Part shown: positions 1 through 64,000 of the stretch, piece after piece
Layout of the letters: each line of letters starts with the position of its first letter
How positions within the stretch are numbered: position 1 is the first letter of the stretch
Source: an uncultured Acidobacteriota bacterium
GTDB lineage: Bacteria > Acidobacteriota > Thermoanaerobaculia > UBA5066
Direction: 5' to 3'
Assembly (NCBI GenBank): GCA_903845115.1
Contig: CAIMWE010000117.1
Span: 1-64,000 of the forward strand
DNA: 64,000 nucleotides
The notes under the pieces: generated by a model
Database searches by the model: none
Seen by the model: only the letters and a program-made list of their open reading frames with translations
Told to the model about the DNA's origin: nothing
Program-made: the position numbers and the translations under genes

Positions 1-142
1 TAAACGGGAAATCGATGGCGTCAGCTCCGGAACGAGACCTCGAGTCCGTCCACGACCCATCCAACTTGAAGATCCTCGGAAAGAAGGTGTCGTTCGCGCG
101 GCATGGCTGCGTGACGCCACGGATAGGCGGTATGATGGCATC
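1..142. other. Left edge, no recognised gene
   Basis: No coding region is supported here. A short frame starting at base 15 runs into the antitoxin gene in another frame and has no recognisable domain. The right end holds a TATGAT box at 131-136, six bases before the antitoxin start codon, which reads as a -10 element for a leaderless transcript. Confidence 0.5.
131..136 (+). promoter_or_regulatory. Putative -10 box, leaderless promoter of the TA operon
   Basis: TATGAT lies 6 bases before the ATG at 143. There is no room for a ribosome binding site between a start point set by this box and the start codon, so a leaderless mRNA is inferred. The same geometry recurs at several genes in this window. 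Confidence 0.5.
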
Positions 143-391
143 ATGGTTCGTCTACAGGTTCAGCTCGAGGAGCGGCAGCTCGAGGCGCTTCGGCGGCTGG
201 CGGCCGCGGACGACCGGTCGCTCTCGGACCTCGTCCGCGAGGGGGTGGATGCCCTCGTCAGGGCCCGCGGAGGTGTGTCCCGCGAGAGCGTGAAGGAGAG
301 GTCTCTCGCCGCGGCTGGGCGGTTCCACTCCCGGACGCCGGATCTCGCCCGCAATCACGACCGATACCTGGCTGAGGCCTTCGCCGAGTGA
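143..391 (+). CDS. Ribbon-helix-helix (CopG-like) antitoxin
   Basis: An 82-aa protein whose first 40 residues look like a ribbon-helix-helix DNA-binding domain: a short basic beta strand (MVRLQVQLEE) followed by two helices with the ARRLA/SLSDLVREGV pattern seen in CopG/Arc-type repressors. The C-terminal half is probably the toxin-binding tail. The stop codon overlaps the start of the downstream PIN gene by four bases (GTGA), the usual arrangement of an antitoxin-toxin operon, so co-translation is likely. Such antitoxins normally repress their own operon. The family assignment is by pattern only. Confidence 0.8.
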   Translation: MVRLQVQLEERQLEALRRLAAADDRSLSDLVREGVDALVRARGGVSRESVKERSLAAAGRFHSRTPDLARNHDRYLAEAFAE

Positions 392-828
392 CCACGCTCG
401 TCGACACGTCGGGCCTTCTCGCCGTACTCGACAGCGACGACGCCGGGCACGCCCGCGCGGCTCGAGCGTGGGCCGACCTCCTGAGGGCCGACGAGCAGCT
501 CGTCACGTCCAGCTCCATCCTCGTGGAGGTCTACGCACTCACCCAGCGACGCCTCGGAATGGAGGCCGTCCGCGTCCTTGCTACCGACTTCGAGCCCCTC
601 CTCGACGTCGTCTGGGTGGATGCCGAGGTCCATGCCGCGGCGCTGGGCGCCTTCCTCGCGGCGGGACAGCGGGCCCTCAGCCTGGTCGACTGCACCAGCT
701 TCGAAGTGATGCGCCGAAGCGGCATCAGGCGCGCGTTCACCCTCGACGCGGACTTCGCGCGGCAGGGCTTCGAGGTGGTCCCGCGCAGTCGAGGTGCGTC
801 GGCGTCCGAACGACCAGGGACGGCTTAG
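388..828 (+). CDS. PIN-domain ribonuclease toxin (VapC-like)
   Basis: A 146-aa PIN-domain protein. The N-terminus (TTLVDTSGLLAVLD) carries the first conserved acidic residue of the PIN nuclease fold. Further acidic positions follow at the SSILVEVYAL segment (Glu) and near the C-terminus in the LVDCTSFEVM and FTLDADF stretches, giving the expected set of Mg2+-binding carboxylates. PIN toxins of this kind cleave RNA and are neutralised by the antitoxin encoded just upstream, whose stop codon overlaps this GTG start. Nothing in the gene looks broken. The RNA target cannot be inferred from sequence. Confidence 0.85.
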   Translation: MTTLVDTSGLLAVLDSDDAGHARAARAWADLLRADEQLVTSSSILVEVYALTQRRLGMEAVRVLATDFEPLLDVVWVDAEVHAAALGAFLAAGQRALSLVDCTSFEVMRRSGIRRAFTLDADFARQGFEVVPRSRGASASERPGTA

Positions 829-990
829 TCCGCCAGAGTCGCATCGCCCTCGCCCGCGCTGGCCGTCGAGCCGAAGGTCCTCTTCCCCCACCAGGGCAAG
901 GTCGAGCAGGCCGGCCGGCGCCCGGGAAAGGGCGGACGGGCGCGCCGAAAAAAGCTCGGTCGCGGGGTATTCTCCGACGGGGGGAATCCG

Positions 991-2259
991 ATGACGATTC
1001 GTTCGTGCGGGAGCTGCCTGGCCCTGGTTGCCTTGCTTGTCGGCCCCGTCGCCTCCGCCCAGGAGACGGCGGGAGGGTTCGCGGGGTTCCTGACCGGCGG
1101 CCGGATGGACATCAAGCTGCGCACCTACTACATGGACCGGACGTACGAGCCGACCTTCGCCGCTCCCCGGGAAGAGCAGCAGGCGCTCGCCGTGGGGGGG
1201 TGGTTCGACTGGGAGACGGGGCGCTGGCACGGGATCGGGTTCGGGGTCTCGCTCTACACCTCGCAAAAGCTCTACGGGCCCGAGGACAAGGGGGGAACGA
1301 ACCTCCTCGCTCCGGGACAGCAGGGCTTCTCGGTCCTCGGACAGGCGTGGATGGAGGCGAAGGCCGGGAAGACGACCGTCCGCCTCTTCCGGCAGAAGAT
1401 CGACACGCCCTTCCTCAACTTCCGCGACACCAAGATGGCCCCCTTCACCTTCGAGGCGTACACGGTCGAGAACCGCGACGTGCCTGGGCTCCTCGCGATG
1501 GTCTCGTACGTGACCAAGATCAAGACGTGGACTTCCACGCAGTTCGTGACGCTGGGCGAGAACGCCGGGTTCGAGACGGCGAGCCCCCTGACGCTCGCGG
1601 GCCTGGACTGGAAGAGCCCCGGGAAGGCCGTCCGGCTCCAGGCCTGGAACTACTACGACGCCGGGCAGTGGAACACGTTCTACGCGCAGGCCGACGGAAC
1701 GCTCCCGCTCGGGAAGGGCTTCTCGACGACGCTCTCGGGTCAATGGATCGACCAGCGGGGGCGCGAGGGGGGCGCCTACGGCCCGTTCAGCACCTGGATG
1801 GGGGGGGCGATGGCGACCTTCGACTGGCGCGGCTGCGAGGCTGGGTTCGCCTTCACCGACACGTCGGACGGCTACATGATCGTCAACCCGTGGGCGGGCT
1901 ATCCGGGCTTCACGTCGATCATGGAGGAGGACAACAACCTCGCCGCGGAGAGGGCATGGCTGCTGACGGCGACGGTCGACCTCGGCATCGTCGGCGTCCC
2001 GGGGCTGAGGGTCCACTGGGACCGGACGAGGTCGCACATCGTGAACCCGCCTCTCGGGATGAGCCACAAGGACCAGTACGAGAACGACGTGACGGTCGAC
2101 TACTACTTCCGTGGGCCGCTCGAGGGGCTCGCGATCCGGGCGCGCGCGGCGTGGGTCGAATCGGCCCTGAGCCAGTACTCCCTCTCGGGACGGGACTACA
2201 CCGACTACCGGATGATCCTGAACTACGCCCTTCCGCTGACCCCGTTGCTCCGGCGGTGA
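991..2259 (+). CDS. OprD-family outer membrane porin
   Basis: A 422-aa exported protein: a signal peptide (about residues 1-23, ending VASA) is followed by a beta-barrel rich in alternating aromatic and glycine residues. Features typical of OprD-like porins are an early RMDIKLRTYYMDR strand, a KTTVRLFRQKIDTPFLN segment and a C-terminal strand containing DYRMILNYALPL. OprD-type channels take up small substrates such as amino acids, peptides or aromatic acids; the substrate is not predictable here. A TATTCT box at 968-973 and a G-rich stretch just before the ATG could serve as -10 and ribosome binding site. The exporter genes follow after 96 bases in the same direction but are probably a separate unit. 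Confidence 0.8.
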   Translation: MTIRSCGSCLALVALLVGPVASAQETAGGFAGFLTGGRMDIKLRTYYMDRTYEPTFAAPREEQQALAVGGWFDWETGRWHGIGFGVSLYTSQKLYGPEDKGGTNLLAPGQQGFSVLGQAWMEAKAGKTTVRLFRQKIDTPFLNFRDTKMAPFTFEAYTVENRDVPGLLAMVSYVTKIKTWTSTQFVTLGENAGFETASPLTLAGLDWKSPGKAVRLQAWNYYDAGQWNTFYAQADGTLPLGKGFSTTLSGQWIDQRGREGGAYGPFSTWMGGAMATFDWRGCEAGFAFTDTSDGYMIVNPWAGYPGFTSIMEEDNNLAAERAWLLTATVDLGIVGVPGLRVHWDRTRSHIVNPPLGMSHKDQYENDVTVDYYFRGPLEGLAIRARAAWVESALSQYSLSGRDYTDYRMILNYALPLTPLLRR

Positions 2260-2355
2260 AGCGCCGCCTGCGGGCCGCGCCGGGAATCCGCCGGGGCGCT
2301 GGCGCCGGAACGAGAATGCAGAGGGTAAACTTCCGGCTCCGTCGGCTCGTTCCGG

Positions 2356-4107
2356 GTGCGACGGTTCCTTCGTGAATTGAAAGACCTCCGACGGTTCCGT
2401 AGCTATTTCTTCCGCCGCCCGCGGCCCTACCTGGCGGGCTTCGGGTCGATGGTCCTTTCGACCGGGCTCTTCCTGGCGATGCCCGGGATCGTCCGGCGGG
2501 CCCTGGAAGGACTGGAGCGGGGGGTCACGACCGAGAGGCTCCTCCTCGCCGCCGGCGCCATCGTCGCGCTGGCCATCGGCGACGCCTTCGCCTTCTACTT
2601 CACCCGCCGGATCCTGATCGGCCTCTCGCGCGACATCGAGTACGAGATGCGCCAGGATCTCTTCGCCCACCTCCTCCGGCTCCCGCCCACCTGGTTCCGG
2701 AAGAACCGGACGGGCGACCTGATGAGCCGGACGGTGAACGACCTCGCGGCGGTCCGGATGATGATCGGCCCCGGGATCATGCAGGCGGCCAACACGGTCG
2801 TCGTCGGCCTGGCGTCGCTCGCGCTGATGATCCGGGTCTCCTTCGTCCTCACCGCGATCGCCCTCGCCCTCTTCCCGGTCGTGGCCGTGGCGACGAAGGT
2901 GATGGGCCAGATCACCCACCGGCGGTTCACGAAGATCCAGGAGTTCTTCAGCGAGATCTCCAACTCGGCCCAGGAGAACTTCTCCGGCGTCCGTCTCGTC
3001 CGCGCCTTCGCGCGGGAGGCGACGGAGGAAGCCCGGTTCGAGGAGCGGAACCGCGAGTTCCTCCGCCGGAACCTCGGCCTCGCGCGGCTCAACGCGATCT
3101 ACTTCCCGCTCTTGCAGCTCCTCGTCGGGAGCGGCTTCGTCCTGGTCCTCTGGGCCGGCGGGCACTTCATCCTGTCGGGCAAGCTCTCCGTCGCCCGGTA
3201 CGTCGAGTTCAACCTCTACATGATCGAGCTGATCTGGCCCGCCATCGCCCTCGGCTGGGTGGTCAACCTCTGGCAGCGCGGGTCGGCCTCCTGGAACCGG
3301 ATGGTGGAGCTCTGGGACGTCGAGTCCCTTCCCGAGGAGGAGGAGACCGGCGTCAGGCTGGACGGAGCCATCGAGTTCCGCGATCTCCGGTTCGGCTACG
3401 AGGGCGGCCGGCCGGTGCTCGACGGGATCGAGCTGACGGTCGAGGCGGGCGAGACGATCGCGGTCGTCGGCCGGACCGGCTCGGGAAAGTCGACGCTCCT
3501 CTCGCTCCTCCTCCGGGTCGACGACCCGCCGGCCGGAACGATCCGGATCGGCGGGCGCGACATCCGCGGCATCCCGCTCCCCGACCTCCGGCGAAACGTC
3601 GTCGCCGTCCCGCAGGAGACTTTCCTCTTCTCCGACACCATCGCCGCCAACGTCGCCTTCGGGAACCCCGACGCCACTCCCGAGGAGATCGCGGAGGCCG
3701 TCCGGGCGGCCGGCCTCGGGTCCGACCTGGCCGGGTTCCCGAAGGGGCTGGAGACGGTCGTCGGCGAAAGGGGGATCACGCTCTCCGGAGGCCAGAAGCA
3801 GCGGACCGCCCTCGCCCGCGCCCTCGTCTCGAAGGCGCCGATCCTGATCCTCGACGACGCGTTCTCGTCGGTCGACACCGAGACGGAGGCGCGGATCCTC
3901 GCCGGCCTCCGGGCCGCCGCCGCCGGGCGGACGCTCTTCCTCGTCTCCCACCGGCTCTCCACGATCCAGGACGCCGACCGGATCGTCGTCCTGGACCAGG
4001 GACGGGTCGCCGAATCGGGCACGCACGAAGAGCTCCTGGCGAAGGGAGGCCTCTACGCCGCGCTCGCCGAGCGGCAGCGGCTGGAGGAAGAGGTCGAGGC
4101 GGCCTAG
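2356..4107 (+). CDS. ABC exporter subunit with degenerate ATPase site
   Basis: A 583-aa half-transporter: six-helix ABC exporter membrane domain (about 20-310) followed by a nucleotide-binding domain. Walker A is GRTGSGKST (about 371), the signature is canonical LSGGQKQR (about 476), and the switch histidine is in LVSHRLS. Walker B reads LILDD, so the catalytic glutamate is replaced by aspartate (about residue 501). The next gene starts 4 bases after the stop and encodes the partner. This matches heterodimeric exporters of the TM287/288 or BmrCD type, where one of two ATP sites does not turn over. The GTG start at 2356 fits the conserved N-terminus. The substrate (lipid or drug) is unknown. 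Confidence 0.88.
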   Translation: MRRFLRELKDLRRFRSYFFRRPRPYLAGFGSMVLSTGLFLAMPGIVRRALEGLERGVTTERLLLAAGAIVALAIGDAFAFYFTRRILIGLSRDIEYEMRQDLFAHLLRLPPTWFRKNRTGDLMSRTVNDLAAVRMMIGPGIMQAANTVVVGLASLALMIRVSFVLTAIALALFPVVAVATKVMGQITHRRFTKIQEFFSEISNSAQENFSGVRLVRAFAREATEEARFEERNREFLRRNLGLARLNAIYFPLLQLLVGSGFVLVLWAGGHFILSGKLSVARYVEFNLYMIELIWPAIALGWVVNLWQRGSASWNRMVELWDVESLPEEEETGVRLDGAIEFRDLRFGYEGGRPVLDGIELTVEAGETIAVVGRTGSGKSTLLSLLLRVDDPPAGTIRIGGRDIRGIPLPDLRRNVVAVPQETFLFSDTIAANVAFGNPDATPEEIAEAVRAAGLGSDLAGFPKGLETVVGERGITLSGGQKQRTALARALVSKAPILILDDAFSSVDTETEARILAGLRAAAAGRTLFLVSHRLSTIQDADRIVVLDQGRVAESGTHEELLAKGGLYAALAERQRLEEEVEAA

Positions 4108-4111
4108 GACG

Positions 4112-5974
4112 ATGGGCGAGACGTCCGGGACTCACCAGGAGGAGGAGGCGCTCGGCAAGGCGATCGACCTGCCGCTCTTGAGACGTCTCTTCCGCCTCGC
4201 GATCCCCTACCGGAAGTACGTGATCGGCTCGCTCGTGGTCCTCGTCCTCGAGTCGGCCGTCGGGCTCGCCGGACCGCTTCTGACGGCCGCCGCCATCGAC
4301 CTGATCCTGGCGCCGAAGGCGAAGCGGGACGTGGCGTCGGAGATCGTCCACCGGTCGCTCGCCTGGCTCGGGCTGCCGACGCAGGGAACGGCCGGGCTCG
4401 GAGCCATCGCGCTCCTCTTCCTCGTCGCCACCGTCGCCGCCTTCCTCCTGACGGTCCTGATGATCCTCTGGACCTCCCAGATGGGCCAGGGGGTGATGTA
4501 CGACCTGAGGACCCGGATCTTCGGCCACCTCCAGAGGTCCGACATCGCGGTCTACGACAGGACGCCGGTCGGAAGGCTGATGACGCGGCTGACGACCGAC
4601 GTCGACGCGCTCAACGAGCTCTTCACGTCCGGCTTCGTCTCGCTCCTCGGCGACGTGGCGGTCCTGGGCGGGATCGTGGGTCTCCTCTTCGCCCTCAACG
4701 CCTCGCTCGCCGCCGTCACCTTCGGAGTCCTCCTGCCGATGCTCTTCGTGACGAACTGGTTCCGGAAGGGGGCGCGGGACACCTACCGGGACGTGAGGAC
4801 CCGGATCGCCCGAGTCAACTCCTTCCTCCAGGAGCACCTCTCCGGCGCCGCCGTCGTCCAGCTCTTCCGCCAGGAGAAGCGGACGCTCGAGAAGTTCGCC
4901 GTCATCAACGACGAGCACCGCAGGGCGAATATCCGGTCGATCTTCTACTACGCGGTCTTCTACCCGGCCCTCGACCTCCTCTCGGCGGTCGGGATGGCGG
5001 CCATCGTCGCCTACGGCGGTTGGCTGGTGCTGAGGGGACGGATGTCGGTCGGCGCCGTGGTCGCCTTCCTGCAGTACTCGAAGCGGTTCTACCGGCCGCT
5101 GATGGACCTGTCGGAAAAGTACAACATCCTCCAGGCGGCGATGGCGTCGTCCGAGCGGATCTTCAAGCTCCTCGACTCCGCCCCCGGGATCGCCGCCCCG
5201 GGCCACGCGACTCCGGTGCCCGAGCCGTTCCGGGGCGACGTCGTCTTCGAGGCGGTGCAGTTCGGCTACAACCCGGGCGAGCCGGTCCTGAAGGGGATCG
5301 ACTTCCACGCCGAGCCGGGGAAGACGATCGCCTTCGTCGGCGCGACCGGCTCGGGAAAGTCGACGATCCTCTCGCTGCTCCTGCGGTTCTACGACCCTCT
5401 CGCGGGACGGGTCCTCGTCGACGGGATCGACGTGAAGGACTTCGACCCGGTGGAGATGCGCAGGAGGTTCGGGATCGTCCTGCAGGACACGTTCCTGTTC
5501 AGCGGGACGATCGCCGAGAACGTCTCGTTCTTCGACCAGGCGATGCCGCGGGAGAGGATCGAGAAGGCGTGCGTGGACGTGGGGCTGGGCCCGCTCCTCT
5601 CGCGCATCCCCGGCGGGCTCGACGCGAAGCTGACCGAGAGGGGCGGCGGCCTCTCCGTCGGCGAGAAGCAGCTCGTCTCGTTCGCCCGGGCCCTCGCCCG
5701 AGACCCCCGGATCCTGATCCTGGACGAGGCGACGTCGAGCGTCGACCCGGAGACGGAAGAGAAGATCGAGGAGGCCATCTCGCGCCTCCTCGTGGGCCGG
5801 ACGTCGCTCGTCGTGGCCCACCGGCTCTCGACGATCGTCCGCGCCGACCGGATCCTCGTCGTGTCGCACGGCGAGATCCGGGAGGCGGGGACCCACTCCG
5901 AGCTGCTCGAGCGGAACGGGATCTACGCGAGGCTCTACGCGCTGCAGCTGAAGGATCGGGAGGCGGCAGCATAG
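4112..5974 (+). CDS. ABC exporter subunit with canonical catalytic glutamate
   Basis: A 620-aa half-transporter with a membrane domain (about 25-330) and an ATPase domain. Walker A is GATGSGKST (about 410), Walker B is canonical LILDE (Glu about 539) and the H-loop is VVAHRLS. The ABC signature is changed to LSVGEKQ. Because sites form between subunits, this altered signature faces the Walker B of the upstream subunit that lacks its glutamate, so both defects fall in the same composite site and the other site is intact. The two genes are 4 bases apart and clearly form one heterodimer. The last codons and stop lie inside a long perfect hairpin. Confidence 0.88.
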   Translation: MGETSGTHQEEEALGKAIDLPLLRRLFRLAIPYRKYVIGSLVVLVLESAVGLAGPLLTAAAIDLILAPKAKRDVASEIVHRSLAWLGLPTQGTAGLGAIALLFLVATVAAFLLTVLMILWTSQMGQGVMYDLRTRIFGHLQRSDIAVYDRTPVGRLMTRLTTDVDALNELFTSGFVSLLGDVAVLGGIVGLLFALNASLAAVTFGVLLPMLFVTNWFRKGARDTYRDVRTRIARVNSFLQEHLSGAAVVQLFRQEKRTLEKFAVINDEHRRANIRSIFYYAVFYPALDLLSAVGMAAIVAYGGWLVLRGRMSVGAVVAFLQYSKRFYRPLMDLSEKYNILQAAMASSERIFKLLDSAPGIAAPGHATPVPEPFRGDVVFEAVQFGYNPGEPVLKGIDFHAEPGKTIAFVGATGSGKSTILSLLLRFYDPLAGRVLVDGIDVKDFDPVEMRRRFGIVLQDTFLFSGTIAENVSFFDQAMPRERIEKACVDVGLGPLLSRIPGGLDAKLTERGGGLSVGEKQLVSFARALARDPRILILDEATSSVDPETEEKIEEAISRLLVGRTSLVVAHRLSTIVRADRILVVSHGEIREAGTHSELLERNGIYARLYALQLKDREAAA

Positions 5975-6007
5975 CCAGGCGCCGTGCGCCTGGCTATGCT
6001 GCCGCCT
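5961..6007 (+). terminator. 22-bp perfect hairpin spanning the stop codon of the ABC operon
   Basis: Bases 5961-5982 and 5986-6007 are perfect reverse complements around a 3-base loop (CGT). The TAG stop of the upstream gene (5972-5974) lies inside the left arm. No T-tract follows, so it could be a factor-dependent terminator for both converging transcripts, an RNA-stabilising structure, or a repeat. The right side is followed by the 3' end of ytxJ on the other strand. Confidence 0.6.
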
Positions 6008-6160
6008 GGCACGGAGCGGCCATCCTGGGTCAGGGGCACCCGGGCCGGTCGGTGCCCCTGCGCGTCGGGCTCCGCCCTCCGCTACCCCTCCCCGCCCGAA
6101 GGTCCTGCCGGAACCGGATCGGGAAACGGGGGCCACGTCGGTCGGGACGACTGCCGCGAG

Positions 6161-6523
6161 TCATCCGCTGATCGGGATGTGTGCGGACCTGGGCTGGCCG
6201 GCGGCCGCCGTCGCCGCTTCGAGGGCGCCGGCGGTGACCCCTTCGTGCGAGGTGTTCCACACCGCTTGGCCGCTGCGGACGAGGATGGCCTGGGGCGACT
6301 GGTGCCGGACGCCTAACCGGTCGGCCAGGTAGAGCGACACCGGCCGGTCCTCGACGACCTTCAGCAGGTGGACGGGGATCTCGGGGTGAGCTGCCTCGAA
6401 CCGCTTCACCTCTTCGAAGGCCCACGCGCTCACCGGGCAGCGGGTGCTGTGCTTGAACACGACGACGGTCTCACTGGAAGCGAGGAGGGTCTCCGCCTCC
6501 TCGCAGGTGGTCACGAATCTCAC
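6161..6523 (-). CDS. ytxJ: YtxJ-like bacillithiol-system redox protein
   Basis: A 120-aa thioredoxin-fold protein. The active site is KHSTRCPVS with Cys29 followed by Pro, the single-cysteine pattern of the YtxJ/DUF2847 family linked to bacillithiol (monothiol bacilliredoxin-like). Conserved family features include the HLLKVVEDRPVS stretch and the RHQSPQAILVRSG segment containing the cis-Pro region. Such proteins probably reduce mixed disulfides between proteins and the low-molecular-weight thiol. Its presence hints that this organism makes bacillithiol. The GTG start at 6523 overlaps the stop of a possible 17-codon leader frame. The gene converges on the ABC exporter operon. Confidence 0.8.
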   Translation of the reverse strand: MRFVTTCEEAETLLASSETVVVFKHSTRCPVSAWAFEEVKRFEAAHPEIPVHLLKVVEDRPVSLYLADRLGVRHQSPQAILVRSGQAVWNTSHEGVTAGALEAATAAAGQPRSAHIPISG

Positions 6524-6573
6524 AGCGGTCGGCCCTCGTCGCGCACGACGACGGCGGGACGGGATCTGTTCAC
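6520..6573 (-). CDS. Possible 17-aa leader peptide coupled to ytxJ
   Basis: A GTG-initiated 17-codon frame that begins VNRSRPAVVV and ends in a TGA overlapping the ytxJ start by four bases (GTGA). A strong ribosome binding site (GGAGGAG, complement of 6579-6585) sits six bases before it, and a TAGAAT box (complement of 6593-6598) lies just upstream, while ytxJ itself has no clear ribosome binding site. This suggests that translation of ytxJ is coupled to the leader. The peptide matches nothing I recognise and could be a chance frame. Confidence 0.4.
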   Translation of the reverse strand: MNRSRPAVVVRDEGRPL

Positions 6574-6625
6574 GAAGGCTCCTCCGGAGGGGATTCTAGG
6601 TCGACGGCCATTCCTTCCCGGCGGA

Positions 6626-7744
6626 TCAGATGCCCTCGAGCAGCTTCCGGATCCCTTCGTCCCCGGGCGCGAGCTGGAGCGCTTTTTCCAGGGCCTCGCG
6701 GGCGGCGTCGCGGTTGCCCTGGACGATCTCGGCCCTCGCGATCGCCACGAGCGGGTCCGGGGATCTCGGGGAGAGGGAGCGGGCCGACCGGTAGTGCCGG
6801 AGCGCCTCCTTCACGTTCCCGCTCGACAGCTCGAGGTCTCCCTGGACGATGAGGCTGTCGGGCGAGACCTTCGCCAGATCCGCGGCCGCGAGGGCGGCCC
6901 GCGCGCTCTCGTACTTGCCCTGCGACTGGTAGAGGGCGGCGAGATTGTGGAGGACCGTCGGCTGACGGGAGTCGATCGAGAGCGCCTTCCGGTACGCCTC
7001 GAGGGCTCCCTCGGTATCGCCGGTCTTCCATCGCGCCAGCCCGAGGTTCCCCCAGCCCCCCGTGAACTGAGGGGCCAGCCTGACCGCGGCGTCGAACCGG
7101 GCCAGGGCCCCGGAGTAGTCGCGCGCCCGGAGGGCCGCCACCCCCCGGTTGCTGACCAGGATCCCGGTCAGCGCCAGGTCGTCGAGGAGCCGGATCTCCG
7201 CCCTCCCCTTCTCCGCCGCGGCGAAGAAGTCGTAGATCGCGAACCCCTTCACGAAACGGACGACCGCGACCATGTGGGTGTAGACGAGGACGAGGTCGTC
7301 CTTCCTCTCGCTCGAGTCCCGCTGGACGACCAGCCCCGCCTGGAGCTGGATCCCGAGGGACCTGGCGAGCGAGATGAAGAGATTCGTGAACGACACGCAG
7401 TTCCCGCGCCTCCGCTGGAACGCCTCGGCGGCCGTGAGAGTCTCCGGCGACTCCTGGTCGATCGTGAACATCGACCGATCGAACATCGACGCCTGGATCC
7501 GGGTGAGCCGGTCGAACATCAACCCGCCGCCGGCCACCTCCTTCGCGAACGCCCTCATCTCGTCCGTCGTCTCGAGCGGGTTCGGAATCCCGACCGGGTC
7601 CACCCCCCGTTCGCGAATCGCCCCCGTCCACTCTTCCGGCTTCAGGAAGAGAGGCTCCCGGGAGCCCAGGATGGAGCACCCTGCCGACCCGATGAGGGCG
7701 GCGAGGAGTGCGGCGGCCGCGATCCTGGGAGGGGGGCTCATCAT
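6626..7744 (-). CDS. Lipoprotein with transglutaminase-like and TPR domains
   Basis: A 372-aa protein with a lipoprotein signal ending in GSAGC (Cys23). Residues about 60-170 resemble a transglutaminase-like cysteine protease core: the Cys lies in RRRGNCVSFTNLF (about 115) and a His in YTHMVAVV about 45 residues later. From about residue 195 there are five or so TPR units (for example GNLGLARWKTGDTEGALEAY). This combination is seen in bacterial cell-envelope proteins of unknown role, where the TPR part binds partners. It is transcribed divergently from the next gene, with only 69 bases between them. The protease activity is inferred, not shown. Confidence 0.7.
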   Translation of the reverse strand: MMSPPPRIAAAALLAALIGSAGCSILGSREPLFLKPEEWTGAIRERGVDPVGIPNPLETTDEMRAFAKEVAGGGLMFDRLTRIQASMFDRSMFTIDQESPETLTAAEAFQRRRGNCVSFTNLFISLARSLGIQLQAGLVVQRDSSERKDDLVLVYTHMVAVVRFVKGFAIYDFFAAAEKGRAEIRLLDDLALTGILVSNRGVAALRARDYSGALARFDAAVRLAPQFTGGWGNLGLARWKTGDTEGALEAYRKALSIDSRQPTVLHNLAALYQSQGKYESARAALAAADLAKVSPDSLIVQGDLELSSGNVKEALRHYRSARSLSPRSPDPLVAIARAEIVQGNRDAAREALEKALQLAPGDEGIRKLLEGI

Positions 7745-7800
7745 CCTTACCTACGGACGACATCGAAGCGGGTTTCGGAGAGCCCCGGGAGGGCGCCCCG

Positions 7801-7806
7801 TATCAT
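7801..7806 (+). promoter_or_regulatory. Putative -10 box, leaderless promoter
   Basis: TATCAT lies 7 bases before the ATG at 7814 and no ribosome binding site is visible. It fits the leaderless pattern seen at the TA operon and other genes here. Confidence 0.45.
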
Positions 7807-7813
7807 CGCCGGA

Positions 7814-8806
7814 ATGACCCCGAGCTCCCCCGAGTCGACGGGACACCCGGCTCATCCCCTCTACGCTTCGGCGGCGCTCCACTCCGTCGCGTCCGGCTCC
7901 GCCCGACCCCTGGCGGAAGCGCTCGAGATGTCCCGGGCGCGGGTCCCGGAGCGCGAGGCCATCCTCGTCGCTTCGGCGGCGCTCGAATCCCAGGATCTCT
8001 CCCCTCTCGCGGCCAGTCTCCCGGACCTCGACCTGCTTCCGCCCGACCTCGCCGCGTTCGTCGTCCGTCGCCTGGAAGCGTCGCGGACCTCCGCGAAGGC
8101 CCTCCTGCGCGTCCTTTCGGAGACCGTCGACCGTCTCCGTTCGAACGGCTGCGAGGTGGTGGTGACCGGCGAGGCCGTCGCCGCCGTCACCGTCTACCGC
8201 GAGGCCGCCCTCCGGCCGGCCCGGACCCTGCGCCTCCTTCTCGTCCGGCGCGCCGACGCGAGCCGCGCGCGGCGCTCGCTCGCCCCCCGGGCTCCGGTCT
8301 CTCTCCATGCCTCCCTCGCGTACCGGGCCCTCGGCTCCGCGACGGACCTGACCGGCCTCGTCCTGGACGACCCCGTCGTCCGGACGGTCGACGGGGTGAA
8401 AGTCCTCTTCGCCTCGCCACGCGCGCTGGCGGCGCAGCTGCTCTTCGCGGCCGCCGCCGAGTTCGCCGGGGACGGGTTTCCGGGCGTTTCCGCGATCGAC
8501 CTCCGCCTCCTCGCCCTCGCCCTGGGGCCCCTTTCTCCGGATCCGAGCGGGACCTCCCGCGGGGAGGCGGCGTCCCTGATCCATGCCGTCGACTCCGTCG
8601 AGCGCTTCTGTCCGGGCACGTTCGATCGGTCGTTCGTTTCACGCCTCGCCGGGGCGGTCCCGGTAGAGAGACGCGAGCTGGGCCGCAGGATTCCGCCCCT
8701 CCGCTTCACTCGCGCCCGTGGGAGCGGCCTCGCCCCGGCGGCGCTCATCGAGAGCCGGCTCGGGCGCCTCCGGTTCCTTCTCCGGCGTCCCGGCCTCGTG
8801 TCGTGA
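7814..8806 (+). CDS. Nucleotidyltransferase-like protein of unknown function
   Basis: A 330-aa protein without a confident family. The middle part (VVVTGEAVAAVTVY, then RTLRLLLVRRAD) has the spacing of the uncharacterised nucleotidyltransferase-like family often written NTP_transf_5, where a GxAxxx segment is followed by a strand carrying DIDLLV. Here that strand reads LRLLLV, so the catalytic acidic pair is missing, and any relationship would be to an inactive member. The rest is Ala/Leu/Arg-rich helical sequence with no signal peptide or membrane segment. The start is the ATG at 7814, close behind a TATCAT box. Treat as hypothetical. Confidence 0.5.
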   Translation: MTPSSPESTGHPAHPLYASAALHSVASGSARPLAEALEMSRARVPEREAILVASAALESQDLSPLAASLPDLDLLPPDLAAFVVRRLEASRTSAKALLRVLSETVDRLRSNGCEVVVTGEAVAAVTVYREAALRPARTLRLLLVRRADASRARRSLAPRAPVSLHASLAYRALGSATDLTGLVLDDPVVRTVDGVKVLFASPRALAAQLLFAAAAEFAGDGFPGVSAIDLRLLALALGPLSPDPSGTSRGEAASLIHAVDSVERFCPGTFDRSFVSRLAGAVPVERRELGRRIPPLRFTRARGSGLAPAALIESRLGRLRFLLRRPGLVS

Positions 8807-8883
8807 CGGGAAAGCCCCGGCACATTCCTCCTTCCGTAATCCGAGAGCCTTTCCAGGCGTCCAATCACTACAGGGGTGTGTCC

Positions 8884-11800
8884 ATGCGTCGAACTTCAGC
8901 CTCCGTTCTCCTTGCCTCCGTCGCCCTGTCGGCCCTGGCGGCGGGCCCCGCCCTCTCGGGGGAGATCCGCGGCCGCCTGCTGGCCGACGACCGGCCCGTC
9001 CCCGCGGTCTCGGTCGCCGCCGTCCCCTGGGAAACCCCATTCGAGGAGGCCCGCCGGGAGGCCCGCAGGGAGCCCGCGCCAGCCCCTCTCTCCTCCGTGA
9101 CGACGCGTCCGGACGGCCTCTTCGTCCTTCCGGTCCCGGGCGGTACCCCCTCGAAGGAATTCAGGGTGCGGGTGGAGGGAGGCGGTGTCGTCACCGCCCT
9201 CGTTCCCGGCAACTTCGACACCCAGGAAGCAGAGGACCTCGGAGATCTCGTCGTGAGCAAGGGGACCCGCCTCGCAGGGCGCGTGGCGAGCGCGGAAGGG
9301 GCCCCTCTCGCCGGGGCGGAGGTCCTCCTCCTCCCGTCCCGCCGACCGTCCAGCGGACTGGAGGCCGCCGTCCAGGCGACGAAGAGCGGCGCCGACGGCA
9401 CGTTCTACTTCGAGGCCGCCGGCGACCGGAACGAGGTCTCGATCCACGCCGACGGACTCTCGATCCAGCCGCTCTCCGGCGTGAAGGCCGGAGCCATCCC
9501 CTCGCCGATGGTCGTGCGAGCCGCCGGCTCGATCGCCGGGACGATCCGGAAGAGCGACCGGAAGACGCCGGCGGCCGGCGTCCTCGTCCGGTTCGAGGCG
9601 GCGGGGAAGACCCGGTGGGTCGAGACCGGGGCCGACGGGTCGTTCGTCGTGAAAGGAGTCCCCGCCGGGACCGGAACGCTCGTCGCCGACGGGGGCGATG
9701 CCGGGTTCGCCGAGATCCTGGGCGCGCGCGCGTCGGTCACCCCGGTGACGGTCCACCTCACGCCCGGCGCCCGCCTGGAGGGGAGGGCCGTGAACGCCGT
9801 GACAGGGAAAGCGGTCCCGCGGGCCAAGATCCTGCTCGCCGGGCCGAGAGGCCTCCTGTCGACGCGGTCCGGGGCGGACGGCCACTACCTCCTCCGGAAC
9901 TTCGTGCCGGGCCGGTTCCAGGTCCGCGGCGACGAGCCGAGATACGCGCCGTGGGAGAAGAGCGGCGTCGTCATCCGGGCGGGAGAGACCCGGAAGCTCG
10001 ACCTGCCGTTGACGCCCGGGGTGTCGATCTCCGGAACCGTCACCGACGAGACCGGCGCCCCGGTAGCCGGGGCGAAGGGGTCCCTCGCCCCCGCCACGCA
10101 GACCGGGATCAGGTCGTTCCTGCGGGGCATGACGGGCCAGGGGGAGACGGCCTTCGTCTCCGGCGCGAACGGGACCTTCCGCGCGTCCCGCCTCAGGTCC
10201 GGGGACAACCTCCGCCTGGCGGTCCATCACCCGAGCTACGAGGCCGGGGCCCTGGCCGGTCTCAACCTCCCGCCGGGGACGGTCCGTTCGGGCCTGGCGG
10301 TCATCCTCCGGCAGGGAATGCTCCTCTCCGGAATCGTGAAGGACGAGAATCAGGGAGCGGTCCCCGGGGCCGAGGTCACGCTCACGCAGGCTCGCTCCTT
10401 CGGCGGTGGCCGGGGAGGAATGGTGCTGAACGCCGCCGGGCCGATGGCGGGGCGCCCCGAGACCGAGAAGACGGGCGGCGACGGCTCGTTCACCTTCCGC
10501 GGCCTGGCGCCAGGGGATTACCAGCTCCAGGTGAAGCGGTCCGGATACGCGACGCAGACGATCGCGCCGATCAAGGTCGCGCGGGGCGAGGACCCGCAGC
10601 CGGTCGGGGTCTTCCTGACTCCCGGCGCGGCGATCGCCGGCTACGTGAAGCTGAAGGACGGCACGCCGCTCGCCGGAAAGGTCGTCACCGTGAGGCCTCC
10701 GCCGGGAACAGCCGGACCGGCTCTTCTCGCCGGTCTCGAGCCCACGGGCCCGGACGGCCTCTTCGTCCTCGACGGCCTGAAGCCGGGACAGAGCTACGAC
10801 CTGCTCCTCCTCGAGCCGTCGGCGATGCCGCGCGTCGTCCGGAGCGGGGTCTCCGCGCCCGCCGAAGGGATCGACCTCCTGCTCCCGGCGCCGGGCCGGA
10901 TCACCGGGAACGCGGTCGACGCCGGTTCCGGCAAGCCGGTCGTGGACTTCCAGGTCTGGTACGACGCCGACCGTTCCACCGGGCAGGGGGGCGGCGGACA
11001 GATGATCCGCATGGTGGCTAGAGGAGTGGCCCAGCAGCTCGGAATCGGAAACAACGAGAAGGTGGTCGTCCACGCGGAGGACGGCACCTTCGCCCTCGAG
11101 AACGTCCCCCCCGGGAACTGGGAGGTCAACGTCGAGGCGACGGGATACCAGACCGCCCGCGTCGGCGGCGTCACGGTCGCAGAGGGGACGGAGCGCGCCG
11201 GGATCACGGTGAAGGTCTCCCCAGGCGTGACGCTCTCTGGCAAGGTGGTGGACTCCATGTCGGGCCGTGGGATCCCCAACGTCCAGGTCTCCCCGGCCGG
11301 AGCCGGGTCCCCCGGCGGAGCCATGCGGGCCGCCCTTCCCCAGGCAGACGACGGGTCCGGCCCCACCACCGACGCCGACGGGGAGTTCCAGATGGATGGC
11401 ATCGCGCCGGGCAAGTACTCGATCAGCGCGAAGCACCCGGACTACGCGGATGGCTCAGAGAGCGTGGACGTGAAGGTGACCGGGGCGGCGGTCAAGATCT
11501 CGCTCTCCCCGGGGAGCCACATCTCGGGCCTCGTCGCGGACGCGTCGAACCAGCCGCTGGCGGGCGCCCAGGTGGCCCTCGTCGCGGCGTCCGACGGCGG
11601 TCCGATGGGACGGGGCGGGATCGGCACCTCCGGGACGACCACCGACCAGAGCGGGAGCTTCCGCTTCGACCACCTCGCGGCCGGCCGGTACACCGTCACC
11701 GCCTCCCTCCGGAACGCCTCGAGCAGCCAGCAGCAGGTCGTCCTCGCGGCCGGCCAGTCGCAGGACGCCGTGATCATCTCCCTCTCCGCCGGCGCCACCG

Positions 11801-13098
11801 TCCAGGGGACCCTCACTGGCCTCGCCGCCGACAAGCGTGGGAACGTCCTGGTCTCGGCGAGCGGCGCCGACGGGTTCGCGAGCTCCGTCCGGTCCGCCTC
11901 CGACGGGAGTTTCCAGATCTCCGGGGCGCCGGAGGGGATCCTGATGCTAAGGGCCACGGCCGGCGACATCCTCTCCTCCAGCCAGACGAAGACGGCCGAG
12001 GTCCAGATCCCGTCGGGCCAGACCTTCGTCCCCGCCGAGATCGCCTTCGACCCGTCCGGGGCGACCCTCTCCGGCTCGGTCACCCGGGGGGGGCAGGCTG
12101 TCAGCGGCGGGTCCGTGATGGTCAACGCCCGGGGCGGAGCCGGAGTCGCCTACTCCGGAACGGTCGACGGCTCCGGCCGATACAGCGTCGCCGGGGTCCA
12201 GAACGGGACCTACACCGTCACCTATCGGGACCTCTCGTCAGGCGGGGGAACCGTCTCGAAGACGGTCACGGTCTCCGCCGATACCAGCGCCGACCTGGAC
12301 GTCCCGCAGGGGAGCATCTCGGGCACCGTCGTCGAGACCGGGACCAACCTGCCGCTCGCGAATGCGACTGTCTCGGCGACGCCCGCGAGCTCGGGGGGCC
12401 AGGCGGCAGCCGGGGGAGGCCCAGGCGGGGGCGGCCGCACCGCGACCACGGACAGCAACGGGTCGTTCTCCCTGGAATCGTTGAATCCGGCGGCGTTCAA
12501 CGTCGTGGTGCGCCTGGCCGGGTACCTCTTCGACCCGAAGAGCGTCACCCTGAGCGGGCCCGAGACGCAGCAGGTGACGATCCAGGGCAGGCGGTCGGAC
12601 GGCATCGGCGTCCAGGCGACCGACGGAATCCTCGGCGTCCCGCTCCGCTCGCTGCAGGCCCGCGTCATGAGCGGGGCGGCGACCACCTACGTCGGGACCA
12701 TCTCGCTGGACAGCAACGGATCGGGCGAGATCCCGTCGGTCCAGCCAGGCAGCTACACCGTCATCCTCGACGCGACCGGGTACGCCCCGGCGGTCCTCGC
12801 GCCGGTGAACGTCCCCTCCCAGACGCTCGTGGTCGGCCTGACCCCCGGAGGGAACGCGGAGTTCCACGCCGGCGCGAAGACGCTGGCGGCGGGGACGGCC
12901 CTGGCGACCCTCTTGACCTCGAGCGGCGTCCCCTATCCCTTCACGGTCTTCGGCCAGCCGGGACGGATCACCCTGAACTTCCCGGTCCGCCTGATCCAGA
13001 ACATCGCCCCCGGCTCGTACACGATCGCGCTGGATGCCGGCGGATCCCAGTCTTTCACCGTCCAGGAGGGGGGCACGGCGGTCGTCACGCTTCCGTGA
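8884..13098 (+). CDS. Giant secreted protein with tandem carboxypeptidase-regulatory-like domains
   Basis: A 1404-aa exported protein. A signal peptide (about 1-24, ending PALSG) is followed by a long tandem array of beta-sandwich modules. Each starts with a strand of the type SISGTVTDETGAPVAGA or LSGIVKDENQGAVPGA and ends with FRGLAPGDYQLQV-like sequence, the signature of the CarboxypepD_reg (SdrD-B-like) fold; about a dozen repeats can be followed. There is no transmembrane anchor, LPXTG or catalytic domain, so it is probably a periplasmic or surface structural/adhesive protein. Such long arrays are common in Acidobacteriota. The ATG follows an AGGGGTG ribosome binding site. Gly/Pro/Ala-rich codon use matches its neighbours. 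Confidence 0.8.
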   Translation: MRRTSASVLLASVALSALAAGPALSGEIRGRLLADDRPVPAVSVAAVPWETPFEEARREARREPAPAPLSSVTTRPDGLFVLPVPGGTPSKEFRVRVEGGGVVTALVPGNFDTQEAEDLGDLVVSKGTRLAGRVASAEGAPLAGAEVLLLPSRRPSSGLEAAVQATKSGADGTFYFEAAGDRNEVSIHADGLSIQPLSGVKAGAIPSPMVVRAAGSIAGTIRKSDRKTPAAGVLVRFEAAGKTRWVETGADGSFVVKGVPAGTGTLVADGGDAGFAEILGARASVTPVTVHLTPGARLEGRAVNAVTGKAVPRAKILLAGPRGLLSTRSGADGHYLLRNFVPGRFQVRGDEPRYAPWEKSGVVIRAGETRKLDLPLTPGVSISGTVTDETGAPVAGAKGSLAPATQTGIRSFLRGMTGQGETAFVSGANGTFRASRLRSGDNLRLAVHHPSYEAGALAGLNLPPGTVRSGLAVILRQGMLLSGIVKDENQGAVPGAEVTLTQARSFGGGRGGMVLNAAGPMAGRPETEKTGGDGSFTFRGLAPGDYQLQVKRSGYATQTIAPIKVARGEDPQPVGVFLTPGAAIAGYVKLKDGTPLAGKVVTVRPPPGTAGPALLAGLEPTGPDGLFVLDGLKPGQSYDLLLLEPSAMPRVVRSGVSAPAEGIDLLLPAPGRITGNAVDAGSGKPVVDFQVWYDADRSTGQGGGGQMIRMVARGVAQQLGIGNNEKVVVHAEDGTFALENVPPGNWEVNVEATGYQTARVGGVTVAEGTERAGITVKVSPGVTLSGKVVDSMSGRGIPNVQVSPAGAGSPGGAMRAALPQADDGSGPTTDADGEFQMDGIAPGKYSISAKHPDYADGSESVDVKVTGAAVKISLSPGSHISGLVADASNQPLAGAQVALVAASDGGPMGRGGIGTSGTTTDQSGSFRFDHLAAGRYTVTASLRNASSSQQQVVLAAGQSQDAVIISLSAGATVQGTLTGLAADKRGNVLVSASGADGFASSVRSASDGSFQISGAPEGILMLRATAGDILSSSQTKTAEVQIPSGQTFVPAEIAFDPSGATLSGSVTRGGQAVSGGSVMVNARGGAGVAYSGTVDGSGRYSVAGVQNGTYTVTYRDLSSGGGTVSKTVTVSADTSADLDVPQGSISGTVVETGTNLPLANATVSATPASSGGQAAAGGGPGGGGRTATTDSNGSFSLESLNPAAFNVVVRLAGYLFDPKSVTLSGPETQQVTIQGRRSDGIGVQATDGILGVPLRSLQARVMSGAATTYVGTISLDSNGSGEIPSVQPGSYTVILDATGYAPAVLAPVNVPSQTLVVGLTPGGNAEFHAGAKTLAAGTALATLLTSSGVPYPFTVFGQPGRITLNFPVRLIQNIAPGSYTIALDAGGSQSFTVQEGGTAVVTLP

Positions 13099-13171
13099 CC
13101 GCCGTTCCCGGCGCGGTTTCCGCGGCTCGCCGGCCTCCTCCGGACCGTTCTTGCTACCATCGCCTCTCCGG

Positions 13172-14251
13172 ATGAGCGAACCCGATTCCCCTCTCGGCGA
13201 CCTGCGGAAGCGGATCGACGCGGTCGACGACGAGATCCTGCGTCTCCTGAACCAGCGCGGCGCGCTCGTCATCGAGGTCGCCCGGGTCAAGAAGGGCGAG
13301 AAGCTCGGCTTTCACGTCCCCAACCGGGAGCGGGAGATCCTGGAGCGCCTCGAGGCCCAGAACCCCGGTCCGTTCCCCGCCGACGCCGTCCGGACGGTCT
13401 TCCGCGAGATCATCTCGGCCTCCGTCGGCCTCCAGGCCCCCATGCGCGTCGCCTTCCTCGGGCCGAAGGCGACGTTCACCCACCTGGCGGCGATGCATCA
13501 GTTCGGCATGTCCGCGGAGCTGGTGCCAGAGAGCTCGATCGGGGCGATCTTCGACGACGTCGAGAAGGGGCGGGCCCAGTACGGCGTCGTCCCGGTGGAG
13601 AACTCCACCGAAGGGGTCGTCACCCACACGCTCGACACCTTCGTCGAGAGCGACCTGAAGATCGGCGCGGAGATCCTCCTCCCCATCTCGCACGACCTCC
13701 TCTCCCGGACCGGGTCCCTCTCCGGGATCCAGAAGGTCTACTCGCACCCGCAGGCGCTCGGCCAGTGCCGGAAGTGGCTCGCCGCGAACGTCCCCGGCAT
13801 CCCGCTGGTGGACGTCGGCTCCACGGCGCTCGCGGCCCAGATCGCCGGGTCGGACCCGAACGCCGCCGCGGTCGCGAGCGAGTTCGCCGGCTCGCTCTAC
13901 GACCTGAAGGTGATCCAGCACCGGATCGAGGACCAGGCGCACAACGTCACGCGGTTCCTCGTCATCGGGCGAGACCTCACCGACCGGAGCGGGAACGACC
14001 GCACCTCGATCCTCTTCTCGGTCAAGGACGAGCCGGGCATCCTCTTCCGGATGCTCGAGCCGTTCGCCAGGCGCGGCATCAACCTCTCCAAGATCGAATC
14101 CCGGCCCGGGAAGACGAAGGCGTGGGAGTACGTCTTCTTCGTCGACCTCGCCGGCCACGTCTCGGATCCGGACGTCGCCGAGGCGATCGAGGAGCTCAAG
14201 GCCTGCTGCCGGTTCGTGAAGGTCCTCGGGTCGTACGCCAAGGCGCGATAG
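13172..14251 (+). CDS. pheA: Bifunctional chorismate mutase/prephenate dehydratase
   Basis: A 359-aa P-protein that converts chorismate to prephenate and then phenylpyruvate in phenylalanine synthesis. Residues about 8-90 are an AroQ chorismate mutase (LRKRIDAVDDEILRLLNQR). About 93-270 is the prephenate dehydratase domain, beginning RVAFLGPKATFTH and containing the catalytic TRF motif in HNVTRFLVIG (about 259). A C-terminal ACT domain (about 280-355) has SILFSVKDEPGIL and the ESRP motif used for phenylalanine feedback binding. All parts are intact. The ATG at 13172 has no ribosome binding site, but a TACCAT box (13155-13160) lies 11 bases before it. Confidence 0.95.
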   Translation: MSEPDSPLGDLRKRIDAVDDEILRLLNQRGALVIEVARVKKGEKLGFHVPNREREILERLEAQNPGPFPADAVRTVFREIISASVGLQAPMRVAFLGPKATFTHLAAMHQFGMSAELVPESSIGAIFDDVEKGRAQYGVVPVENSTEGVVTHTLDTFVESDLKIGAEILLPISHDLLSRTGSLSGIQKVYSHPQALGQCRKWLAANVPGIPLVDVGSTALAAQIAGSDPNAAAVASEFAGSLYDLKVIQHRIEDQAHNVTRFLVIGRDLTDRSGNDRTSILFSVKDEPGILFRMLEPFARRGINLSKIESRPGKTKAWEYVFFVDLAGHVSDPDVAEAIEELKACCRFVKVLGSYAKAR

Positions 14252-14300
14252 CCGCGGACCGGGCGCCGATCGACGTCACCGCCCCCGTCGGCGGAGGGTA

Positions 14301-15500
14301 CTACTGTAGCCGCTGCCACTCCGCCCGGGAGCGCTCGACGCAGTCCTCGATGGCGAGCCCGGCGAACCAGTTTCCGAGAAGGGAGAGCTTCGTCCCGGCC
14401 GTGAGCCGGTCGACCTCCCGGACGGTCTCCTCGTGGCCGAGGGCCGGCGACGGGAGGACGCCCCTCCTCTCGACCAGCTCCTCGAGATCCGCGGGAACGA
14501 GGCCGAGGAGGCGCGTGGCCCGCTCGATCCGTCCGCCCCGGGAGAGGCCCGGCTTGAAGTGGAACGAGAAGGATCTCCAGTCCGGGTCCGGAACCGAGTC
14601 CCGGGTCACGACGGAGTGGAAGACGTCGCTCTTCGGGACGAGGAACATCGAGACCGGGAGACGGGTCTTCGAGGAGCGGACGGCGAAGGCCATCGTCTCC
14701 ACCTCGGCCTCGCGCACCTTCGAGACGACGGCGGAGAGGTCGGGGAAGGCCTCCGCGAGGATCCGGGCCGCGGACGCCGGCCCGCTGGCCAGGGCGACGG
14801 CGCCGGCCTCCAGCCGCTCGCCATCCTCGGCGACGACGGTGAAGCCGGCCCCGGCCTTCTCGAGCCGGGCGACGGCGCGCCCCGCCGCGAACTCGATCCC
14901 CGGCTCCGACGCCATCCGCTCGGCGATCGACTGGAGGCCGCCGCGAAGCGTGAAACTGCGCGGAAAATCCTTGCGGCGCGTCTGACGGCTCTTGAAGAGC
15001 ATCCCGGCAGGGAAGGCGTCGGCGCTCTGGGAGGGGACCGCCGACAACATCGGCCCGAGGACGGTCTCGTAATTCCTCTTCCCCACGATCCGCGAGTAGA
15101 AGGAGCGGACGGTCTGCCCCTCCTTCTTCGCGCCGACGAGGCGCGGGAGGCTCACGACCATTTCCCACCACGAGAAGAGACGGAGGAGGACCGCGAGATT
15201 CGAACCGGGAACGAGGCGGTCCCCGTCCAGGAAGCGCAGGTGAGTGGCGGCCCGCGGGAGGACCTCCCCGCGGAGCCCGCACGCCTCGACCAGCTCCGCG
15301 AAGCCGGTGTACGAGTTGTAGCAGGTGTGGGCCCCCAGCTCGAACCAGTAGCCTGACGAGCCCCGGTGCGACGAGAGGCAGCCCCCCGGCCGAGCGTCAC
15401 GCTCCAGCACGAGGACCGAGCGGCCGGCCCGGGCAGCCTGGAAAGCGAAGGTGAGGCCGCTGATCCCGCCCCCGACAACGACGACGTCGTATTTCTTCAT
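14301..15500 (-). CDS. Protoporphyrinogen oxidase-like FAD flavoprotein
   Basis: A 399-aa flavoprotein of the protoporphyrinogen/coproporphyrinogen oxidase-amine oxidase family. The N-terminus carries the FAD dinucleotide-binding motif VVVVGGGISGLTF (residues 7-19) followed by VLVLERDARPGG. The central FTLRGGLQSIAERMA and the C-terminal LLGNWFAGLAIEDCVE are the segments typical of the HemG/HemY type enzyme, where the second closes over the FAD. It is shorter than usual for HemY (about 460 residues). No other haem gene is adjacent, so the substrate might instead be a related polyene or sugar. It converges with pheA and is divergent from the esterase gene. Confidence 0.7.
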   Translation of the reverse strand: MKKYDVVVVGGGISGLTFAFQAARAGRSVLVLERDARPGGCLSSHRGSSGYWFELGAHTCYNSYTGFAELVEACGLRGEVLPRAATHLRFLDGDRLVPGSNLAVLLRLFSWWEMVVSLPRLVGAKKEGQTVRSFYSRIVGKRNYETVLGPMLSAVPSQSADAFPAGMLFKSRQTRRKDFPRSFTLRGGLQSIAERMASEPGIEFAAGRAVARLEKAGAGFTVVAEDGERLEAGAVALASGPASAARILAEAFPDLSAVVSKVREAEVETMAFAVRSSKTRLPVSMFLVPKSDVFHSVVTRDSVPDPDWRSFSFHFKPGLSRGGRIERATRLLGLVPADLEELVERRGVLPSPALGHEETVREVDRLTAGTKLSLLGNWFAGLAIEDCVERSRAEWQRLQ

Positions 15501-15599
15501 CCACCCGGAGAGTCGCACGGATGGCCCTGTCGCGCCACGCCCGCCCCGGTCTCTCCGGACGGCGCGCCCCGCGCGGCTCCTCCCACGGCCCCGTCGGCA

Positions 15600-15605
15600 T
15601 ATTCT
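15600..15605 (+). promoter_or_regulatory. Putative -10 box, leaderless start of the esterase/Nif11 operon
   Basis: TATTCT ends 6 bases before a GTG at 15612, the second of two consecutive GTG codons (15609 and 15612). By the leaderless spacing seen elsewhere, 15612 is the likely start of both transcript and protein. Confidence 0.4.
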
Positions 15606-15611
15606 CTGGTG

Positions 15612-16352
15612 GTGCCGCGGACCTCGACCACCGGTTTCCTGACGCGCTCCCTGGCCGACGGGAAGGAGCGGCGCCTCTACCAGGTGTTCGTGCCGGGCGG
15701 CTACACGCCGAAGTCGCGGTGGCCGGTGATCCTCTTCCTCCACGGCGCCGGGGAGGGGGGGCGCGATCCGCTCCTTCCGACCGAGTACCAGCTCGGCAGC
15801 GCCATACGCCGCAACGCCTCGCGGTTCCCCGGCATCGCCATCTTCCCGCAGGTCCAGCGCAAGGCAGGCTGGGGCGAGGCGGACGTGAGGTTCGCCATGG
15901 AAGCGCTGGCGCGCACCGAGCGGGACTTCGCGACCGACGTCGACCGCGTCTACCTCACCGGCGTCTCCAGCGGAGCCAGGGCCGCGTGGTACGCGCTCTA
16001 CCGCCACCCACGTCGCTTCGCCGCCGCGCTCGTCGTCTGCGGGCTCGTCAGGCCGCCCCTCCGGAACGGCGTGCGCCCCCCGGACCCCTATCCCGTCGTC
16101 CCCGACGCCGACGGCGACGCGGTCGAGCAGCTGGCGCGGAGGCTCCGGGCGACGCCGGTCTGGACCTTCCACGGGGACGCCGACCCGGTCTTCCCGGTCG
16201 AGGACGCCCGGCAGGTGATGGCCGCCCTCGCCCGCGAGGGGGCCCCGGCCCGCTACACGGAGCTGGCGGGCTTCGGCCACGACGTCTGGGACGTCGCGTA
16301 CTACTCCGAGGAGGTCGCGGACTGGCTCTTCGCGCAGTCCCGCGCCTCCTGA
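15612..16352 (+). CDS. Alpha/beta-hydrolase, carboxylesterase/phospholipase-like
   Basis: A 246-aa alpha/beta-hydrolase without a signal peptide. Visible features are the oxyanion/loop strand VILFLHGAGEGG, the nucleophile elbow GVSSGARAAW (GxSxG), an acidic residue in FHGDADPVFPV and the catalytic histidine in GFGHDVWD. It resembles the dienelactone-hydrolase/feruloyl-esterase-like group (PF02230 or prolyl-oligopeptidase type), normally 220-260 residues. The stop is only 6 bases before the Nif11-leader peptide gene, so the two are probably one operon. A role in trimming or esterifying the peptide product is possible but unproved. The start at 15612 (GTG) was chosen from the -10 box spacing. 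Confidence 0.75.
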   Translation: MPRTSTTGFLTRSLADGKERRLYQVFVPGGYTPKSRWPVILFLHGAGEGGRDPLLPTEYQLGSAIRRNASRFPGIAIFPQVQRKAGWGEADVRFAMEALARTERDFATDVDRVYLTGVSSGARAAWYALYRHPRRFAAALVVCGLVRPPLRNGVRPPDPYPVVPDADGDAVEQLARRLRATPVWTFHGDADPVFPVEDARQVMAALAREGAPARYTELAGFGHDVWDVAYYSEEVADWLFAQSRAS

Positions 16353-16358
16353 CGCGCC

Positions 16359-16613
16359 ATGTCGCGAGAGCAGATGAACGCCTTCCTCGAGAGGGTCCGC
16401 TCGGACGCCTCCCTCCGGCAGGAGCTGCGGGGGAGCGACGCCGCGGGCGCCGCCGCCCTCGCCGCGCGGGCCGGCTTCCACGTCACCGTGGGCGACCTGG
16501 TCCGGCACCAGTCGCGGGCGACCACCTGGCAGCTGTCCGACGACGAACTCGCCGTGGTCGCGGCGTGGCAGCCAAAGCACCGGGTCCACTGGTGGCAGTG
16601 CGTCTGGGACTGA
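16359..16613 (+). CDS. Nif11-leader RiPP precursor peptide with Trp/Cys-rich core
   Basis: An 84-aa peptide. Residues 1-50 match the Nif11-like leader seen in natural-product precursors: MSREQMNAFLERV, then SDASLRQEL, then AARAGFHVTVGDL. The leader end reads LSDDELAVVAA, where classical members end in a double glycine. What follows is a short tail (about residues 70-84) with four Trp (70, 78, 79, 83), one Cys (81) and two His. This is the layout of a ribosomally made, modified peptide: leader, cleavage region, core. The gene lies 6 bases after the esterase gene and is followed by a second small peptide and a glycosyltransferase-like gene. No lanthionine synthetase or radical SAM enzyme is nearby. 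Confidence 0.75.
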   Translation: MSREQMNAFLERVRSDASLRQELRGSDAAGAAALAARAGFHVTVGDLVRHQSRATTWQLSDDELAVVAAWQPKHRVHWWQCVWD

Positions 16614-16704
16614 CGGATAATCTCCCCGGCTCCCGGAAGCGCGCCGGAAGGGGCGGCATCCGGGTTCCATCCGACCGCGGCGACAACGTTGAAAGGAGCG
16701 GCTC

Positions 16705-16893
16705 ATGCCCGACGAGAAGACGAAGAAGAGCGACCCCGAGGCTGCCGCGCAGCCCGTCCCGGAGGGGAAGCTGTCCGAGCAGGACCTCGCCTGGGTCTCC
16801 GGCAAGCTCTCCGACGAGGCGCTCGAGGGGTTGGCCGGAGCCGATGGCATACCCGGCGAGGCGGGCTGGCCGCCGCCCGGCGAGGCGGCTTGA
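16705..16893 (+). CDS. Second putative precursor peptide (62 aa)
   Basis: A 62-aa acidic peptide with a good ribosome binding site (AAAGGAG) and a GATAAT box at 16616-16621. It contains two leader-like segments, LSEQDLAWVSG and LSDEALEGLAGAD, resembling the ends of Nif11/NHLP-type leaders, and then a short tail, GIPGEAGWPPPGEAA. The tail repeats PGEA, encoded by an exact 13-bp direct repeat (16852-16864 and 16876-16888). Position, between a Nif11 precursor and a glycosyltransferase-like gene, suggests a second RiPP substrate. No homolog is recognised by eye, and it might alternatively be a small accessory protein. Confidence 0.5.
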   Translation: MPDEKTKKSDPEAAAQPVPEGKLSEQDLAWVSGKLSDEALEGLAGADGIPGEAGWPPPGEAA

Positions 16894-16906
16894 CCGCCTG
16901 ACCGGT

Positions 16907-17719
16907 ATGAGGTTCGGCGAGGTCGTCGCCCGGAGCGTCTACGGCTCGGTCGGCTACCTCCAGGAGCCCCGGGACGCCACGGTCCTGGAGCGGAACCTGC
17001 GGCACAACCTGCCGGTCTTGAGGCTGTTCCGGGGCGTCGTCGTCGCCACCAACTACGGGGGCGAATCGACGCGGGAGCTTTCCGCCCTCAGCCGGGAGAC
17101 GTGGCGCCGTCACGTCCCCGGGTGCGTCCTGCTCGACTCCCCTCTCAACCGCGGCCACTCCATCGGGACGGCCGACCTGGACAACATGGTGTTCGACCAC
17201 TCCAAGGCGTCCGGGGCGGAGTGGCTCTGCAAGGGAGCCAACGACATCCTCCTGGACCCGCCGGTGCTCGACATCGAGGTCGAGCCCGCCGACTTCTACT
17301 ATCTCGATGCCATCTCCTCCAGGATGCCCCCGCGGATCGACGGCGAACACGGGGAGGCCGCCCCCGGTTTCTTCTTTCCGCAGACCAACTTCTACGCCAT
17401 CGACGTCGGCAAGACCGACTTCCTGGTGGAGAAGGAGCTCCTGGACCGCTCGTTCGCGATCGTGGGGAGGATCCCGGGCTACAACGGCAGGATCTGGGAG
17501 CACATCCCGAACTGGTCGTGCGAGAACCTCCTGAGAAAGTGCGTCCAGAGGAACGGGCTGAGGCGATGCTCCCTGATGGACGACGCCCAGTTCTCAAGCC
17601 TCCTCCGTCTCGTCCGGGAGCGCGGCATCGAGGACTGTAGCCTCAAGAACCTCGCCATCAACGGGATCTGCCACGTCCACGAGGAGAGGCCGCCCGGGAG
17701 CGGCCCGGCCGCCGGCTGA
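16907..17719 (+). CDS. Putative GT-A-type glycosyltransferase
   Basis: A 270-aa protein with no confident family. The pattern resembles GT-A glycosyltransferases: a first strand VVVATNYGG, then NRGHSIGTADLDN, a typical nucleotide-sugar-site segment, then KGANDILLDPP with an Asp where the DxD-type metal motif would be expected. A C-terminal cysteine-containing region (SCENLLRKCVQ) follows. No signal peptide or membrane helix. It starts 13 bases after the second small peptide and ends the plus-strand operon, converging with another glycosyltransferase-like gene. In context it may glycosylate one of the small peptides or add to a surface glycan. Confidence 0.5.
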   Translation: MRFGEVVARSVYGSVGYLQEPRDATVLERNLRHNLPVLRLFRGVVVATNYGGESTRELSALSRETWRRHVPGCVLLDSPLNRGHSIGTADLDNMVFDHSKASGAEWLCKGANDILLDPPVLDIEVEPADFYYLDAISSRMPPRIDGEHGEAAPGFFFPQTNFYAIDVGKTDFLVEKELLDRSFAIVGRIPGYNGRIWEHIPNWSCENLLRKCVQRNGLRRCSLMDDAQFSSLLRLVRERGIEDCSLKNLAINGICHVHEERPPGSGPAAG

Positions 17720-17725
17720 ACCCCC

Positions 17726-18433
17726 TCAGCGATCGACGCCGAATCGCCGCCGGTCGGCGATCCAGTTCCGGGTCTCCCTCTCGCCCATCGTCCGCCCGGG
17801 GAAGCAGGCCGAGTCGTGGCCGACGTGCTTGAAGAGGCTCGGCACGTGCACCGCGTAAAGGGAGCGGTCTCCCCCGTGGAGGTGGACCAGGAGCGAGAAC
17901 CGGATGTCGCTGCAGTTCCTCCCGCCGTCCCCGTAGGCGGCGACGTGGGTCCGGATCCCCCGGGAGGACTCGATGCGGGCGCTGAACCAGTCCTCCCGCC
18001 CGCTCATCGCCGCGCACCCGCGGTGGATCAGGAGGGCCTGGTTGCCCCACCATCCCCGGCCGTCGCTGCCGAGGGCGCTCCGCTCGTAGAGACCGCGGGG
18101 GGCGTACTCCGGCACCTCCCGCATGTCGCAGAAGGAGATGACGCCCACCCGCTCGGGAAAGGCGACGCGAGAGACCAGCTCCGGCGCCTCGGCGTCCGCC
18201 AGCACGTCGTCCTCCAGGAAGAGGACGTGGCCGCCCGAGGCCGCCGCCCGCGAGATCGCGTTGCGCGTCGCCACCGCAGCCCCGTCCCGGCCATCGTCGC
18301 GGTGGACCATCGGCCGGGCAAAGGCCGGATGGGCGGCGAAGGCCGCGGCGAGGGCGGCGGCTTCGTCTCCCCTGCGGGCGGGGGTCGTCAGGATCACGGG
18401 CTGGATCAAGGTCTGGGTCACGGGCTGGGTCAC
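17726..18433 (-). CDS. Glycosyltransferase-like protein
   Basis: A 235-aa protein resembling short GT-A glycosyltransferases. After an N-terminal strand (QPVILTTPARRGD), the HVLFLEDDVLAD segment carries the acidic metal-binding cluster, and NQALLIHRGCA resembles the acceptor loop of lipopolysaccharide/GT25-like transferases. The first twelve codons contain imperfect repeats of a GTGACCCAG-type sequence (MTQPVTQTLIQP). The true start could therefore be one of the later GTG codons. It is transcribed divergently from the GT4 gene across a shared -10 region and converges with the previous glycosyltransferase-like gene, leaving only 6 bases between them. Confidence 0.6.
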   Translation of the reverse strand: MTQPVTQTLIQPVILTTPARRGDEAAALAAAFAAHPAFARPMVHRDDGRDGAAVATRNAISRAAASGGHVLFLEDDVLADAEAPELVSRVAFPERVGVISFCDMREVPEYAPRGLYERSALGSDGRGWWGNQALLIHRGCAAMSGREDWFSARIESSRGIRTHVAAYGDGGRNCSDIRFSLLVHLHGGDRSLYAVHVPSLFKHVGHDSACFPGRTMGERETRNWIADRRRFGVDR

Positions 18434-18450
18434 GGACAGTTCGGCGCCGG

Positions 18451-18460
18451 ATGATATCTT
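18451..18460. promoter_or_regulatory. Overlapping divergent -10 boxes
   Basis: The decamer 18451-18460 reads TATCTT on the plus strand (18455-18460) toward the GT4 gene and TATCAT on the minus strand (complement of 18451-18456) toward the 235-aa glycosyltransferase. The two boxes overlap by two bases, so RNA polymerase could serve only one direction at a time. A GGAGGGGGG ribosome binding site (18476-18484) precedes the plus-strand GTG at 18492. Confidence 0.4.
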
Positions 18461-18491
18461 GGGGGATGACCTTCCGGAGGGGGGCTTCCAG

Positions 18492-20189
18492 GTGACGCTG
18501 CAATCCGACGAGCTGGCGATCTACCTCCCGAACGGCCGCGTCGCGCCTCCCGTCAACCCGTACGGCCGGCTGATCGCCAACGCGGGGCTCTACCGGGCGC
18601 TGGCGAGGTACGGCGGGTACCGGAAGCTCCACTTCCAGAGCCACGGGGCGCTCCCGCTCGACCGCCTCGCCCGCGAGCTCCACCTCCCGGAGGGCGCCGG
18701 GACGGGACTGAGCGCCGGCTCCCCCCTGGCCACGGAAGCCCCTTCCCGCGCGGGCGTCCTTCTCTCGGGCCAGCCGTACCTCTCGGGGCTGGCCTGGACG
18801 AGGCGCAACACGGCGGGAGACGGCGCGTACAGCCTCGTCGGGTCCATCTTCGCCTTCGCCTCGGCGACCCACCGCGAGGAGATGATGGAGTCGGCGATGG
18901 CGCCCCTGCAGCGGTGGGACGCCCTGGTCTGCACCTCTCCCGCGCTCGAAGAGGCCGTCGTCCGGACGTTCGACGCGTGGGAGGACTACCTCCGCGAGAG
19001 AACCGGCGCCTCCCGGCTGCCGCGCCCCGCCCTCCCCGTCATCCCGCTGGGCGCCGACGTCGAGCTCCACGGCGCCTGGGCGGCCGACGCCGGCGCGCGG
19101 AAGGAGCTGCGCGGCTCCCTCCGGATCGCCGACGCCGACGTGGCCGTCCTCTTCCTCGGGCGGCTGTCGTTCTTCGACAAGGCGTTCCCGCAGGCGATGT
19201 TCAAGGCCGTCGAAGAGGCGCAGCGCCGCACGGGGGTCCGGACCCACTTCGTCATGGCGGGGTGGTTCCCGGCCGGCGAGAGGGACCGCGCCCGCTACGA
19301 AGAGGCCGCCCGGGCGTACGCGCCGGACGTCGTCACCCACTTCCTGGACGGCAACGACGCCGGCGTCGTGGCGCGGTGCTGGGCGGCGGCGGACGTCTTC
19401 CTCCTCCTCTCGGACACGATCCTCGAGACCTTCGGCCAGGCGCCCGTGGAAGCGATGGCGGCCGGCCTACCGCTCGTCGTCAGCGACTGGGACGGCTACC
19501 GCTCCATCGTGCGCGACGGCGTCGACGGCTTCCTCGTACCGACGCTCGGCGCTTCCGGGGGGCGCCTGGGAGAGACCCTCGCCCTCCTCCAGGAGCTCGA
19601 CGCGGTGAGCTACGCCCAGTACGCCGGCTCGGTCGCCCAGCACACCGCGGTCCACGTCGGACGCGCGGCGGACGCGCTGAGCCTCCTGATCTCTTCCCCC
19701 GAGCTCCGCGCCTCGATGGGCGCGGCGGGCCGGCTGAGGGCCCGCGAGATCTTCTCCTGGGCCGCGGTGGTCGAGCAGTACAAGAGCCTCTTCTCCGCGC
19801 TGGCGGAGGAGCGGCTCCGCGGGGCGGTCGCGGGCGGGGAGACGAACGTCGCGGCCCACCGGCTGAACCCGCTCCGCGCGGACCCCTTCGAGACCTTCCG
19901 GGGCCATCCCAGCGCCGTGATGGACGAGGACCTCCGGCTCCGCCTCGCCCCGCCCCTCGGCCGCGGCGCGCTCGCCGCGGACCCCGGCGTGGAGCTCGAC
20001 CACCTCTTCCCCGGGCTACGCGGAAGCGAAGCGGAGGCGCGCCGGGTGGTGGAGCTGCTGAGGGAAGCGGGATCCCTCCCGGTGCGCGAGGTGCTGCTCG
20101 CCTTCCCCCCGGCCCGCCGCCCCTTCGTCCGGATGTCCCTCGCGTGGCTGGCGAAGGTCGGCGTGGTGGACTGGCTTCCGGCCGGCTGA
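18492..20189 (+). CDS. GT4-family glycosyltransferase
   Basis: A 565-aa protein. The central and C-terminal part is a GT-B fold: VAVLFLGRLSFFDKAF (nucleotide-domain strand), then THFLDGNDAGVVARCWAAADVFLLLSD. The EX7E motif ETFGQAPVE and AAGLPLVVSDWDGYRSIVRDGVDG identify glycosyltransferase family 4. The N-terminal domain (about 1-190) includes GSIFAFASATHREEMM and is less conserved. A C-terminal extension of about 130 residues after the GT domain, with LRADPFETFRGHPS, has no assignment. The GTG at 18492 is preceded by a strong ribosome binding site. The acceptor is unknown; the neighbouring small peptides and glycosyltransferases suggest a shared glycan or glycopeptide product. Confidence 0.8.
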   Translation: MTLQSDELAIYLPNGRVAPPVNPYGRLIANAGLYRALARYGGYRKLHFQSHGALPLDRLARELHLPEGAGTGLSAGSPLATEAPSRAGVLLSGQPYLSGLAWTRRNTAGDGAYSLVGSIFAFASATHREEMMESAMAPLQRWDALVCTSPALEEAVVRTFDAWEDYLRERTGASRLPRPALPVIPLGADVELHGAWAADAGARKELRGSLRIADADVAVLFLGRLSFFDKAFPQAMFKAVEEAQRRTGVRTHFVMAGWFPAGERDRARYEEAARAYAPDVVTHFLDGNDAGVVARCWAAADVFLLLSDTILETFGQAPVEAMAAGLPLVVSDWDGYRSIVRDGVDGFLVPTLGASGGRLGETLALLQELDAVSYAQYAGSVAQHTAVHVGRAADALSLLISSPELRASMGAAGRLRAREIFSWAAVVEQYKSLFSALAEERLRGAVAGGETNVAAHRLNPLRADPFETFRGHPSAVMDEDLRLRLAPPLGRGALAADPGVELDHLFPGLRGSEAEARRVVELLREAGSLPVREVLLAFPPARRPFVRMSLAWLAKVGVVDWLPAG

Positions 20190-20217
20190 GCCGCGCCGGC
20201 GGGCGGAGCGGCGCTCC

Positions 20218-20910
20218 CTACCGGAGGGGGAAGCGGACGAAGTGCGACCAGTCCCGCCCGTCGTCCCCCGTCCGGCGGAAGACGCCCAGGTTCTCGCACG
20301 CCGTCGGGACCTCCTCGAAGTCTCCGCGGTTGTTCCTCACGAACGAGACGACCGCCTCCACGCTGTCCAGCCAGCGGTCGTGAAGCACGATCGCCCCGCC
20401 GGGGCTGCAGGTCCGCGCGGCCAGGGTGAAATCGACGAGAACGTCGTCGAACCGGTGGTACCCGTCGATGAACGTGAGGTCGTGGCACCGCCCCGCCCTC
20501 TCCAGCTCCACGAGCGCCCTTTCGGACCGGTCCTCGACCCACGAGAAGGAGCCCGGCGCCAGGACGGGCGAGCGGGAGACGAGGCGCCGCGCGTGGCCGG
20601 CGCCGATGCCGTGCCAGTCCGTCGCCTGGAACGGGTCGATCGAGACGAGCGTGCCGCCCCCGGCCTTCTCCAGCGCGGCGAGCAGGAAGACCGTGCTGAA
20701 CCCGTAGGCGAGCCCCACCTCGAGGAGGGAGGTCGCGCCGGCGGCCACGCACAGGCCATGGAGCGTCATCCCCTCGGCGACCGAGATCCGCGTGGTGGCG
20801 TCGATCGGGTGCCGCTGGCCGTCCTCCCCGAGTTGCGGCTCCCCTCCGTACATCGACGCCAGGACGTCCCGGTGGCACTCTCCCAGCGGCGACAGCTCGT
20901 CGCGGCTCAC
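20218..20910 (-). CDS. Class I SAM-dependent methyltransferase
   Basis: A 230-aa Rossmann-fold methyltransferase of the Methyltransf_24 type. Motif I is LLEVGLAYGFST (about 62-73), followed by LVSIDPFQATDW with the acidic ribose-binding residue, and then DLTFIDGYHRFDDVLVD, typical of cephalosporin-hydroxylase-like and O-methyltransferase-like proteins. The C-terminus is complete. It is 22 bases downstream of leuD in the same direction and converges with the GT4 gene, so it could belong to the dehydratase operon or to the glycosyl island. The latter fits the function better but the former fits the strand. Confidence 0.75.
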   Translation of the reverse strand: MSRDELSPLGECHRDVLASMYGGEPQLGEDGQRHPIDATTRISVAEGMTLHGLCVAAGATSLLEVGLAYGFSTVFLLAALEKAGGGTLVSIDPFQATDWHGIGAGHARRLVSRSPVLAPGSFSWVEDRSERALVELERAGRCHDLTFIDGYHRFDDVLVDFTLAARTCSPGGAIVLHDRWLDSVEAVVSFVRNNRGDFEEVPTACENLGVFRRTGDDGRDWSHFVRFPLR

Positions 20911-20932
20911 GCTCGCGCAGACCCCACGCCCG

Positions 20933-21442
20933 TCAGGCCGGACGCGCCTCGACGAGGCGCTTTCTCGTCCAGGCGATCAGCCCCCCGGCGTCGATGATCG
21001 ACTGGCGCGCCTTCGGGAGCGGGACGACGGGGAACGACTCCCCCGTCGTCCGGTTGACCACCCTCTCCTCCAGGAGCTCCAGCTCGTCTCCGGCCGAGGC
21101 CTTCACGCCCGGAGCCGTGACGACGCGGAGGCCGAGGTTGATGGAGTTCTGGAGGAAGATCCGGGCGATGTCGTTCGCCACGATGGTGACGTCGTAGCCC
21201 TTGAGTGTGGAGCAGGCCTGCTCGCGGGAGGAGCCGCACCCGAAGTTCTTCCCGGCCACGATGACCGAGCCGGGCTCGTAGTTCTTCGCCTTCAGCAGGG
21301 CGTTGTGCTCGGCGTCGTTCGCGAAAGCGTACTGGGGGGTTTCGGTCGGGAGGACCGTCGCCATGTACCGGCCCGGGTAGAGGACGTCGGTGGAGACGTC
21401 GTCGCCGACGGTGAAGAGGACCTTCGAAACCATGCTCGTCAC
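20933..21442 (-). CDS. leuD: 3-isopropylmalate/homoaconitate dehydratase-type small subunit
   Basis: A 169-aa small subunit of the aconitase superfamily, the swivelling domain that closes the active site. Landmarks are STDVLYPGRYM (the substrate-recognition loop), the FGCGSSREQA motif and VANDIARIFLQNSINLGL. The length fits the archaeal/thermophile-type LeuD (about 165) rather than the 200-residue enterobacterial form. It begins one base after the leuC stop, with a GGAGG 8 bases before the GTG. The YMAT at the recognition loop does not clearly match either the isopropylmalate or homoaconitate versions, so another hydroxy-diacid is possible. Confidence 0.85.
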   Translation of the reverse strand: MTSMVSKVLFTVGDDVSTDVLYPGRYMATVLPTETPQYAFANDAEHNALLKAKNYEPGSVIVAGKNFGCGSSREQACSTLKGYDVTIVANDIARIFLQNSINLGLRVVTAPGVKASAGDELELLEERVVNRTTGESFPVVPLPKARQSIIDAGGLIAWTRKRLVEARPA

Positions 21443-21443
21443 G

Positions 21444-22736
21444 TCAGTTCCCTCCCTTGCGCGGGTCGGTGATCACGCCGGTCACCGCGGAGGCCGCCGC
21501 CACCGCCGGCGAGCAGAGGTAGACCTCCGAGTTCGGGTTTCCCATCCGCCCCTTGAAGTTCCGGTTCGTCGTCGACAGGGCGACCTCCCCGTCGCCGAGG
21601 GCCCCCTCGTGGATGCCGAGGCACGGGCCGCACCCGGCGTTCATCACCACCGCGCCGGCGGCCATCAGGTCGCCGATGTACCCCTTCGTCAGCGCCTGGA
21701 GCCAGATCCTCCCCGAGGCAGGGAAGACCAGCATCCGGGTGTGCTTGGCCACCTTCTTCCCTCGAACGGCATTCGCCGCCTCGGCGAGGTCGTCCAGCCG
21801 CCCGTTCGTGCACGACCCGATGACGATCTGGTGGACCTTCGTCCCCTCGACCGCCCCGACCGATTTCACGTTGTCGACCGTGTGGGGGCAGGCGATCTGC
21901 GGCTCGAGCTTCGTCACGTCGATCGTCACGACCCGCTGGTAGGCGGCTTCGGCATCGGGCACGACGAGGTCGAGTGGATCGGTCACGCCCGCCTCCTCCC
22001 GGAGGTACCGGACGGTCTCGGCGTCGGCCGGAACGATCCCGGAGGTGGCTCCCGCCTCGACCGACATGTTGCAGACGACGAGGCGGCCCGAGGTCGACAT
22101 CTTCCGGATCGTCTCCCCGTGGAACTCGATCACCCGGAAGTTGGCCCCCTGCGCCGTCAACAGGCCGATCGCGTGGAGGATCAGGTCCTTCGGGCCGACG
22201 TGCGGCGGGAACTCCCCTTCCACGACGACCTTGATCGTCGCCGGAACCTCGACGTTCACCGCACAGCCCAGCGCCCACACGCTCGCCATCTCCGTCGCGC
22301 CGATCCCGAACGAGAAGGCGCCCAGCGCCCCGTGGCTCGTCGTGTGCGAGTCGGTCCCCACGACGACGAAGCCGGGCCGGACGTACCCGTTCTCGGGAAG
22401 GATCTGGTGGCAGATGCCCCCCGAGTCGCCCCGGACGTCGTGGAAGCGGTCGATCCCGTGCAGCTCGACGAATCCGCGGATCTTCTTCTGGTTGCTCGCG
22501 GTCTTGGGCGATTCGGCCGGGATCCGGTGGTCGAAGATGATCGCGATCCGGGACGGGTCCCACGGCGCAGCCGTGAGCCCCGTCCCCTCGTAGACCTCGT
22601 GGAACTGGTTGATCACCAGCGCCGCGTTCTCGTGGGACATCGCGAGGTCCACCCTCGGCTCCAACACGTCCCCGGCCTTCGTCTTCGGAAGGCCCGAGGC
22701 CCTCGCGAGGATCTTCTCGACGACTGTCATACCCAT
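21444..22736 (-). CDS. leuC: 3-isopropylmalate/homoaconitate dehydratase-type large subunit
   Basis: A 430-aa large subunit with the 4Fe-4S cluster ligands in IGSCTNGR and NAGCGPCLG and the substrate motifs VVGTDSHTTSHGALGAF and VCNMSVEAGATSG. It catalyses reversible hydration/isomerisation of a 2-hydroxy diacid together with the small subunit. Its length is of the archaeal-type LeuC/HacA group, whose members serve leucine, lysine (homocitrate), citramalate and other pathways. A GGAG lies 7 bases before the ATG. The operon partners (CoA-transferase, HMG-CoA-lyase type, dehydrogenase) make ordinary leucine synthesis uncertain, and no leuA is present. Confidence 0.85.
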   Translation of the reverse strand: MGMTVVEKILARASGLPKTKAGDVLEPRVDLAMSHENAALVINQFHEVYEGTGLTAAPWDPSRIAIIFDHRIPAESPKTASNQKKIRGFVELHGIDRFHDVRGDSGGICHQILPENGYVRPGFVVVGTDSHTTSHGALGAFSFGIGATEMASVWALGCAVNVEVPATIKVVVEGEFPPHVGPKDLILHAIGLLTAQGANFRVIEFHGETIRKMSTSGRLVVCNMSVEAGATSGIVPADAETVRYLREEAGVTDPLDLVVPDAEAAYQRVVTIDVTKLEPQIACPHTVDNVKSVGAVEGTKVHQIVIGSCTNGRLDDLAEAANAVRGKKVAKHTRMLVFPASGRIWLQALTKGYIGDLMAAGAVVMNAGCGPCLGIHEGALGDGEVALSTTNRNFKGRMGNPNSEVYLCSPAVAAASAVTGVITDPRKGGN

Positions 22737-22749
22737 TTCGATTCTCCGT

Positions 22750-23958
22750 TCAGACGATACCGTTCTTCTTCAGCTCGGCCACCCGGTCGGGACCGTACCC
22801 GATCCGGCCGAGGATTTCCTCGGTTTGCGCACCGAGACGCGGTGGGGGGGCGTCGAGCGACCCCGGGGTCTTCTCGAACTTCGCGGTCAGGTTGAAGAGG
22901 GGGATCTTCCCCACGCCGGGAGTCTCGATCTCCACGAGCGTCCGCCGGTGGGCGACCTGCGGCTGGCGCAGCGCGGCCGCGAGGGCGAGGATGTCGCCCG
23001 ACGGCACGTCCCTCGCGTTGAGGAGGCCGACCCACTCCGCCGTCGGCCGCTCCGACAGCTTCGCCTCGAGGAGCGGCGTCAGGGCGTGCCGGTTCCTCTT
23101 CCTCGTGTCGCGTTCCTCGAACCTCGGGTCGGTCTTCAGCCCGGGGACGCCGAGGACGTCGCAGACCGCCTCCCACTGCTCCTGCTTGTTCGCCGCGATG
23201 TTGACGTGCCCGTCCTTCGTCTTGAACATCCCCGACGGGGCAGCCGTGAAGTTGTCGTTCCCGATCGCCACCGGGTCTTGCCCGCCGATCAGGAGGTTCG
23301 CCGCAACCCATCCCATCAGCGGCATGATCGAGTCGAGGAGGGCGACGTCGATCATCTGCCCCTCCCCCGTCCGCTCGCGGTGGTAGAGCGCCGCGAGGAT
23401 CGCGAAGGCGGCGTTCATCCCTCCGACCGTGTCGCAGACGGGAAAGCCGGCGCGCAGCGGGTGCAGGCGCTCGTCGCCGTTGACGTCCATCTCTCCCGAC
23501 AGCCCCTGGATGATCTGGTCGTAGGCGGGCTTGTCCGCGTCCGGGCCGTCCTGGCCGAATCCTGAGATGGCGCAGTAGACGAGGCGGGGGTTGATCTCCC
23601 GCATCCGCTCCCACGAGAAGCCGAGCCGCTTCATGACGCCGGGGCGGAAGTTCTCCACGACGACGTCGGCGGTCTCCAGCAGCTTCCCGAAGATCTCGCG
23701 GGCCTCGGGCTTCTTCAGGTTCAGGGTGAGGGATTTCTTGTTCGCGTTCTGGGCCAGGAAGCTCGTCCCCATCAGCTCCTTGTTGAGCCTGGGCACGTTC
23801 CCGAGCTTCCGGGCGAGGTCGCCGTCCGTCGGGTTCTCGACCTTGATCACCTCGGCGCCGAGGAGGGCTAGGTGCAGCGTGGCGAACGGCCCCGAGAGGA
23901 CGTTCGTCAGGTCGAGGACCCGGATCCCGTCCAGGGCCTTCGCCTGAGCCTGGGTCAT
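22750..23958 (-). CDS. Class III CoA-transferase (CaiB/BaiF family)
   Basis: A 402-aa family III CoA-transferase. The N-terminus has the family core IRVLDLTNVLSGPFAT and LGAEVIKVENP. The segment VVVENFRPGVMKRLGFSW and the catalytic aspartate region GFPVCDTVGGMNAAFA are both clear. These enzymes move CoA from a donor such as succinyl-CoA to a carboxylic acid, here plausibly a branched diacid. The start ATG overlaps the stop of the upstream lyase gene by four bases (ATGA), so the two are translationally coupled and likely act in sequence: acid activation and C-C cleavage of the acyl-CoA, or the reverse. Confidence 0.88.
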   Translation of the reverse strand: MTQAQAKALDGIRVLDLTNVLSGPFATLHLALLGAEVIKVENPTDGDLARKLGNVPRLNKELMGTSFLAQNANKKSLTLNLKKPEAREIFGKLLETADVVVENFRPGVMKRLGFSWERMREINPRLVYCAISGFGQDGPDADKPAYDQIIQGLSGEMDVNGDERLHPLRAGFPVCDTVGGMNAAFAILAALYHRERTGEGQMIDVALLDSIMPLMGWVAANLLIGGQDPVAIGNDNFTAAPSGMFKTKDGHVNIAANKQEQWEAVCDVLGVPGLKTDPRFEERDTRKRNRHALTPLLEAKLSERPTAEWVGLLNARDVPSGDILALAAALRQPQVAHRRTLVEIETPGVGKIPLFNLTAKFEKTPGSLDAPPPRLGAQTEEILGRIGYGPDRVAELKKNGIV

Positions 23959-24890
23959 CCCTTCGCCTCCCCGGCCGGAGCGGCCGGCGTCCGGGGCCCG
24001 ATCGGCCCCGTCTTCTGGACCCTTCCGGGCATCTCCCTCCCGAAGAACTCAGCCACCGAACGGGACACCTCGACGAGGCCAGCAAGGTCCACGTCGGTCC
24101 GCCGCCCCTCCCGCTGGAACGCGTGGACGACGTCCTCCGTCGCGACATTGCCGGCCGCGACCCTCGTGAAGGGGCAGCCCCCCAGGCCCGCGAAGGAGCT
24201 CTCGAACGTCGTCACCCCCGAGCGGAGGGCGGCGTAAAGGTTCGCCATCCCCGTCCCGTACGTGTCGTGGAAGTGGCAGGCCCAGTCGGCCCCGGGCGCG
24301 GCCTTCGCTGCTGCTGCGTAGAGCCGCTCCACCTGCTCGGGCCAGGCGTGCCCCGCCGTGTCGGCCAGGCTGACGTGGTTCAGCCCCGCCTCCGCGTAGG
24401 CCCGGACGATCGCGAGGACCCTCTCCTCGGCCACCGGCCCCTCGAAGCCGCAGCCGAACGCCGACTGGACCGAGACCTGCACCTGCCTCCCTGCCTCGAC
24501 CGCCTTCCTCGCGGTCGCGACGATCCTGGCGGTCGCCTCGTCGGTCCCCATCCCGGTGTTCTTCCGGCTGTGGGTGTCGCTGGCGCTCACCCCCATGCAG
24601 ACGAGCCCCACTCCTGACGCGAGCGCCCGGTCGAGCCCCTTCTCGTTCAGGACGAGGCCCGAGAGGCGCCCGGGATCCACGCCGGAGTCGACCAGGCCGC
24701 GGATCAGCGCGTCGCTGTCGGCCATCTGCGGCACCTTCTCCGGGTGGACGAAGGAGCCCGCCTGGACGAGGTCGATCCCGGCCGCGAGGAGGCTCTTGAT
24801 CCACGCCTCCTTCCGTGGTGTCGGCACGACCGTCTTCTCGACCTGGAGGCCGTCACGCGGGCCGACCTCGTGGAGGACGATGCGCTGCAT
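23955..24890 (-). CDS. Hydroxymethylglutaryl-CoA lyase family enzyme
   Basis: A 311-aa HMGL-like TIM-barrel lyase. The metal/substrate motif is HEVGPRDGLQ near the N-terminus, with further landmarks ACHFHDTYGTG (His-x-His metal ligands) and SFAGLGGCPF with the catalytic cysteine near the C-terminus, then GNVATEDVV. True HMG-CoA lyases and citramalyl-CoA-type lyases share these features, so the acyl-CoA substrate is open. The tight overlap with the CoA-transferase gene suggests that the transferase makes its substrate. The Liv transporter genes nearby would fit leucine breakdown, but the LeuCD-like genes in the same operon fit a C5/C6 diacid better. Confidence 0.85.
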   Translation of the reverse strand: MQRIVLHEVGPRDGLQVEKTVVPTPRKEAWIKSLLAAGIDLVQAGSFVHPEKVPQMADSDALIRGLVDSGVDPGRLSGLVLNEKGLDRALASGVGLVCMGVSASDTHSRKNTGMGTDEATARIVATARKAVEAGRQVQVSVQSAFGCGFEGPVAEERVLAIVRAYAEAGLNHVSLADTAGHAWPEQVERLYAAAAKAAPGADWACHFHDTYGTGMANLYAALRSGVTTFESSFAGLGGCPFTRVAAGNVATEDVVHAFQREGRRTDVDLAGLVEVSRSVAEFFGREMPGRVQKTGPIGPRTPAAPAGEAKG

Positions 24891-24928
24891 CGAAGGCCTG
24901 TCGCTTCCGTCGCTTTCCTGGCCCCGGC

Positions 24929-26047
24929 TCACAGCGCCCGGGCGATCGCCTCGGCCATCTCGAGGGTGGTGTTCGACCCGCCCATGTCGTACGTCCGGAC
25001 CTTCCCGTCGGCGATGACCTTCGCGGTCGCCGCCTCGAGCTTCCGGGCCTTCTCCGTCTCGCCGAGGAAGTCGAGCATCATCTTGGCCGAGAGGATCGTC
25101 GCGATCGGGTTGACCTTGTACTGCCCGGCGTACTTCGGCGCCGACCCGTGGCTCGGCTCGAAGACCGCCAGCTTCTCGCCGATGTTCCCCGAGCAGGCGA
25201 ACCCGAGGCCGCCCACCATCTGCGCCGCCAGGTCCGAGATGATGTCGCCGTAGAGGTTCGAAGAGACCAGGACGTCGTAGCTGAAGGGGTTCTTCAGCAG
25301 CCACATGCAGATCGCGTCGACGTTCGCGTCGTCGCAGGCGATCTCCGGGAACTCCTTCGCGACCTTCTTCGCTTCCTCGAAGAAGAGGCCGTCGGCCGCG
25401 CGGACCACATTCGCCTTGTGGACGACGGTCACTTTCTTCCGGCCGAACTTCCGCGCGTACTCGAAGGCGGCGCGGACGATGCGCGACGACCCCTTGCGGG
25501 TGTCGATCTTGCAAGAGATCGCGTAATCGTCGGGCGCGTTCCCGGCGAAGTGGGCGAACGGCTTCGACAGCTTCGACAGGACGTCCGACAGCTCCTTCGG
25601 CACCGGCGAGAACTCGACCCCCGCGTAGAGGTCCTCGGTGTTCTCCCGGAAGATGACGAGGTCGATCGCCTCCTTGAAGTTCAGGGAGTTCCCCGGGTAG
25701 GCCTTGCACGGGCGGAGGCAGATGTAGAGGTCGAACATCTGCCGCATCCGGACGATCGGGGAGCGATACGTCAGCCCCTTGCCCCTGAGCGAGGCCGTCA
25801 GCTCCTCCTCGGCCTGCCGGACCGGCTTGGAGGTGATCGCCCCGAAGAGGGACGCGTCGGAGCCCTTCAGGAGGTCGATCGTCCGGGCCGGGAAGGCGTC
25901 CCCCTCCGAGCACCAGAACTCCCACCCGATGTCGCCGTGGGGGTACTCCGCATCCAGCTTCAGCGCGTCGAGCGTGAGGCGCGCCGCGTCCATCACGTCC
26001 TTGCCAACTCCGTCTCCGGGGAGCCAGGCGATCTTGTAGCGAGCCAT
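24929..26047 (-). CDS. Isocitrate/isopropylmalate dehydrogenase family, decarboxylating
   Basis: A 372-aa beta-decarboxylating dehydrogenase. The N-terminus WLPGDGVGKDV and the substrate/metal segments LRPCKAYPG, VIFRENTEDLYAG, SSNLYGDIISDL and the NAD-loop EPSHGSAPKYAG are typical. The catalytic Lys and Tyr are present in VVHKANVV and ENTEDLYAG. The family covers 3-isopropylmalate, isocitrate, homoisocitrate, tartrate and methylmalate enzymes; the exact one cannot be set from the sequence alone. It is the first gene of the minus-strand operon. A GGAGG lies 10 bases before the ATG, with a TAGACT box further upstream (complement of 26113-26118). Confidence 0.85.
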   Translation of the reverse strand: MARYKIAWLPGDGVGKDVMDAARLTLDALKLDAEYPHGDIGWEFWCSEGDAFPARTIDLLKGSDASLFGAITSKPVRQAEEELTASLRGKGLTYRSPIVRMRQMFDLYICLRPCKAYPGNSLNFKEAIDLVIFRENTEDLYAGVEFSPVPKELSDVLSKLSKPFAHFAGNAPDDYAISCKIDTRKGSSRIVRAAFEYARKFGRKKVTVVHKANVVRAADGLFFEEAKKVAKEFPEIACDDANVDAICMWLLKNPFSYDVLVSSNLYGDIISDLAAQMVGGLGFACSGNIGEKLAVFEPSHGSAPKYAGQYKVNPIATILSAKMMLDFLGETEKARKLEAATAKVIADGKVRTYDMGGSNTTLEMAEAIARAL

Positions 26048-26210
26048 CCGTTCTGTCCCTCCGCATCCCCGGCCCGTCAGGCGGTCCGCCCGGGGCCCGG
26101 GGCACCTGCCCGAGTCTAGGCGAGGACGTCACGGTCGGGTAGTGGACCAGACGGCTCATGGCCTGGCCGGCAGCCGGTCGACGGCCGAGGTCGGCCGCCC
26201 TCGTCCGCGG

Positions 26211-26216
26211 TACTCT
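26211..26216 (+). promoter_or_regulatory. Putative -10 box for rsmE
   Basis: TACTCT lies 10 bases before the GTG at 26227 with no ribosome binding site between, again consistent with a leaderless or near-leaderless start. The 179-base gap to the divergent dehydrogenase gene therefore holds two promoters. Confidence 0.4.
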
Positions 26217-26226
26217 TCGCCCCCTC

Positions 26227-26934
26227 GTGAACCTGGTCCTGCTCACCCCCGACGACCTGACCGGTCTCGACCGGGCCCGCCTCACGGGCCGCCGCTTGAC
26301 CCACGTTCGCGGCGTGCACCGGGCGGAGGTAGGCGACCGCCTGACGGTGGGCCTCCTGGGCGGCCGCATGGGCCGGGGCACGGTGCTTCGCGTGGACGAC
26401 CAGGCCCTGGAGCTGGAGATGACCCTGGACCAGGAGCCCCCGCCGAAGCGGCCGTTGACCCTGGTCGTCGCGCTTCCGCGTCCGAAGGTGTTGAATCGCC
26501 TGGTGGCCACGGCGACGAGCCTGGGGGCCGCCCGCATCGTGCTGCTGAATGCCTGGAAGGTGGAGAAGGCCTACTGGGCGAGCCCGCGGATGCGGCCCGA
26601 CAACCTGCGCGAGCAGATGGTGCTCGGCCTGGAGCAGGCCAGGGACACCGTCCTCCCGGAGCTGAGGCTGGCCCGGCTCTTCCGCCCGTTCGTGGAGGAC
26701 GAGCTGCCCGGCCTGGCGGCGCGAGGGACCGGCCTCTACGCCCACCCCGGCACCGGCGGCGAGCCGCCGGGAGTCCTAGTGGTCCCGGTCACCCTGGCCA
26801 TCGGCCCGGAAGGGGGCTGGATCGACGCCGAGGTGCATAGCCTCGAGAGAGCAGGTCTCGCCCCGGTTGACCTGGGACCCCGGATCCTCCGCACCGAGAC
26901 GGCGATGGCGGTCCTGGTGGGACGGCTCTTCTGA
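26227..26934 (+). CDS. rsmE: 16S rRNA m3U1498 methyltransferase
   Basis: A 235-aa SPOUT-class methyltransferase that methylates U1498 of 16S rRNA. The N-terminal PUA-like part has RRLTHVRGVHRAEVGD. The C-terminal knot contains LAIGPEGGW and LGPRILRTETA, the diagnostic SAM-binding loop of RsmE. Length is normal (about 240). The GTG start was preferred over an upstream ATG because the family begins with a hydrophobic strand (here VNLVLLTP) and because of the -10 box just upstream. It converges with livF, leaving 22 bases. Confidence 0.9.
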   Translation: MNLVLLTPDDLTGLDRARLTGRRLTHVRGVHRAEVGDRLTVGLLGGRMGRGTVLRVDDQALELEMTLDQEPPPKRPLTLVVALPRPKVLNRLVATATSLGAARIVLLNAWKVEKAYWASPRMRPDNLREQMVLGLEQARDTVLPELRLARLFRPFVEDELPGLAARGTGLYAHPGTGGEPPGVLVVPVTLAIGPEGGWIDAEVHSLERAGLAPVDLGPRILRTETAMAVLVGRLF

Positions 26935-26956
26935 GCCGCCGGCGCCGTCCGGCCGT

Positions 26957-27700
26957 TCAGCCGCCGAGGTAGGCCGCCCGGATCCGGGGGTCGTCGGCCA
27001 GCTCCGCCGCCTTCCCTTCCAGCACCAGGGCCCCTCGCTCCAGGACGTACGCGTCGTCGGCGACCGAGAGGGAGAGGCGGGCGTTCTGCTCCACGAGGAG
27101 GATCGTCGTCCCCCGCTCGTGGATCTGGCGGATCGTCTCGAACACCTGCGAGACCAGGATCGGCGAGAGGCCCATCGACGGCTCGTCGAGCAGGAGGACG
27201 CGGGGGCGGGCGAGGAGGGCGCGGGCGAACGCGAGCATCTGCTGCTGCCCCCCGGAGAGCGCCCCCGCCAGCTGGCCGATCCGTTCCCCCAGGATCGGGA
27301 AGTCCCGGACCTGCTCGTCGATCGCGGCGGCGAGCGCCTTCGGCTCCCACTTCCGCTCGCCCGCGAGGACGAGGTTCTCCCGCACGGTCATCCGCCCCAG
27401 GATCGCCCTCCCCTCCGGCACGAGCGAGAGCCCCTCCGCCACGAGCCGGTGGGAGGGCCAGCCGGTGATCTCTTTCCCGTACAGCCGGACGGTCCCCCGG
27501 TCGGGCTTCTTCAAGCCGCAGAGGGCCGCCAGGATCGTGCTCTTCCCCGCGCCGTTCGGGCCGATGAGGGCGACGATCTTCCCCTCGCCGACCTCGAGCG
27601 AGACGCCGCGGACCGCCTCGACGTGCCCGTAGGCGACATCGAGATCGTCCACCTGGAGGGCAAGCGCTGCGCCGGCCGGGGAAGAGCCCGCCTCCGTCAC
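26957..27700 (-). CDS. livF: Branched-chain amino acid ABC transporter ATPase LivF
   Basis: A 247-aa ATPase with Walker A GPNGAGKST, signature LSGGQQQM, Walker B LLLDEPSMGL and the switch His region LLVEQNARLS, the last being typical of LivF. It is the last gene of the livKHMGF unit on the minus strand. Its GTG start overlaps the livG stop by four bases. A Leu/Ile/Val importer is the usual role, but this transporter family also carries urea, amides and other small organic acids. Confidence 0.9.
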   Translation of the reverse strand: MTEAGSSPAGAALALQVDDLDVAYGHVEAVRGVSLEVGEGKIVALIGPNGAGKSTILAALCGLKKPDRGTVRLYGKEITGWPSHRLVAEGLSLVPEGRAILGRMTVRENLVLAGERKWEPKALAAAIDEQVRDFPILGERIGQLAGALSGGQQQMLAFARALLARPRVLLLDEPSMGLSPILVSQVFETIRQIHERGTTILLVEQNARLSLSVADDAYVLERGALVLEGKAAELADDPRIRAAYLGG

Positions 27701-28458
27701 GCGGCGTGCCCCAGGTAGGCGGCCACGACGTCGGGATGCGCGCCGACCTCCGCCGGACTCCCTTCCGCGATCACCCTGCCGAAGTTGAGGACGGTGATCC
27801 GGTGGCAGACGTTCATCACGAGCCGGACGTTGTGCTCGACGAGGAGGACGGCGTGCCCCTCGGAGGCGACCTTCCGGATCAGCTCGGCGACCGCCTCGAC
27901 CTCGACCGGGTTCATCCCGGCCGTCGGCTCGTCCAGGAGGAGGAGCTTCGGGGCGCTCGCCAGGGCTCTCGCGATCTCGACCCGCCGCTGCTCCCCGTAC
28001 GAGAGGTTTCCGCCCCGCTCGCCCTGCCGCCCGCCGAGGCCGACCCGGCGGAGCAGCTCCGCCGCCGCCTCCTCGGCCTCCCGCTGCTCCGCGGCCGCGG
28101 AGGGGAGCCCCAGCAGGCGGGCGAGAAGGGAGGGGTGCCGGAGGAGGTGGCGCCCCACCAGGACGTTGTCGCGGGCGGAGAGGTCGGGGAAGAGCCGGAT
28201 GCTCTGGAACGTGCGCGCGATGCCACAGGCGGTGATCCGGTGGGGCGCGAGGGCCTGGATCTCCAGTCCCTCCAGCCGGATCTTCCCTCCGTCCGGGCGG
28301 AGGAGCCCGGAGACCAGGTTGATGACGGTGGTCTTTCCGGCACCGTTGGGGCCGATGAGGCCGTGGACCTCCCCCGCCTTCACGTCGAACGAAACGCCGT
28401 CCACGGCCCGGACTCCGCCGAAGGCCTTCGCGAGCGTGTCGAGGGCCAGCAGCGTCAC
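27697..28458 (-). CDS. livG: Branched-chain amino acid ABC transporter ATPase LivG
   Basis: A 253-aa ATPase with Walker A GPNGAGKTT, signature LSYGEQRRVEIARAL (the LivG/LivF-type variant), Walker B LLLDEPTAGMNP and H-loop LLVEHNVRLV. The AGMNP sequence after Walker B identifies the LivG subgroup. It overlaps livM and livF by four bases each (GTGA), so the three are translationally coupled. Confidence 0.9.
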   Translation of the reverse strand: MTLLALDTLAKAFGGVRAVDGVSFDVKAGEVHGLIGPNGAGKTTVINLVSGLLRPDGGKIRLEGLEIQALAPHRITACGIARTFQSIRLFPDLSARDNVLVGRHLLRHPSLLARLLGLPSAAAEQREAEEAAAELLRRVGLGGRQGERGGNLSYGEQRRVEIARALASAPKLLLLDEPTAGMNPVEVEAVAELIRKVASEGHAVLLVEHNVRLVMNVCHRITVLNFGRVIAEGSPAEVGAHPDVVAAYLGHAA

Positions 28459-29363
28459 CGAGTGCTCTCCGTGCCGCCCGCCGGCCGCCGGCCGGAGCGC
28501 CGGGCCCGGATGACACCGGCCAGGGAGACGATTCCGTTCGGGAGGAACAGGATGACGAGGAGGAGGACGAGGCCGTCGACGGCCATCCGGAGCGGGCCCG
28601 GCTCGATCCCGACCATCGGCGCCACCTCCCGGAGGACTTCCGGCAGGAGGGTGAGGAAGGCCGCGCCGACCACCGGCCCGAAGACGACGCCGCTCCCGCC
28701 GACAACGGCGAAGACGAGCATGTCGACGACCCGGTCGAAGCCGAAGCCGTTCGGGGCGACCATGAACGTGAAGTGGGCCTCCAGCGCCCCGGCCAGCCCG
28801 GCGAGCGCTGCCCCGAGCGCGAGCATGGAGAGCTTGTAGGCGCCGGTCGGGATTCCCATCGTCCGGGCGGCCGGCTCGTCCTCCCGGATCGCCTCGAGCG
28901 CGAAGCCCCACTTCGACCCCTTGAGGCGGCCGAGGAGGGCCACCGCGAGGGCGAGGGCCGCGAAGATCAGGCCGACGCTCGTCTTCTGCGGGATCGCGAC
29001 GATCCCCTGCGCTCCGTTGACCGCCTCCGAGTTGACCAGCGAGAGGCGGACCACCTCGCCGAAGCCGATCGTGGCGATGGCGAGGAAGACCCCCTTGAGC
29101 CGCAGGACCGGGAGCCCGAGCGGGACGGCGACGAGCGCGGGGAGGAGCGTTCCCGCCAGGAGGGAGAGGCCGAACGGCACGTGCGCCTCCATGGTCAGGA
29201 GGACGGCCGCGTACGCCCCGATCGCCATGAAGCCGGCGTTTCCCAGGGCGAGCTGACCGCACGAGAGGGTGGTGTAGACGGAGAGGGCGAGCAGCCCGTT
29301 CAGCCCGATGTAGCCGATGGTCGACTGGTACGTGCCGTAGAAATCCGCGAGCCGCTCGGTCAT
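28455..29363 (-). CDS. livM: Branched-chain amino acid ABC transporter permease LivM
   Basis: A 302-aa permease with about eight to nine membrane segments. The family core is visible in GNAGFMAIGAYAAVL near the N-terminus and in the EAA-like loop SKWGFALEAIREDEPAARTMGI, where the permease contacts the ATPases. The segment FGPVVGAAFLTLLPEV near the C-terminus is also typical of LivM. The gene ends in a GTGA overlap with livG, and livH lies 7 bases upstream. Confidence 0.9.
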   Translation of the reverse strand: MTERLADFYGTYQSTIGYIGLNGLLALSVYTTLSCGQLALGNAGFMAIGAYAAVLLTMEAHVPFGLSLLAGTLLPALVAVPLGLPVLRLKGVFLAIATIGFGEVVRLSLVNSEAVNGAQGIVAIPQKTSVGLIFAALALAVALLGRLKGSKWGFALEAIREDEPAARTMGIPTGAYKLSMLALGAALAGLAGALEAHFTFMVAPNGFGFDRVVDMLVFAVVGGSGVVFGPVVGAAFLTLLPEVLREVAPMVGIEPGPLRMAVDGLVLLLVILFLPNGIVSLAGVIRARRSGRRPAGGTESTR

Positions 29364-29370
29364 CGGAGGC

Positions 29371-30249
29371 TCAGGCTTCCCTGGCTCCGGCGGCCCCGAG
29401 AAGTCCCTGGGGCCGGAGGACGAGGATGAGAAAGAGGCCGGCGAACGACACGGCGTCCCGCCACGAGGCGCCGAGGTGGGCGACGACGAAGACCTCGGTC
29501 AGCCCGAGGAGGAAGCCGGCCAGGACCGCCCCCGGCATCGACCCCATCCCGCCCAGGATGATCACCGCGAGCCCCTTCAGCTCGACGCTCCGCCCCATGT
29601 CCGGCGAGATCGAGTTGAAGGCGAGGCCGAAGAGGACGCCGGCGGCCCCTCCGAGCGCCGAGGAGAGGAAGAAGGTCGAGGCGATCACCCGGTCGACGTT
29701 CACGCCGAGGACCCGCGCGGCCCGCGGGCTCTCCGCCACCGCCCGGACCTCCCGCCCGATCCGCGTCCTCGTGAGCAGCCAGGTCAGCGCCAGGAACATC
29801 ACCACCGCGACGGCGATGATCGTGAGCTGGAGGCGCGAGACGACGCCCCCGGGGATCGCGACGCGGGCGTCGGAAAGGGTGCCGATCGGAAAGCGGGAGA
29901 TGTTGGGGCCCCAGACCTCCAGGGCAACCGCTTCCAGGATCGTCGCGACCGCCAGCGAGCTGATGAGGCCCGAGATGTTGGAGTCGGCGCGCGAGCGGAG
30001 CGGCCGGAACGCCACCCTCTCGAGGACGATCCCGACCAGGCCCGCGAAGAGGACCGCCGCCGGGAGCGCGAGGAAGATCGGGAAGTGGAAGGTCGTGACG
30101 AGGGCGAGGGCCGCGAACGTCGCGAGCATGAAGATGGCCGCGTGGGCCAGGTTCAGGATGTCGAGGACCCCGAAGACGAGCGTGTAGCCGAGGGCGAAGA
30201 GGGCGTAGATGCTCCCCAGGAAGAGCCCGTTGATGATCTGCTGTCCCAC
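29371..30249 (-). CDS. livH: Branched-chain amino acid ABC transporter permease LivH
   Basis: A 292-aa permease of the LivH type with eight or so hydrophobic helices. Landmarks are QQIINGLFLGSIYALFALGY, NLAHAAIFMLATF and the cytoplasmic EAA-type loop TRIGREVRAVAESPRAARVLG. The GTG start lies 30 bases after livK. With LivM it forms the membrane channel of the importer. Confidence 0.9.
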   Translation of the reverse strand: MGQQIINGLFLGSIYALFALGYTLVFGVLDILNLAHAAIFMLATFAALALVTTFHFPIFLALPAAVLFAGLVGIVLERVAFRPLRSRADSNISGLISSLAVATILEAVALEVWGPNISRFPIGTLSDARVAIPGGVVSRLQLTIIAVAVVMFLALTWLLTRTRIGREVRAVAESPRAARVLGVNVDRVIASTFFLSSALGGAAGVLFGLAFNSISPDMGRSVELKGLAVIILGGMGSMPGAVLAGFLLGLTEVFVVAHLGASWRDAVSFAGLFLILVLRPQGLLGAAGAREA

Positions 30250-30279
30250 TTCGGTCGGCGCCTGGGTCGAGGCGAATCG

Positions 30280-31419
30280 CTAGGGGACGATCTGGAACTT
30301 CCCGTCCCGGACGATCTGGACCGAGGAGGGGTGTTCCCCGTCCCGGTCCTTCGTGAAGGAGAATGGGCCGAGCGGCGTCGTCAGGTTCTTCAGCTTCAGG
30401 AACCCGTTCCTCACGTCCTCGCGGCTCCCCTTGCCCCCCGAGAGGCGGATCCCCTCCGCGATGACGAGGATCCCGGTGTAGGCCTGGGCGCAGAACTGGT
30501 CCGGGTCGACCCCGCGCCCCTTCATCCCGGCCAGGAACGCCTGGTTGGCCGCGTCCGTGCTCACCTTGTTCCAGGCGGTCCCGACGTAGACCCCCTCGGC
30601 GGCGGGCCCGGCGTTCTTGATGAAGGCGGGGCTGTTGAATCCGTTCCCCCCCATGATCGGGACGTTCCACCCGAGCTGGCGGGCCTGGGCGACGATCCCG
30701 GCCGCGTTCTCGGCGAGGGCCGACACGAGGAGGATGTCGGGGGAAAGTGCCTTGAGGGCGGTCAGCTGGGCGCTGTAGTCCTTGTCGGGCTTGGCGAAGG
30801 TCTGCGTCCCGGCGATCGGGATCCCGGCGGCGTCGAGCGCCCCCTTCATCACCTTGTACCCCGCCTGGGTGAAGGCGTCGTCGTTCCCGTAGAAAAGCGC
30901 CGCCTTCTTGAAGGAGAGCTTCGCCTTCAGCCTGGCGAGCGCACCGGGAATCACCTGTCCCTCGGTCAGGGAGACCCGCCAGATGTAGGTCCCGATGTCG
31001 GTGATGCCGACGGGCGCGGTGTTCGAGACAGCCACGACCGGCACCTTCGCGGCCTGCGCGAGCGGGTCGGCGGCCGTGGCGGTGTTCGAGAGGGTCGGTC
31101 CGATGATGGCCGACACCTTGTCCCGGTTGATGAAGCGCTGGTAGACGGCAATCCCCTGCTCCTTCGTCGAGGCGTCGTCCTCGATCACCGCCTCCAGCTT
31201 GATGCCGGGGAGCTTCCCGCTCCTGTTGACGTCCTCGACGGCGGCCAGGATCCCGGCCTTCTGGGTCGCGCCGTAGACGGCGGCGGGGCCGGTCATGCTG
31301 AGGGCGGCGCCGATCTTGACGACCGTCTCGGCGAAAGCGCCGGCGGGCCAGAGGGAGACCAGGGCGAGGCCGGCCGCGAACGTACGGGGGAGGCCGGGGG
31401 CAAGCCTGTGGTTACGCAT
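30280..31419 (-). CDS. livK: Periplasmic amino-acid-binding protein LivK
   Basis: A 379-aa binding protein. The signal peptide ends around AGAFA (residue 29) and no lipobox is seen, so it is a soluble periplasmic receptor. The mature part starts VVKIGAALSMTGPAA, typical of type 1 periplasmic binding proteins (Leu/Ile/Val-binding, Peripla_BP_6), and includes IIGPTLSNTATA and VSNTAPVG at the ligand-binding face. The ligand cannot be read with certainty; amides and aromatic acids use similar receptors. A GGAGG lies just before the ATG. Confidence 0.88.
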   Translation of the reverse strand: MRNHRLAPGLPRTFAAGLALVSLWPAGAFAETVVKIGAALSMTGPAAVYGATQKAGILAAVEDVNRSGKLPGIKLEAVIEDDASTKEQGIAVYQRFINRDKVSAIIGPTLSNTATAADPLAQAAKVPVVAVSNTAPVGITDIGTYIWRVSLTEGQVIPGALARLKAKLSFKKAALFYGNDDAFTQAGYKVMKGALDAAGIPIAGTQTFAKPDKDYSAQLTALKALSPDILLVSALAENAAGIVAQARQLGWNVPIMGGNGFNSPAFIKNAGPAAEGVYVGTAWNKVSTDAANQAFLAGMKGRGVDPDQFCAQAYTGILVIAEGIRLSGGKGSREDVRNGFLKLKNLTTPLGPFSFTKDRDGEHPSSVQIVRDGKFQIVP

Positions 31420-31501
31420 CTCGTTCCTCCATCCGTCCCGGAAAGTCCCAGGCAAGGGCCTGGAGGGGACGGGATCGATCCGGGTCTGTTCGGGTCGGGG
31501 G

Positions 31502-31507
31502 AGTATA
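31502..31507 (-). promoter_or_regulatory. Putative -10 box of the liv operon
   Basis: The complement of 31502-31507 reads TATACT, about 80 bases before the livK start. No clear -35 hexamer is seen 17 bases upstream. The 233-base gap between livK and the kinase gene contains nothing else recognised. Confidence 0.4.
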
Positions 31508-31652
31508 GGCATTCGCGATCCCGCCGGCCAGCCGATCACCGCACGGCGGAGCGCCTCCTTCTCGATCGGGCTGTCTCCCTCGCTTCGAGCGCCGGCGTCC
31601 ATGGGCCGATCTTGACTCCACCCCGGATCCATCCGGCGGGCCGGTGCGCAGC

Positions 31653-33518
31653 TCAGTTCGAGAGGAGGTTCTTCTCCAGCCGGGCCAGCACCCGGCCCGG
31701 TCCGATCTCGAGGTCCAGGGACTGGATCAGGGCGAGCCGAGCGCCCTCGAGCTCGACGCCGCGATCGAGTACCAGCCTCAGGAGCAGCGCCCCGGTCGGG
31801 TCCTCGGGACGGAGGATCTCGGCCTCGAACCCGTCCAGCCCGGCCACCGGGTTCCCGTCGACGTCCCGGGCGGACACGATTCGGGCTTTCGCGAGCCCGG
31901 AGACGTTGGCGGGCCGCTTGAACCCGAGCAGGACGACCACGCCGCCCGTACCGGACTTCGCGGAGGCCGGATTGGGCAGGAAGCCGACGACGTTCGAGGT
32001 CGTGAGGCCCCTCCCCTCGGCGGTGGCCTGTCCCCCTCCCGGTGCCTGGGCCGCGGGAAGACGCGCCACCTGGGCCCGAGGGGAAACGACGGGAGAGCTC
32101 GGGCCCGGGGGGGGCAGGGCCCCGGGAGACCTGGTGATCTCCAGGGTCGCCATCGGGGCCGGGATCAGCATCTCCTTGAGGAAGTTCTTCCAGGCCCAGA
32201 CCCCCCCGGCTCCCACCGAGGCCAGCACGAGGAGCAGCGCGACGCGAACCCCCGCCCCGGACCCCTCGTTCGCCCTCGCGGCCTGGAGGCGCGACGGGTC
32301 CGTCTGCCGCCGCGTCGACGTGTCGGTCCGGTGTAACCCGGCCGGGTTCGCGGGCCGGTAGGCGTATCGGCCGCGGTCCTTCGACGCGATCCCCTGCAGC
32401 TCCTCGAGCCGGTCCGCCGGCGCCATCCAGTCCGGAGTCCCGCCTGTCCCTCCGCCCGGGGAGGGCGGCGGTCCGCCCGGCACCGATCCCCCCGCCGACG
32501 TGGGCGCGTGCGTCATGCCATCCTCGAAGCCCGACGGGACGACCCAGCTCTCCGCGGGCCGGCCGCTCCCCGCTGCCGGGCTGCCCGTCCCCGCGGCCAC
32601 GGCCGCGGCGTCGGGGCGCACGGGGAGCGACGACAGGGTCGCGGGGTCGGGCACCAGCCCCGCCTTCTCCGCTTCCGACTGGATCGCGACGAGAACGTCG
32701 ATGATCTCGTCGTACCCCTGGGGCCGCTTCGAGGCGTCGTGCTCCAGCATCCGGCGGACGAGGTCCTGGAGGGCCGGCGGGACGGGCGGGTTGCCGGGCG
32801 GCACAGTGAAATCGAGCGGCATCCTCCGCTCGTGGGCCTTCACCCATTCCAGGTAGTTCCGCGAATTCTGGACGTGCAGAGGCCGCCGCTTCGTCAGGAG
32901 GCGGAAGAAGATGACCCCGAGGGAGTAGATGTCGCTCCGGAAGTCGGCCGCCGAGAGGATCAGGAGCTCCGGGGAGGCGAAGGCCAGCTTCCCCAGGAAC
33001 TCTCCCGTCTGGGTCAGCTCTCCCGCGTTTCCCTCCTGCAGGACCTTCGCCACGCCGAAGTCGACGATCTTCACGAGCCGGCGGCCGTTGGAGATCGTCA
33101 CGAGGATGTTGTTGGAGGAGAGGTCCCGGTGGAGGATGTTCAGCTTCTGGAGGTACGCGAGCCCCATGGCCGACTGGATGGCCAGCGGGATCAGCTCCGG
33201 GAAGGCCTGTCCCTCGAAGGCGCTCAGGTCGGCCCCCGCCAGGAACTCCATCACGATCGAAGGGAGTCCTTCCTTCGACCGCACCACCTCGTAGCACCGG
33301 ACGATGTTCCGGTGGTTGAGCGACGCCAGGATCTGCATCTCCTTCACGAAGCGAGCCTTGAGCTCCTCGTCCTGCAGCCCTCGAGACATCACCTTGATCG
33401 CCACCGGCAACGCGGTTCGGCGGTCCTCCGCCAGGAAGACGATCCCCATCCCGCCCTCTCCCAGGACGCGGGAGACGGAGTAGTGGTCGAACTCCGGAAA
33501 CTTGACGAGTGTCGTCAC
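31653..33518 (-). CDS. Membrane-anchored bacterial Ser/Thr protein kinase
   Basis: A 621-aa protein. Residues 12-285 form a kinase domain: glycine loop LGEGGMGIVFLAE, VAIK lysine, catalytic loop HRDLSSNN, DFG in KIVDFGVAKV and an SPE in place of APE. The Lys normally found two residues after the catalytic Asp is a Ser, as in many HRDxSP-type bacterial kinases. A Pro/Gly/Ser-rich linker leads to one membrane helix (about 427-447, ending WAWKNFL), and a C-terminal domain of about 170 residues, presumably periplasmic, has no known match. The kinase sits between the liv operon and the nitrogen island and is divergent from the latter. Confidence 0.85.
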   Translation of the reverse strand: MTTLVKFPEFDHYSVSRVLGEGGMGIVFLAEDRRTALPVAIKVMSRGLQDEELKARFVKEMQILASLNHRNIVRCYEVVRSKEGLPSIVMEFLAGADLSAFEGQAFPELIPLAIQSAMGLAYLQKLNILHRDLSSNNILVTISNGRRLVKIVDFGVAKVLQEGNAGELTQTGEFLGKLAFASPELLILSAADFRSDIYSLGVIFFRLLTKRRPLHVQNSRNYLEWVKAHERRMPLDFTVPPGNPPVPPALQDLVRRMLEHDASKRPQGYDEIIDVLVAIQSEAEKAGLVPDPATLSSLPVRPDAAAVAAGTGSPAAGSGRPAESWVVPSGFEDGMTHAPTSAGGSVPGGPPPSPGGGTGGTPDWMAPADRLEELQGIASKDRGRYAYRPANPAGLHRTDTSTRRQTDPSRLQAARANEGSGAGVRVALLLVLASVGAGGVWAWKNFLKEMLIPAPMATLEITRSPGALPPPGPSSPVVSPRAQVARLPAAQAPGGGQATAEGRGLTTSNVVGFLPNPASAKSGTGGVVVLLGFKRPANVSGLAKARIVSARDVDGNPVAGLDGFEAEILRPEDPTGALLLRLVLDRGVELEGARLALIQSLDLEIGPGRVLARLEKNLLSN

Positions 33519-33695
33519 GACTTCTTTTTAGCACGGTTCCAGGTATTGAATCTCACTTGCAGTGAAAAAAATCACCGGCGGGCTCGATTCCGGTCCGCCC
33601 CCCCTCGCCCGCGCCCCTTTCGGGCCGCTTCTGACATCAATGTCGGATGTTCCAGGCGAAGTGGCATAATTGTCGGATTGATCGGAGGGCTCCCA
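33519..33695. promoter_or_regulatory. Divergent regulatory region with inverted and direct repeats
   Basis: This 177-base region separates the kinase (minus) from the lipoprotein/activator unit (plus). It contains a 5-bp inverted repeat TCACT-TGC-AGTGA at 33551-33563, a second inverted repeat GACAT-CA-ATGTC around 33633-33644, and an 8-bp direct repeat TGTCGGAT at 33641-33648 and 33671-33678, 30 bases apart. The second direct repeat follows a CATAAT box (33665-33670). GGAGGG at 33684-33689 is the ribosome binding site for the ATG at 33696. A regulator binding here is likely but unidentified. No 37-bp nitrogen element is found in this gap. Confidence 0.4.
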
Positions 33696-34127
33696 ATGTC
33701 CCCTTCCCGAAGAACGTCGAGTCTGACCGTGGCGATCCTCCCCGCCTTCCTCTTCCTGACGGGGTGCGCCGCCTCGACCGGGTGCCCCAAGTTCCAGGCC
33801 CTGCTCGAGGCGGCGCCGTGCCCGGGCGGCACGCCCGTCGAGCAGAAGCCGCACTACTCGTCCGTCTTCCGGGGACGGATCGTGTCGCGGGGCGTGCCCG
33901 TCGAGGGCGCGACCGTCGTCGCGGAGGTCTTCGACTGGGGTGTCCGGAAGACCGCCGTCTCGGACGCGCAGGGCGTCTTCATGTTCGAGGACCTCCGGCC
34001 GGAGACCTACCGGGTCGTCATCTGCGCGCCCGGATACCGGCCCGTGACCGGGTTCGCCTTCATCGGCGACGCGTACAAGGAGCTCCCGCTCGCCGTCGAT
34101 CTCAGCCCCGGCGGGTCGGGGCGGTAG
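33696..34127 (+). CDS. Small lipoprotein with carboxypeptidase-regulatory-like domain
   Basis: A 143-aa predicted lipoprotein: the signal peptide ends in FLTGC (Cys24). After a short cysteine-containing stretch, residues about 55-140 form one CarboxypepD_reg-type beta sandwich, FRGRIVSRGVPVEGATVVAEV to FEDLRPETYRVVICAPGYRP. It is the single-domain version of the giant protein at 8.9-13.1 kb. The ribosome binding site GGAGGG precedes the ATG. The sigma-54 activator gene follows 21 bases later and is probably co-transcribed. The role is unknown, possibly envelope sensing or structure. Confidence 0.7.
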   Translation: MSPSRRTSSLTVAILPAFLFLTGCAASTGCPKFQALLEAAPCPGGTPVEQKPHYSSVFRGRIVSRGVPVEGATVVAEVFDWGVRKTAVSDAQGVFMFEDLRPETYRVVICAPGYRPVTGFAFIGDAYKELPLAVDLSPGGSGR

Positions 34128-34148
34128 GCGGAACGGAGGAGGGGTCCG

Positions 34149-35687
34149 ATGGCCGCCGCTCAACCCAGCGAGCTGACGATGCTCCTCGAGCTGAGCGAGG
34201 CGCTCGGCTCTCCGCTCAACCTTCGCGCTTCGTTCGCCCGGGCGCTGGAGATCCTGGAGACCGACCTCAAGGCCATCTTCGGCATGGTGACCTTCCTCGA
34301 CCCGGCCTCCGGCGAGCTGAAGGTGGAAGCCGTGACCGGCAGGCACGGAGATTCCCCCGACCGCCTCCGCTACCGCCTCGGGGAGGGGATCACCGGGCAC
34401 GTCGTCAAGAGCGGGAAGCCGATCGCGGTCCCCCTGGCGAGCCAGGAGCCGCTCTTCCTCGACCGCCTCGGCTACCTCAGAGCCCGGCGCAAGTCGAAGA
34501 GCGACCTGTCGTACGTCTCGGTCCCGATCCCGGTCGACGGGAAGAACGCCGGCGCCCTGGGGCTGGCCTTCGCCTACGAGAAGAGCCGCGACCTCGGCCA
34601 GGTCGTCAAGGTCCTGGGGATCGCGGGCTCGATGCTCGGGCAGGCGACCCGCGTCCACCGCCTCCTGGAAGCGGAGCGGAACCGCTTCATGGAGGAGAAC
34701 CGCCAGCTCAAGGAGGAGCTCCGGGAGCGGTACGACCTGGGGAACCTCGTCGGCACGAGCCACCCGATGCAGAAGGTCTACGAGCAAGTGGCGCAGGCGG
34801 CCCCCGCCAACACCACCGTCCTCATCCGGGGGGAGTCGGGCACCGGCAAGGAGCTGGTCGCCCACGCCATCCACTACAACTCCCCTCGGTCCAGCAAGCC
34901 GTTCGTCAAGGTGAACTGCGCCGCGCTGCCCGAGACCCTCATCGAGTCGGAGCTGTTCGGCTACGAGCCGGGCGCCTTCACGGGGGCCGACAAGCAGAAG
35001 AAGGGGCGGTTCGAGCTGGCGCACGGCGGCACCCTCTTCCTCGACGAGGTGGGCGACATCCCGGCCTCCACCCAGATCAAGCTCCTCCGGGTCCTCCAGG
35101 AGAGGGAGTTCGAGCGGGTGGGCGGCGTCAAAGCGGTGAAGGTCGACGTCCGCCTCATCACCGCGACCAACATCAATCTCGAGGAGGCGATGAAGAAGGG
35201 GACGTTCCGGGAGGACCTCTACTACCGGCTCAACGTCTTCGGCCTCTTCCTCCCCCCTCTTCGCGAGCGGAGGTCGGACATCCTCCTCCTCGCCGACCAC
35301 TTCGTCGAGAAGTACGCCAACGCTCACGCCCGCAACGTCCGGCGGATCTCCACCTCCGCCATCGACATGATGATGAGCTACCACTGGCCCGGGAACGTGC
35401 GGGAGCTCGAGAACTGCATCGAGCGCGCCATCCTGGTCTGCGAGGGGGGCGTGATCCACGCCCACCACCTCCCTCCCACGCTCCAGACCGCCGAGGTCTC
35501 GGACACCCTCCCCGGGCGGCCGCTGGCCGAATCGATGGCCAGCTACGAAAAGGACCTCCTCCTCGACGGCCTGAAGATCGCCCGCGGAAACCGGGCCAAG
35601 GCGGCCCGCCTCCTCCGGACGACCGAGCGGATCCTGAACTACAAGGTCTCCAAGCACGGCATCGACCCGGACCGTTTCCGCACCTGA
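34149..35687 (+). CDS. NifA-like sigma-54 activator (GAF, AAA+, HTH)
   Basis: A 512-aa enhancer-binding protein. A GAF domain (about 20-170) is followed by a coiled linker and an AAA+ domain: Walker A GESGTGKEL (about 228), the sigma-54 contact loop GAFTGA (about 274) and Walker B FLDEVGD. The C-terminus is a Fis-type helix-turn-helix (about 466-505, GNRAKAARLLRTTERILNYKV). There is no phosphoacceptor receiver domain, so it is controlled like NifA (by GAF ligand, PII or another partner) rather than like NtrC. Being next to five sigma-54 promoters of nitrogen genes, it is the prime candidate for their activator. No nif genes are present. A terminator follows. Confidence 0.9.
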   Translation: MAAAQPSELTMLLELSEALGSPLNLRASFARALEILETDLKAIFGMVTFLDPASGELKVEAVTGRHGDSPDRLRYRLGEGITGHVVKSGKPIAVPLASQEPLFLDRLGYLRARRKSKSDLSYVSVPIPVDGKNAGALGLAFAYEKSRDLGQVVKVLGIAGSMLGQATRVHRLLEAERNRFMEENRQLKEELRERYDLGNLVGTSHPMQKVYEQVAQAAPANTTVLIRGESGTGKELVAHAIHYNSPRSSKPFVKVNCAALPETLIESELFGYEPGAFTGADKQKKGRFELAHGGTLFLDEVGDIPASTQIKLLRVLQEREFERVGGVKAVKVDVRLITATNINLEEAMKKGTFREDLYYRLNVFGLFLPPLRERRSDILLLADHFVEKYANAHARNVRRISTSAIDMMMSYHWPGNVRELENCIERAILVCEGGVIHAHHLPPTLQTAEVSDTLPGRPLAESMASYEKDLLLDGLKIARGNRAKAARLLRTTERILNYKVSKHGIDPDRFRT

Positions 35688-35708
35688 CCTTTCCGGCCAG
35701 GAAGGACG

Positions 35709-35741
35709 AAGGTCCCGGCGGGCACGTCCCGCCGGGACCTT
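35709..35741 (+). terminator. Intrinsic terminator after the sigma-54 activator gene
   Basis: A 14-bp perfect stem (35709-35722 with 35728-35741, AAGGTCCC... type) with a 5-base loop is followed by a T-rich stretch, TTCGTTTCTT. It ends the activator operon 22 bases past the stop codon. Confidence 0.85.
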
Positions 35742-35820
35742 TTCGTTTCTTCGGGACCGTCTCCTCCCGTAACATCCGTCCGTCGGGTCGGACACCCGCA
35801 TCGAAACCGACGGAGGGCTC

Positions 35821-36570
35821 ATGTACAAAGTCGTCCTGCTGCGCCACGGCGAGAGCGATTGGAACCGCGAGAACCGCTTCACGGGCTGGACCGATGTCGA
35901 CCTCTCCACGACCGGACTGGCCGAGGCGGCGAGGGCCGGCGACCTGCTCGAGGCCGAGGGTTTCTCCTTCGACGTCGCCTTCACCTCGGTCCTGAAGCGC
36001 GCCATCCGGACCCTCTGGATCACGCTCGACCGGCTGGACCTGATGTGGATTCCGGTCCATCACTCCTGGCGGCTCAACGAGCGGCACTACGGAGCGCTCC
36101 AGGGCCTCGACAAGGCGGAGACCGCCGCCAAGTTCGGTGACGCCCAGGTGAAGGTCTGGCGGAGGAGCTACGCCGTCCCGCCCCCGGCGCTCGAGACGAC
36201 CGACCCCCGCTGGCCCGGGAGCGACCCCCGCTACCGGGACCTCGGACCCACCGAGGTGCCGACGACCGAATGCCTCAAGGACACCGTCGAGCGGTTCCTC
36301 CCGTACTGGGAGCAGGAGATCGTCCCGGTCGTCGCCTCGGGGAAGCGGGTGATCATCGCGGCCCACGGCAACAGCCTCCGCGCCCTCGTCAAGCACCTGT
36401 CCGGGATCTCCGACGACGAGATCGTCGGCCTCAACATCCCGACCGCGGCGCCCCTGGTCTACGAGCTCGACGCCGGGATGAAGCCGCTGAAAAGCTACTA
36501 CCTCGGGGACCAGGAAGAGATCCGGAAGAGGATGGAGGCGGTCGCGAACCAGGGGAAGGCGAAGGCCTGA
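35821..36570 (+). CDS. gpmA: 2,3-bisphosphoglycerate-dependent phosphoglycerate mutase
   Basis: A 249-aa cofactor-dependent phosphoglycerate mutase that interconverts 3- and 2-phosphoglycerate in glycolysis. The phosphohistidine motif is [10 protein letters not shown] near the N-terminus and the second His is in [16 protein letters not shown]. The segments [14 protein letters not shown] and [14 protein letters not shown] are diagnostic of GpmA. Length is canonical. GGAGGG precedes the ATG and a TAACAT box lies at 35770-35775. It is flanked by terminator and nitrogen element and is probably a single-gene unit. Confidence 0.95.
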
Positions 36571-36586
36571 AAATCCACAGACTACT

Positions 36587-36623
36587 TTTTTGTAGCATCG
36601 CGAGATTAGATCAACGTTATCGT
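36587..36623 (+). promoter_or_regulatory. 37-bp bipartite element A (upstream of amt1)
   Basis: TTTTTGT (36587-36593), 19 bases, then AACGTTATCGT (36613-36623). It lies 224 bases before the sigma-54 promoter of amt1. Four other copies on the same strand and one reversed copy with the same exact spacing stand before other nitrogen genes in this window. The element is presumed to be an enhancer site for a sigma-54 activator. Confidence 0.7.
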
Positions 36624-36906
36624 ACCTAACTTTTCGGGACCGATCGCTTCGAGGCGGCCGAGGAGGGTGCCTCTCCGGCGGCGCCGGAGGCCCCCTCCCC
36701 GGGGTTGCGGCGAGCCGGACGATACATTTAGGTTCCTTTTCGCAATGAGCCCCCCGGTTCTGTAGGAAACCCGGCCCGAACGAGAGACCTGCCGCTCCCG
36801 AGCCAACCCCTTCCCCGAGAGAGCCTTGGCGGTACACCGGGAGCCTGGCACCCCACGTGCACGGAGTTTGCAGGGTTTCTTTCGAAGTCCAGTGCTAGGA
36901 GTGCTC
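36624..36906 (+). promoter_or_regulatory. amt1 upstream region with sigma-54 promoter
   Basis: The 336-base gap after gpmA contains element A and this stretch. The sigma-54 promoter is CTGGCAC (36845-36851), five bases, GTGCA (36857-36861), with GG and GC 12 bases apart as required. A 12-bp sequence, GACGATACATTT (36718-36729), is repeated exactly at 38603-38614 next to the porin promoter. AGGAG at 36897-36901 is the ribosome binding site for the ATG at 36907. Confidence 0.7.
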
Positions 36907-38196
36907 ATGACGCCACCCCTGAACGCCGCCGACACCGCTTGGATGCTCGTGGCCACCGCGCTCGTCCTCCTGATGACCCCCGCCCTCGGGTTCTTCTACG
37001 GGGGCCTCGTGCGGGGGAAGAACGCCCTCAACGTCCTGATGATGAGCTTCGTCTCCCTCGGGATCTCGGGAGTCACCTGGGCGCTGCTCGGGTACTCCCT
37101 GGCGTTCGCCCCGGGAACGCCCTTCGTGGGAGGCCTCTCGCGGGCATTCCTGGCGGGCGTCGGCCTCCAAGCCGAAGGGACGATCCCCCACGTCCTCTAC
37201 ATGGTCTACCAGGGGACCTTCGCGATCATCACGGTCGCCCTGATCTCCGGGGCGATCGTGGAGCGGATGCGCTTCACCGCGTACCTCCTCTTCCTTCCGC
37301 TCTGGGTGCTGTTCGTCTACTCCCCCGTCGCCCACTGGGTCTGGGGAGGCGGCTTCCTCGCGAAGATGGGGGCCCTCGACTTCGCCGGCGGGACGGTCGT
37401 CCACATCAACGCGGCGGCCGCGGCGTTCGTCGCCGCGCGGGTCCTCGGCCAGCGCCGCGACTACGCCCGCCTCGCGATCCTGCCTCACAACGTCCCCTTC
37501 ACGCTGCTCGGCGCCGGCCTCCTCTGGTTCGGCTGGTTCGGATTCAACGCCGGGAGCGCCAACGGCGCCAACGCCTCGGCGGCCCTCGCCTTCACCAACA
37601 CGCTGCTCGCCCCCGCGGCGACCCTGACGGCCTGGACGATCCTGGACATCTACCGGTCGGGCCGCGCCACCGCCGTCGGCGCCGCGACCGGGATCGTCGT
37701 CGGCCTCGTCGCCATCACGCCGGCGGCCGGGTTCGTCAGCCCGATCTCAGCCCTGGCGATCGGGGCGATCGCGGCGTTCCCGAGCTACTTCGCGATCCTC
37801 TGGCGCTCCCGCACGAGCCTCGACGACTCCCTCGACGTCGTCGCGGCGCACGGCCTCGGCGGCACCGTCGGCGCGCTCCTGACGGGCGTCTTCGCCGAGA
37901 AGGCGTGGAACGGCACGACGAACGGCCTCCTCTTCGGCAACCCCCAGCAGCTCGCCATCCAGGCCGTGGCCGTCCTGGTCGCCATCCTCTTCAGCGCCTT
38001 CTCGACCTACGTCCTCCTCCGCGTCGTCTCGTTCGCCGTCCGCCTGCGGGTGAACCGGCGCGACGAGGGGACCGGCCTAGACGTCAGCCAGCACGGCGAG
38101 GAGGCCTACACGACGGGCGAGGGGGCCGTCCTCGTCCTCGACTACTCCCCTTCCGGTTCCAGCGCCGCACCGCTCGCTGAAGGAGGCCACGCGTGA
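36907..38196 (+). CDS. amt: Ammonium transporter with canonical twin histidines
   Basis: A 429-aa Amt channel with about eleven membrane helices. The start MTPPLNAADTAWMLVATALVL and GFFYGGLVRGKN are typical. The twin histidines of the ammonium pore are present: PVAHWVWGGG (first) and VVAAHGLGG (second). The C-terminal cytoplasmic tail has the conserved GLDVSQHGEEAY. The stop overlaps the next gene, a PII protein, by four bases (GTGA), the usual amt-glnK coupling in which PII plugs the channel. It is driven by a sigma-54 promoter. Confidence 0.95.
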   Translation: MTPPLNAADTAWMLVATALVLLMTPALGFFYGGLVRGKNALNVLMMSFVSLGISGVTWALLGYSLAFAPGTPFVGGLSRAFLAGVGLQAEGTIPHVLYMVYQGTFAIITVALISGAIVERMRFTAYLLFLPLWVLFVYSPVAHWVWGGGFLAKMGALDFAGGTVVHINAAAAAFVAARVLGQRRDYARLAILPHNVPFTLLGAGLLWFGWFGFNAGSANGANASAALAFTNTLLAPAATLTAWTILDIYRSGRATAVGAATGIVVGLVAITPAAGFVSPISALAIGAIAAFPSYFAILWRSRTSLDDSLDVVAAHGLGGTVGALLTGVFAEKAWNGTTNGLLFGNPQQLAIQAVAVLVAILFSAFSTYVLLRVVSFAVRLRVNRRDEGTGLDVSQHGEEAYTTGEGAVLVLDYSPSGSSAAPLAEGGHA

Positions 38197-38573
38197 AGCT
38201 CGTCGTCGCCGTCGTCCGCACCGACCGTGTCAACAAGGTCCTGGAGGCCCTCTTCCGCGCGGACATCCGGGGCCTCACCATCACCCGCGTCCAGGGGCAC
38301 GGCGGCGAGCTGGAGAAGGTGGAGACCTACCGCGGCACCACCGTCAAGATGGAGCTCTCCGAGAAGGTCCGGATCGAGATCGGCGTCTCCGACCACTTCG
38401 TCGAGCCGACCGTGAAGGCGATCCTCGGCTCCGCGAGGACGGGCGACGTCGGGGACGGAAAGATCTTCGTCCTCCCTGTCGAGAAGGTCTGGCGGATCCG
38501 CACCGGTGAGGAAGACCAGGCCGCCGTGACGCCGCTCTTCCCGGCCGCCGAAGAGAACGGCGGCGAGCGGTGA
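38193..38573 (+). CDS. glnK: PII signal-transduction protein lacking Tyr51
   Basis: A 126-aa PII protein (canonical length 112). It has the ATP-binding signature ARTGDVGDGKIFVLPV and RIRTGE, so the fold and B-loop are intact. The T-loop differs from normal: GHGGELEKVETYRGTTV instead of GRQKGHTExYRGxEY. Tyr46 is kept but position 51, the site GlnD uridylylates, is Val. The protein therefore cannot be modified at Tyr51 by the GlnD encoded 2 kb downstream and must signal by ligand binding only. A short C-terminal extension follows. It starts inside the amt stop codon, which fits a role in blocking that channel. Confidence 0.92.
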   Translation: MKLVVAVVRTDRVNKVLEALFRADIRGLTITRVQGHGGELEKVETYRGTTVKMELSEKVRIEIGVSDHFVEPTVKAILGSARTGDVGDGKIFVLPVEKVWRIRTGEEDQAAVTPLFPAAEENGGER

Positions 38574-38578
38574 GTCAG

Positions 38579-38615
38579 ACAATAACGTAATATTATCTAA
38601 CTGACGATACATTTC
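38579..38615 (-). promoter_or_regulatory. 37-bp bipartite element G, reversed (upstream of the porin unit)
   Basis: On the minus strand this reads GAAATGT, 19 bases, TACGTTATTGT, the same spacer length as the other copies but with a weaker first half. It lies just past the glnK stop and 100 bases before the porin-unit sigma-54 promoter. Orientation is reversed, which is tolerated by enhancer sites. Confidence 0.5.
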
Positions 38616-38630
38616 TGGCGCCGTCACAAG

Positions 38631-38661
38631 TTGACCCCGGAGGTTCTTCCTCCGGGGTCAA
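38631..38661 (+). terminator. Terminator after amt-glnK
   Basis: A 13-bp perfect stem (38631-38643 with 38649-38661, TTGACCCCGGAGG type) and a 5-base loop. Only a short T run follows, so termination may be partial. It separates the amt1-glnK transcript from the porin promoter. Confidence 0.7.
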
Positions 38662-38713
38662 GTCATTTCCGGACCAGTCACTTCCGGCCCTTTCGAGGGC
38701 CGCCGCGTTCCAC

Positions 38714-38729
38714 GGCACGGCGCGTGCGA
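38714..38729 (+). promoter_or_regulatory. Sigma-54 promoter of the small-peptide/porin unit
   Basis: CGGCACG (38714-38720), four bases, GTGCG (38725-38729); GG and GC are 12 bases apart. It lies 44 bases before a 40-codon frame and about 240 before the porin. Confidence 0.6.
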
Positions 38730-38772
38730 CGGGATTCGCGACGCCGATGACCGGCAGAGAGGAGACGACGGC

Positions 38773-38895
38773 ATGAGAAGGACGCGGATCGCAGCCCTGG
38801 CCCTTTTCGGGGCGGTCCTCGCAACTTGGGCCGTCCTCGCGTCCGCGCCAGGGGCAGTCCCTTCACCGCGTCGATCGACCGGAGCCTCTCGATGA
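38773..38895 (+). CDS. Small exported or membrane peptide (40 aa)
   Basis: A 40-codon frame that begins MRRTRIAALALFGAVLATWA, with a basic start and one hydrophobic helix, then AVLASAPGAVPSPRRSTGASR. This is the shape of a signal peptide or small membrane peptide. A GGAG ribosome binding site lies 8 bases before the ATG, and it is the first frame behind a sigma-54 promoter. The porin gene starts 74 bases after it. No family is known to me, and it could be a leader rather than a functional peptide. Confidence 0.5.
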   Translation: MRRTRIAALALFGAVLATWAVLASAPGAVPSPRRSTGASR

Positions 38896-38969
38896 CGTTC
38901 CTCGTCGACCAGGAGCTCCATAACCCACAGGCCTCTCCCGAGGGAGGGCCTTCTCGGAAGGAGTGCACG

Positions 38970-40154
38970 ATGATCACGACACGTTTCACGCGCCGGAGTA
39001 GCTCGATCGCATCTTCCCTGGCTGTCGCGGGGCTCACTCTCTCGTTCGTCCAGCCGATGCAGGCCGAGGACAAGCCCGCTCAGCCACCAGCAGCCGCGGC
39101 GGCCGCAGCGGCACCGGCCGCGCCGCCCGCCCCGAAGTGGTACGACGAGCTCGCGGTCAACGGCTTCCTCTCGACGACCTACGGCTACAACGTCAATCGC
39201 CCCGACACCGGGCTGAACCAGTTCCGGACCTTCGACCTCTACGACAACACTTTCATGGTGGACGTCTTCACGCTGACCCTCCAGAAGGCGGTCTCCAAGC
39301 CCGACGAGATCGGGTTCCGGGTGGACCTCTCCGCGGGCGGGACGCTCCCGAAGGTCGAGTCGTCCTACGGCCTCCTGCAGGGGCAGGACTTCGACGTGAA
39401 GCAGGCGTTCGTGAGCTACATCGCGCCGATCGGGAGCGGGCTCCGGTTCGACGCCGGGAAATTCCTGACCCACTTCGGCTACGAGTACATCGAGTCGTGG
39501 GACACCCCGAACGACAACGTCACCCACTCCTTCTCGTTCGGGTACGCCATCCCCTTCACCCACACCGGGCTGAAGGCGAGCTACTCGTTCAGCGACCAGG
39601 TCGCCGGGATGCTGATGGTGGCCAACGGCTGGGACGACGTCAGGGACAACAACACCTCGAAGTCGATCGGCGCCCAGCTGACCTGGACGCCGACCAAGAC
39701 GGCCACCATCGCCTTCAACCTCATCTCGGGCCCCGAGCGGCCGGACGTGAACTCGGACCCGCGGACCGTTTACGAGGTGACCGGGCAGCTCAAGCTGTCC
39801 GACCTGACCGTCGTTGGCCTGGACGCCGTCTACGGCTCCGAGAAGGGCGCCGTCCTTCCCGGCGTGAACGCCAAGTGGAGCGGCATCACGGGCTACGCCC
39901 GGCTCGGCCTGACCGACAAGTTCGCCTTCTGCCTCCGCGCCGAGTACTTCGCCGACCCCGACGGGGCGCGCACGCAGGTCCCCCAGTATCTCAGGGAGCT
40001 CACCATCACGCCGGAGTACAAGCTGTCATCGCACCTGACCCTCCGCGCCGACCTCCGGATCGACTGGTCCAACGTCGAGTCGTTCGACAAGAACGGCGGC
40101 CAGTGGTCCAAGACCCAGCCGACCGGCATCCTCAACGCGATCTACCTCTTCTAG
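38970..40154 (+). CDS. Outer membrane beta-barrel porin (BBP2/OprB-like)
   Basis: A 394-aa porin. A signal peptide (about 1-33) is followed by a low-complexity Ala/Pro segment (PPAAAAAAAAPAAPP) and then a beta barrel starting ELAVNGFLSTTYGYNVNRPD. The strands alternate aromatic and small residues and end in GILNAIYLF, a typical outer-membrane C-terminal Phe. It belongs to the BBP2 family. Sitting between glnK and glnD and behind a sigma-54 promoter with a nitrogen element, it probably lets ammonium or another nitrogen source cross the outer membrane under starvation. AAGGAG precedes the ATG by a few bases. Confidence 0.85.
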   Translation: MITTRFTRRSSSIASSLAVAGLTLSFVQPMQAEDKPAQPPAAAAAAAAPAAPPAPKWYDELAVNGFLSTTYGYNVNRPDTGLNQFRTFDLYDNTFMVDVFTLTLQKAVSKPDEIGFRVDLSAGGTLPKVESSYGLLQGQDFDVKQAFVSYIAPIGSGLRFDAGKFLTHFGYEYIESWDTPNDNVTHSFSFGYAIPFTHTGLKASYSFSDQVAGMLMVANGWDDVRDNNTSKSIGAQLTWTPTKTATIAFNLISGPERPDVNSDPRTVYEVTGQLKLSDLTVVGLDAVYGSEKGAVLPGVNAKWSGITGYARLGLTDKFAFCLRAEYFADPDGARTQVPQYLRELTITPEYKLSSHLTLRADLRIDWSNVESFDKNGGQWSKTQPTGILNAIYLF

Positions 40155-40468
40155 CGAACCTCCAGCCTCCGGGCGGTCGTCACCGTCCGAGAGATCCTCC
40201 CTTCCTCGCCGGTCACCCTGGCAGTCCCCCGGGGTGACCGGCACCTTTCTCGGAGGACGTCACGATCATTTTGTCGTGACATGAGCCTTTGTCGACATTT
40301 CTGTAGCCCACGACGAAACCGGACCCGGCCCGAATTGCAACCGGAAGTGATTCAAGCCAAATAAGTTTCATCCGCCGACCCTCCAGAGCGATTTCAGGCA
40401 CGGACGATGCGTCCCGGAAATGCGATGAACTCTCGAGGCGACACCCCGACCGAACGAGAAGGAGCGGC
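40155..40468 (+). promoter_or_regulatory. glnD upstream region: terminator, element B, sigma-54 promoter
   Basis: This 314-base gap holds an 11-bp stem (40208-40218 with 40232-40242, 13-base loop) as the porin terminator. It is followed by element B: ATTTTGT (40268-40274), 19 bases, GACATTTCTGT (40294-40304). A sigma-54 promoter then reads AGGCACG (40396-40402), four bases, ATGCG (40407-40411). The element ends 93 bases before the promoter. GAAGGAG precedes the glnD ATG. Confidence 0.65.
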
Positions 40469-43186
40469 ATGACCCTCTCGATGGCCGAGAGCATCCAGGA
40501 GCACGCCAACGAGCGGCTGGCGCCGCACGCCCTGGGCTCGCGCCGAAAGGCCCAGATCGACGCCTTCAAGAAGTTCCTGCGGCTGGAGACGCAGAGGCTC
40601 CGGATGAAGCATCGCTCCGGCCTCGGGGGCGTCCAGGTGGCGTCGGTCCGGAGCCACCAGGTCGACCTCGTCGTCACCCGGGTCAGCCGGCTCGTCGCCG
40701 CCGAGACCTCGTCCCTCTACGACCACGACCTCGAGAAGGTCGCGGTCGTCGCGCTCGGAGGCTACGGGCGGGCCGAGCTGGCCCCGTTCTCGGACGTGGA
40801 CCTCCTGTTCCTCCACACCGGGAAAGCACCCGACGAGGTCCGCCGCTTCACCGAGGAGGTCCTGAAGCTCCTGTGGGACGTGGGCCTGCAGGTGGGGCAC
40901 AGCTTTCGGTCGGCCCGCGAGTGCGTGGCGGAGGCCCGCGACGACCTCCACTCGCGGACCGCCCTCACCGAGGCCCGCCTCGTGACCGGAAGCGGTCCCC
41001 TGTTCGAGGGACTGCAGAAGCAGCTCGCCATGTCGCTCGCGAAGGACCCGAAAGCCACCGAGGCGTTCCTCGAGGCGATGCGCGTCGAGCTCGCCGAGCG
41101 ACGGACCAAGTTCGGCGCCGTCGCGGTCCAGGAGCCGAACGTGAAGGAGGGGATCGGCGGCCTCAGGGACCTGCACGCGATCCTGTGGGTCGGCAACGTC
41201 CGCTCGGGAAAGGGCGGGGTGGCCGGGCTCCTCTCCGAGGGCCTGATCACTCCCGCCGAGGCCCGGGTCCTGGCGCGGGGCCACGAGTTCCTGTCGAGGG
41301 TCCGGAACGAGCTCCACTTCTCGGCCGGGAGGAAGAACGACCTCCTCGCGCTCGACCTCCAGGAGGGCGTGGCCGCGGCGCTCGGCTACGAGGCCCATGG
41401 AGGCCTTCACCCCTCCGAGGTCTTCATGAGGGACTACTACCGCCGGGCGTCCGAGGTGAACGACGTCTGCCGGGCCTTCATGATGCGGCACCTCTCGCCC
41501 CCCGGCCGGGGCCTCCTCGCGAGCCTCCGCCCCCGCAGGTTCCGCGGAGGGCTGGAGGTGCGGGACGGGCGGCTGTACGCGCGGGGGGCCGGCCTCGAGG
41601 GCGGCCCGCTCCAGCTGATGGAGGCGTTCGCGGTCTCCCAGGCCGAGGACCTCCCCCTGTCCGACGAGCTCCGCCACTCGATCAGGGGACGGCTCCAGCT
41701 CGTCGACAAGCGGTTCCGCGAGTCCCGCGAGGCGAGCGCGGCGTTCCTGCACCTGCTGGCGCGGCGGGGCCGCGTGGGGCCGGCGCTGCGGGCGATGCAC
41801 GAGACCGGCTTCCTGGGCCGTTTCCTCCCCGAGTGGGCGCGCATCACCTTCGTGGTCCAGCACGACCTCTTCCACCGGTACACCGTCGACGAGCACACGC
41901 TTCGCGCGGTCGAGGCGCTCGACACGGTCGCGGCCGGGCGCGACGCGGCGGCGATCCCGTTCGGCCCCGTCCTCGACGAGGTGACCGACGCCGCGCCGCT
42001 GTACCTGGGGATGCTCCTCCACGACATCGGAAAGGGGAGGGACGGCCGCCACGTGGAGACCGGCGCGAGGATCGCCTCGCGGATCGTCGATCGGCTCCGC
42101 CTGGAGCCCGCCGCCGCCGAGGTCGTCCTGTTCCTCGTGAGCCGGCACCTCGAGATGTCCCAGGTCTCGCAGCAGCGGGACCTGAACGAGGACTCCCTCA
42201 TCACCGCGTTCGCCGACCGGATGGGGAGCCTCGAGAGCCTCGACCTCCTGCTCCTCCTCACCTACGCCGACCACTGCGCTGTCGCGCCGGGCATCTGGAA
42301 CGAGTGGAAGGGGTCTCTCCTGTTCGAGCTCTACAGGCGGACACGCGCCCGCCTGGCCGGCAGTCCCGAGGAGGAAGGGGTGGCCGACGCATCCCGGGCC
42401 CACGCGGCGGAGACCCTCCGGGCGTCCTTCCCCCAGCCGGACGTCGAGCGCCACTTCGCGACGATGCCCGAACGCTACCTCCGGTCCACCGACTCCGACC
42501 ACATGGTGCGGCACTTCCATCTCGTCCAGGCCCGGGCCGGCGCGGAGGTCGTCCTCGACTGGAACGACCTGGACGACAGCAGGTGTACCGAGCTGACCGT
42601 CATCGCGGACGACCGGCCGGGCTTCTTCGCGAAGGTGGCCGGGGCGTTGACCGCGAACGGCGTCAACATCCTGGCGGTCGACCTGTTCAGCCGCTCGGAC
42701 CGCGTCGTCGTGGACACGTTCAAGCTCTCCGAGCAGTTCGAGCACGTCCCCGTGAAGCAGGCCAAGCGGGCCAGGATCGCGGCCGTGCTGGCGGACGCGA
42801 TCGCGGGACGGGTCGACGTCAGGGACGCGGTGGAACGCTGGCTGGTCCGCAATCCCCAGAAGGCTCCCCGCGCCTGGGGCCGGGCGGCCCGCGGGCCCTC
42901 CGTCCGATTCGACAACGACGCCTCGGCGTCCTCGACCGTCGTCGACGTCAGGGGCCAGGACCGCCCCGGACTCGCCTTCACGATCGCGGACGCCCTCGCC
43001 AACCTCGGCCTGAACATCACCTTCGCCAAGATCGCTACCGATCGGGCCCTCGCCCTCGACGTGTTCTACGTGACCGAGGGAGGACGGAAGCTCGGTCCCG
43101 AGAGCCTGGCCCGCGTCGAGGAGGCCCTGCTGGCCGTCTTCGTCACCAAGGACCGGACGACGCGAATCGCGCGGGAGCACGCGTGA
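40469..43186 (+). CDS. glnD: PII uridylyltransferase/uridylyl-removing enzyme
   Basis: A 905-aa GlnD, the glutamine sensor that uridylylates PII proteins when nitrogen is short. The N-terminal nucleotidyltransferase has GGYGRAELAPFSDVD (97-111). An HD hydrolase domain carries HRYTVDEHT (about 469) and LLHDIGKGRDGRH (about 517). Two ACT domains, which bind glutamine, start at about 707 (ELTVIADDRPGFF) and 821 (VVDVRGQDRPGLA). All catalytic residues are present. Of the two PII proteins in the window only the one at 45.2 kb has the Tyr51 that GlnD modifies. Expression is from a sigma-54 promoter. Confidence 0.95.
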   Translation: MTLSMAESIQEHANERLAPHALGSRRKAQIDAFKKFLRLETQRLRMKHRSGLGGVQVASVRSHQVDLVVTRVSRLVAAETSSLYDHDLEKVAVVALGGYGRAELAPFSDVDLLFLHTGKAPDEVRRFTEEVLKLLWDVGLQVGHSFRSARECVAEARDDLHSRTALTEARLVTGSGPLFEGLQKQLAMSLAKDPKATEAFLEAMRVELAERRTKFGAVAVQEPNVKEGIGGLRDLHAILWVGNVRSGKGGVAGLLSEGLITPAEARVLARGHEFLSRVRNELHFSAGRKNDLLALDLQEGVAAALGYEAHGGLHPSEVFMRDYYRRASEVNDVCRAFMMRHLSPPGRGLLASLRPRRFRGGLEVRDGRLYARGAGLEGGPLQLMEAFAVSQAEDLPLSDELRHSIRGRLQLVDKRFRESREASAAFLHLLARRGRVGPALRAMHETGFLGRFLPEWARITFVVQHDLFHRYTVDEHTLRAVEALDTVAAGRDAAAIPFGPVLDEVTDAAPLYLGMLLHDIGKGRDGRHVETGARIASRIVDRLRLEPAAAEVVLFLVSRHLEMSQVSQQRDLNEDSLITAFADRMGSLESLDLLLLLTYADHCAVAPGIWNEWKGSLLFELYRRTRARLAGSPEEEGVADASRAHAAETLRASFPQPDVERHFATMPERYLRSTDSDHMVRHFHLVQARAGAEVVLDWNDLDDSRCTELTVIADDRPGFFAKVAGALTANGVNILAVDLFSRSDRVVVDTFKLSEQFEHVPVKQAKRARIAAVLADAIAGRVDVRDAVERWLVRNPQKAPRAWGRAARGPSVRFDNDASASSTVVDVRGQDRPGLAFTIADALANLGLNITFAKIATDRALALDVFYVTEGGRKLGPESLARVEEALLAVFVTKDRTTRIAREHA

Positions 43187-43250
43187 CCGGCGGCCGCGGG
43201 AGCCGCCGGCCCGCTGCGAGGGCGGTCGCGGGCCCGGTAGGGGGGCCCTC

Positions 43251-44477
43251 GTGATCGGCCTCGTCCTCGTCGCCCTGATCTCGCTCCTGATCGCCGCCAA
43301 GCTCGGGGGAAGCCTGGCCGAGTGGCTCGGACAGCCCGCCGTCTTGGGCGAGCTCCTCGCCGGCGTCGCGGTCGGAGCCCTCCCCCTGCTCGGGATTCAC
43401 ACCGTCGCCTTCGCAGCTCACGACCCGGTGGTATCGGCGCTGGCCGAGCTCGGCGTCATCCTCCTCCTGTTCGAGGTCGGGCTCTCGACCCGGCTGGCCG
43501 ACCTGATGAAGGTCGGTGGGTCCGCCTTCCTCGTCGCGACCATCGGCGTCGTGGTCCCGATGATCCTGGGAGCCCTCGTCGGGGCGTGGCTCCTGCCCGG
43601 GAGCCACCCCTACGTTCCGCTCTTCCTCGGGGCCTCGCTCTGCGCCACCAGCGTCGGGATCACGGCCCGCGTCCTCAAGGACCTGGGGCGGGTCCAGTCG
43701 CCGGAGGGACAGATCGTCCTCGGGGCCGCCGTCATCGACGACGTCATGGGCCTGCTCGTCCTCGCCGTGCTCGTTGGCCTCGTCGGCGGCTCCGGCCAGT
43801 CGACGGGACGGACCGCACTTCTCGTGGCCGTGAAGGCGATCGCCTTCCTCGTCGGTTCGCTCGCCCTCGGTCGCTGGATCGCGCCGAGGGCCTTCCGGGT
43901 CGTCTCCCGCCTCCACGGAACGGGAGTCGTCTTTACCTCGGCCCTGATCACATGCTTCGTCCTCTCCTGGTTCGCCGACTTCGTCGGCCTCGCTCCGATC
44001 GTCGGCGCCTTCGCGGCCGGCCTCGTCCTCGAGGGAGTGCCGTTCGAGCGCCTCCTGCCGGAAGGGGACCGCCTCGAAGACCTGCTTCTCCCGCTCTCGA
44101 CAGTCCTCGTGCCGCTCTTCTTCGTCCACATGGGCCTCCAGGTGAACCTCTCCGAGCTTGCCGGAGGGTCGGTCGGGCTAGCCCTCGCGCTCACCGCCGC
44201 GGCCATCATCGGCAAGCAGGCCTGCGCCCTCGCCGTCGTGACCCGCGGAGTGGACCGGTTCGCCGTGGGTCTGGGGATGATCCCTCGAGGGGAGGTCGGG
44301 CTGATCTTCGCCGGGATGGGACTTCGCCTTCAGGCCGGAGGACGGCCGATCCTGGGGGCTGGGGAATTCGCGGCCCTCGTCGCGATGGTCCTCCTGACGA
44401 CGGTCCTCACTCCCCCGCTCCTCAAGTGGCGCCTCGGCGCTGCGAAGCCCGCCGGCGTCCTCGTCTCCTCGCCGTAG
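43251..44477 (+). CDS. Kef/CPA2-type cation/proton antiporter
   Basis: A 408-aa membrane protein of the CPA2 antiporter family with about twelve helices. Landmarks are GQPAVLGELLAGVAVG, LAELGVILLLFEVGLST and GAAVIDDVMGLLVLAV with the acidic pair of the ion site, and the late FFVHMGLQVNL. No C-terminal nucleotide-binding (RCK) domain is attached. It lies 65 bases after glnD and may be co-transcribed with it. A link to ammonium or potassium handling during nitrogen shifts is possible but only contextual. Confidence 0.85.
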   Translation: MIGLVLVALISLLIAAKLGGSLAEWLGQPAVLGELLAGVAVGALPLLGIHTVAFAAHDPVVSALAELGVILLLFEVGLSTRLADLMKVGGSAFLVATIGVVVPMILGALVGAWLLPGSHPYVPLFLGASLCATSVGITARVLKDLGRVQSPEGQIVLGAAVIDDVMGLLVLAVLVGLVGGSGQSTGRTALLVAVKAIAFLVGSLALGRWIAPRAFRVVSRLHGTGVVFTSALITCFVLSWFADFVGLAPIVGAFAAGLVLEGVPFERLLPEGDRLEDLLLPLSTVLVPLFFVHMGLQVNLSELAGGSVGLALALTAAAIIGKQACALAVVTRGVDRFAVGLGMIPRGEVGLIFAGMGLRLQAGGRPILGAGEFAALVAMVLLTTVLTPPLLKWRLGAAKPAGVLVSSP

Positions 44478-44553
44478 CGCTCCGGCCCCCTCGTCGACTC
44501 CCCGCGCCCCCCCCGGGTCCCGGGACCCGCGACGAGAGGCTCGATCGTGAACA

Positions 44554-44590
44554 TTTTTGTCTTATTCGAGCCACTTCTCAACGTTCTTGT
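44554..44590 (+). promoter_or_regulatory. 37-bp bipartite element C (far site of glnK2-amt2)
   Basis: TTTTTGT, 19 bases, AACGTTCTTGT. It ends 253 bases before the GG of the -24 promoter, the same distance as element E before the glnA promoter. This identity of spacing supports an enhancer function. Confidence 0.7.
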
Positions 44591-44710
44591 AAGTTACCCG
44601 AGAGGCGCCTCCCGACCGGTGGTCCTGCCCGGCTCCTCTCCCCCACCGGGACCTTGAAACGGGCTCCGGGGCGGTCCCTCCCTCCCCGAAGCCCTCGGAC
44701 AGTTCCAACT

Positions 44711-45489
<779 letters not shown>

Positions 45490-45536
45490 AGAAGCTCCTC
45501 GCCAGCCGAGCCGCCGCCCGAAAGGAGAGATCAGCC

Positions 45537-47258
45537 ATGAGCCTCGGTCGCCGCATGTTCATCAGCTTCGGCCTCGGGGCCGTCTTGACCCTCGGAGTCT
45601 TCGGCCTGCGCACCCTATCGGCGCAGCAAGCCCCGGCCACCGCGGCCCCGGCCGCGCCCGAGACCGCCGCCGCCGCGGCATCTCCCGCCACGCCCGAGTC
45701 GGCCGCTCCCGCGACGGTTGCCGGCGCTCCTGCCGCGGCTCCGGCCGCCGCGCCCGCTGCCCCGCCCCGCCCGCCCGACCCGACCGGCGCAGCCACCGGC
45801 AACGCCTCCGACGTCCCCGTCAAGGACGCCGCCAAACCGACCCTCGTCGAGGTGATGGACACGGTCGGCCACAACAAGATCGCCATCAACATGATGTGGA
45901 CGCTGCTCACCGGCTTCCTGGTCATGTTCATGCAGACCGGATTCGCGATGGTGGAGACCGGCTTCACCAGGGCCAAGAACGCCGCCCACACCTTCTCGAT
46001 GAACTACATGGTCTACCCGATCGGGATGTTCGGCTACTGGGTCTGCGGATTCGCCCTGCAGATGGGCGGCGTGGGCGCCGTCGCCTCCCTCGGCGGAACT
46101 CCCCCGCTGACCGGGGAGTTCACGGTGAACCTCTTCGGCAAGGCCTTCGGCCTCTTCGGGACGAAGGGGTTCTTCCTCGGGCCGGACTGTTACGACGTCG
46201 GCGTCTTCACGCTCTTCCTTTTCCAGATGGTCTTCATGGACACCACGGTCACGATCCCGACCGGGGCCATGGCCGAGCGCTGGAAGTGGACCTCGTTCAT
46301 CGTCTACGGGTTCTTCATGTCGATGTTCGTCTACCCGCTCTACGCGAACTGGGTCTGGGGCGGCGGCTGGCTCTCGCAGCTCGGCGCGAACTTCGGCCTC
46401 GGCCACGGGCACGTCGACTTCGCCGGGTCCTCCGTCGTCCACATGGTGGGCGGCGTGGCCGCCCTCGCGGGGGCGATCGTCCTCGGTCCGCGTCTCGGCA
46501 AGTTCGACAAGGCCGGCAAGCCGATCGCCATCCCCGGCCACCACATCCCGATGGCGCTCGTCGGCACCCTGATCCTCGCCTTCGGCTGGTTCGGGTTCAA
46601 TCCGGGCTCGACGCTGGCCGGCACCGACCTGCGCATCGCGGTGGTCGCCACCAATACGATGCTCGCCGGCACGGGCGGCGCCCTCACCGCGATGATCTAC
46701 ATGATGTGGAAGTTCGGCAAGCCCGACCCGTCGATGATGGCGAACGGCATGCTCGCCGGCCTCGTCGCGATCACGGCCCCGTGCGCGTTCGTGACGGCGC
46801 CCGTGTCGATGCTGATCGGCGCCATCTCCGGGATCCTCGTCTGCCTGTCCGTCTTCTTCATCGAGGGGACGCTGAAGATCGACGATCCGGTCGGCGCCAT
46901 CTCCGTCCACGGCGTCAACGGAGCCTTCGGCGTCATCTGCGTCGGCCTCTTCGCCGACGGGAAGTACGGCGACGGGTGGAACAACGTCCCGGGCACGGTG
47001 GCCGGTCTCTTCTACGGGAACGGCAAGCAGCTCGTGGCCCAGCTGATCGGAGTGGCGACCTGCTTCATCTTCGTCTTCGTCGCCTTCTACGTCTTCTTCA
47101 AGATCCTCGACAAGATCATCGGGAACCGGGTCTCGGCGGAGACCGAGCTCACCGGCCTCGACCTTCCGGAGATGGGGGCCCTCGCCTATCCGGAGTTCTC
47201 GATGTCGTCCAGCATGTCGTCGGAGTACACGGTCGACCAGGCGGACAAGAAAGCCTAG
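45537..47258 (+). CDS. amt: Ammonium transporter with N-terminal extension and Asn for first twin His
   Basis: A 573-aa protein: a signal-peptide-like start (MSLGRRMFISFGLGAVLTL), an Ala/Pro-rich linker of about 60 residues and an Amt domain of about 450. The second pore histidine is present in ISVHGVNGAFG. At the first position the sequence is YANWVWGGGW where canonical Amt has HWVWG, so that His is Asn. The C-terminus has GLDLPEMGALAYPEF. The ATG at 45537 has a good GGAGAG site; an upstream in-frame GTG at 45486 overlaps the glnK stop. The linker may lie in the periplasm. Whether this channel conducts ammonium or acts as a sensor is open. Confidence 0.9.
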   Translation: MSLGRRMFISFGLGAVLTLGVFGLRTLSAQQAPATAAPAAPETAAAAASPATPESAAPATVAGAPAAAPAAAPAAPPRPPDPTGAATGNASDVPVKDAAKPTLVEVMDTVGHNKIAINMMWTLLTGFLVMFMQTGFAMVETGFTRAKNAAHTFSMNYMVYPIGMFGYWVCGFALQMGGVGAVASLGGTPPLTGEFTVNLFGKAFGLFGTKGFFLGPDCYDVGVFTLFLFQMVFMDTTVTIPTGAMAERWKWTSFIVYGFFMSMFVYPLYANWVWGGGWLSQLGANFGLGHGHVDFAGSSVVHMVGGVAALAGAIVLGPRLGKFDKAGKPIAIPGHHIPMALVGTLILAFGWFGFNPGSTLAGTDLRIAVVATNTMLAGTGGALTAMIYMMWKFGKPDPSMMANGMLAGLVAITAPCAFVTAPVSMLIGAISGILVCLSVFFIEGTLKIDDPVGAISVHGVNGAFGVICVGLFADGKYGDGWNNVPGTVAGLFYGNGKQLVAQLIGVATCFIFVFVAFYVFFKILDKIIGNRVSAETELTGLDLPEMGALAYPEFSMSSSMSSEYTVDQADKKA

Positions 47259-47284
47259 CCGCCACGTCCTTCCTGGCTACTTTC

Positions 47285-47312
47285 GCGGCGCGCCGGACCT
47301 CCGGCGCGCCGC
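47285..47312 (+). terminator. Terminator after amt2
   Basis: A 12-bp perfect stem (47285-47296 with 47301-47312, GCGGCGCGCCGG type) with a 4-base loop, followed by TTTCCTT. Ends the glnK2-amt2 transcript 27 bases after the stop codon. Confidence 0.8.
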
Positions 47313-47373
47313 TTTCCTTCGCGCCGTCCCCCTTCCGGGACCGCCCGGCTCGTGGAGCGGAATGGTTCCGACA

Positions 47374-47410
47374 TTTTCGTCGTGTTTCCCACTGAACTTA
47401 ACGTTCTTGT
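47374..47410 (+). promoter_or_regulatory. 37-bp bipartite element E (upstream of glnA)
   Basis: TTTTCGT, 19 bases, AACGTTCTTGT. It shares the second half exactly with element C and ends 253 bases before the glnA -24 promoter, as C does before glnK2. Confidence 0.7.
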
Positions 47411-47661
47411 CTTGAGGCCAACCCGCGCGAAGGGTGCCCACCCGGTGACCCCGAAGTCGCTGGCCAGCCTCCCCGGCAAGTCACCCCGCGCAGGGTCGCT
47501 CCGCCGGTTCCCCCACCGGAGCATTTCCTACAAGATTGGAGCAATTCGCCAGAAACAGTCCAGAAACGTAGATTCCGAGCCCCCCCGACGACGGGCCCGC
47601 AAAGCGCCCCAAAGCACTAGAATCGAACCGCTTGGCATCGCACGGCGTGCATGCAGGCGAA

Positions 47662-47677
47662 GGGCACGGGAGTTGCT
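47662..47677 (+). promoter_or_regulatory. Sigma-54 promoter of glnA
   Basis: GGGCACG (47662-47668), four bases, TTGCT (47673-47677), the best -24/-12 match in the window. It lies about 90 bases before the glnA start. Confidence 0.65.
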
Positions 47678-47767
47678 CCTACAAGGGGTGCCGGATCGGA
47701 CGCTCCGAACTCCGAGGGTCCGTCTCCGGCATCAATCGCACGCGACAAAGAGGAGGATGGATCTCAT

Positions 47768-49180
47768 ATGACCCCGAAAGACGTCGTCAAGCTCATCAAG
47801 GAAACGAAGGCCGTCGCCGTCGACTTCAAGTTCAACGACTTCCTGGGCCTCTGGCAGCACTTCTCGACCCCCGTCAGCGAGGTCGATGAAGCGATCTTCG
47901 AGGAAGGTCTCGGATTCGACGGCTCGTCGATCCGGGGCTGGCAGCCGATCCACGCCAGCGACATGCTGGTCATGCCCGACCCGACGACTGCGAAGATCGA
48001 CCCGTTCTGCAAGGACGTCACCCTCTCCCTCATCTGCAACATCGTCGACCCGATCACGAAGCAGGAGTACTCGCGCGACCCGCGCAACATCGCGCGCAAG
48101 GCCGAGGCCTACGTCCAGTCGACCGGCATCGGCGACACGGTCAACATCGGCCCCGAGCCCGAGTTCTTCATCTTCGACGACATCCGGTACGGGCAGAACC
48201 AGCACTCCGGCTTCTACTTCCTCGACTCGATCGAGGGGCAGTGGAACACGGGCCGCGACGAGAAGCCGAACCTCGGCTACAAGCCCCGGTACAAGGAAGG
48301 CTACTTCCCGGTCGCGCCGACCGACAGCCAGCAGGACATCCGCTCCGAGATGTGCCTCGAGATGGAGAAGCTCGGCTTCCGGATCGAGCGGCAGCACCAC
48401 GAGGTGGCGACCGCCGGCCAGGCCGAGATCGACATGCGGTTCCTCCCGCTCGTCCAGATGGGCGACTGCCTCATGTGGTTCAAGTACGTCTGCAAGAACG
48501 TCGCCTTCCGGCACGGCAAGACCGTCACGTTCATGCCGAAGCCGGTCTTCGGCGACAACGGCAGCGGCATGCACGTCCACCAGAGCATCTGGAAGGGGGG
48601 CAAGCCCCTCTTCGCGGGTGACGGCTACGGCGGGATGAGCGAGATGGCGATGCACTACATCGGCGGCATCCTCAAGCACGCCGGGGCGCTCGCCGCCTTC
48701 ACGAACCCCTCCACCAACAGCTACCGCCGCCTCGTCCCCGGATACGAGGCCCCGGTCAACCTCGCCTACTCCAGCCGCAACCGCAGCGCCGCGATCCGGA
48801 TCCCGATGTACTCCCCCAGCCCGAAGGCGAAGCGGATCGAGGTCCGGTTCCCCGACCCGACCGCCAACGGCTACCTCGCCTTCTCCGCGATGCTCATGGC
48901 CGGCCTCGACGGCATCCAGAACAAGCTGAACCCGGGCGGCCCGCTCGACAAGGACATCTACTCCCTCTCGCCCGAGGAGCTCAAGGACGTCCCGTCGATG
49001 CCGGCGAGCCTCGACGAGGCCCTGAACAACCTGAAGAACGACCACGCGTTCCTCCTCAAGGGCGACGTCTTCACCGAGGACGTCATCGAGACCTGGATCG
49101 ACTACAAGATGTCGAGCGAGGTCAACGCGATGCGCCTCCGCCCGCACCCGCACGAATTCGCCCTCTACTTCGACGCCTGA
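47768..49180 (+). CDS. glnA: Glutamine synthetase type I
   Basis: A 470-aa GSI that makes glutamine from glutamate, ammonium and ATP. Active-site landmarks include DGSSIRGWQ, the ATP/metal segment [23 protein letters not shown] and NRSAAIRIP. The adenylylation tyrosine is present in [10 protein letters not shown] (Tyr398, equivalent to Tyr397 of E. coli), so the GlnE encoded 4.5 kb downstream can modify it. The ATG follows AGGAGG. Expression comes from a sigma-54 promoter with two upstream elements. A terminator follows at once. Confidence 0.97.
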
Positions 49181-49207
49181 TCCCGGAAGCCTCTTTCGTT
49201 CCGACCG

Positions 49208-49234
49208 GCCCTCCCGCGCCTCGCGCGGGGGGGC
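49208..49234 (+). terminator. Terminator after glnA
   Basis: An 11-bp stem (49208-49218 with 49224-49234, one T-G wobble) with a 5-base loop and a TTTTCCTTTT tail. Confidence 0.8.
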
Positions 49235-49289
49235 TTTTCCTTTTCGGTGCCCGCCGCGTCCCATCCCGATTTCGTGGAGGCCGAGTAAC

Positions 49290-52200
49290 ATGGCTCCAGT
49301 GAGAGAAAAGGGCTCGCCCGTAGGAGGCAGCGCCCCGATCGTGCCGCTCAGCGCCGCGGTCGCACTCGCCTACGCCCTCGTCGGCGCGGCCGGCCTGACT
49401 CTCGCGATCCCGCCGGGCTACGCCAGCCCGGTGTTCCCCGCGGCGGGCCTCGCGCTGGCGGCCGTCCTCCGGTTCGGAGGCCGGGCGCTCCCCGGCCTCG
49501 TCCTGGGATCTGCCCTTCTCAACCTCTCGCACGCCTGGTTCGGCGGGACGCTCACCCCGGCCACGGCGTGGGTGGCGATGGTGATCGCTGGCGGCAGCAC
49601 CGCGCAGGCCTGGGCCGGCGCCTCTCTCGTGAGGCGATGGAACGGGTCCGCCTGGCGCTCGCTGGAGCGGGAGCAGGACGTGATCGGCTTCCTCCTGCTG
49701 GGCGGCGGGCTGGCGCCGTTGATCGCGGCCTCGGTCGCGGTGCCTGCCCTCCTGGCCGCGGGCGTCGTCGGCCCGGCCGACGCTCTCTTCACGTGGGGGA
49801 ACTGGTACGTCGGCGACGCCCTCGGCGTCATGGTCTTCGCGCCGCTGACACTCTGTGCGATCGACGTGCCGGGAGGAGTCTGGCGCGAGGGGCGGCGGCG
49901 GATCGTCCCCCCGATGCTCGTGACGCTCGGACTCGTCGCTCTCGCCTTCCTCGCCACCGCCCGCTGGGAGAAGCAGGAGCTGGACGGCCGGCTGGAAGAC
50001 GACGGCCGGGTCATCGCCAGGAGAATCTCCGACCGCCTGATCGCTCACCGGGAGATCCTCTCGTCGCTGCGGCACTTCGTCGAGGCCGCACCCGGCTTCA
50101 CGTTCCCCCAGTTCGAGCAGTTCACCCGGGTCACCCTGAGAGACAACTCCGACATCTTCGCGCTCAGCTTCAACGACCTCGTCCGAGACGGGGAGCGAAC
50201 CCGATTCGAGGAGGCGATGAGCCGCCTCTCCCCGCTCGGCCCGTACCGGATCACCGAGCGGGACGCGGAGCGAAAGCTCGCCCCCGCCGCGCCGCGCCCG
50301 GAGTACGTCGCGGTCCGCTACATCGTCCCCCTGGCCGGCAATCAGTCGGCGGTGGGCTACGACATCAACTCGGAGCCGGTCCGCCGGGAAGCGATCCAGC
50401 GTTCCCTGGCGACGGGCCAGATGGGCGTCACGGCCCCCCTCCTCCTGGTCCAGGAGCGGCAGCAGAGGGTCGGGCTCCTGGAGCTGCTCCCCGTCGAGCG
50501 GGCGCAGGGCGATCGGGAGGCGGGCTCGAGCAGGCCGCGAGGGTTCGCGGTGGCGGTGGTGAAGGTCGACGAGATGATCGACATCGCCACCCGGGGACAT
50601 GTCGCCGCCGGGCTCCTGTTCCGGCTGACGGACCCGGGCGCACCGGACGAGCGAGGCCTCCTCTACCGGTCCGATTCGCGGGTCCCCGGACCCGGGCCGG
50701 TCCCGCGAGAGGAAGCGGCGGCATGGAGCACCCCCCTCCTGATCGGCGACCGTCCCTGGACGCTCTCCGTGCAACGGACCCCCGCGTACGCCGCGTGGCA
50801 TCGGCCGTGGCTCGGTTGGGCCGTCGGCGTGCTGGGTCTTCTCTTCGCCACGCTCCTCCAGGCCCTCCTCCTCGGCATGACCGGCCGGGCTGCCGTGATC
50901 GCACGGACGAACGAGGCCCTGAGGTCGAGCCAGGCCCGGCTCGATCTCGCCGAGACCTCCTTCGAGAACGGCGGCGAGGCGATGGTCGTGACCGACGCCG
51001 CAGGGTCGGTCCTCTCGACGAATCCCGCGTTCTCGCGGTTGACGGGCTACCCGGCCGAGGAGATCAAGGGAAAGGACCTGCGGTTGCTGAAGTCGGGGAG
51101 GCACCCCGCTGCGTTCTTCCGGGACCTCTTCGGGATCCTCGCGGCCGGCCGGCAGTGGGAGGGGGAGATCTGGAACCGGCGCAAGGACGGCCAGATCTTC
51201 GTCTCGTGGCAGACCATCACGGCGGTGCGCGACGCCGCCGGGGCCATCACGCACTACGTAGGGTCGTTCTCCGACGTCACTGGCCGCGTCCGGGCGGAGG
51301 CCGAACGCCAGGCGCTCCTCGAGATCCAACGGGCGGCGACGGCCGAGACCGACACGCGATTCTTCCTCGCCCTCGTCCACCGAGCGATCCGGCCGGCCCT
51401 GCGGGCGGGGAACCTCTGCGTCGTCCTCCGCAACCCGAGGACGGGGCTCTTCGAGGAGGCCTTCAAGGTCGACGAGCGGGAGGCTCCCGCCGAACCGGTC
51501 CGATCCCTCCGCGGCAGGGCCGCGTACGTCCTCCGCAAGGGCGAAGCGGTCATCTTTTCCTCCGCGCTCTTCGAGGAGCTGCGCGCGAGCGGCGAGGCCG
51601 AGGAGGCGGGGGCCCCTCCCGCCTCGTGGCTCGGGGCGCCGCTCGGCCGCCCCGGCCAGGCCATCGGCGTCCTCTCCGTGCAGGACTACGAGGTCGAGGG
51701 GTGCTACTCGGAAGGCGACCGGGTGTTCCTCGGCTCCGTGGCCACCGAGATGGCCCTGGCCATCGAGCGCCGGGAGTCGCAGAACGCCGTCGTCGAAAGC
51801 GAGGCCCGGCTCGCCGAAGCGCAACGGATGGCCCACGTCGGCGTCTGGGAGCTGGACCTCAAGGACGGACACCTCTCCCAGTCGGACGAGGCCTACCGGA
51901 TCATGGGGGTCGAGCCCGGAAGCTTCCGGCCGACGGGCGAGTCCCTCCTGGCGGCCGTTCACGCGGAGGACCGGGCCGCCGTCAACGAGGCGTACATCGC
52001 GTCTTTCGCGGACGACGCGCCCCACGAGATGGACCACCGCCTCCGGCTGCCCGACGGGCGGGTCCGGTGGGTGAAGGCGCGCTGGCGGAACGAGCTCGCC
52101 CCCGACGGCACCCCGCTCCGCGTGACGGCCACGATCCAGGATCTCACCGAGCAGATGCTGGCCCGCGAGGCGAAGGCCCTGAGCGAGGCCAAGGAGGCGG

Positions 52201-53585
52201 CGGAGGCGGCGAACCGGGCCAAGAGCGTCTTCCTCTCCAGCATGTCCCACGAGATCCGCACCCCGATGAACTCGATCCTCGGCTTCTCGCAGCTCCTGCT
52301 GGGGGACCAGGGGCTGGATCGCCACCAGCGGGAGCAGATCCAGGCGATCCAGAGAGGCGGCGAGCACTTGCTGCGGCTGATCAGCGACGTCCTCGAGATG
52401 TCGAAGATCGAGGCGGGCCGGGTCACGGTCCACCTCGCGGAGACGGACCTCCACGCCCTCGTCTCGGACCTCGAGGCGATGTTCCGGCTCATGGCGGAGG
52501 AAAAAGGGCTGACCCTCACGTTCGAGCCGCCGGACGACCTGCCGCAGCACGTCCTCGTCGACGAGACGAAGCTCCGGCAGATCCTGATCAACCTGACGGG
52601 AAACGCCGTCAAGTTCACCGAGAAGGGAGGCGTGACGGTCCGCCTGGGGACCGAACCGGGGGCCGGAGACGGGCGGTGGCTCCGGGTCGACGTGGAGGAC
52701 ACCGGCCCGGGCATCTCCGACGCGGACCTCCCGCGGCTCTTTCAGCGGTTCGAGCAGGCGGGGGCCGCCCAGCCGACGATCGGTGGGACGGGGCTGGGCC
52801 TGGCGATCAGCAGGGCGTTCGCCCAGCTGATGGGGGGGGAGATCACCGTCCGGAGCCGCGTCGGCGAGGGGAGCGTCTTCAGCCTCGCGCTTCCCGTCGT
52901 GCCCGTGAACGCGCCCGCCGGCGAAGCGCGGGACGAGCCCGGACGGATCGTCGGTCTGGCCCCGGGGGAGACCCGCCGCCGGATCCTCGTGGCCGACGAC
53001 CTGGTCGAGAGCCAAGAGATTCTCCGCCAGATGCTCCAGCGAGTCGGGTTCGAGGTCCGGACGGCGAACGACGGCGTCCAGGCGCTCGAGCTGTTCCGGT
53101 CCTGGCTCCCGGACCTCGTCCTGATGGACCTCCGGATGCCGGGGCTCGACGGAATCGACGCGATCCGGGCGATCCGGAAGGACGAGCCAGCGGGACGGGT
53201 CCCGATCGTGGTGGTCAGCGCGAGCGCGTCGGAGGAGACCCGCCAGGAGGTGAAGGAGGCCGGCGGCGACGCCTTCGTCAGCAAGCCGTTCCGCGAGACC
53301 GAGCTGCTCGGGCAGATCGGCCGCTGCCTGGGCATCCGATACCTCCTCGGGGGCGAATCCACTACGAGCGAGCCGCCCGCGCTCGGCGGTCCGCCAGCGG
53401 CGGTCATCCCTTCGCCGCTGCGCGAATCGCTCAGGACCGCCGTCGTCAGCGGCGACCTCGGCGCCATGCTGGCGCTGGCGGACGAGCTGGCTGGAGTCGA
53501 TCCCGCCGCCGCCCGGCTCGTCCGGGACCTCGCCGAGCGATTCGAGTACGACCGCCTCGCGGCCTACCTGGCCGAGGGGAGCTGA
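49290..53585 (+). CDS. Hybrid histidine kinase with MASE1, CHASE, PAS, GAF and receiver domains
   Basis: A 1431-aa sensor kinase. Order: a MASE1-type membrane sensor (about 1-200, with SPVFPAAGLALAAVLRFG), a CHASE-like extracytoplasmic domain (about 215-400), a membrane helix (about 500-530), PAS (about 550-670), GAF (about 680-830) and PAS (about 850-960). The HisKA domain has phosphoacceptor His in SSMSHEIRTPMNS (about 987). It is followed by an HATPase (GTGLGLAISRAFA) and a receiver with Asp about 1280 (LVLMDLRMPGLDG). A short helical C-terminus follows. The gene is 110 bases from glnA with a terminator between. The signal is unknown; it may or may not act in nitrogen control. Confidence 0.9.
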   Translation: MAPVREKGSPVGGSAPIVPLSAAVALAYALVGAAGLTLAIPPGYASPVFPAAGLALAAVLRFGGRALPGLVLGSALLNLSHAWFGGTLTPATAWVAMVIAGGSTAQAWAGASLVRRWNGSAWRSLEREQDVIGFLLLGGGLAPLIAASVAVPALLAAGVVGPADALFTWGNWYVGDALGVMVFAPLTLCAIDVPGGVWREGRRRIVPPMLVTLGLVALAFLATARWEKQELDGRLEDDGRVIARRISDRLIAHREILSSLRHFVEAAPGFTFPQFEQFTRVTLRDNSDIFALSFNDLVRDGERTRFEEAMSRLSPLGPYRITERDAERKLAPAAPRPEYVAVRYIVPLAGNQSAVGYDINSEPVRREAIQRSLATGQMGVTAPLLLVQERQQRVGLLELLPVERAQGDREAGSSRPRGFAVAVVKVDEMIDIATRGHVAAGLLFRLTDPGAPDERGLLYRSDSRVPGPGPVPREEAAAWSTPLLIGDRPWTLSVQRTPAYAAWHRPWLGWAVGVLGLLFATLLQALLLGMTGRAAVIARTNEALRSSQARLDLAETSFENGGEAMVVTDAAGSVLSTNPAFSRLTGYPAEEIKGKDLRLLKSGRHPAAFFRDLFGILAAGRQWEGEIWNRRKDGQIFVSWQTITAVRDAAGAITHYVGSFSDVTGRVRAEAERQALLEIQRAATAETDTRFFLALVHRAIRPALRAGNLCVVLRNPRTGLFEEAFKVDEREAPAEPVRSLRGRAAYVLRKGEAVIFSSALFEELRASGEAEEAGAPPASWLGAPLGRPGQAIGVLSVQDYEVEGCYSEGDRVFLGSVATEMALAIERRESQNAVVESEARLAEAQRMAHVGVWELDLKDGHLSQSDEAYRIMGVEPGSFRPTGESLLAAVHAEDRAAVNEAYIASFADDAPHEMDHRLRLPDGRVRWVKARWRNELAPDGTPLRVTATIQDLTEQMLAREAKALSEAKEAAEAANRAKSVFLSSMSHEIRTPMNSILGFSQLLLGDQGLDRHQREQIQAIQRGGEHLLRLISDVLEMSKIEAGRVTVHLAETDLHALVSDLEAMFRLMAEEKGLTLTFEPPDDLPQHVLVDETKLRQILINLTGNAVKFTEKGGVTVRLGTEPGAGDGRWLRVDVEDTGPGISDADLPRLFQRFEQAGAAQPTIGGTGLGLAISRAFAQLMGGEITVRSRVGEGSVFSLALPVVPVNAPAGEARDEPGRIVGLAPGETRRRILVADDLVESQEILRQMLQRVGFEVRTANDGVQALELFRSWLPDLVLMDLRMPGLDGIDAIRAIRKDEPAGRVPIVVVSASASEETRQEVKEAGGDAFVSKPFRETELLGQIGRCLGIRYLLGGESTTSEPPALGGPPAAVIPSPLRESLRTAVVSGDLGAMLALADELAGVDPAAARLVRDLAERFEYDRLAAYLAEGS

Positions 53586-53639
53586 GGCCGGCGGCGACAG
53601 GGCCCCCTCGAGACCGCCTCCCGGGACGTTCTTCGTGCC

Positions 53640-56600
53640 TCAGAGCAGGCGGGCGCTCAGCTCTCGCACGTCCGCGCTCGCGGTCCGGAGATCCCCCCAC
53701 AGCGTCCCGCCGTCGGGGGCCGCCGACATCCGCCGGGCGAGCGACGCGAGCTCCTCGCTTCCGACCGGGGGCATCGTCACGTCGGTGGCGTGCCCCCGCA
53801 CGACGCGGAGGGCCTCGATCAGCTTCCTCAGCGCTTCCTGCGCGTCCCGGAGGCGGTCGCGGTCCCCGGCGCCCAGGATTCCGGCTCCCGCCAGCGCGTC
53901 CATCGCTTCCCGCGTGTTCGGCGTGCGGAGCGCCGGGTCGGCGTGTCCGTGCCGGGCCTGCAGGCTCTGGACCAGGTACTCCACGTCGACGAGGCCGCCG
54001 GGGCTGAACTTCAGGTTGAAGGTCCCCCCCGTCACCAGCTGCCGCACCTGCCGTTCCCGCATCGCGCGCACCGAGGCGGGGTCGGGCGGGTCGCCGTCGT
54101 AGACGAGGTCGTCCCTCAGCCGGACGATCTCCCGGCCGAACGACGCCTCGCCCGCGATCGGGCGGAGGCGGATCAGGCTCTGCCGCTCGTACGACCAGGC
54201 CGGCCCGCCCTTCGCGTAATAGCGCCGGAACGCCTCCAGCGAGACCGCCATGCTCCCCTTGGTGCCGTAGGGCCGGAGCCGGAGGTCCAGCTCGAAGACC
54301 CCCTCCTTCCGCGACCGGACCGCCCCGACGATGACCTGGACCAGCTTCTCGAAGAGCTCGGCCGTCCCGATCCGCTCCGGGCCTCCCGTCTCCCCCTCTC
54401 CCTCGTACACGAAGAGGACCTCGATGTCCGAGGCGAACCCCAGCTCCCTTCCGCCGCACTTCCCCAGGGCGCAGATCGCGAACCGGCACTCCGACCCGTC
54501 CTTCAGCCGCGGCGAGCCGTACGAGGCCGAGAGCTCGGCCGCCGCGAGCCGGTTCGCCGAGTCGACCACGACCTCGGCCAGGTCGGTCAGCTCCCCGGAG
54601 AACTGCTCGAGGCCGGTCTTCCCGAGGATGTACCTCATGTCGATCCGGAAGAGCTCCCGGTCCTTCAGGGCGTTGAGGGCGTCGCGCCAGCCGGGCGGCC
54701 GGACGGCCTCGGCGAACTCCCGCTCGATGTCCGCCCGCCCCCGTGCGACGGCGACGGCGTCCTGGTCGTGGACGAGCGGGAAGAGGTTCGCGTGCTGCAT
54801 CCGGAGGAAGTCCGACCAGAGGAAGTCGCTGACGCCCAGCAGCCGGGCGAGCGTATCGAGGACGCGCGGGCTCTCGAGCGAGGCGAACTCGACCGGCCAG
54901 TCCGGCTTCGCCAGGAGCTGCCCGAGCAGCTCCCCGAAGTGCAGCAGCGCCAGCTCCGGGTTGGGAGAGCGCGGCAGCAGGTGGGTGAAGTGCTTGATGA
55001 GGACGGTGGCCGCCCGCAGCTCGCGCTGCCGGTCCGGCGAGGTGATCTTCGAGCCCGAGGCGTTCGTCACCCAGAGGGTGTCCCGGACCCGGCTCCCCGC
55101 CGACCCGGCGGTCATGCGCGAGATGTCGACGCCGTTCAGGGCCAGGGCGTTCGTCAGCTCGTAGAGGAACCCGGCGGTGTCGGGGGCGTCGATGCGAAGG
55201 ACGGTGTAGCGCGGGGAGGAATCGTTGTCGATCTCGATGTCGACTGGGGCGAGCGGCATCGGGGAGCCCGCGGCGGGCGGTCCCGCCGAGGCGGCCCGCC
55301 TCGCGATCTCCCCACGAGCCTCGCCCTGACGCCCCGAGCGGACGAGGCGGAAGAGCGCTTCGAGGTCCTCCGCGAACCGCGCCCAGTCCTCGGGCTCCGC
55401 CCGCTCCCGGACCCGGGCCACCGTGAAGACGTCGACCGTCTTCTTCCGGTCGTCGGGGCGGCCCCCCTTCGGGAGGACGGTCCGGCGCCAGCGGCTCCCC
55501 GCGGCCTCGTCGGCGCCGCGCATCCTCCGGCGGAAGGGCCGCGCCGGGGCCGACAGGTCGGCCGCCTCGTACGTGAACGCCTCCGCCCGGTGGATGCTGA
55601 ATCCGCCGGCGAAGAGCAGCCCGCAGATGATGGAGAGCTCGCCAGGGTAGTCCCAGGCCACGATCGTCACCCGCCACAGGTCGTCCGGGGTCCGCACCGC
55701 GGTCACGGCCGCGAGCTTCCTGGCGTCGAGCCCCGCGGCCATCTGGACGTGGTCCTCGATCTCCTCCGGGCCGAACGCCTCCCCGTAGGACGGGTCCATC
55801 CGGGCGAGGTGCTCGAGGCGCAGGGGGCTCGGGGGCACCGGGCCCTTCTCCGGCTCTCCCGGTCTCTCCTCGACGAGGTGGCGCAGGTAGATGGCGCGGA
55901 TGGCGTCGCCGTGCTCGCGGTACCGCGCGCCGAACGTCTCGCCGGCGGCGTCCCCGCCGAAGCCGAGGCGCCGCGCCAGCTCTCCCATCGCCCGCGGGTC
56001 GGCGGGGAGGACGTGGGTCTGCTGGTAGTGCATCACCTGGAGATGGTGCTCGATCGTCCGGAGGAAGACGTACCCGTCGCGGAGGACCCTCTCCTCGTCC
56101 GGCGGGAGGATCCCGGCCACCGCGAGCCGCCTGATCCCGTCGAGGGTGCCGCCCGACCGGACGGACGGGACGCGTCCCCCGTGCGCGAGCTGGAGGAACT
56201 GGACGACGAACTCGATGTCGCGGATCGACCCCTCGCCCAGCTTCACCTCGGACCTCTCCAGCCCCTTGCGCCGGATGTCCCGTTCCGTCAGCTGCCTCAT
56301 CGCCCGGACCTCGGCCCGCGCCTCCTCCGGCGCCGTCGCGAAGAGGAGAGGGGCGGCCAGGCCGAGGCATTCCGTCCCCACGGCCTGCTCGCCGGCCACG
56401 ACCCGGGCCTTCAACAGCGCCTGCTTCTCCCAGAGGCGGGCATTGGTCCCGAGGTAGGCGAGATACGAGTCGACGGTCGAGACCAGCGGGCCCGCGTCGC
56501 CCCACGGCCGGAGCCGCATGTCGACGCGGTAGAGGAACCCCGTCGTCGTCGCGCGCGCCAGCACGTCGATCAGCCGCTTGGCGAGCCCCCACTGCGAGGT

Positions 56601-57389
56601 GGCGTTCGCTCGCGACAGGAAGAGGAGGTCGATGTCCGAGCTGTAGTTGAGCTCGCGCCCCCCGAGCTTCCCCATCGCGACCACCGCGAACCCTGCGGGA
56701 TCGGCCCCCGTCTCGCGGGTCGCGATGTCGAGAGCGGCCGCGATCAGCCCGTCGGCCAGGTTCGACAGCTCCTCCGTCACCGTCTCGAGGTCGAAGAGCC
56801 CCAGCAGGTCCGAGGCCCCGATCCGGAGGAACTCGAGCCGCTGGAGGCGGCGCAGGATGTCGAGCTGCTCCTCCGGGCTGCCCTGCCGCAGGGCGCCGCG
56901 GGCCTCCGCGAGGATCCTCGCCGCCGGCTTCCGGGCCGCCAGCTTTCGCGGCAGGACCAGCCGCATGAAGAGGTCGGGCTGGAGGAGGAGGATCTCCGTG
57001 AGGAACTGGCTCCCCGCGAAGAGGGTGAGGAGGATCTCCAGCCAGCGCGGGTGCTCGGCCAGGTCGCGGTAAAGGTCGAGGCGGCCCCGGACGCTCTGGG
57101 AAAACCGTTCCAGGCTGACGAGGACGGCATCCGGGCCGGCGATCCCCGAGAGACCCGACAGGAGCCGCGGAACCAGGGCCGCCAGGCCCTCCTCCTCGGC
57201 GGGGCCGGTGGCCATCCGCCGGAGCGCTCCCACAGCCCCTTCCGGATCGACGAACCCCGCGGCCCGGAGCCTCTCCCGAAGGTCGTTCCCCGGCGGGCCA
57301 CCGGGCTCTCCCGCGCCGTGAGCAGGGGCCGCCGCCCTCCCGCCACCCCGGGTTCGGTGCGCGCCCCGTCCGTCGTCGGGTCCGGTCAT
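53640..57389 (-). CDS. glnE: Glutamine synthetase adenylyltransferase with internal ACT-like domains
   Basis: A 1249-aa GlnE (usual length about 950) that adenylylates and deadenylylates glutamine synthetase. Both nucleotidyltransferase halves are present: GKLGGRELNYSSDIDLLF (about 240-257) for removal and GKCGGRELGFASDIEVLF (about 976-993) for transfer. Between the halves is an extra region of about 250 residues with two ACT-like segments, WRVTIVAWDYPGELSIICG (about 572-590) and YTVLRIDAPDTAGFLYELT (about 728-746), close to the ACT core of GlnD. This suggests direct glutamine sensing by GlnE itself. The ATG has no ribosome binding site but a TACGAT box (complement of 57398-57403) eight bases upstream. 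Confidence 0.9.
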   Translation of the reverse strand: MTGPDDGRGAHRTRGGGRAAAPAHGAGEPGGPPGNDLRERLRAAGFVDPEGAVGALRRMATGPAEEEGLAALVPRLLSGLSGIAGPDAVLVSLERFSQSVRGRLDLYRDLAEHPRWLEILLTLFAGSQFLTEILLLQPDLFMRLVLPRKLAARKPAARILAEARGALRQGSPEEQLDILRRLQRLEFLRIGASDLLGLFDLETVTEELSNLADGLIAAALDIATRETGADPAGFAVVAMGKLGGRELNYSSDIDLLFLSRANATSQWGLAKRLIDVLARATTTGFLYRVDMRLRPWGDAGPLVSTVDSYLAYLGTNARLWEKQALLKARVVAGEQAVGTECLGLAAPLLFATAPEEARAEVRAMRQLTERDIRRKGLERSEVKLGEGSIRDIEFVVQFLQLAHGGRVPSVRSGGTLDGIRRLAVAGILPPDEERVLRDGYVFLRTIEHHLQVMHYQQTHVLPADPRAMGELARRLGFGGDAAGETFGARYREHGDAIRAIYLRHLVEERPGEPEKGPVPPSPLRLEHLARMDPSYGEAFGPEEIEDHVQMAAGLDARKLAAVTAVRTPDDLWRVTIVAWDYPGELSIICGLLFAGGFSIHRAEAFTYEAADLSAPARPFRRRMRGADEAAGSRWRRTVLPKGGRPDDRKKTVDVFTVARVRERAEPEDWARFAEDLEALFRLVRSGRQGEARGEIARRAASAGPPAAGSPMPLAPVDIEIDNDSSPRYTVLRIDAPDTAGFLYELTNALALNGVDISRMTAGSAGSRVRDTLWVTNASGSKITSPDRQRELRAATVLIKHFTHLLPRSPNPELALLHFGELLGQLLAKPDWPVEFASLESPRVLDTLARLLGVSDFLWSDFLRMQHANLFPLVHDQDAVAVARGRADIEREFAEAVRPPGWRDALNALKDRELFRIDMRYILGKTGLEQFSGELTDLAEVVVDSANRLAAAELSASYGSPRLKDGSECRFAICALGKCGGRELGFASDIEVLFVYEGEGETGGPERIGTAELFEKLVQVIVGAVRSRKEGVFELDLRLRPYGTKGSMAVSLEAFRRYYAKGGPAWSYERQSLIRLRPIAGEASFGREIVRLRDDLVYDGDPPDPASVRAMRERQVRQLVTGGTFNLKFSPGGLVDVEYLVQSLQARHGHADPALRTPNTREAMDALAGAGILGAGDRDRLRDAQEALRKLIEALRVVRGHATDVTMPPVGSEELASLARRMSAAPDGGTLWGDLRTASADVRELSARLL

Positions 57390-57397
57390 CTCGTCGG

Positions 57398-57403
57398 ATC
57401 GTA
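57398..57403 (-). promoter_or_regulatory. Putative -10 box, leaderless glnE promoter
   Basis: The complement reads TACGAT, with 8 bases to the glnE ATG. There is no room for a Shine-Dalgarno site, so glnE is probably translated from a leaderless transcript. No 37-bp element is found here, so glnE is unlikely to belong to the sigma-54 set. Confidence 0.4.
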
Positions 57404-57451
57404 CGCCGGGGTGGAGATCCGCGCGGGGAAGGCCCTTCCCGGCCCGTGCCG

Positions 57452-59989
57452 CTACTCCCCCTCCGCGCCCCACCAGAGCGCGTTGAAGAGGAAGGGGTAC
57501 GTCGCGTGGGTCTGGGCCCTTTCCTGCGCGCGGAAGCCCAGCAGCACCAGCTTCCCCTTCCCGAAGGTCGTCGCGACGGCGGCCGCCTTCCGCGCGAGCT
57601 TCTCCTCCCCGTGGATCCACCCCGACAGGAGGATGTCCCTCGCCTCGCCCGGGTAGGACGCGAGGATCCACCGGTTCAGCTCCGAGCCCGGGAGCGACGT
57701 CTGGAACGCGATCGGCTCGTCGACGAAGAGGGCCACCTCGGCGGGCAATCCCCTCGTGACCGGGTGGCCGCCGGCGACGTTCGCGCGAAGGAGCGAGCCC
57801 GGGCACGAGAAGTCGTCCTTCTTCGCCCGGGCCAGCGTGTTCCGGACCGGAATGTTGAACTCCGACATCACGTACGCGGTCGACGAGGCGAGGGAGACCA
57901 GCGTGCCGCCTTCCTCGACGAAGGCGCGGAGCGCCGCCGCGCCCTCCTTCTCGAGCCCGCCCTGGTACTCGGGCGGAAGGTCCGCGAAGTAGCGGGCCTC
58001 GCCCTCTTCCCTCTTCGGCTTGCCGGTCGCGATCACGTCCCGGTCCACGCCGGGGAGGACGACGACGTCGAACGACTCCCGCAGCTTTCCGGCGCGGACG
58101 GCCTTGTTGTCCAGGCTCCTCGGGGCGAAGCCGTACTCCTCCAGGACGAACCGTGTCCACCCCTCGTCGATCGACGCGGTCCACGGCTTGTAGAGCCCCA
58201 CCCGCGGGGCCTTCACGGCGACGGTGGCCTTCGCGTCCGGCTCCGCGGCAGGCGACAGGGCGAGCCCGGCTGCCGCCGCGAGACCCGCGGCCGCCAGCGC
58301 CCCCTTCGGGTCGAGGGTGAAGTCCCCCGAGAGGCGCGAACGCCGGACGGCGCCTCCCGCCTTCAATGCGGCCTGGACCACCTTCGCGCTCTCCGGGCTC
58401 CCACCGTCGAGCGCGTACGACGGCGAGGCAGGCAGGGCCGCCGCCTTCGCCGGGGCCGGGTCGAACGGCTGGAGCCCACCCGGGAGCTCGGCCTTCTCCA
58501 CCGCCACTCCGAGCATCAGCGGAAGCGTCCACGCCGCCACGTCGTACGGGAAGACGATCTCCTTGCCCGGAACCAGCTTCACCTCCGGGTACCGCTGCGG
58601 CTCCATCATCTCCTTCACGAACGGGCCGTACGGCTGGGCGAGCGGGATGTAGACGTCGCCGCTCGCGGCGACCTTCACCTCGACGTTGTGCTCGGCCATC
58701 AGGCGCGCGAGGACGAGGGCGGAGGCGCGGTCGCGCTGGGCGGCCGGGATCCGGAAGGCCTCCTTCGGGGCCGCCCTTCCGATCGCCGCCCGAGCGCGCG
58801 CCGCCATGTCCTTCAGGATGTCCTCGCGCCGCTCCGAGCAGACCTCGAGGAGGGCGTCGGAGGCGATCCGCTCGTAGTCCATGATGTCCCGGAGCCGCCA
58901 CCAGCCTCCGGGCCACGGGTTCGGGAAGTTCGTCTGGGGCCCGTACTCGACGAGCCCTTTCCTCCCCTGCCCCGACAGCTCCGTCGGGTCGACGAAGACC
59001 GGCGTCGCCAGCTTCGCCGACGCGACCTCGGTCAGGAGGCCCGAGATGTTCTTCCACCAGGCGGTGTTCTTCGTCCCGCCGATCCAGTAGGCGTCGAAGG
59101 AGTACCCGTAGATCACGCCCGCCTTCGCGGCCTGCTCGAGGCGGAAGGCCATGTTCGCGCCGATCAGGTTCACCTCCCGCCAGACCAGCGGGTGGATGTC
59201 GGGGTCGACCGGCTCGGCGTAGGGCGGCACGAAGATCCGCGGGCCGTTCCACCCCATCTGGTGCTCGTCCAGCCAGACCTCGGGGAACCACTCCCGGTAG
59301 ACGACCTTCGTGACGGCCTTCGTCTCCTTCTGCGTCAGCATGTACCAGTCGCGGTTGTTGTCGTGACCGACGTAGGGGTGGTAAAGCCACGGCAGCCGGC
59401 TCCCCTCGTACTTCGTCCCGAGGTTCTTCCGGTACCACCCGGTCTCCATCATCTGGCCGTCGGGGTTGAGGGACGGGACGAGAAGGAGAACCACGTCGGA
59501 GAGCCGCTTCTTCGTGGCGCCGTCCTCCGCCGTCGCGAGGGCGTGGGCCCACTCCATCGCCATCTGCGTCGAGCCGATCTCGGACGCGTGGATGTTGCAC
59601 GTCACCAGGAGAACGACCTTTCCCTCCCTGGCGAGGGCTGCCGTCTCGGCCTCCGGGAGGCCCCGCGGGTCGGAGAGCCTCCGCGCGATCTCGCGGATCC
59701 GAACCTGGTTCTTCAGGTTCTCCTCGGACGAGATCACCGCCATCACCAGGTCCTCGCCCAGCGTCGACTTCCCGGTCGAGACGACCTGCACCCGCGGCGA
59801 CGCGGAGGCAAGAGCCCTCAGGTAGGAGACGATCTGCCGGTAGTCGGCAAGGGTCCGGTCGGCGCCGACAGGGATGCCGAGGAACTCGGACGGGGACGGC
59901 ACGGTGGCAGCGGTGGCGGGCAGGGACGCGAGGGAAAGACCGAGGGAGAGAAGAGCGGCGGTCGTCGACCGCCGGAACGTAGTGGTCAT
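57452..59989 (-). CDS. Secreted M14-family zinc carboxypeptidase with C-terminal ThuA/GATase-like domain
   Basis: An 845-aa exported protein. A signal peptide (about 1-28, ending ATAA) precedes a zinc carboxypeptidase domain. The HxxE zinc motif is in CNIHASEIG, with YVGHDNNRDWYM in the middle and the third zinc ligand probably in WLDEHQMGW. Residues from about 620 resemble a class I glutamine-amidotransferase/ThuA-like beta-alpha domain (RVGLYKPWTASIDEGW to VVVLPGVDRD), a combination common in long M14 peptidases of Bacteroidetes and Acidobacteria. GGAGG precedes the ATG at 59989. It is probably periplasmic, degrading peptides or peptidoglycan stems. It lies 62 bases upstream of glnE on the same strand. 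Confidence 0.85.
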   Translation of the reverse strand: MTTTFRRSTTAALLSLGLSLASLPATAATVPSPSEFLGIPVGADRTLADYRQIVSYLRALASASPRVQVVSTGKSTLGEDLVMAVISSEENLKNQVRIREIARRLSDPRGLPEAETAALAREGKVVLLVTCNIHASEIGSTQMAMEWAHALATAEDGATKKRLSDVVLLLVPSLNPDGQMMETGWYRKNLGTKYEGSRLPWLYHPYVGHDNNRDWYMLTQKETKAVTKVVYREWFPEVWLDEHQMGWNGPRIFVPPYAEPVDPDIHPLVWREVNLIGANMAFRLEQAAKAGVIYGYSFDAYWIGGTKNTAWWKNISGLLTEVASAKLATPVFVDPTELSGQGRKGLVEYGPQTNFPNPWPGGWWRLRDIMDYERIASDALLEVCSERREDILKDMAARARAAIGRAAPKEAFRIPAAQRDRASALVLARLMAEHNVEVKVAASGDVYIPLAQPYGPFVKEMMEPQRYPEVKLVPGKEIVFPYDVAAWTLPLMLGVAVEKAELPGGLQPFDPAPAKAAALPASPSYALDGGSPESAKVVQAALKAGGAVRRSRLSGDFTLDPKGALAAAGLAAAAGLALSPAAEPDAKATVAVKAPRVGLYKPWTASIDEGWTRFVLEEYGFAPRSLDNKAVRAGKLRESFDVVVLPGVDRDVIATGKPKREEGEARYFADLPPEYQGGLEKEGAAALRAFVEEGGTLVSLASSTAYVMSEFNIPVRNTLARAKKDDFSCPGSLLRANVAGGHPVTRGLPAEVALFVDEPIAFQTSLPGSELNRWILASYPGEARDILLSGWIHGEEKLARKAAAVATTFGKGKLVLLGFRAQERAQTHATYPFLFNALWWGAEGE

Positions 59990-60129
59990 CGCAGCCTCCG
60001 TTTCGAGTCTAACGGCACGGCCGGGAGCGAAGAGGGTCGAACGGGGAGGGAGACGGCCGCCGCTCGGCGACCCGGCGGAAAGCCCCGAGAGTGGCAACTT
60101 TCCCGGATCTGGGGAACGATACGGCACCG

Positions 60130-61032
60130 ATGGGTCCTCGCTCGCTCTCTGTAGCCGCATCGCTCCTCGCTCTGGCGCTGATCCCGGTCGCCCGGGGCGC
60201 AGGGCCGGCCGCTCCCCTTCCTGCCGAGAAGGTGACCGAGATCCGGGCCGCCCTCGCGCGCGAGGACTTCGACGGGGCGATCTCCCTGGCCGAACGCCTT
60301 GCCGCCTCCGAGCCCCTCAGCTCCGTCGCCCGGATGTGGGTGGGGCGCGCCCTCGGGCTGAAAGCCCTGCGTTCCTCGCTCTTCACCCAGCTCAGCTGGG
60401 GGAAGAAGTGCAAGAGGGCGTTCGAGGAAGCGGTCGCGCTCGACCCCGAGGACGTCGACGCCCGCTTCGAGCTGGCGCGCTACCTCTTCGTCGCCCCCGG
60501 GCTCGCGGGAGGGAACCACGACCTCGCGCGGATCCAGATCGGGGAGCTCGCGAAGAGGAACCCCTCTCGCGCCCTGATGACCGAAGGTCTGATGAAGGAG
60601 CACGAGAAGGACCTCTCCGCGGCCGAGGCCGCCTTCCGGAAGGCCGTCGAAACGGCTCCCGTCGACCACACGTCCGCCGGGGCGCTCGCGAGCTTCCTCG
60701 TCCGGCAGAAGCGCTTCCCGGAGGCCCTGGCGTTCTGGAAGGCCCGCATCGACTCGAACCCTGCCGACCTCCTCGCCAGGTACGGGTACGCCCGGACCGC
60801 CCTCGACTCGAACAGCGGCCTGGCGGAGGCCGCCGAGGATCTCCGGGCCTACCTCGCGGTGCCGCCGAAGCCGGACGGGCCGACCTGGGCCGACGCCCGC
60901 TGGCGCCTGGGACTCGTCCTGGAGAGGCTCGGCCAGAAGCAGGCGGCGATCCACGAGATCGAGGAAGCACTGAAGTTGATTCCCGGCCACGCCGGGGCGA
61001 AGAAGGACCTCGAGCGCCTGCGAGCCGCCTGA
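60130..61032 (+). CDS. Exported TPR-repeat protein
   Basis: A 300-aa protein with a signal peptide (about 1-24, cleaved after VARGAG) and about six TPR-like helical pairs. Examples are EDFDGAISLAERLAASEP, FEEAVALDPEDVDARFELARYL and a final KQAAIHEIEEALKLIPGHAG. The motif LGLKALRSSLFTQLSWGKKCKRAFEEA is seen in small bacterial TPR proteins of unknown role. The ATG at 60130 was chosen over an in-frame GTG at 60091 because it directly precedes the signal peptide. It is divergent from the M14 peptidase gene. It presumably acts as a scaffold in the periplasm. Confidence 0.7.
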   Translation: MGPRSLSVAASLLALALIPVARGAGPAAPLPAEKVTEIRAALAREDFDGAISLAERLAASEPLSSVARMWVGRALGLKALRSSLFTQLSWGKKCKRAFEEAVALDPEDVDARFELARYLFVAPGLAGGNHDLARIQIGELAKRNPSRALMTEGLMKEHEKDLSAAEAAFRKAVETAPVDHTSAGALASFLVRQKRFPEALAFWKARIDSNPADLLARYGYARTALDSNSGLAEAAEDLRAYLAVPPKPDGPTWADARWRLGLVLERLGQKQAAIHEIEEALKLIPGHAGAKKDLERLRAA

Positions 61033-61056
61033 CCGGATCGCGGCACTCGCGTCCCG

Positions 61057-62124
61057 TCAGGGCACGAGCGCCAGGAAGAGGAAGGCCGCGAACAGGACGA
61101 GGTGGACCGCCCCCTGCATCACGTTCGTCCGGCCGGTCCCCAGGGTCACGGTGCCGACCAGGAACGTCATCGTCAGCATCACCAGGTCCTTCGGTTCGAG
61201 GCCAAGAACCAGCGGGAGCTTCAGGACGATCGACGCGAAGGCGACGACCGGGATCGTGAGGCCGATGCTCGCCAGGACCGATCCGATGGCGAGGTTCATG
61301 CTGGTCTGGAGGCGGTTGGCCCGGGCGGCCCGCACCGCCGCCCACGTCTCCGGCAGCAGGACGAGCAGCGCGATGGCCACACCCATCACCGCCTTCGGCG
61401 CGCCCGCCGCCGAAAGGCCGCGCTCGATCGCCGGCGAGAGCATCTTGGCCAGCCCGACGACCGCGACGAGAGAGGCGAGCAGCAGACCGAGGCTGGCGAA
61501 CGTCCGGCCCAGGGAGGGCGGGGCCGCGTGAACCTCCGGGTTCGCCGGGTCGGCCACTGGCAGGAAGTAGTCGCGATGCCGGACGGTCTGCACGAAGACG
61601 TAGGCGCCCCAGAGAGCGAGGGAAGCGACGCTCGCGAATTCCAGCTGTGACGTGCTGTACGTCCCGCTCGGCGTCGTGGTGGTGAAGGTCGGGAGGACGA
61701 GCGTCAGGCCCGAGAGCGCGATCAGCGCCGCGAGCCCCGCGCCGGCCCCCTCCACCCGGAACGACTGCTCCCGGTGGCGGATCCCGCCCACCAGGAGGCA
61801 GAGGCCCACGACGCCGTTGCAGATGATCATGACCGCCGAGAAGATCGTGTCCCGCGCCAGGACCGGCGCGTCCGGCCCCCGAGCCAGCATCATCGACAGG
61901 ATCAGCGACGCCTCGATCACGGTGACGGCGACCGCCAGGACGAGCGTCCCGAGCGGCTCCCCCACCCGGTGAGCCACCACCTCGGCATGGTGGACCGACG
62001 CCAGCACCGACCCGATCAGACCGACGGCGCAGGCAACGAGAAGGGCCGGCCCCGCGCCCAGCGCGAGGGCGACTCCGAGAACGGCGCAGGAAAGGACAGG
62101 GACGATCCAGGTCCAGTGGTGCAT
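61057..62124 (-). CDS. chaA: Calcium/proton antiporter ChaA
   Basis: A 355-aa membrane protein of the CaCA superfamily with ten to eleven helices. The first alpha repeat is HHAEVVAHRVGEPLGTLVLAVAVTVIEASLI, carrying the conserved Glu. The second repeat, LVLLPETWAAVRAARANRLQTSMNLAIGSVLASIGLTIP, has the matching Glu and the NLAIGS segment. These identify ChaA-type Ca2+ or Na+/H+ antiporters, used in calcium and alkaline-pH homeostasis. The start ATG is at 62124. It converges with the TPR gene and leaves 24 bases. Confidence 0.88.
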   Translation of the reverse strand: MHHWTWIVPVLSCAVLGVALALGAGPALLVACAVGLIGSVLASVHHAEVVAHRVGEPLGTLVLAVAVTVIEASLILSMMLARGPDAPVLARDTIFSAVMIICNGVVGLCLLVGGIRHREQSFRVEGAGAGLAALIALSGLTLVLPTFTTTTPSGTYSTSQLEFASVASLALWGAYVFVQTVRHRDYFLPVADPANPEVHAAPPSLGRTFASLGLLLASLVAVVGLAKMLSPAIERGLSAAGAPKAVMGVAIALLVLLPETWAAVRAARANRLQTSMNLAIGSVLASIGLTIPVVAFASIVLKLPLVLGLEPKDLVMLTMTFLVGTVTLGTGRTNVMQGAVHLVLFAAFLFLALVP

Positions 62125-62439
62125 CGAGGTGATCGTCCCATACCCGCCCTCGGATGCGCCCTGGCGGCGCCCGGACCGAGTGGCGAGGGATCACGGAGGA
62201 AGAGGACCGGCCCGGCCAACAGGTGCTGGGAGGAATACGTGAGGAGTTCTGGATTCAGTGGCGGGACTTAACTCGGACATGGCACTGCCGACGTGACATG
62301 ATCCACCCCGCATGATCCTGCGTAAGTCACGAGCGTGCCGGTCTATTCGGCGATTCCTCGCCCCGCGCTGTTCCCATCGGCTCACTGGCCTTGGTCCCGC
62401 CAGGGTCGCAGCCCCCCCCCCCCCGCATAGGACCCCCTC
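62125..62439. other. 315-base gap with a C13 tract and short direct repeats
   Basis: No gene is seen. An 8-bp direct repeat CATGATCC occurs at 62297-62304 and 62311-62318. A run of 13 C (62412-62424) lies 15 bases before the start codon of the histidine kinase, next to an ATAGGA that could be its ribosome binding site. The homopolymer is a candidate for slipped-strand variation but is also prone to sequencing error. Confidence 0.5.
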
Positions 62440-64000
62440 ATGAAGCTCGACGTCCAGTCCTTACGCGAGGAAGCCGAGCGGCGATTCGCGGAGAAGGAAG
62501 GATCGGCCCGCAACCTCTCGGCGGTGGACGCGCTCTCCCTCCAGCACGAGCTGGGAGTCCATCAGATCGAGCTGGAGCTTCAGAACGAGGACCTGCGCCG
62601 AACCCGGGACGAGCTGGAAGCAGCCCGGGAGAAGTACTTCGACCTCTACGACCTGGCCCCTGTCGGCTACGCCGTTCTGAATGATGTGGGGTTGATCCAG
62701 GAGGCGAACCTGACGCTCGCGAGCCGCCTGGGGGTGGCCCGAACGGCACTCATCGGCCGTCCCCTGCGTCGCTTCCTCGATCCCGCGAGCCAGGACCTCT
62801 ACCTGCTTCACCTTCGGGAACTTTTCGAGACCGCCGAGCCTTCGTCCTTCGAGGTGGGCATGGTGATGGAGGACGGCACCCCGTTCCAGGGTCGGCTCGA
62901 CGCCGTCGCCCGCGACGACTCCTCCGGGTCGAGGTACGGTCGCGTCACGTTGACCGACCTGACGGAGCGCAAGCTAGCGGAGATCGCCATCCGCGAAGCC
63001 GAGGGGAGGTTCCGGCTCCTGGCCGAGGCGACTTCGGAGGGCGTCGCCATGGACGACGGGAAAGACATCCTCGACTGCAACGTCCGATTTGCAGCGATGC
63101 ACGGGTACGAGATGGCCGAGATGATCGGCATGGACATCGTGGGCTTGATCGCCCCGGAATCGATCCAGTACATCGCGGATCAAATCCGATCGGGTCGCAC
63201 CGATCGCTTCGAGACCACGGCTCTCCGGAAGGACGGCTCCAGGTTCCCCGTCGAGGGAGAGAAGCGGATGGTCTCTCATCAGGGAACAGCGAGATGGATC
63301 CTGGCCCTCCGGGACCTGACCGATCAGAAACGTGCGGACGCCGAGATCCACCAGCTCACGGTCGAGCTGGAGCATCGTGTTCAGGTGCGGACGGCCGAGC
63401 TGGAGGCCGCCAACAAGGAGCTGGACGCTTTCTCACACTCCGTCTCCCACGACCTTCGGGCACCGCTCAGGGCGATCGAGGGGTTCTCGGCAATGGTGAT
63501 GAGAGATCATAGCCAGCACCTCGACCCCCAGGGGCACCGTCTCCTCGGCATCGTGCGCACGAACGTCCGCCAGATGTCTGACCTGGTCGATGCCCTGCTC
63601 GGCTTCTCCCGCGCCAGCCAGGCAGAGATGAAGTGCGTTCCGATCGACATGACGAAGATGGTGAAGGAGCTGCTTGGCGAGATTGTCCCGGATGGGCAGT
63701 GGAATCGATTCGATGTCCGAGTGGACGACCTTCCGCCCGCGACCGGGGACCCGGAGCTGATCCGGGTCGTCCTTCAGAACCTCCTCTCGAATGCCGTGAA
63801 GTACAGCGGGAAGCGGGAACACGCGGTGATCGAGATCGGCTCCCGGCTCGGTTCCGACGGCCCAGAGTATTTCGTGAAGGACAACGGGGCCGGATTCGAC
63901 ATGACGTACGCGAGCAAGCTATTCGGGGTCTTCCAGCGGCTCCACGGGGTGACCGAATTCGAGGGGACTGGCATTGGCCTCGCCCTGGTCAAGCGGATCG
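62440..64000 (+). CDS. PAS-domain histidine kinase, cut by the window edge
   Basis: An open frame of at least 520 codons with no stop before the window ends. An N-terminal helical region (ELGVHQIELELQNEDLRRTR) leads to PAS 1 (about 65-180, YDLAPVGYAVLNDVG) and PAS 2 (about 190-305). The HisKA domain has phosphoacceptor His337 in HSVSHDLRAPLRAIEG and the HATPase N-box in NLLSNAVKYSG (about 450) and G-boxes in KDNGAGFDMT and EGTGIGLALVK. It resembles soluble, phytochrome-related or chemotaxis-linked kinases with no membrane segment. The partner response regulator would lie outside the window. Confidence 0.85.
   Translation, partial: MKLDVQSLREEAERRFAEKEGSARNLSAVDALSLQHELGVHQIELELQNEDLRRTRDELEAAREKYFDLYDLAPVGYAVLNDVGLIQEANLTLASRLGVARTALIGRPLRRFLDPASQDLYLLHLRELFETAEPSSFEVGMVMEDGTPFQGRLDAVARDDSSGSRYGRVTLTDLTERKLAEIAIREAEGRFRLLAEATSEGVAMDDGKDILDCNVRFAAMHGYEMAEMIGMDIVGLIAPESIQYIADQIRSGRTDRFETTALRKDGSRFPVEGEKRMVSHQGTARWILALRDLTDQKRADAEIHQLTVELEHRVQVRTAELEAANKELDAFSHSVSHDLRAPLRAIEGFSAMVMRDHSQHLDPQGHRLLGIVRTNVRQMSDLVDALLGFSRASQAEMKCVPIDMTKMVKELLGEIVPDGQWNRFDVRVDDLPPATGDPELIRVVLQNLLSNAVKYSGKREHAVIEIGSRLGSDGPEYFVKDNGAGFDMTYASKLFGVFQRLHGVTEFEGTGIGLALVKRI

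Follow-up and report, generated by a model that had tools for sequence, protein, structure and literature searches.

Gene content of the cassette

Between an FAD oxidoreductase gene (14301-15500, -) and leuD (20933-21442, -) on contig C117, which belongs to a 5.85-Mb assembly of 305 contigs, the window (the whole 64,000-nucleotide stretch of DNA that was analysed) carries a set of seven genes spanning positions 15609-20910. The set begins with an esterase of the alpha/beta hydrolase type (15609-16352, +), which scores above cut-off for PF00756 and PF00326 and whose start is uncertain (GTG at 15609 or nearby), followed by genes for an 84-residue Nif11-domain protein (16359-16613, +) and a 62-residue peptide, here called peptide 2 (16705-16893, +). 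The first-pass annotation had placed a Nif11 ORF 6 bp after the esterase gene and a second small peptide behind it, and both genes were borne out: the Nif11 ORF passes the Pfam (PF07862, 40.7 bits, cut-off 23.8) and NCBIfam (TIGR03798, 54.8 bits, cut-off 32.3) thresholds, and peptide 2 has an SD-like GGAG and related peptides placed alike in three other genomes. Downstream lie the 270-residue orphan ORF3 (16907-17719, +), the 235-residue orphan ORF4 (17726-18433, -), a GT4 glycosyltransferase with a C-terminal extension of ~110 residues (18459-20189, +; start at TTG 18459 or GTG 18492) and a class I SAM-dependent O-methyltransferase-like protein (20218-20910, -). Elsewhere in the window, positions 8734-13098 encode a very large protein in which carboxypeptidase regulatory-like repeats (PF13620) occur at least seven times.

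The esterase is 63-65% identical to its counterparts in two other cassettes (L007 and L008, introduced below), and the motifs GVSSG, HGDxDPVFP and GFGHDVWD are conserved. Among matches to solved structures, the L007 homologue fits a Thermotoga-type esterase best (3doh, 5e-36); a role as leader peptidase was rejected, as the closest solved relatives are esterases and not prolyl oligopeptidases. The methyltransferase, also anticipated by the initial reading, is recognised by PF13578 (67.8 bits), weakly matches the putative O-methyltransferase 5lhm and is 59-63% identical in L006-L008. Likewise as anticipated, the usual RiPP synthetases (LanM/LanC, radical-SAM, YcaO) were not seen among the cassette genes or the nearby flanking genes covered by the scan.

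Three glycosyltransferase-like proteins had been proposed, and of these GT4 stands by its family match (PF00534, 72.4 bits, cut-off 26.4), with 61-69% identity in L006-L008. For ORF3 and ORF4, searches of Pfam, NCBIfam, PHROGs and the PDB sequences gave no family. AlphaFold models are poor (pLDDT ~51), and that of ORF3, a protein 53-61% identical across L006, L007 and L008, has a pLDDT of 51.5 overall with better values over residues 1-80 (block means ~62-86); nearly all Foldseek matches to this model are nucleotide-sugar or nucleotidyl transferases (best E 6.6e-5, ~110-137 columns). This low-confidence fold points to GT-A and makes ORF3 a candidate glycosyltransferase. ORF4 appears GT-A-like by eye (LEDDV), which leaves its kinship to glycosyltransferases a matter of inspection; it is 62% identical to the ORF4 of L006, is absent from L007 and L008, and was found by profile search among 396 genomes only in that of L006. 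No relatedness between ORF3 and ORF4 was detectable with the very thin profiles available. The C-terminal extension of GT4 is modelled as helix-strand-helix-helix-strand (AlphaFold, pLDDT ~65-83), and its sequence matches no RRE in Pfam or the PDB.

Distribution, gene order and probable horizontal transfer

A scan for ORF3 across genomes from ~85,000 species, which needs short exact peptide matches and could thus miss distant relatives, returned only three loci: L006 (3275-7970) in an Actinomycetota MAG, L007 (4197-10859) in a Geobacter MAG and L008 (4045-10839) in a Desulfobacteraceae MAG. Profile searches of 396 genomes of the window's own phylum, 395 of L007's phylum and 291 of L008's class gave one ORF3 match each, none of them beyond the known loci. 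Peptide 2, ORF3, GT4 and the methyltransferase are common to all four cassettes, a conservation that rests on thin alignments of seemingly MAG-derived sequences throughout. The esterase and Nif11 genes recur in L007 and L008 with a 6-bp gap identical to that of the window; in L006 the esterase adjoins the methyltransferase and runs off the contig, which ends before the Nif11 position. In place of ORF4, L007 and L008, both bacterial MAGs, have a chitin-synthase-like GT2 (PF01644, 71 bits; 8910-10859 and 8800-10839, respectively) joined to the cassette. Because the gene set is kept in four genomes, chance can be excluded as its origin, and the earlier view that the peptides, transferases and methyltransferase belong together without a usual RiPP synthetase holds: close relatives of ORF3 were found only alongside the peptide. 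The four orthologous cassettes are directly expressible, with clear boundaries in L007 and L008.

Gene order in the window is esterase, Nif11, peptide 2, ORF3, ORF4 (-), GT4, methyltransferase (-), that in L006 is peptide 2, ORF3, ORF4 (-), GT4, methyltransferase (-), esterase, and that in L007 and L008 is GT4, methyltransferase (-), esterase, Nif11, peptide 2, ORF3, plus the GT2. These four orders are circular permutations of one order, as might arise from a circular intermediate or from tandem duplication with subsequent loss. The cassette is a rare, patchy unit kept together in genomes whose records place them in at least three unrelated groups. Its G+C content lies 5-6 percentage points above that of the flanks in L007 and L008, and dS between these two copies is only 0.33-0.61, though their records name different groups. 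Horizontal transfer of the cassette is probable and the simplest reading of this pattern, with mis-binning of a MAG contig as an alternative explanation of the cross-group distribution. In a check for an empty insertion site, leuD and the FAD oxidase lay on different contigs in family members. Relatives of GT4, ORF3 and Nif11 were not found in viral contigs, nor were those of ORF3 in phages or those of ORF3, ORF4, Nif11 and the GT2 on plasmids, and a phage or plasmid location was rejected on these searches. There were no PHROGs matches and no defence-system match of note.

The first-pass annotation had held that the same glycosyltransferases occurring without the peptide in relatives would speak against a peptide-linked function, and this was seen weakly, for distant relatives of GT4 (34-41% identity) that have no annotated Nif11 neighbour. 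These relatives, found on Azospirillum, Niveispirillum, Rhodovastum and Desulfolutivibrio plasmids, have the C-terminal extension partly in common with GT4, are located in polysaccharide/glycoprotein loci and frequently have giant calcium-binding, RTX-like, DUF4214 or M10 proteins as neighbours. Such neighbourhoods fit, and do not prove, a family that glycosylates exported polypeptides. At three loci on alphaproteobacterial and Desulfolutivibrio plasmids (L021, 2889-10644; L024, 1194-10422; L025, 2507-10587) the adjoining proteins are giant calcium-binding, RTX-like or DUF4214 proteins, and glycosylation of type-I-secreted proteins is possible there.

The two small proteins as candidate precursors

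The leader of peptide 2 ends in KLSDEALEGLAGA in the window, QLSEDDMEAVVGG in L006, ELSDEELKDVSGG in L007 and ELSDEDMKDVSGG in L008. By motif, three of the four copies have an ELSEKELxxIxGG-type sequence before the core, the window copy having GA instead of GG; the motif is of the type tabulated for N11P, NHLP and bacteriocin leaders by Haft 2010 (Table 3, PMC2887384). Only the L007 copy passes the TIGR01847 (bacteriocin_sig) cut-off, and it nearly reaches that of TIGR03949 for class IIb bacteriocins. Glycocins, too, have a leader of the double-glycine type. Behind the motif stand cores of 9-18 residues, reading LGTSNMGILGEAGLGEAI in L006, VAKNLGEAA in L007 and LGEAVFGEAA in L008; the window core is ADGIPGEAGWPPPGEAA, less those motif residues that can be counted either way, and after the motif reads ADG-IPGEAGWPPPGEAA, split according to the tool alignment. 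All four cores contain one or two GEA units and end in GEAA or GEAI. Peptide 2 is the fastest-evolving member of the set (dN/dS 0.21/0.347 for L007 versus L008, over only 52 codons). Ser, Thr, Cys and Asn are absent from the window and L008 cores, which excludes conventional O-, S- or N-glycosylation at the core in these two copies; judging by the four sequences, the GEA glutamate would be the only conserved, plausibly modifiable core residue, with the C-terminal carboxylate also remaining. A search of the four genomes gave no clear further copy of peptide 2, weak matches including NHLP-like leaders, and an RNA hairpin upstream of peptide 2 was rejected (z-scores -0.05, -1.28 and -0.04).

On balance we favour a peptide-modifying, RiPP-like system as the description of the cassette and, given such a system, consider it reasonably probable that peptide 2 rather than the Nif11 protein is the main precursor, because of its LSDEEL-GG leader, its fast evolution and its GEA core; the first-pass annotation had listed this peptide without interpreting it. 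Alternatively, the product might be an ordinary glycan, either extracellular or capsular, and the two small proteins regulatory or structural subunits of the glycosyltransferase complex, not its substrates. Most of the genes encode sugar-type enzymes, to which L007 and L008 add the chitin-synthase-like GT2, distant GT4 relatives reside in polysaccharide/glycoprotein loci, and the Nif11 protein is constrained as a subunit might be; the leader of peptide 2, however, is of the canonical double-glycine kind and the peptide evolves fast, and genes for nucleotide-sugar synthesis, a flippase or polymer export are absent from the cassette, which renders this explanation unlikely.

The Nif11 protein presents a different pattern of constraint from peptide 2. 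Its copies in L007 and L008 are 57-62% identical to that of the window, and their Nif11-like leader domains also lie above the curated TIGR03798 cut-off (39.6 and 36.3 bits, cut-off 32.3). The protein retains an LSDDEL motif and has AW/EW where Nif11 precursors have GG (LSDDELAVVAAW / LTDAELAVVEEW), and neither a Gly-Gly nor a Gly-Ala cleavage site was found at the end of its leader. No variable core follows: the tail is conserved (WQP....WWQ...D, with Trp, Gln and Asp kept), with identities of 7/15 between the window and L007 (31/47 in the domain) and 14/16 between L007 and L008, and a dN/dS of 0.082/0.609 for the latter pair is similar to those of the cassette enzymes, suggesting a protein constrained like an enzyme. 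The Cys/Trp chemistry originally envisaged for this tail did not survive the comparison, as the Cys of the window is Phe in L007 and L008; Cys-based chemistry was rejected on this ground. One could still picture the Nif11 protein as the main precursor, its Trp-rich tail glycosylated or otherwise modified and freed by some other protease, with peptide 2 as an additional substrate or a helper. The family TIGR03798 comprises RiPP leaders, and the tail is short, polar-aromatic, conserved in its Trp, Gln and Asp residues and encoded beside transferases, but the missing cleavage site, the non-conserved Cys, the conserved rather than hypervariable tail and the enzyme-like dN/dS make this arrangement improbable. 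The cassette bears in any case on the role of stand-alone Nif11 proteins. That the small peptides are unmodified, bacteriocin-like double-glycine peptides, with the adjoining sugar enzymes serving self-protection, is highly improbable, for, despite the TIGR01847 match and near-match to TIGR03949 in L007, the cores, with 9-18 residues and a GEAA end, are far below bacteriocin size, no immunity protein is recognised and distant taxa have all kept the enzyme set.

Proposed product and comparison with known systems

The product is probably a small peptide bearing sugars, of a type so far undescribed, as far as gene content can indicate; that the cassette is self-contained for modifying a ribosomal peptide by sugar transfer, with no classical RiPP synthetase, we regard as a proposition falling just short of likely. 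In the gene roles and order of steps that we infer, peptide 2 would most probably serve as precursor or carrier, with recognition of its LSDEEL-GG-type leader and modification of its short GEA-containing C-terminus. ORF3, GT4 and a third transferase that varies between cassettes, namely ORF4 or, in the delta-proteobacterial copies, the chitin-synthase-like GT2, would assemble a glycan on peptide 2 or pass one to it. The methyltransferase may cap a sugar hydroxyl or carboxylate, the esterase may hydrolyse or transfer an ester in the product, and the Nif11 protein, having no cleavage site, may act in trans as a scaffold or chaperone. Cleavage at GG and export of the product would fall to a C39 peptidase-transporter whose gene lies outside the cassette. 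No transporter or peptidase lies within the cassette and no peptide-acting enzyme was identified there by homology; C39 peptidase-transporters are encoded outside it in all four genomes, and export at GG is therefore possible but unlinked to the cassette.

As no conserved core group other than the GEA glutamate or the C-terminal carboxylate is plausibly modifiable, an acyl-linked sugar or glycan primer is our leading guess, although a Glu-linked glycan on peptide 2 is, taken by itself, a tentative and rather unlikely assignment. The fullest version of the proposal is less likely still: orphan GT-A/GT4 enzymes would define a new RiPP class by placing a glycan on short GEA cores, at the Glu or the C-terminal carboxylate, with a separate, uncleaved Nif11 protein as recognition scaffold in trans and the whole cassette moving between phyla. 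Were it true, the defining enzymes would be sugar transferases of no known family, missed by searches for lanthionine, radical-SAM or YcaO enzymes.

The cassette has a Nif11 leader domain and an LSDEEL-type motif near its end in common with Nif11-derived peptides (N11P, TIGR03798; Haft, Basu and Mitchell 2010, PMC2887384); unlike these systems, its Nif11 protein lacks a Gly-Gly site and hypervariable core, no cyclodehydratase or lanthionine synthetase is present, and the double-glycine motif is borne by a separate second peptide. The nearest working analogue is mycofactocin (MftA-F), in which a ribosomal peptide product is oligoglycosylated by MftF and one of the sugars carries a 2-O-methyl group (PMC7491314). 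Common to both would be a glycosyltransferase acting on a ribosomal peptide, sugar O-methylation and a tiny C-terminal core, whereas the cassette has no identified MftB chaperone, MftD, MftE or Val-Tyr core and instead has three transferases, an esterase and a GEA core. The defining radical SAM enzyme of mycofactocin, MftC, is also absent, as none of the seven cassette genes, assigned or orphan, matches radical SAM in Pfam or NCBIfam. Glycocins (PMC6405829, PMC12457901) likewise use dedicated glycosyltransferases but are O- and/or S-glycosylated; the Ser/Thr/Cys acceptors this takes are absent from two of the four peptide 2 cores (window and L008), and the cassette transferases belong to different families. 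RRE-glycosyltransferase fusions predicted by RRE-Finder (PMC7470986) resemble GT4 in joining an extra domain to a glycosyltransferase in a putative RiPP cluster, but the GT4 extension has no RRE sequence match and similar extensions occur on GT4 enzymes without such peptides annotated nearby.

Other leader-type peptides are encoded elsewhere in these genomes. The window's own genome has, on contig C280, two near-identical tandem peptides of 134 residues with a KAVAGGAG Gly-Gly motif (L043, 1276-1680 and 2364-2768), which by eye resemble nitrile-hydratase-type leader peptides (NHLP), and another Nif11 peptide, with LNDSDLDRIAGG and a Gly-Gly site, adjoins a gene that by eye is predicted to be phosphoesterase-like (L002, 1501-1770). 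The L006 genome encodes separate Nif11 peptides (L013, 552-821 and 978-2141; L014, 1501-1797), one of them near a protein that looks LanC-like, in what by eye appears to be an ordinary lanthipeptide locus unrelated to the cassette.
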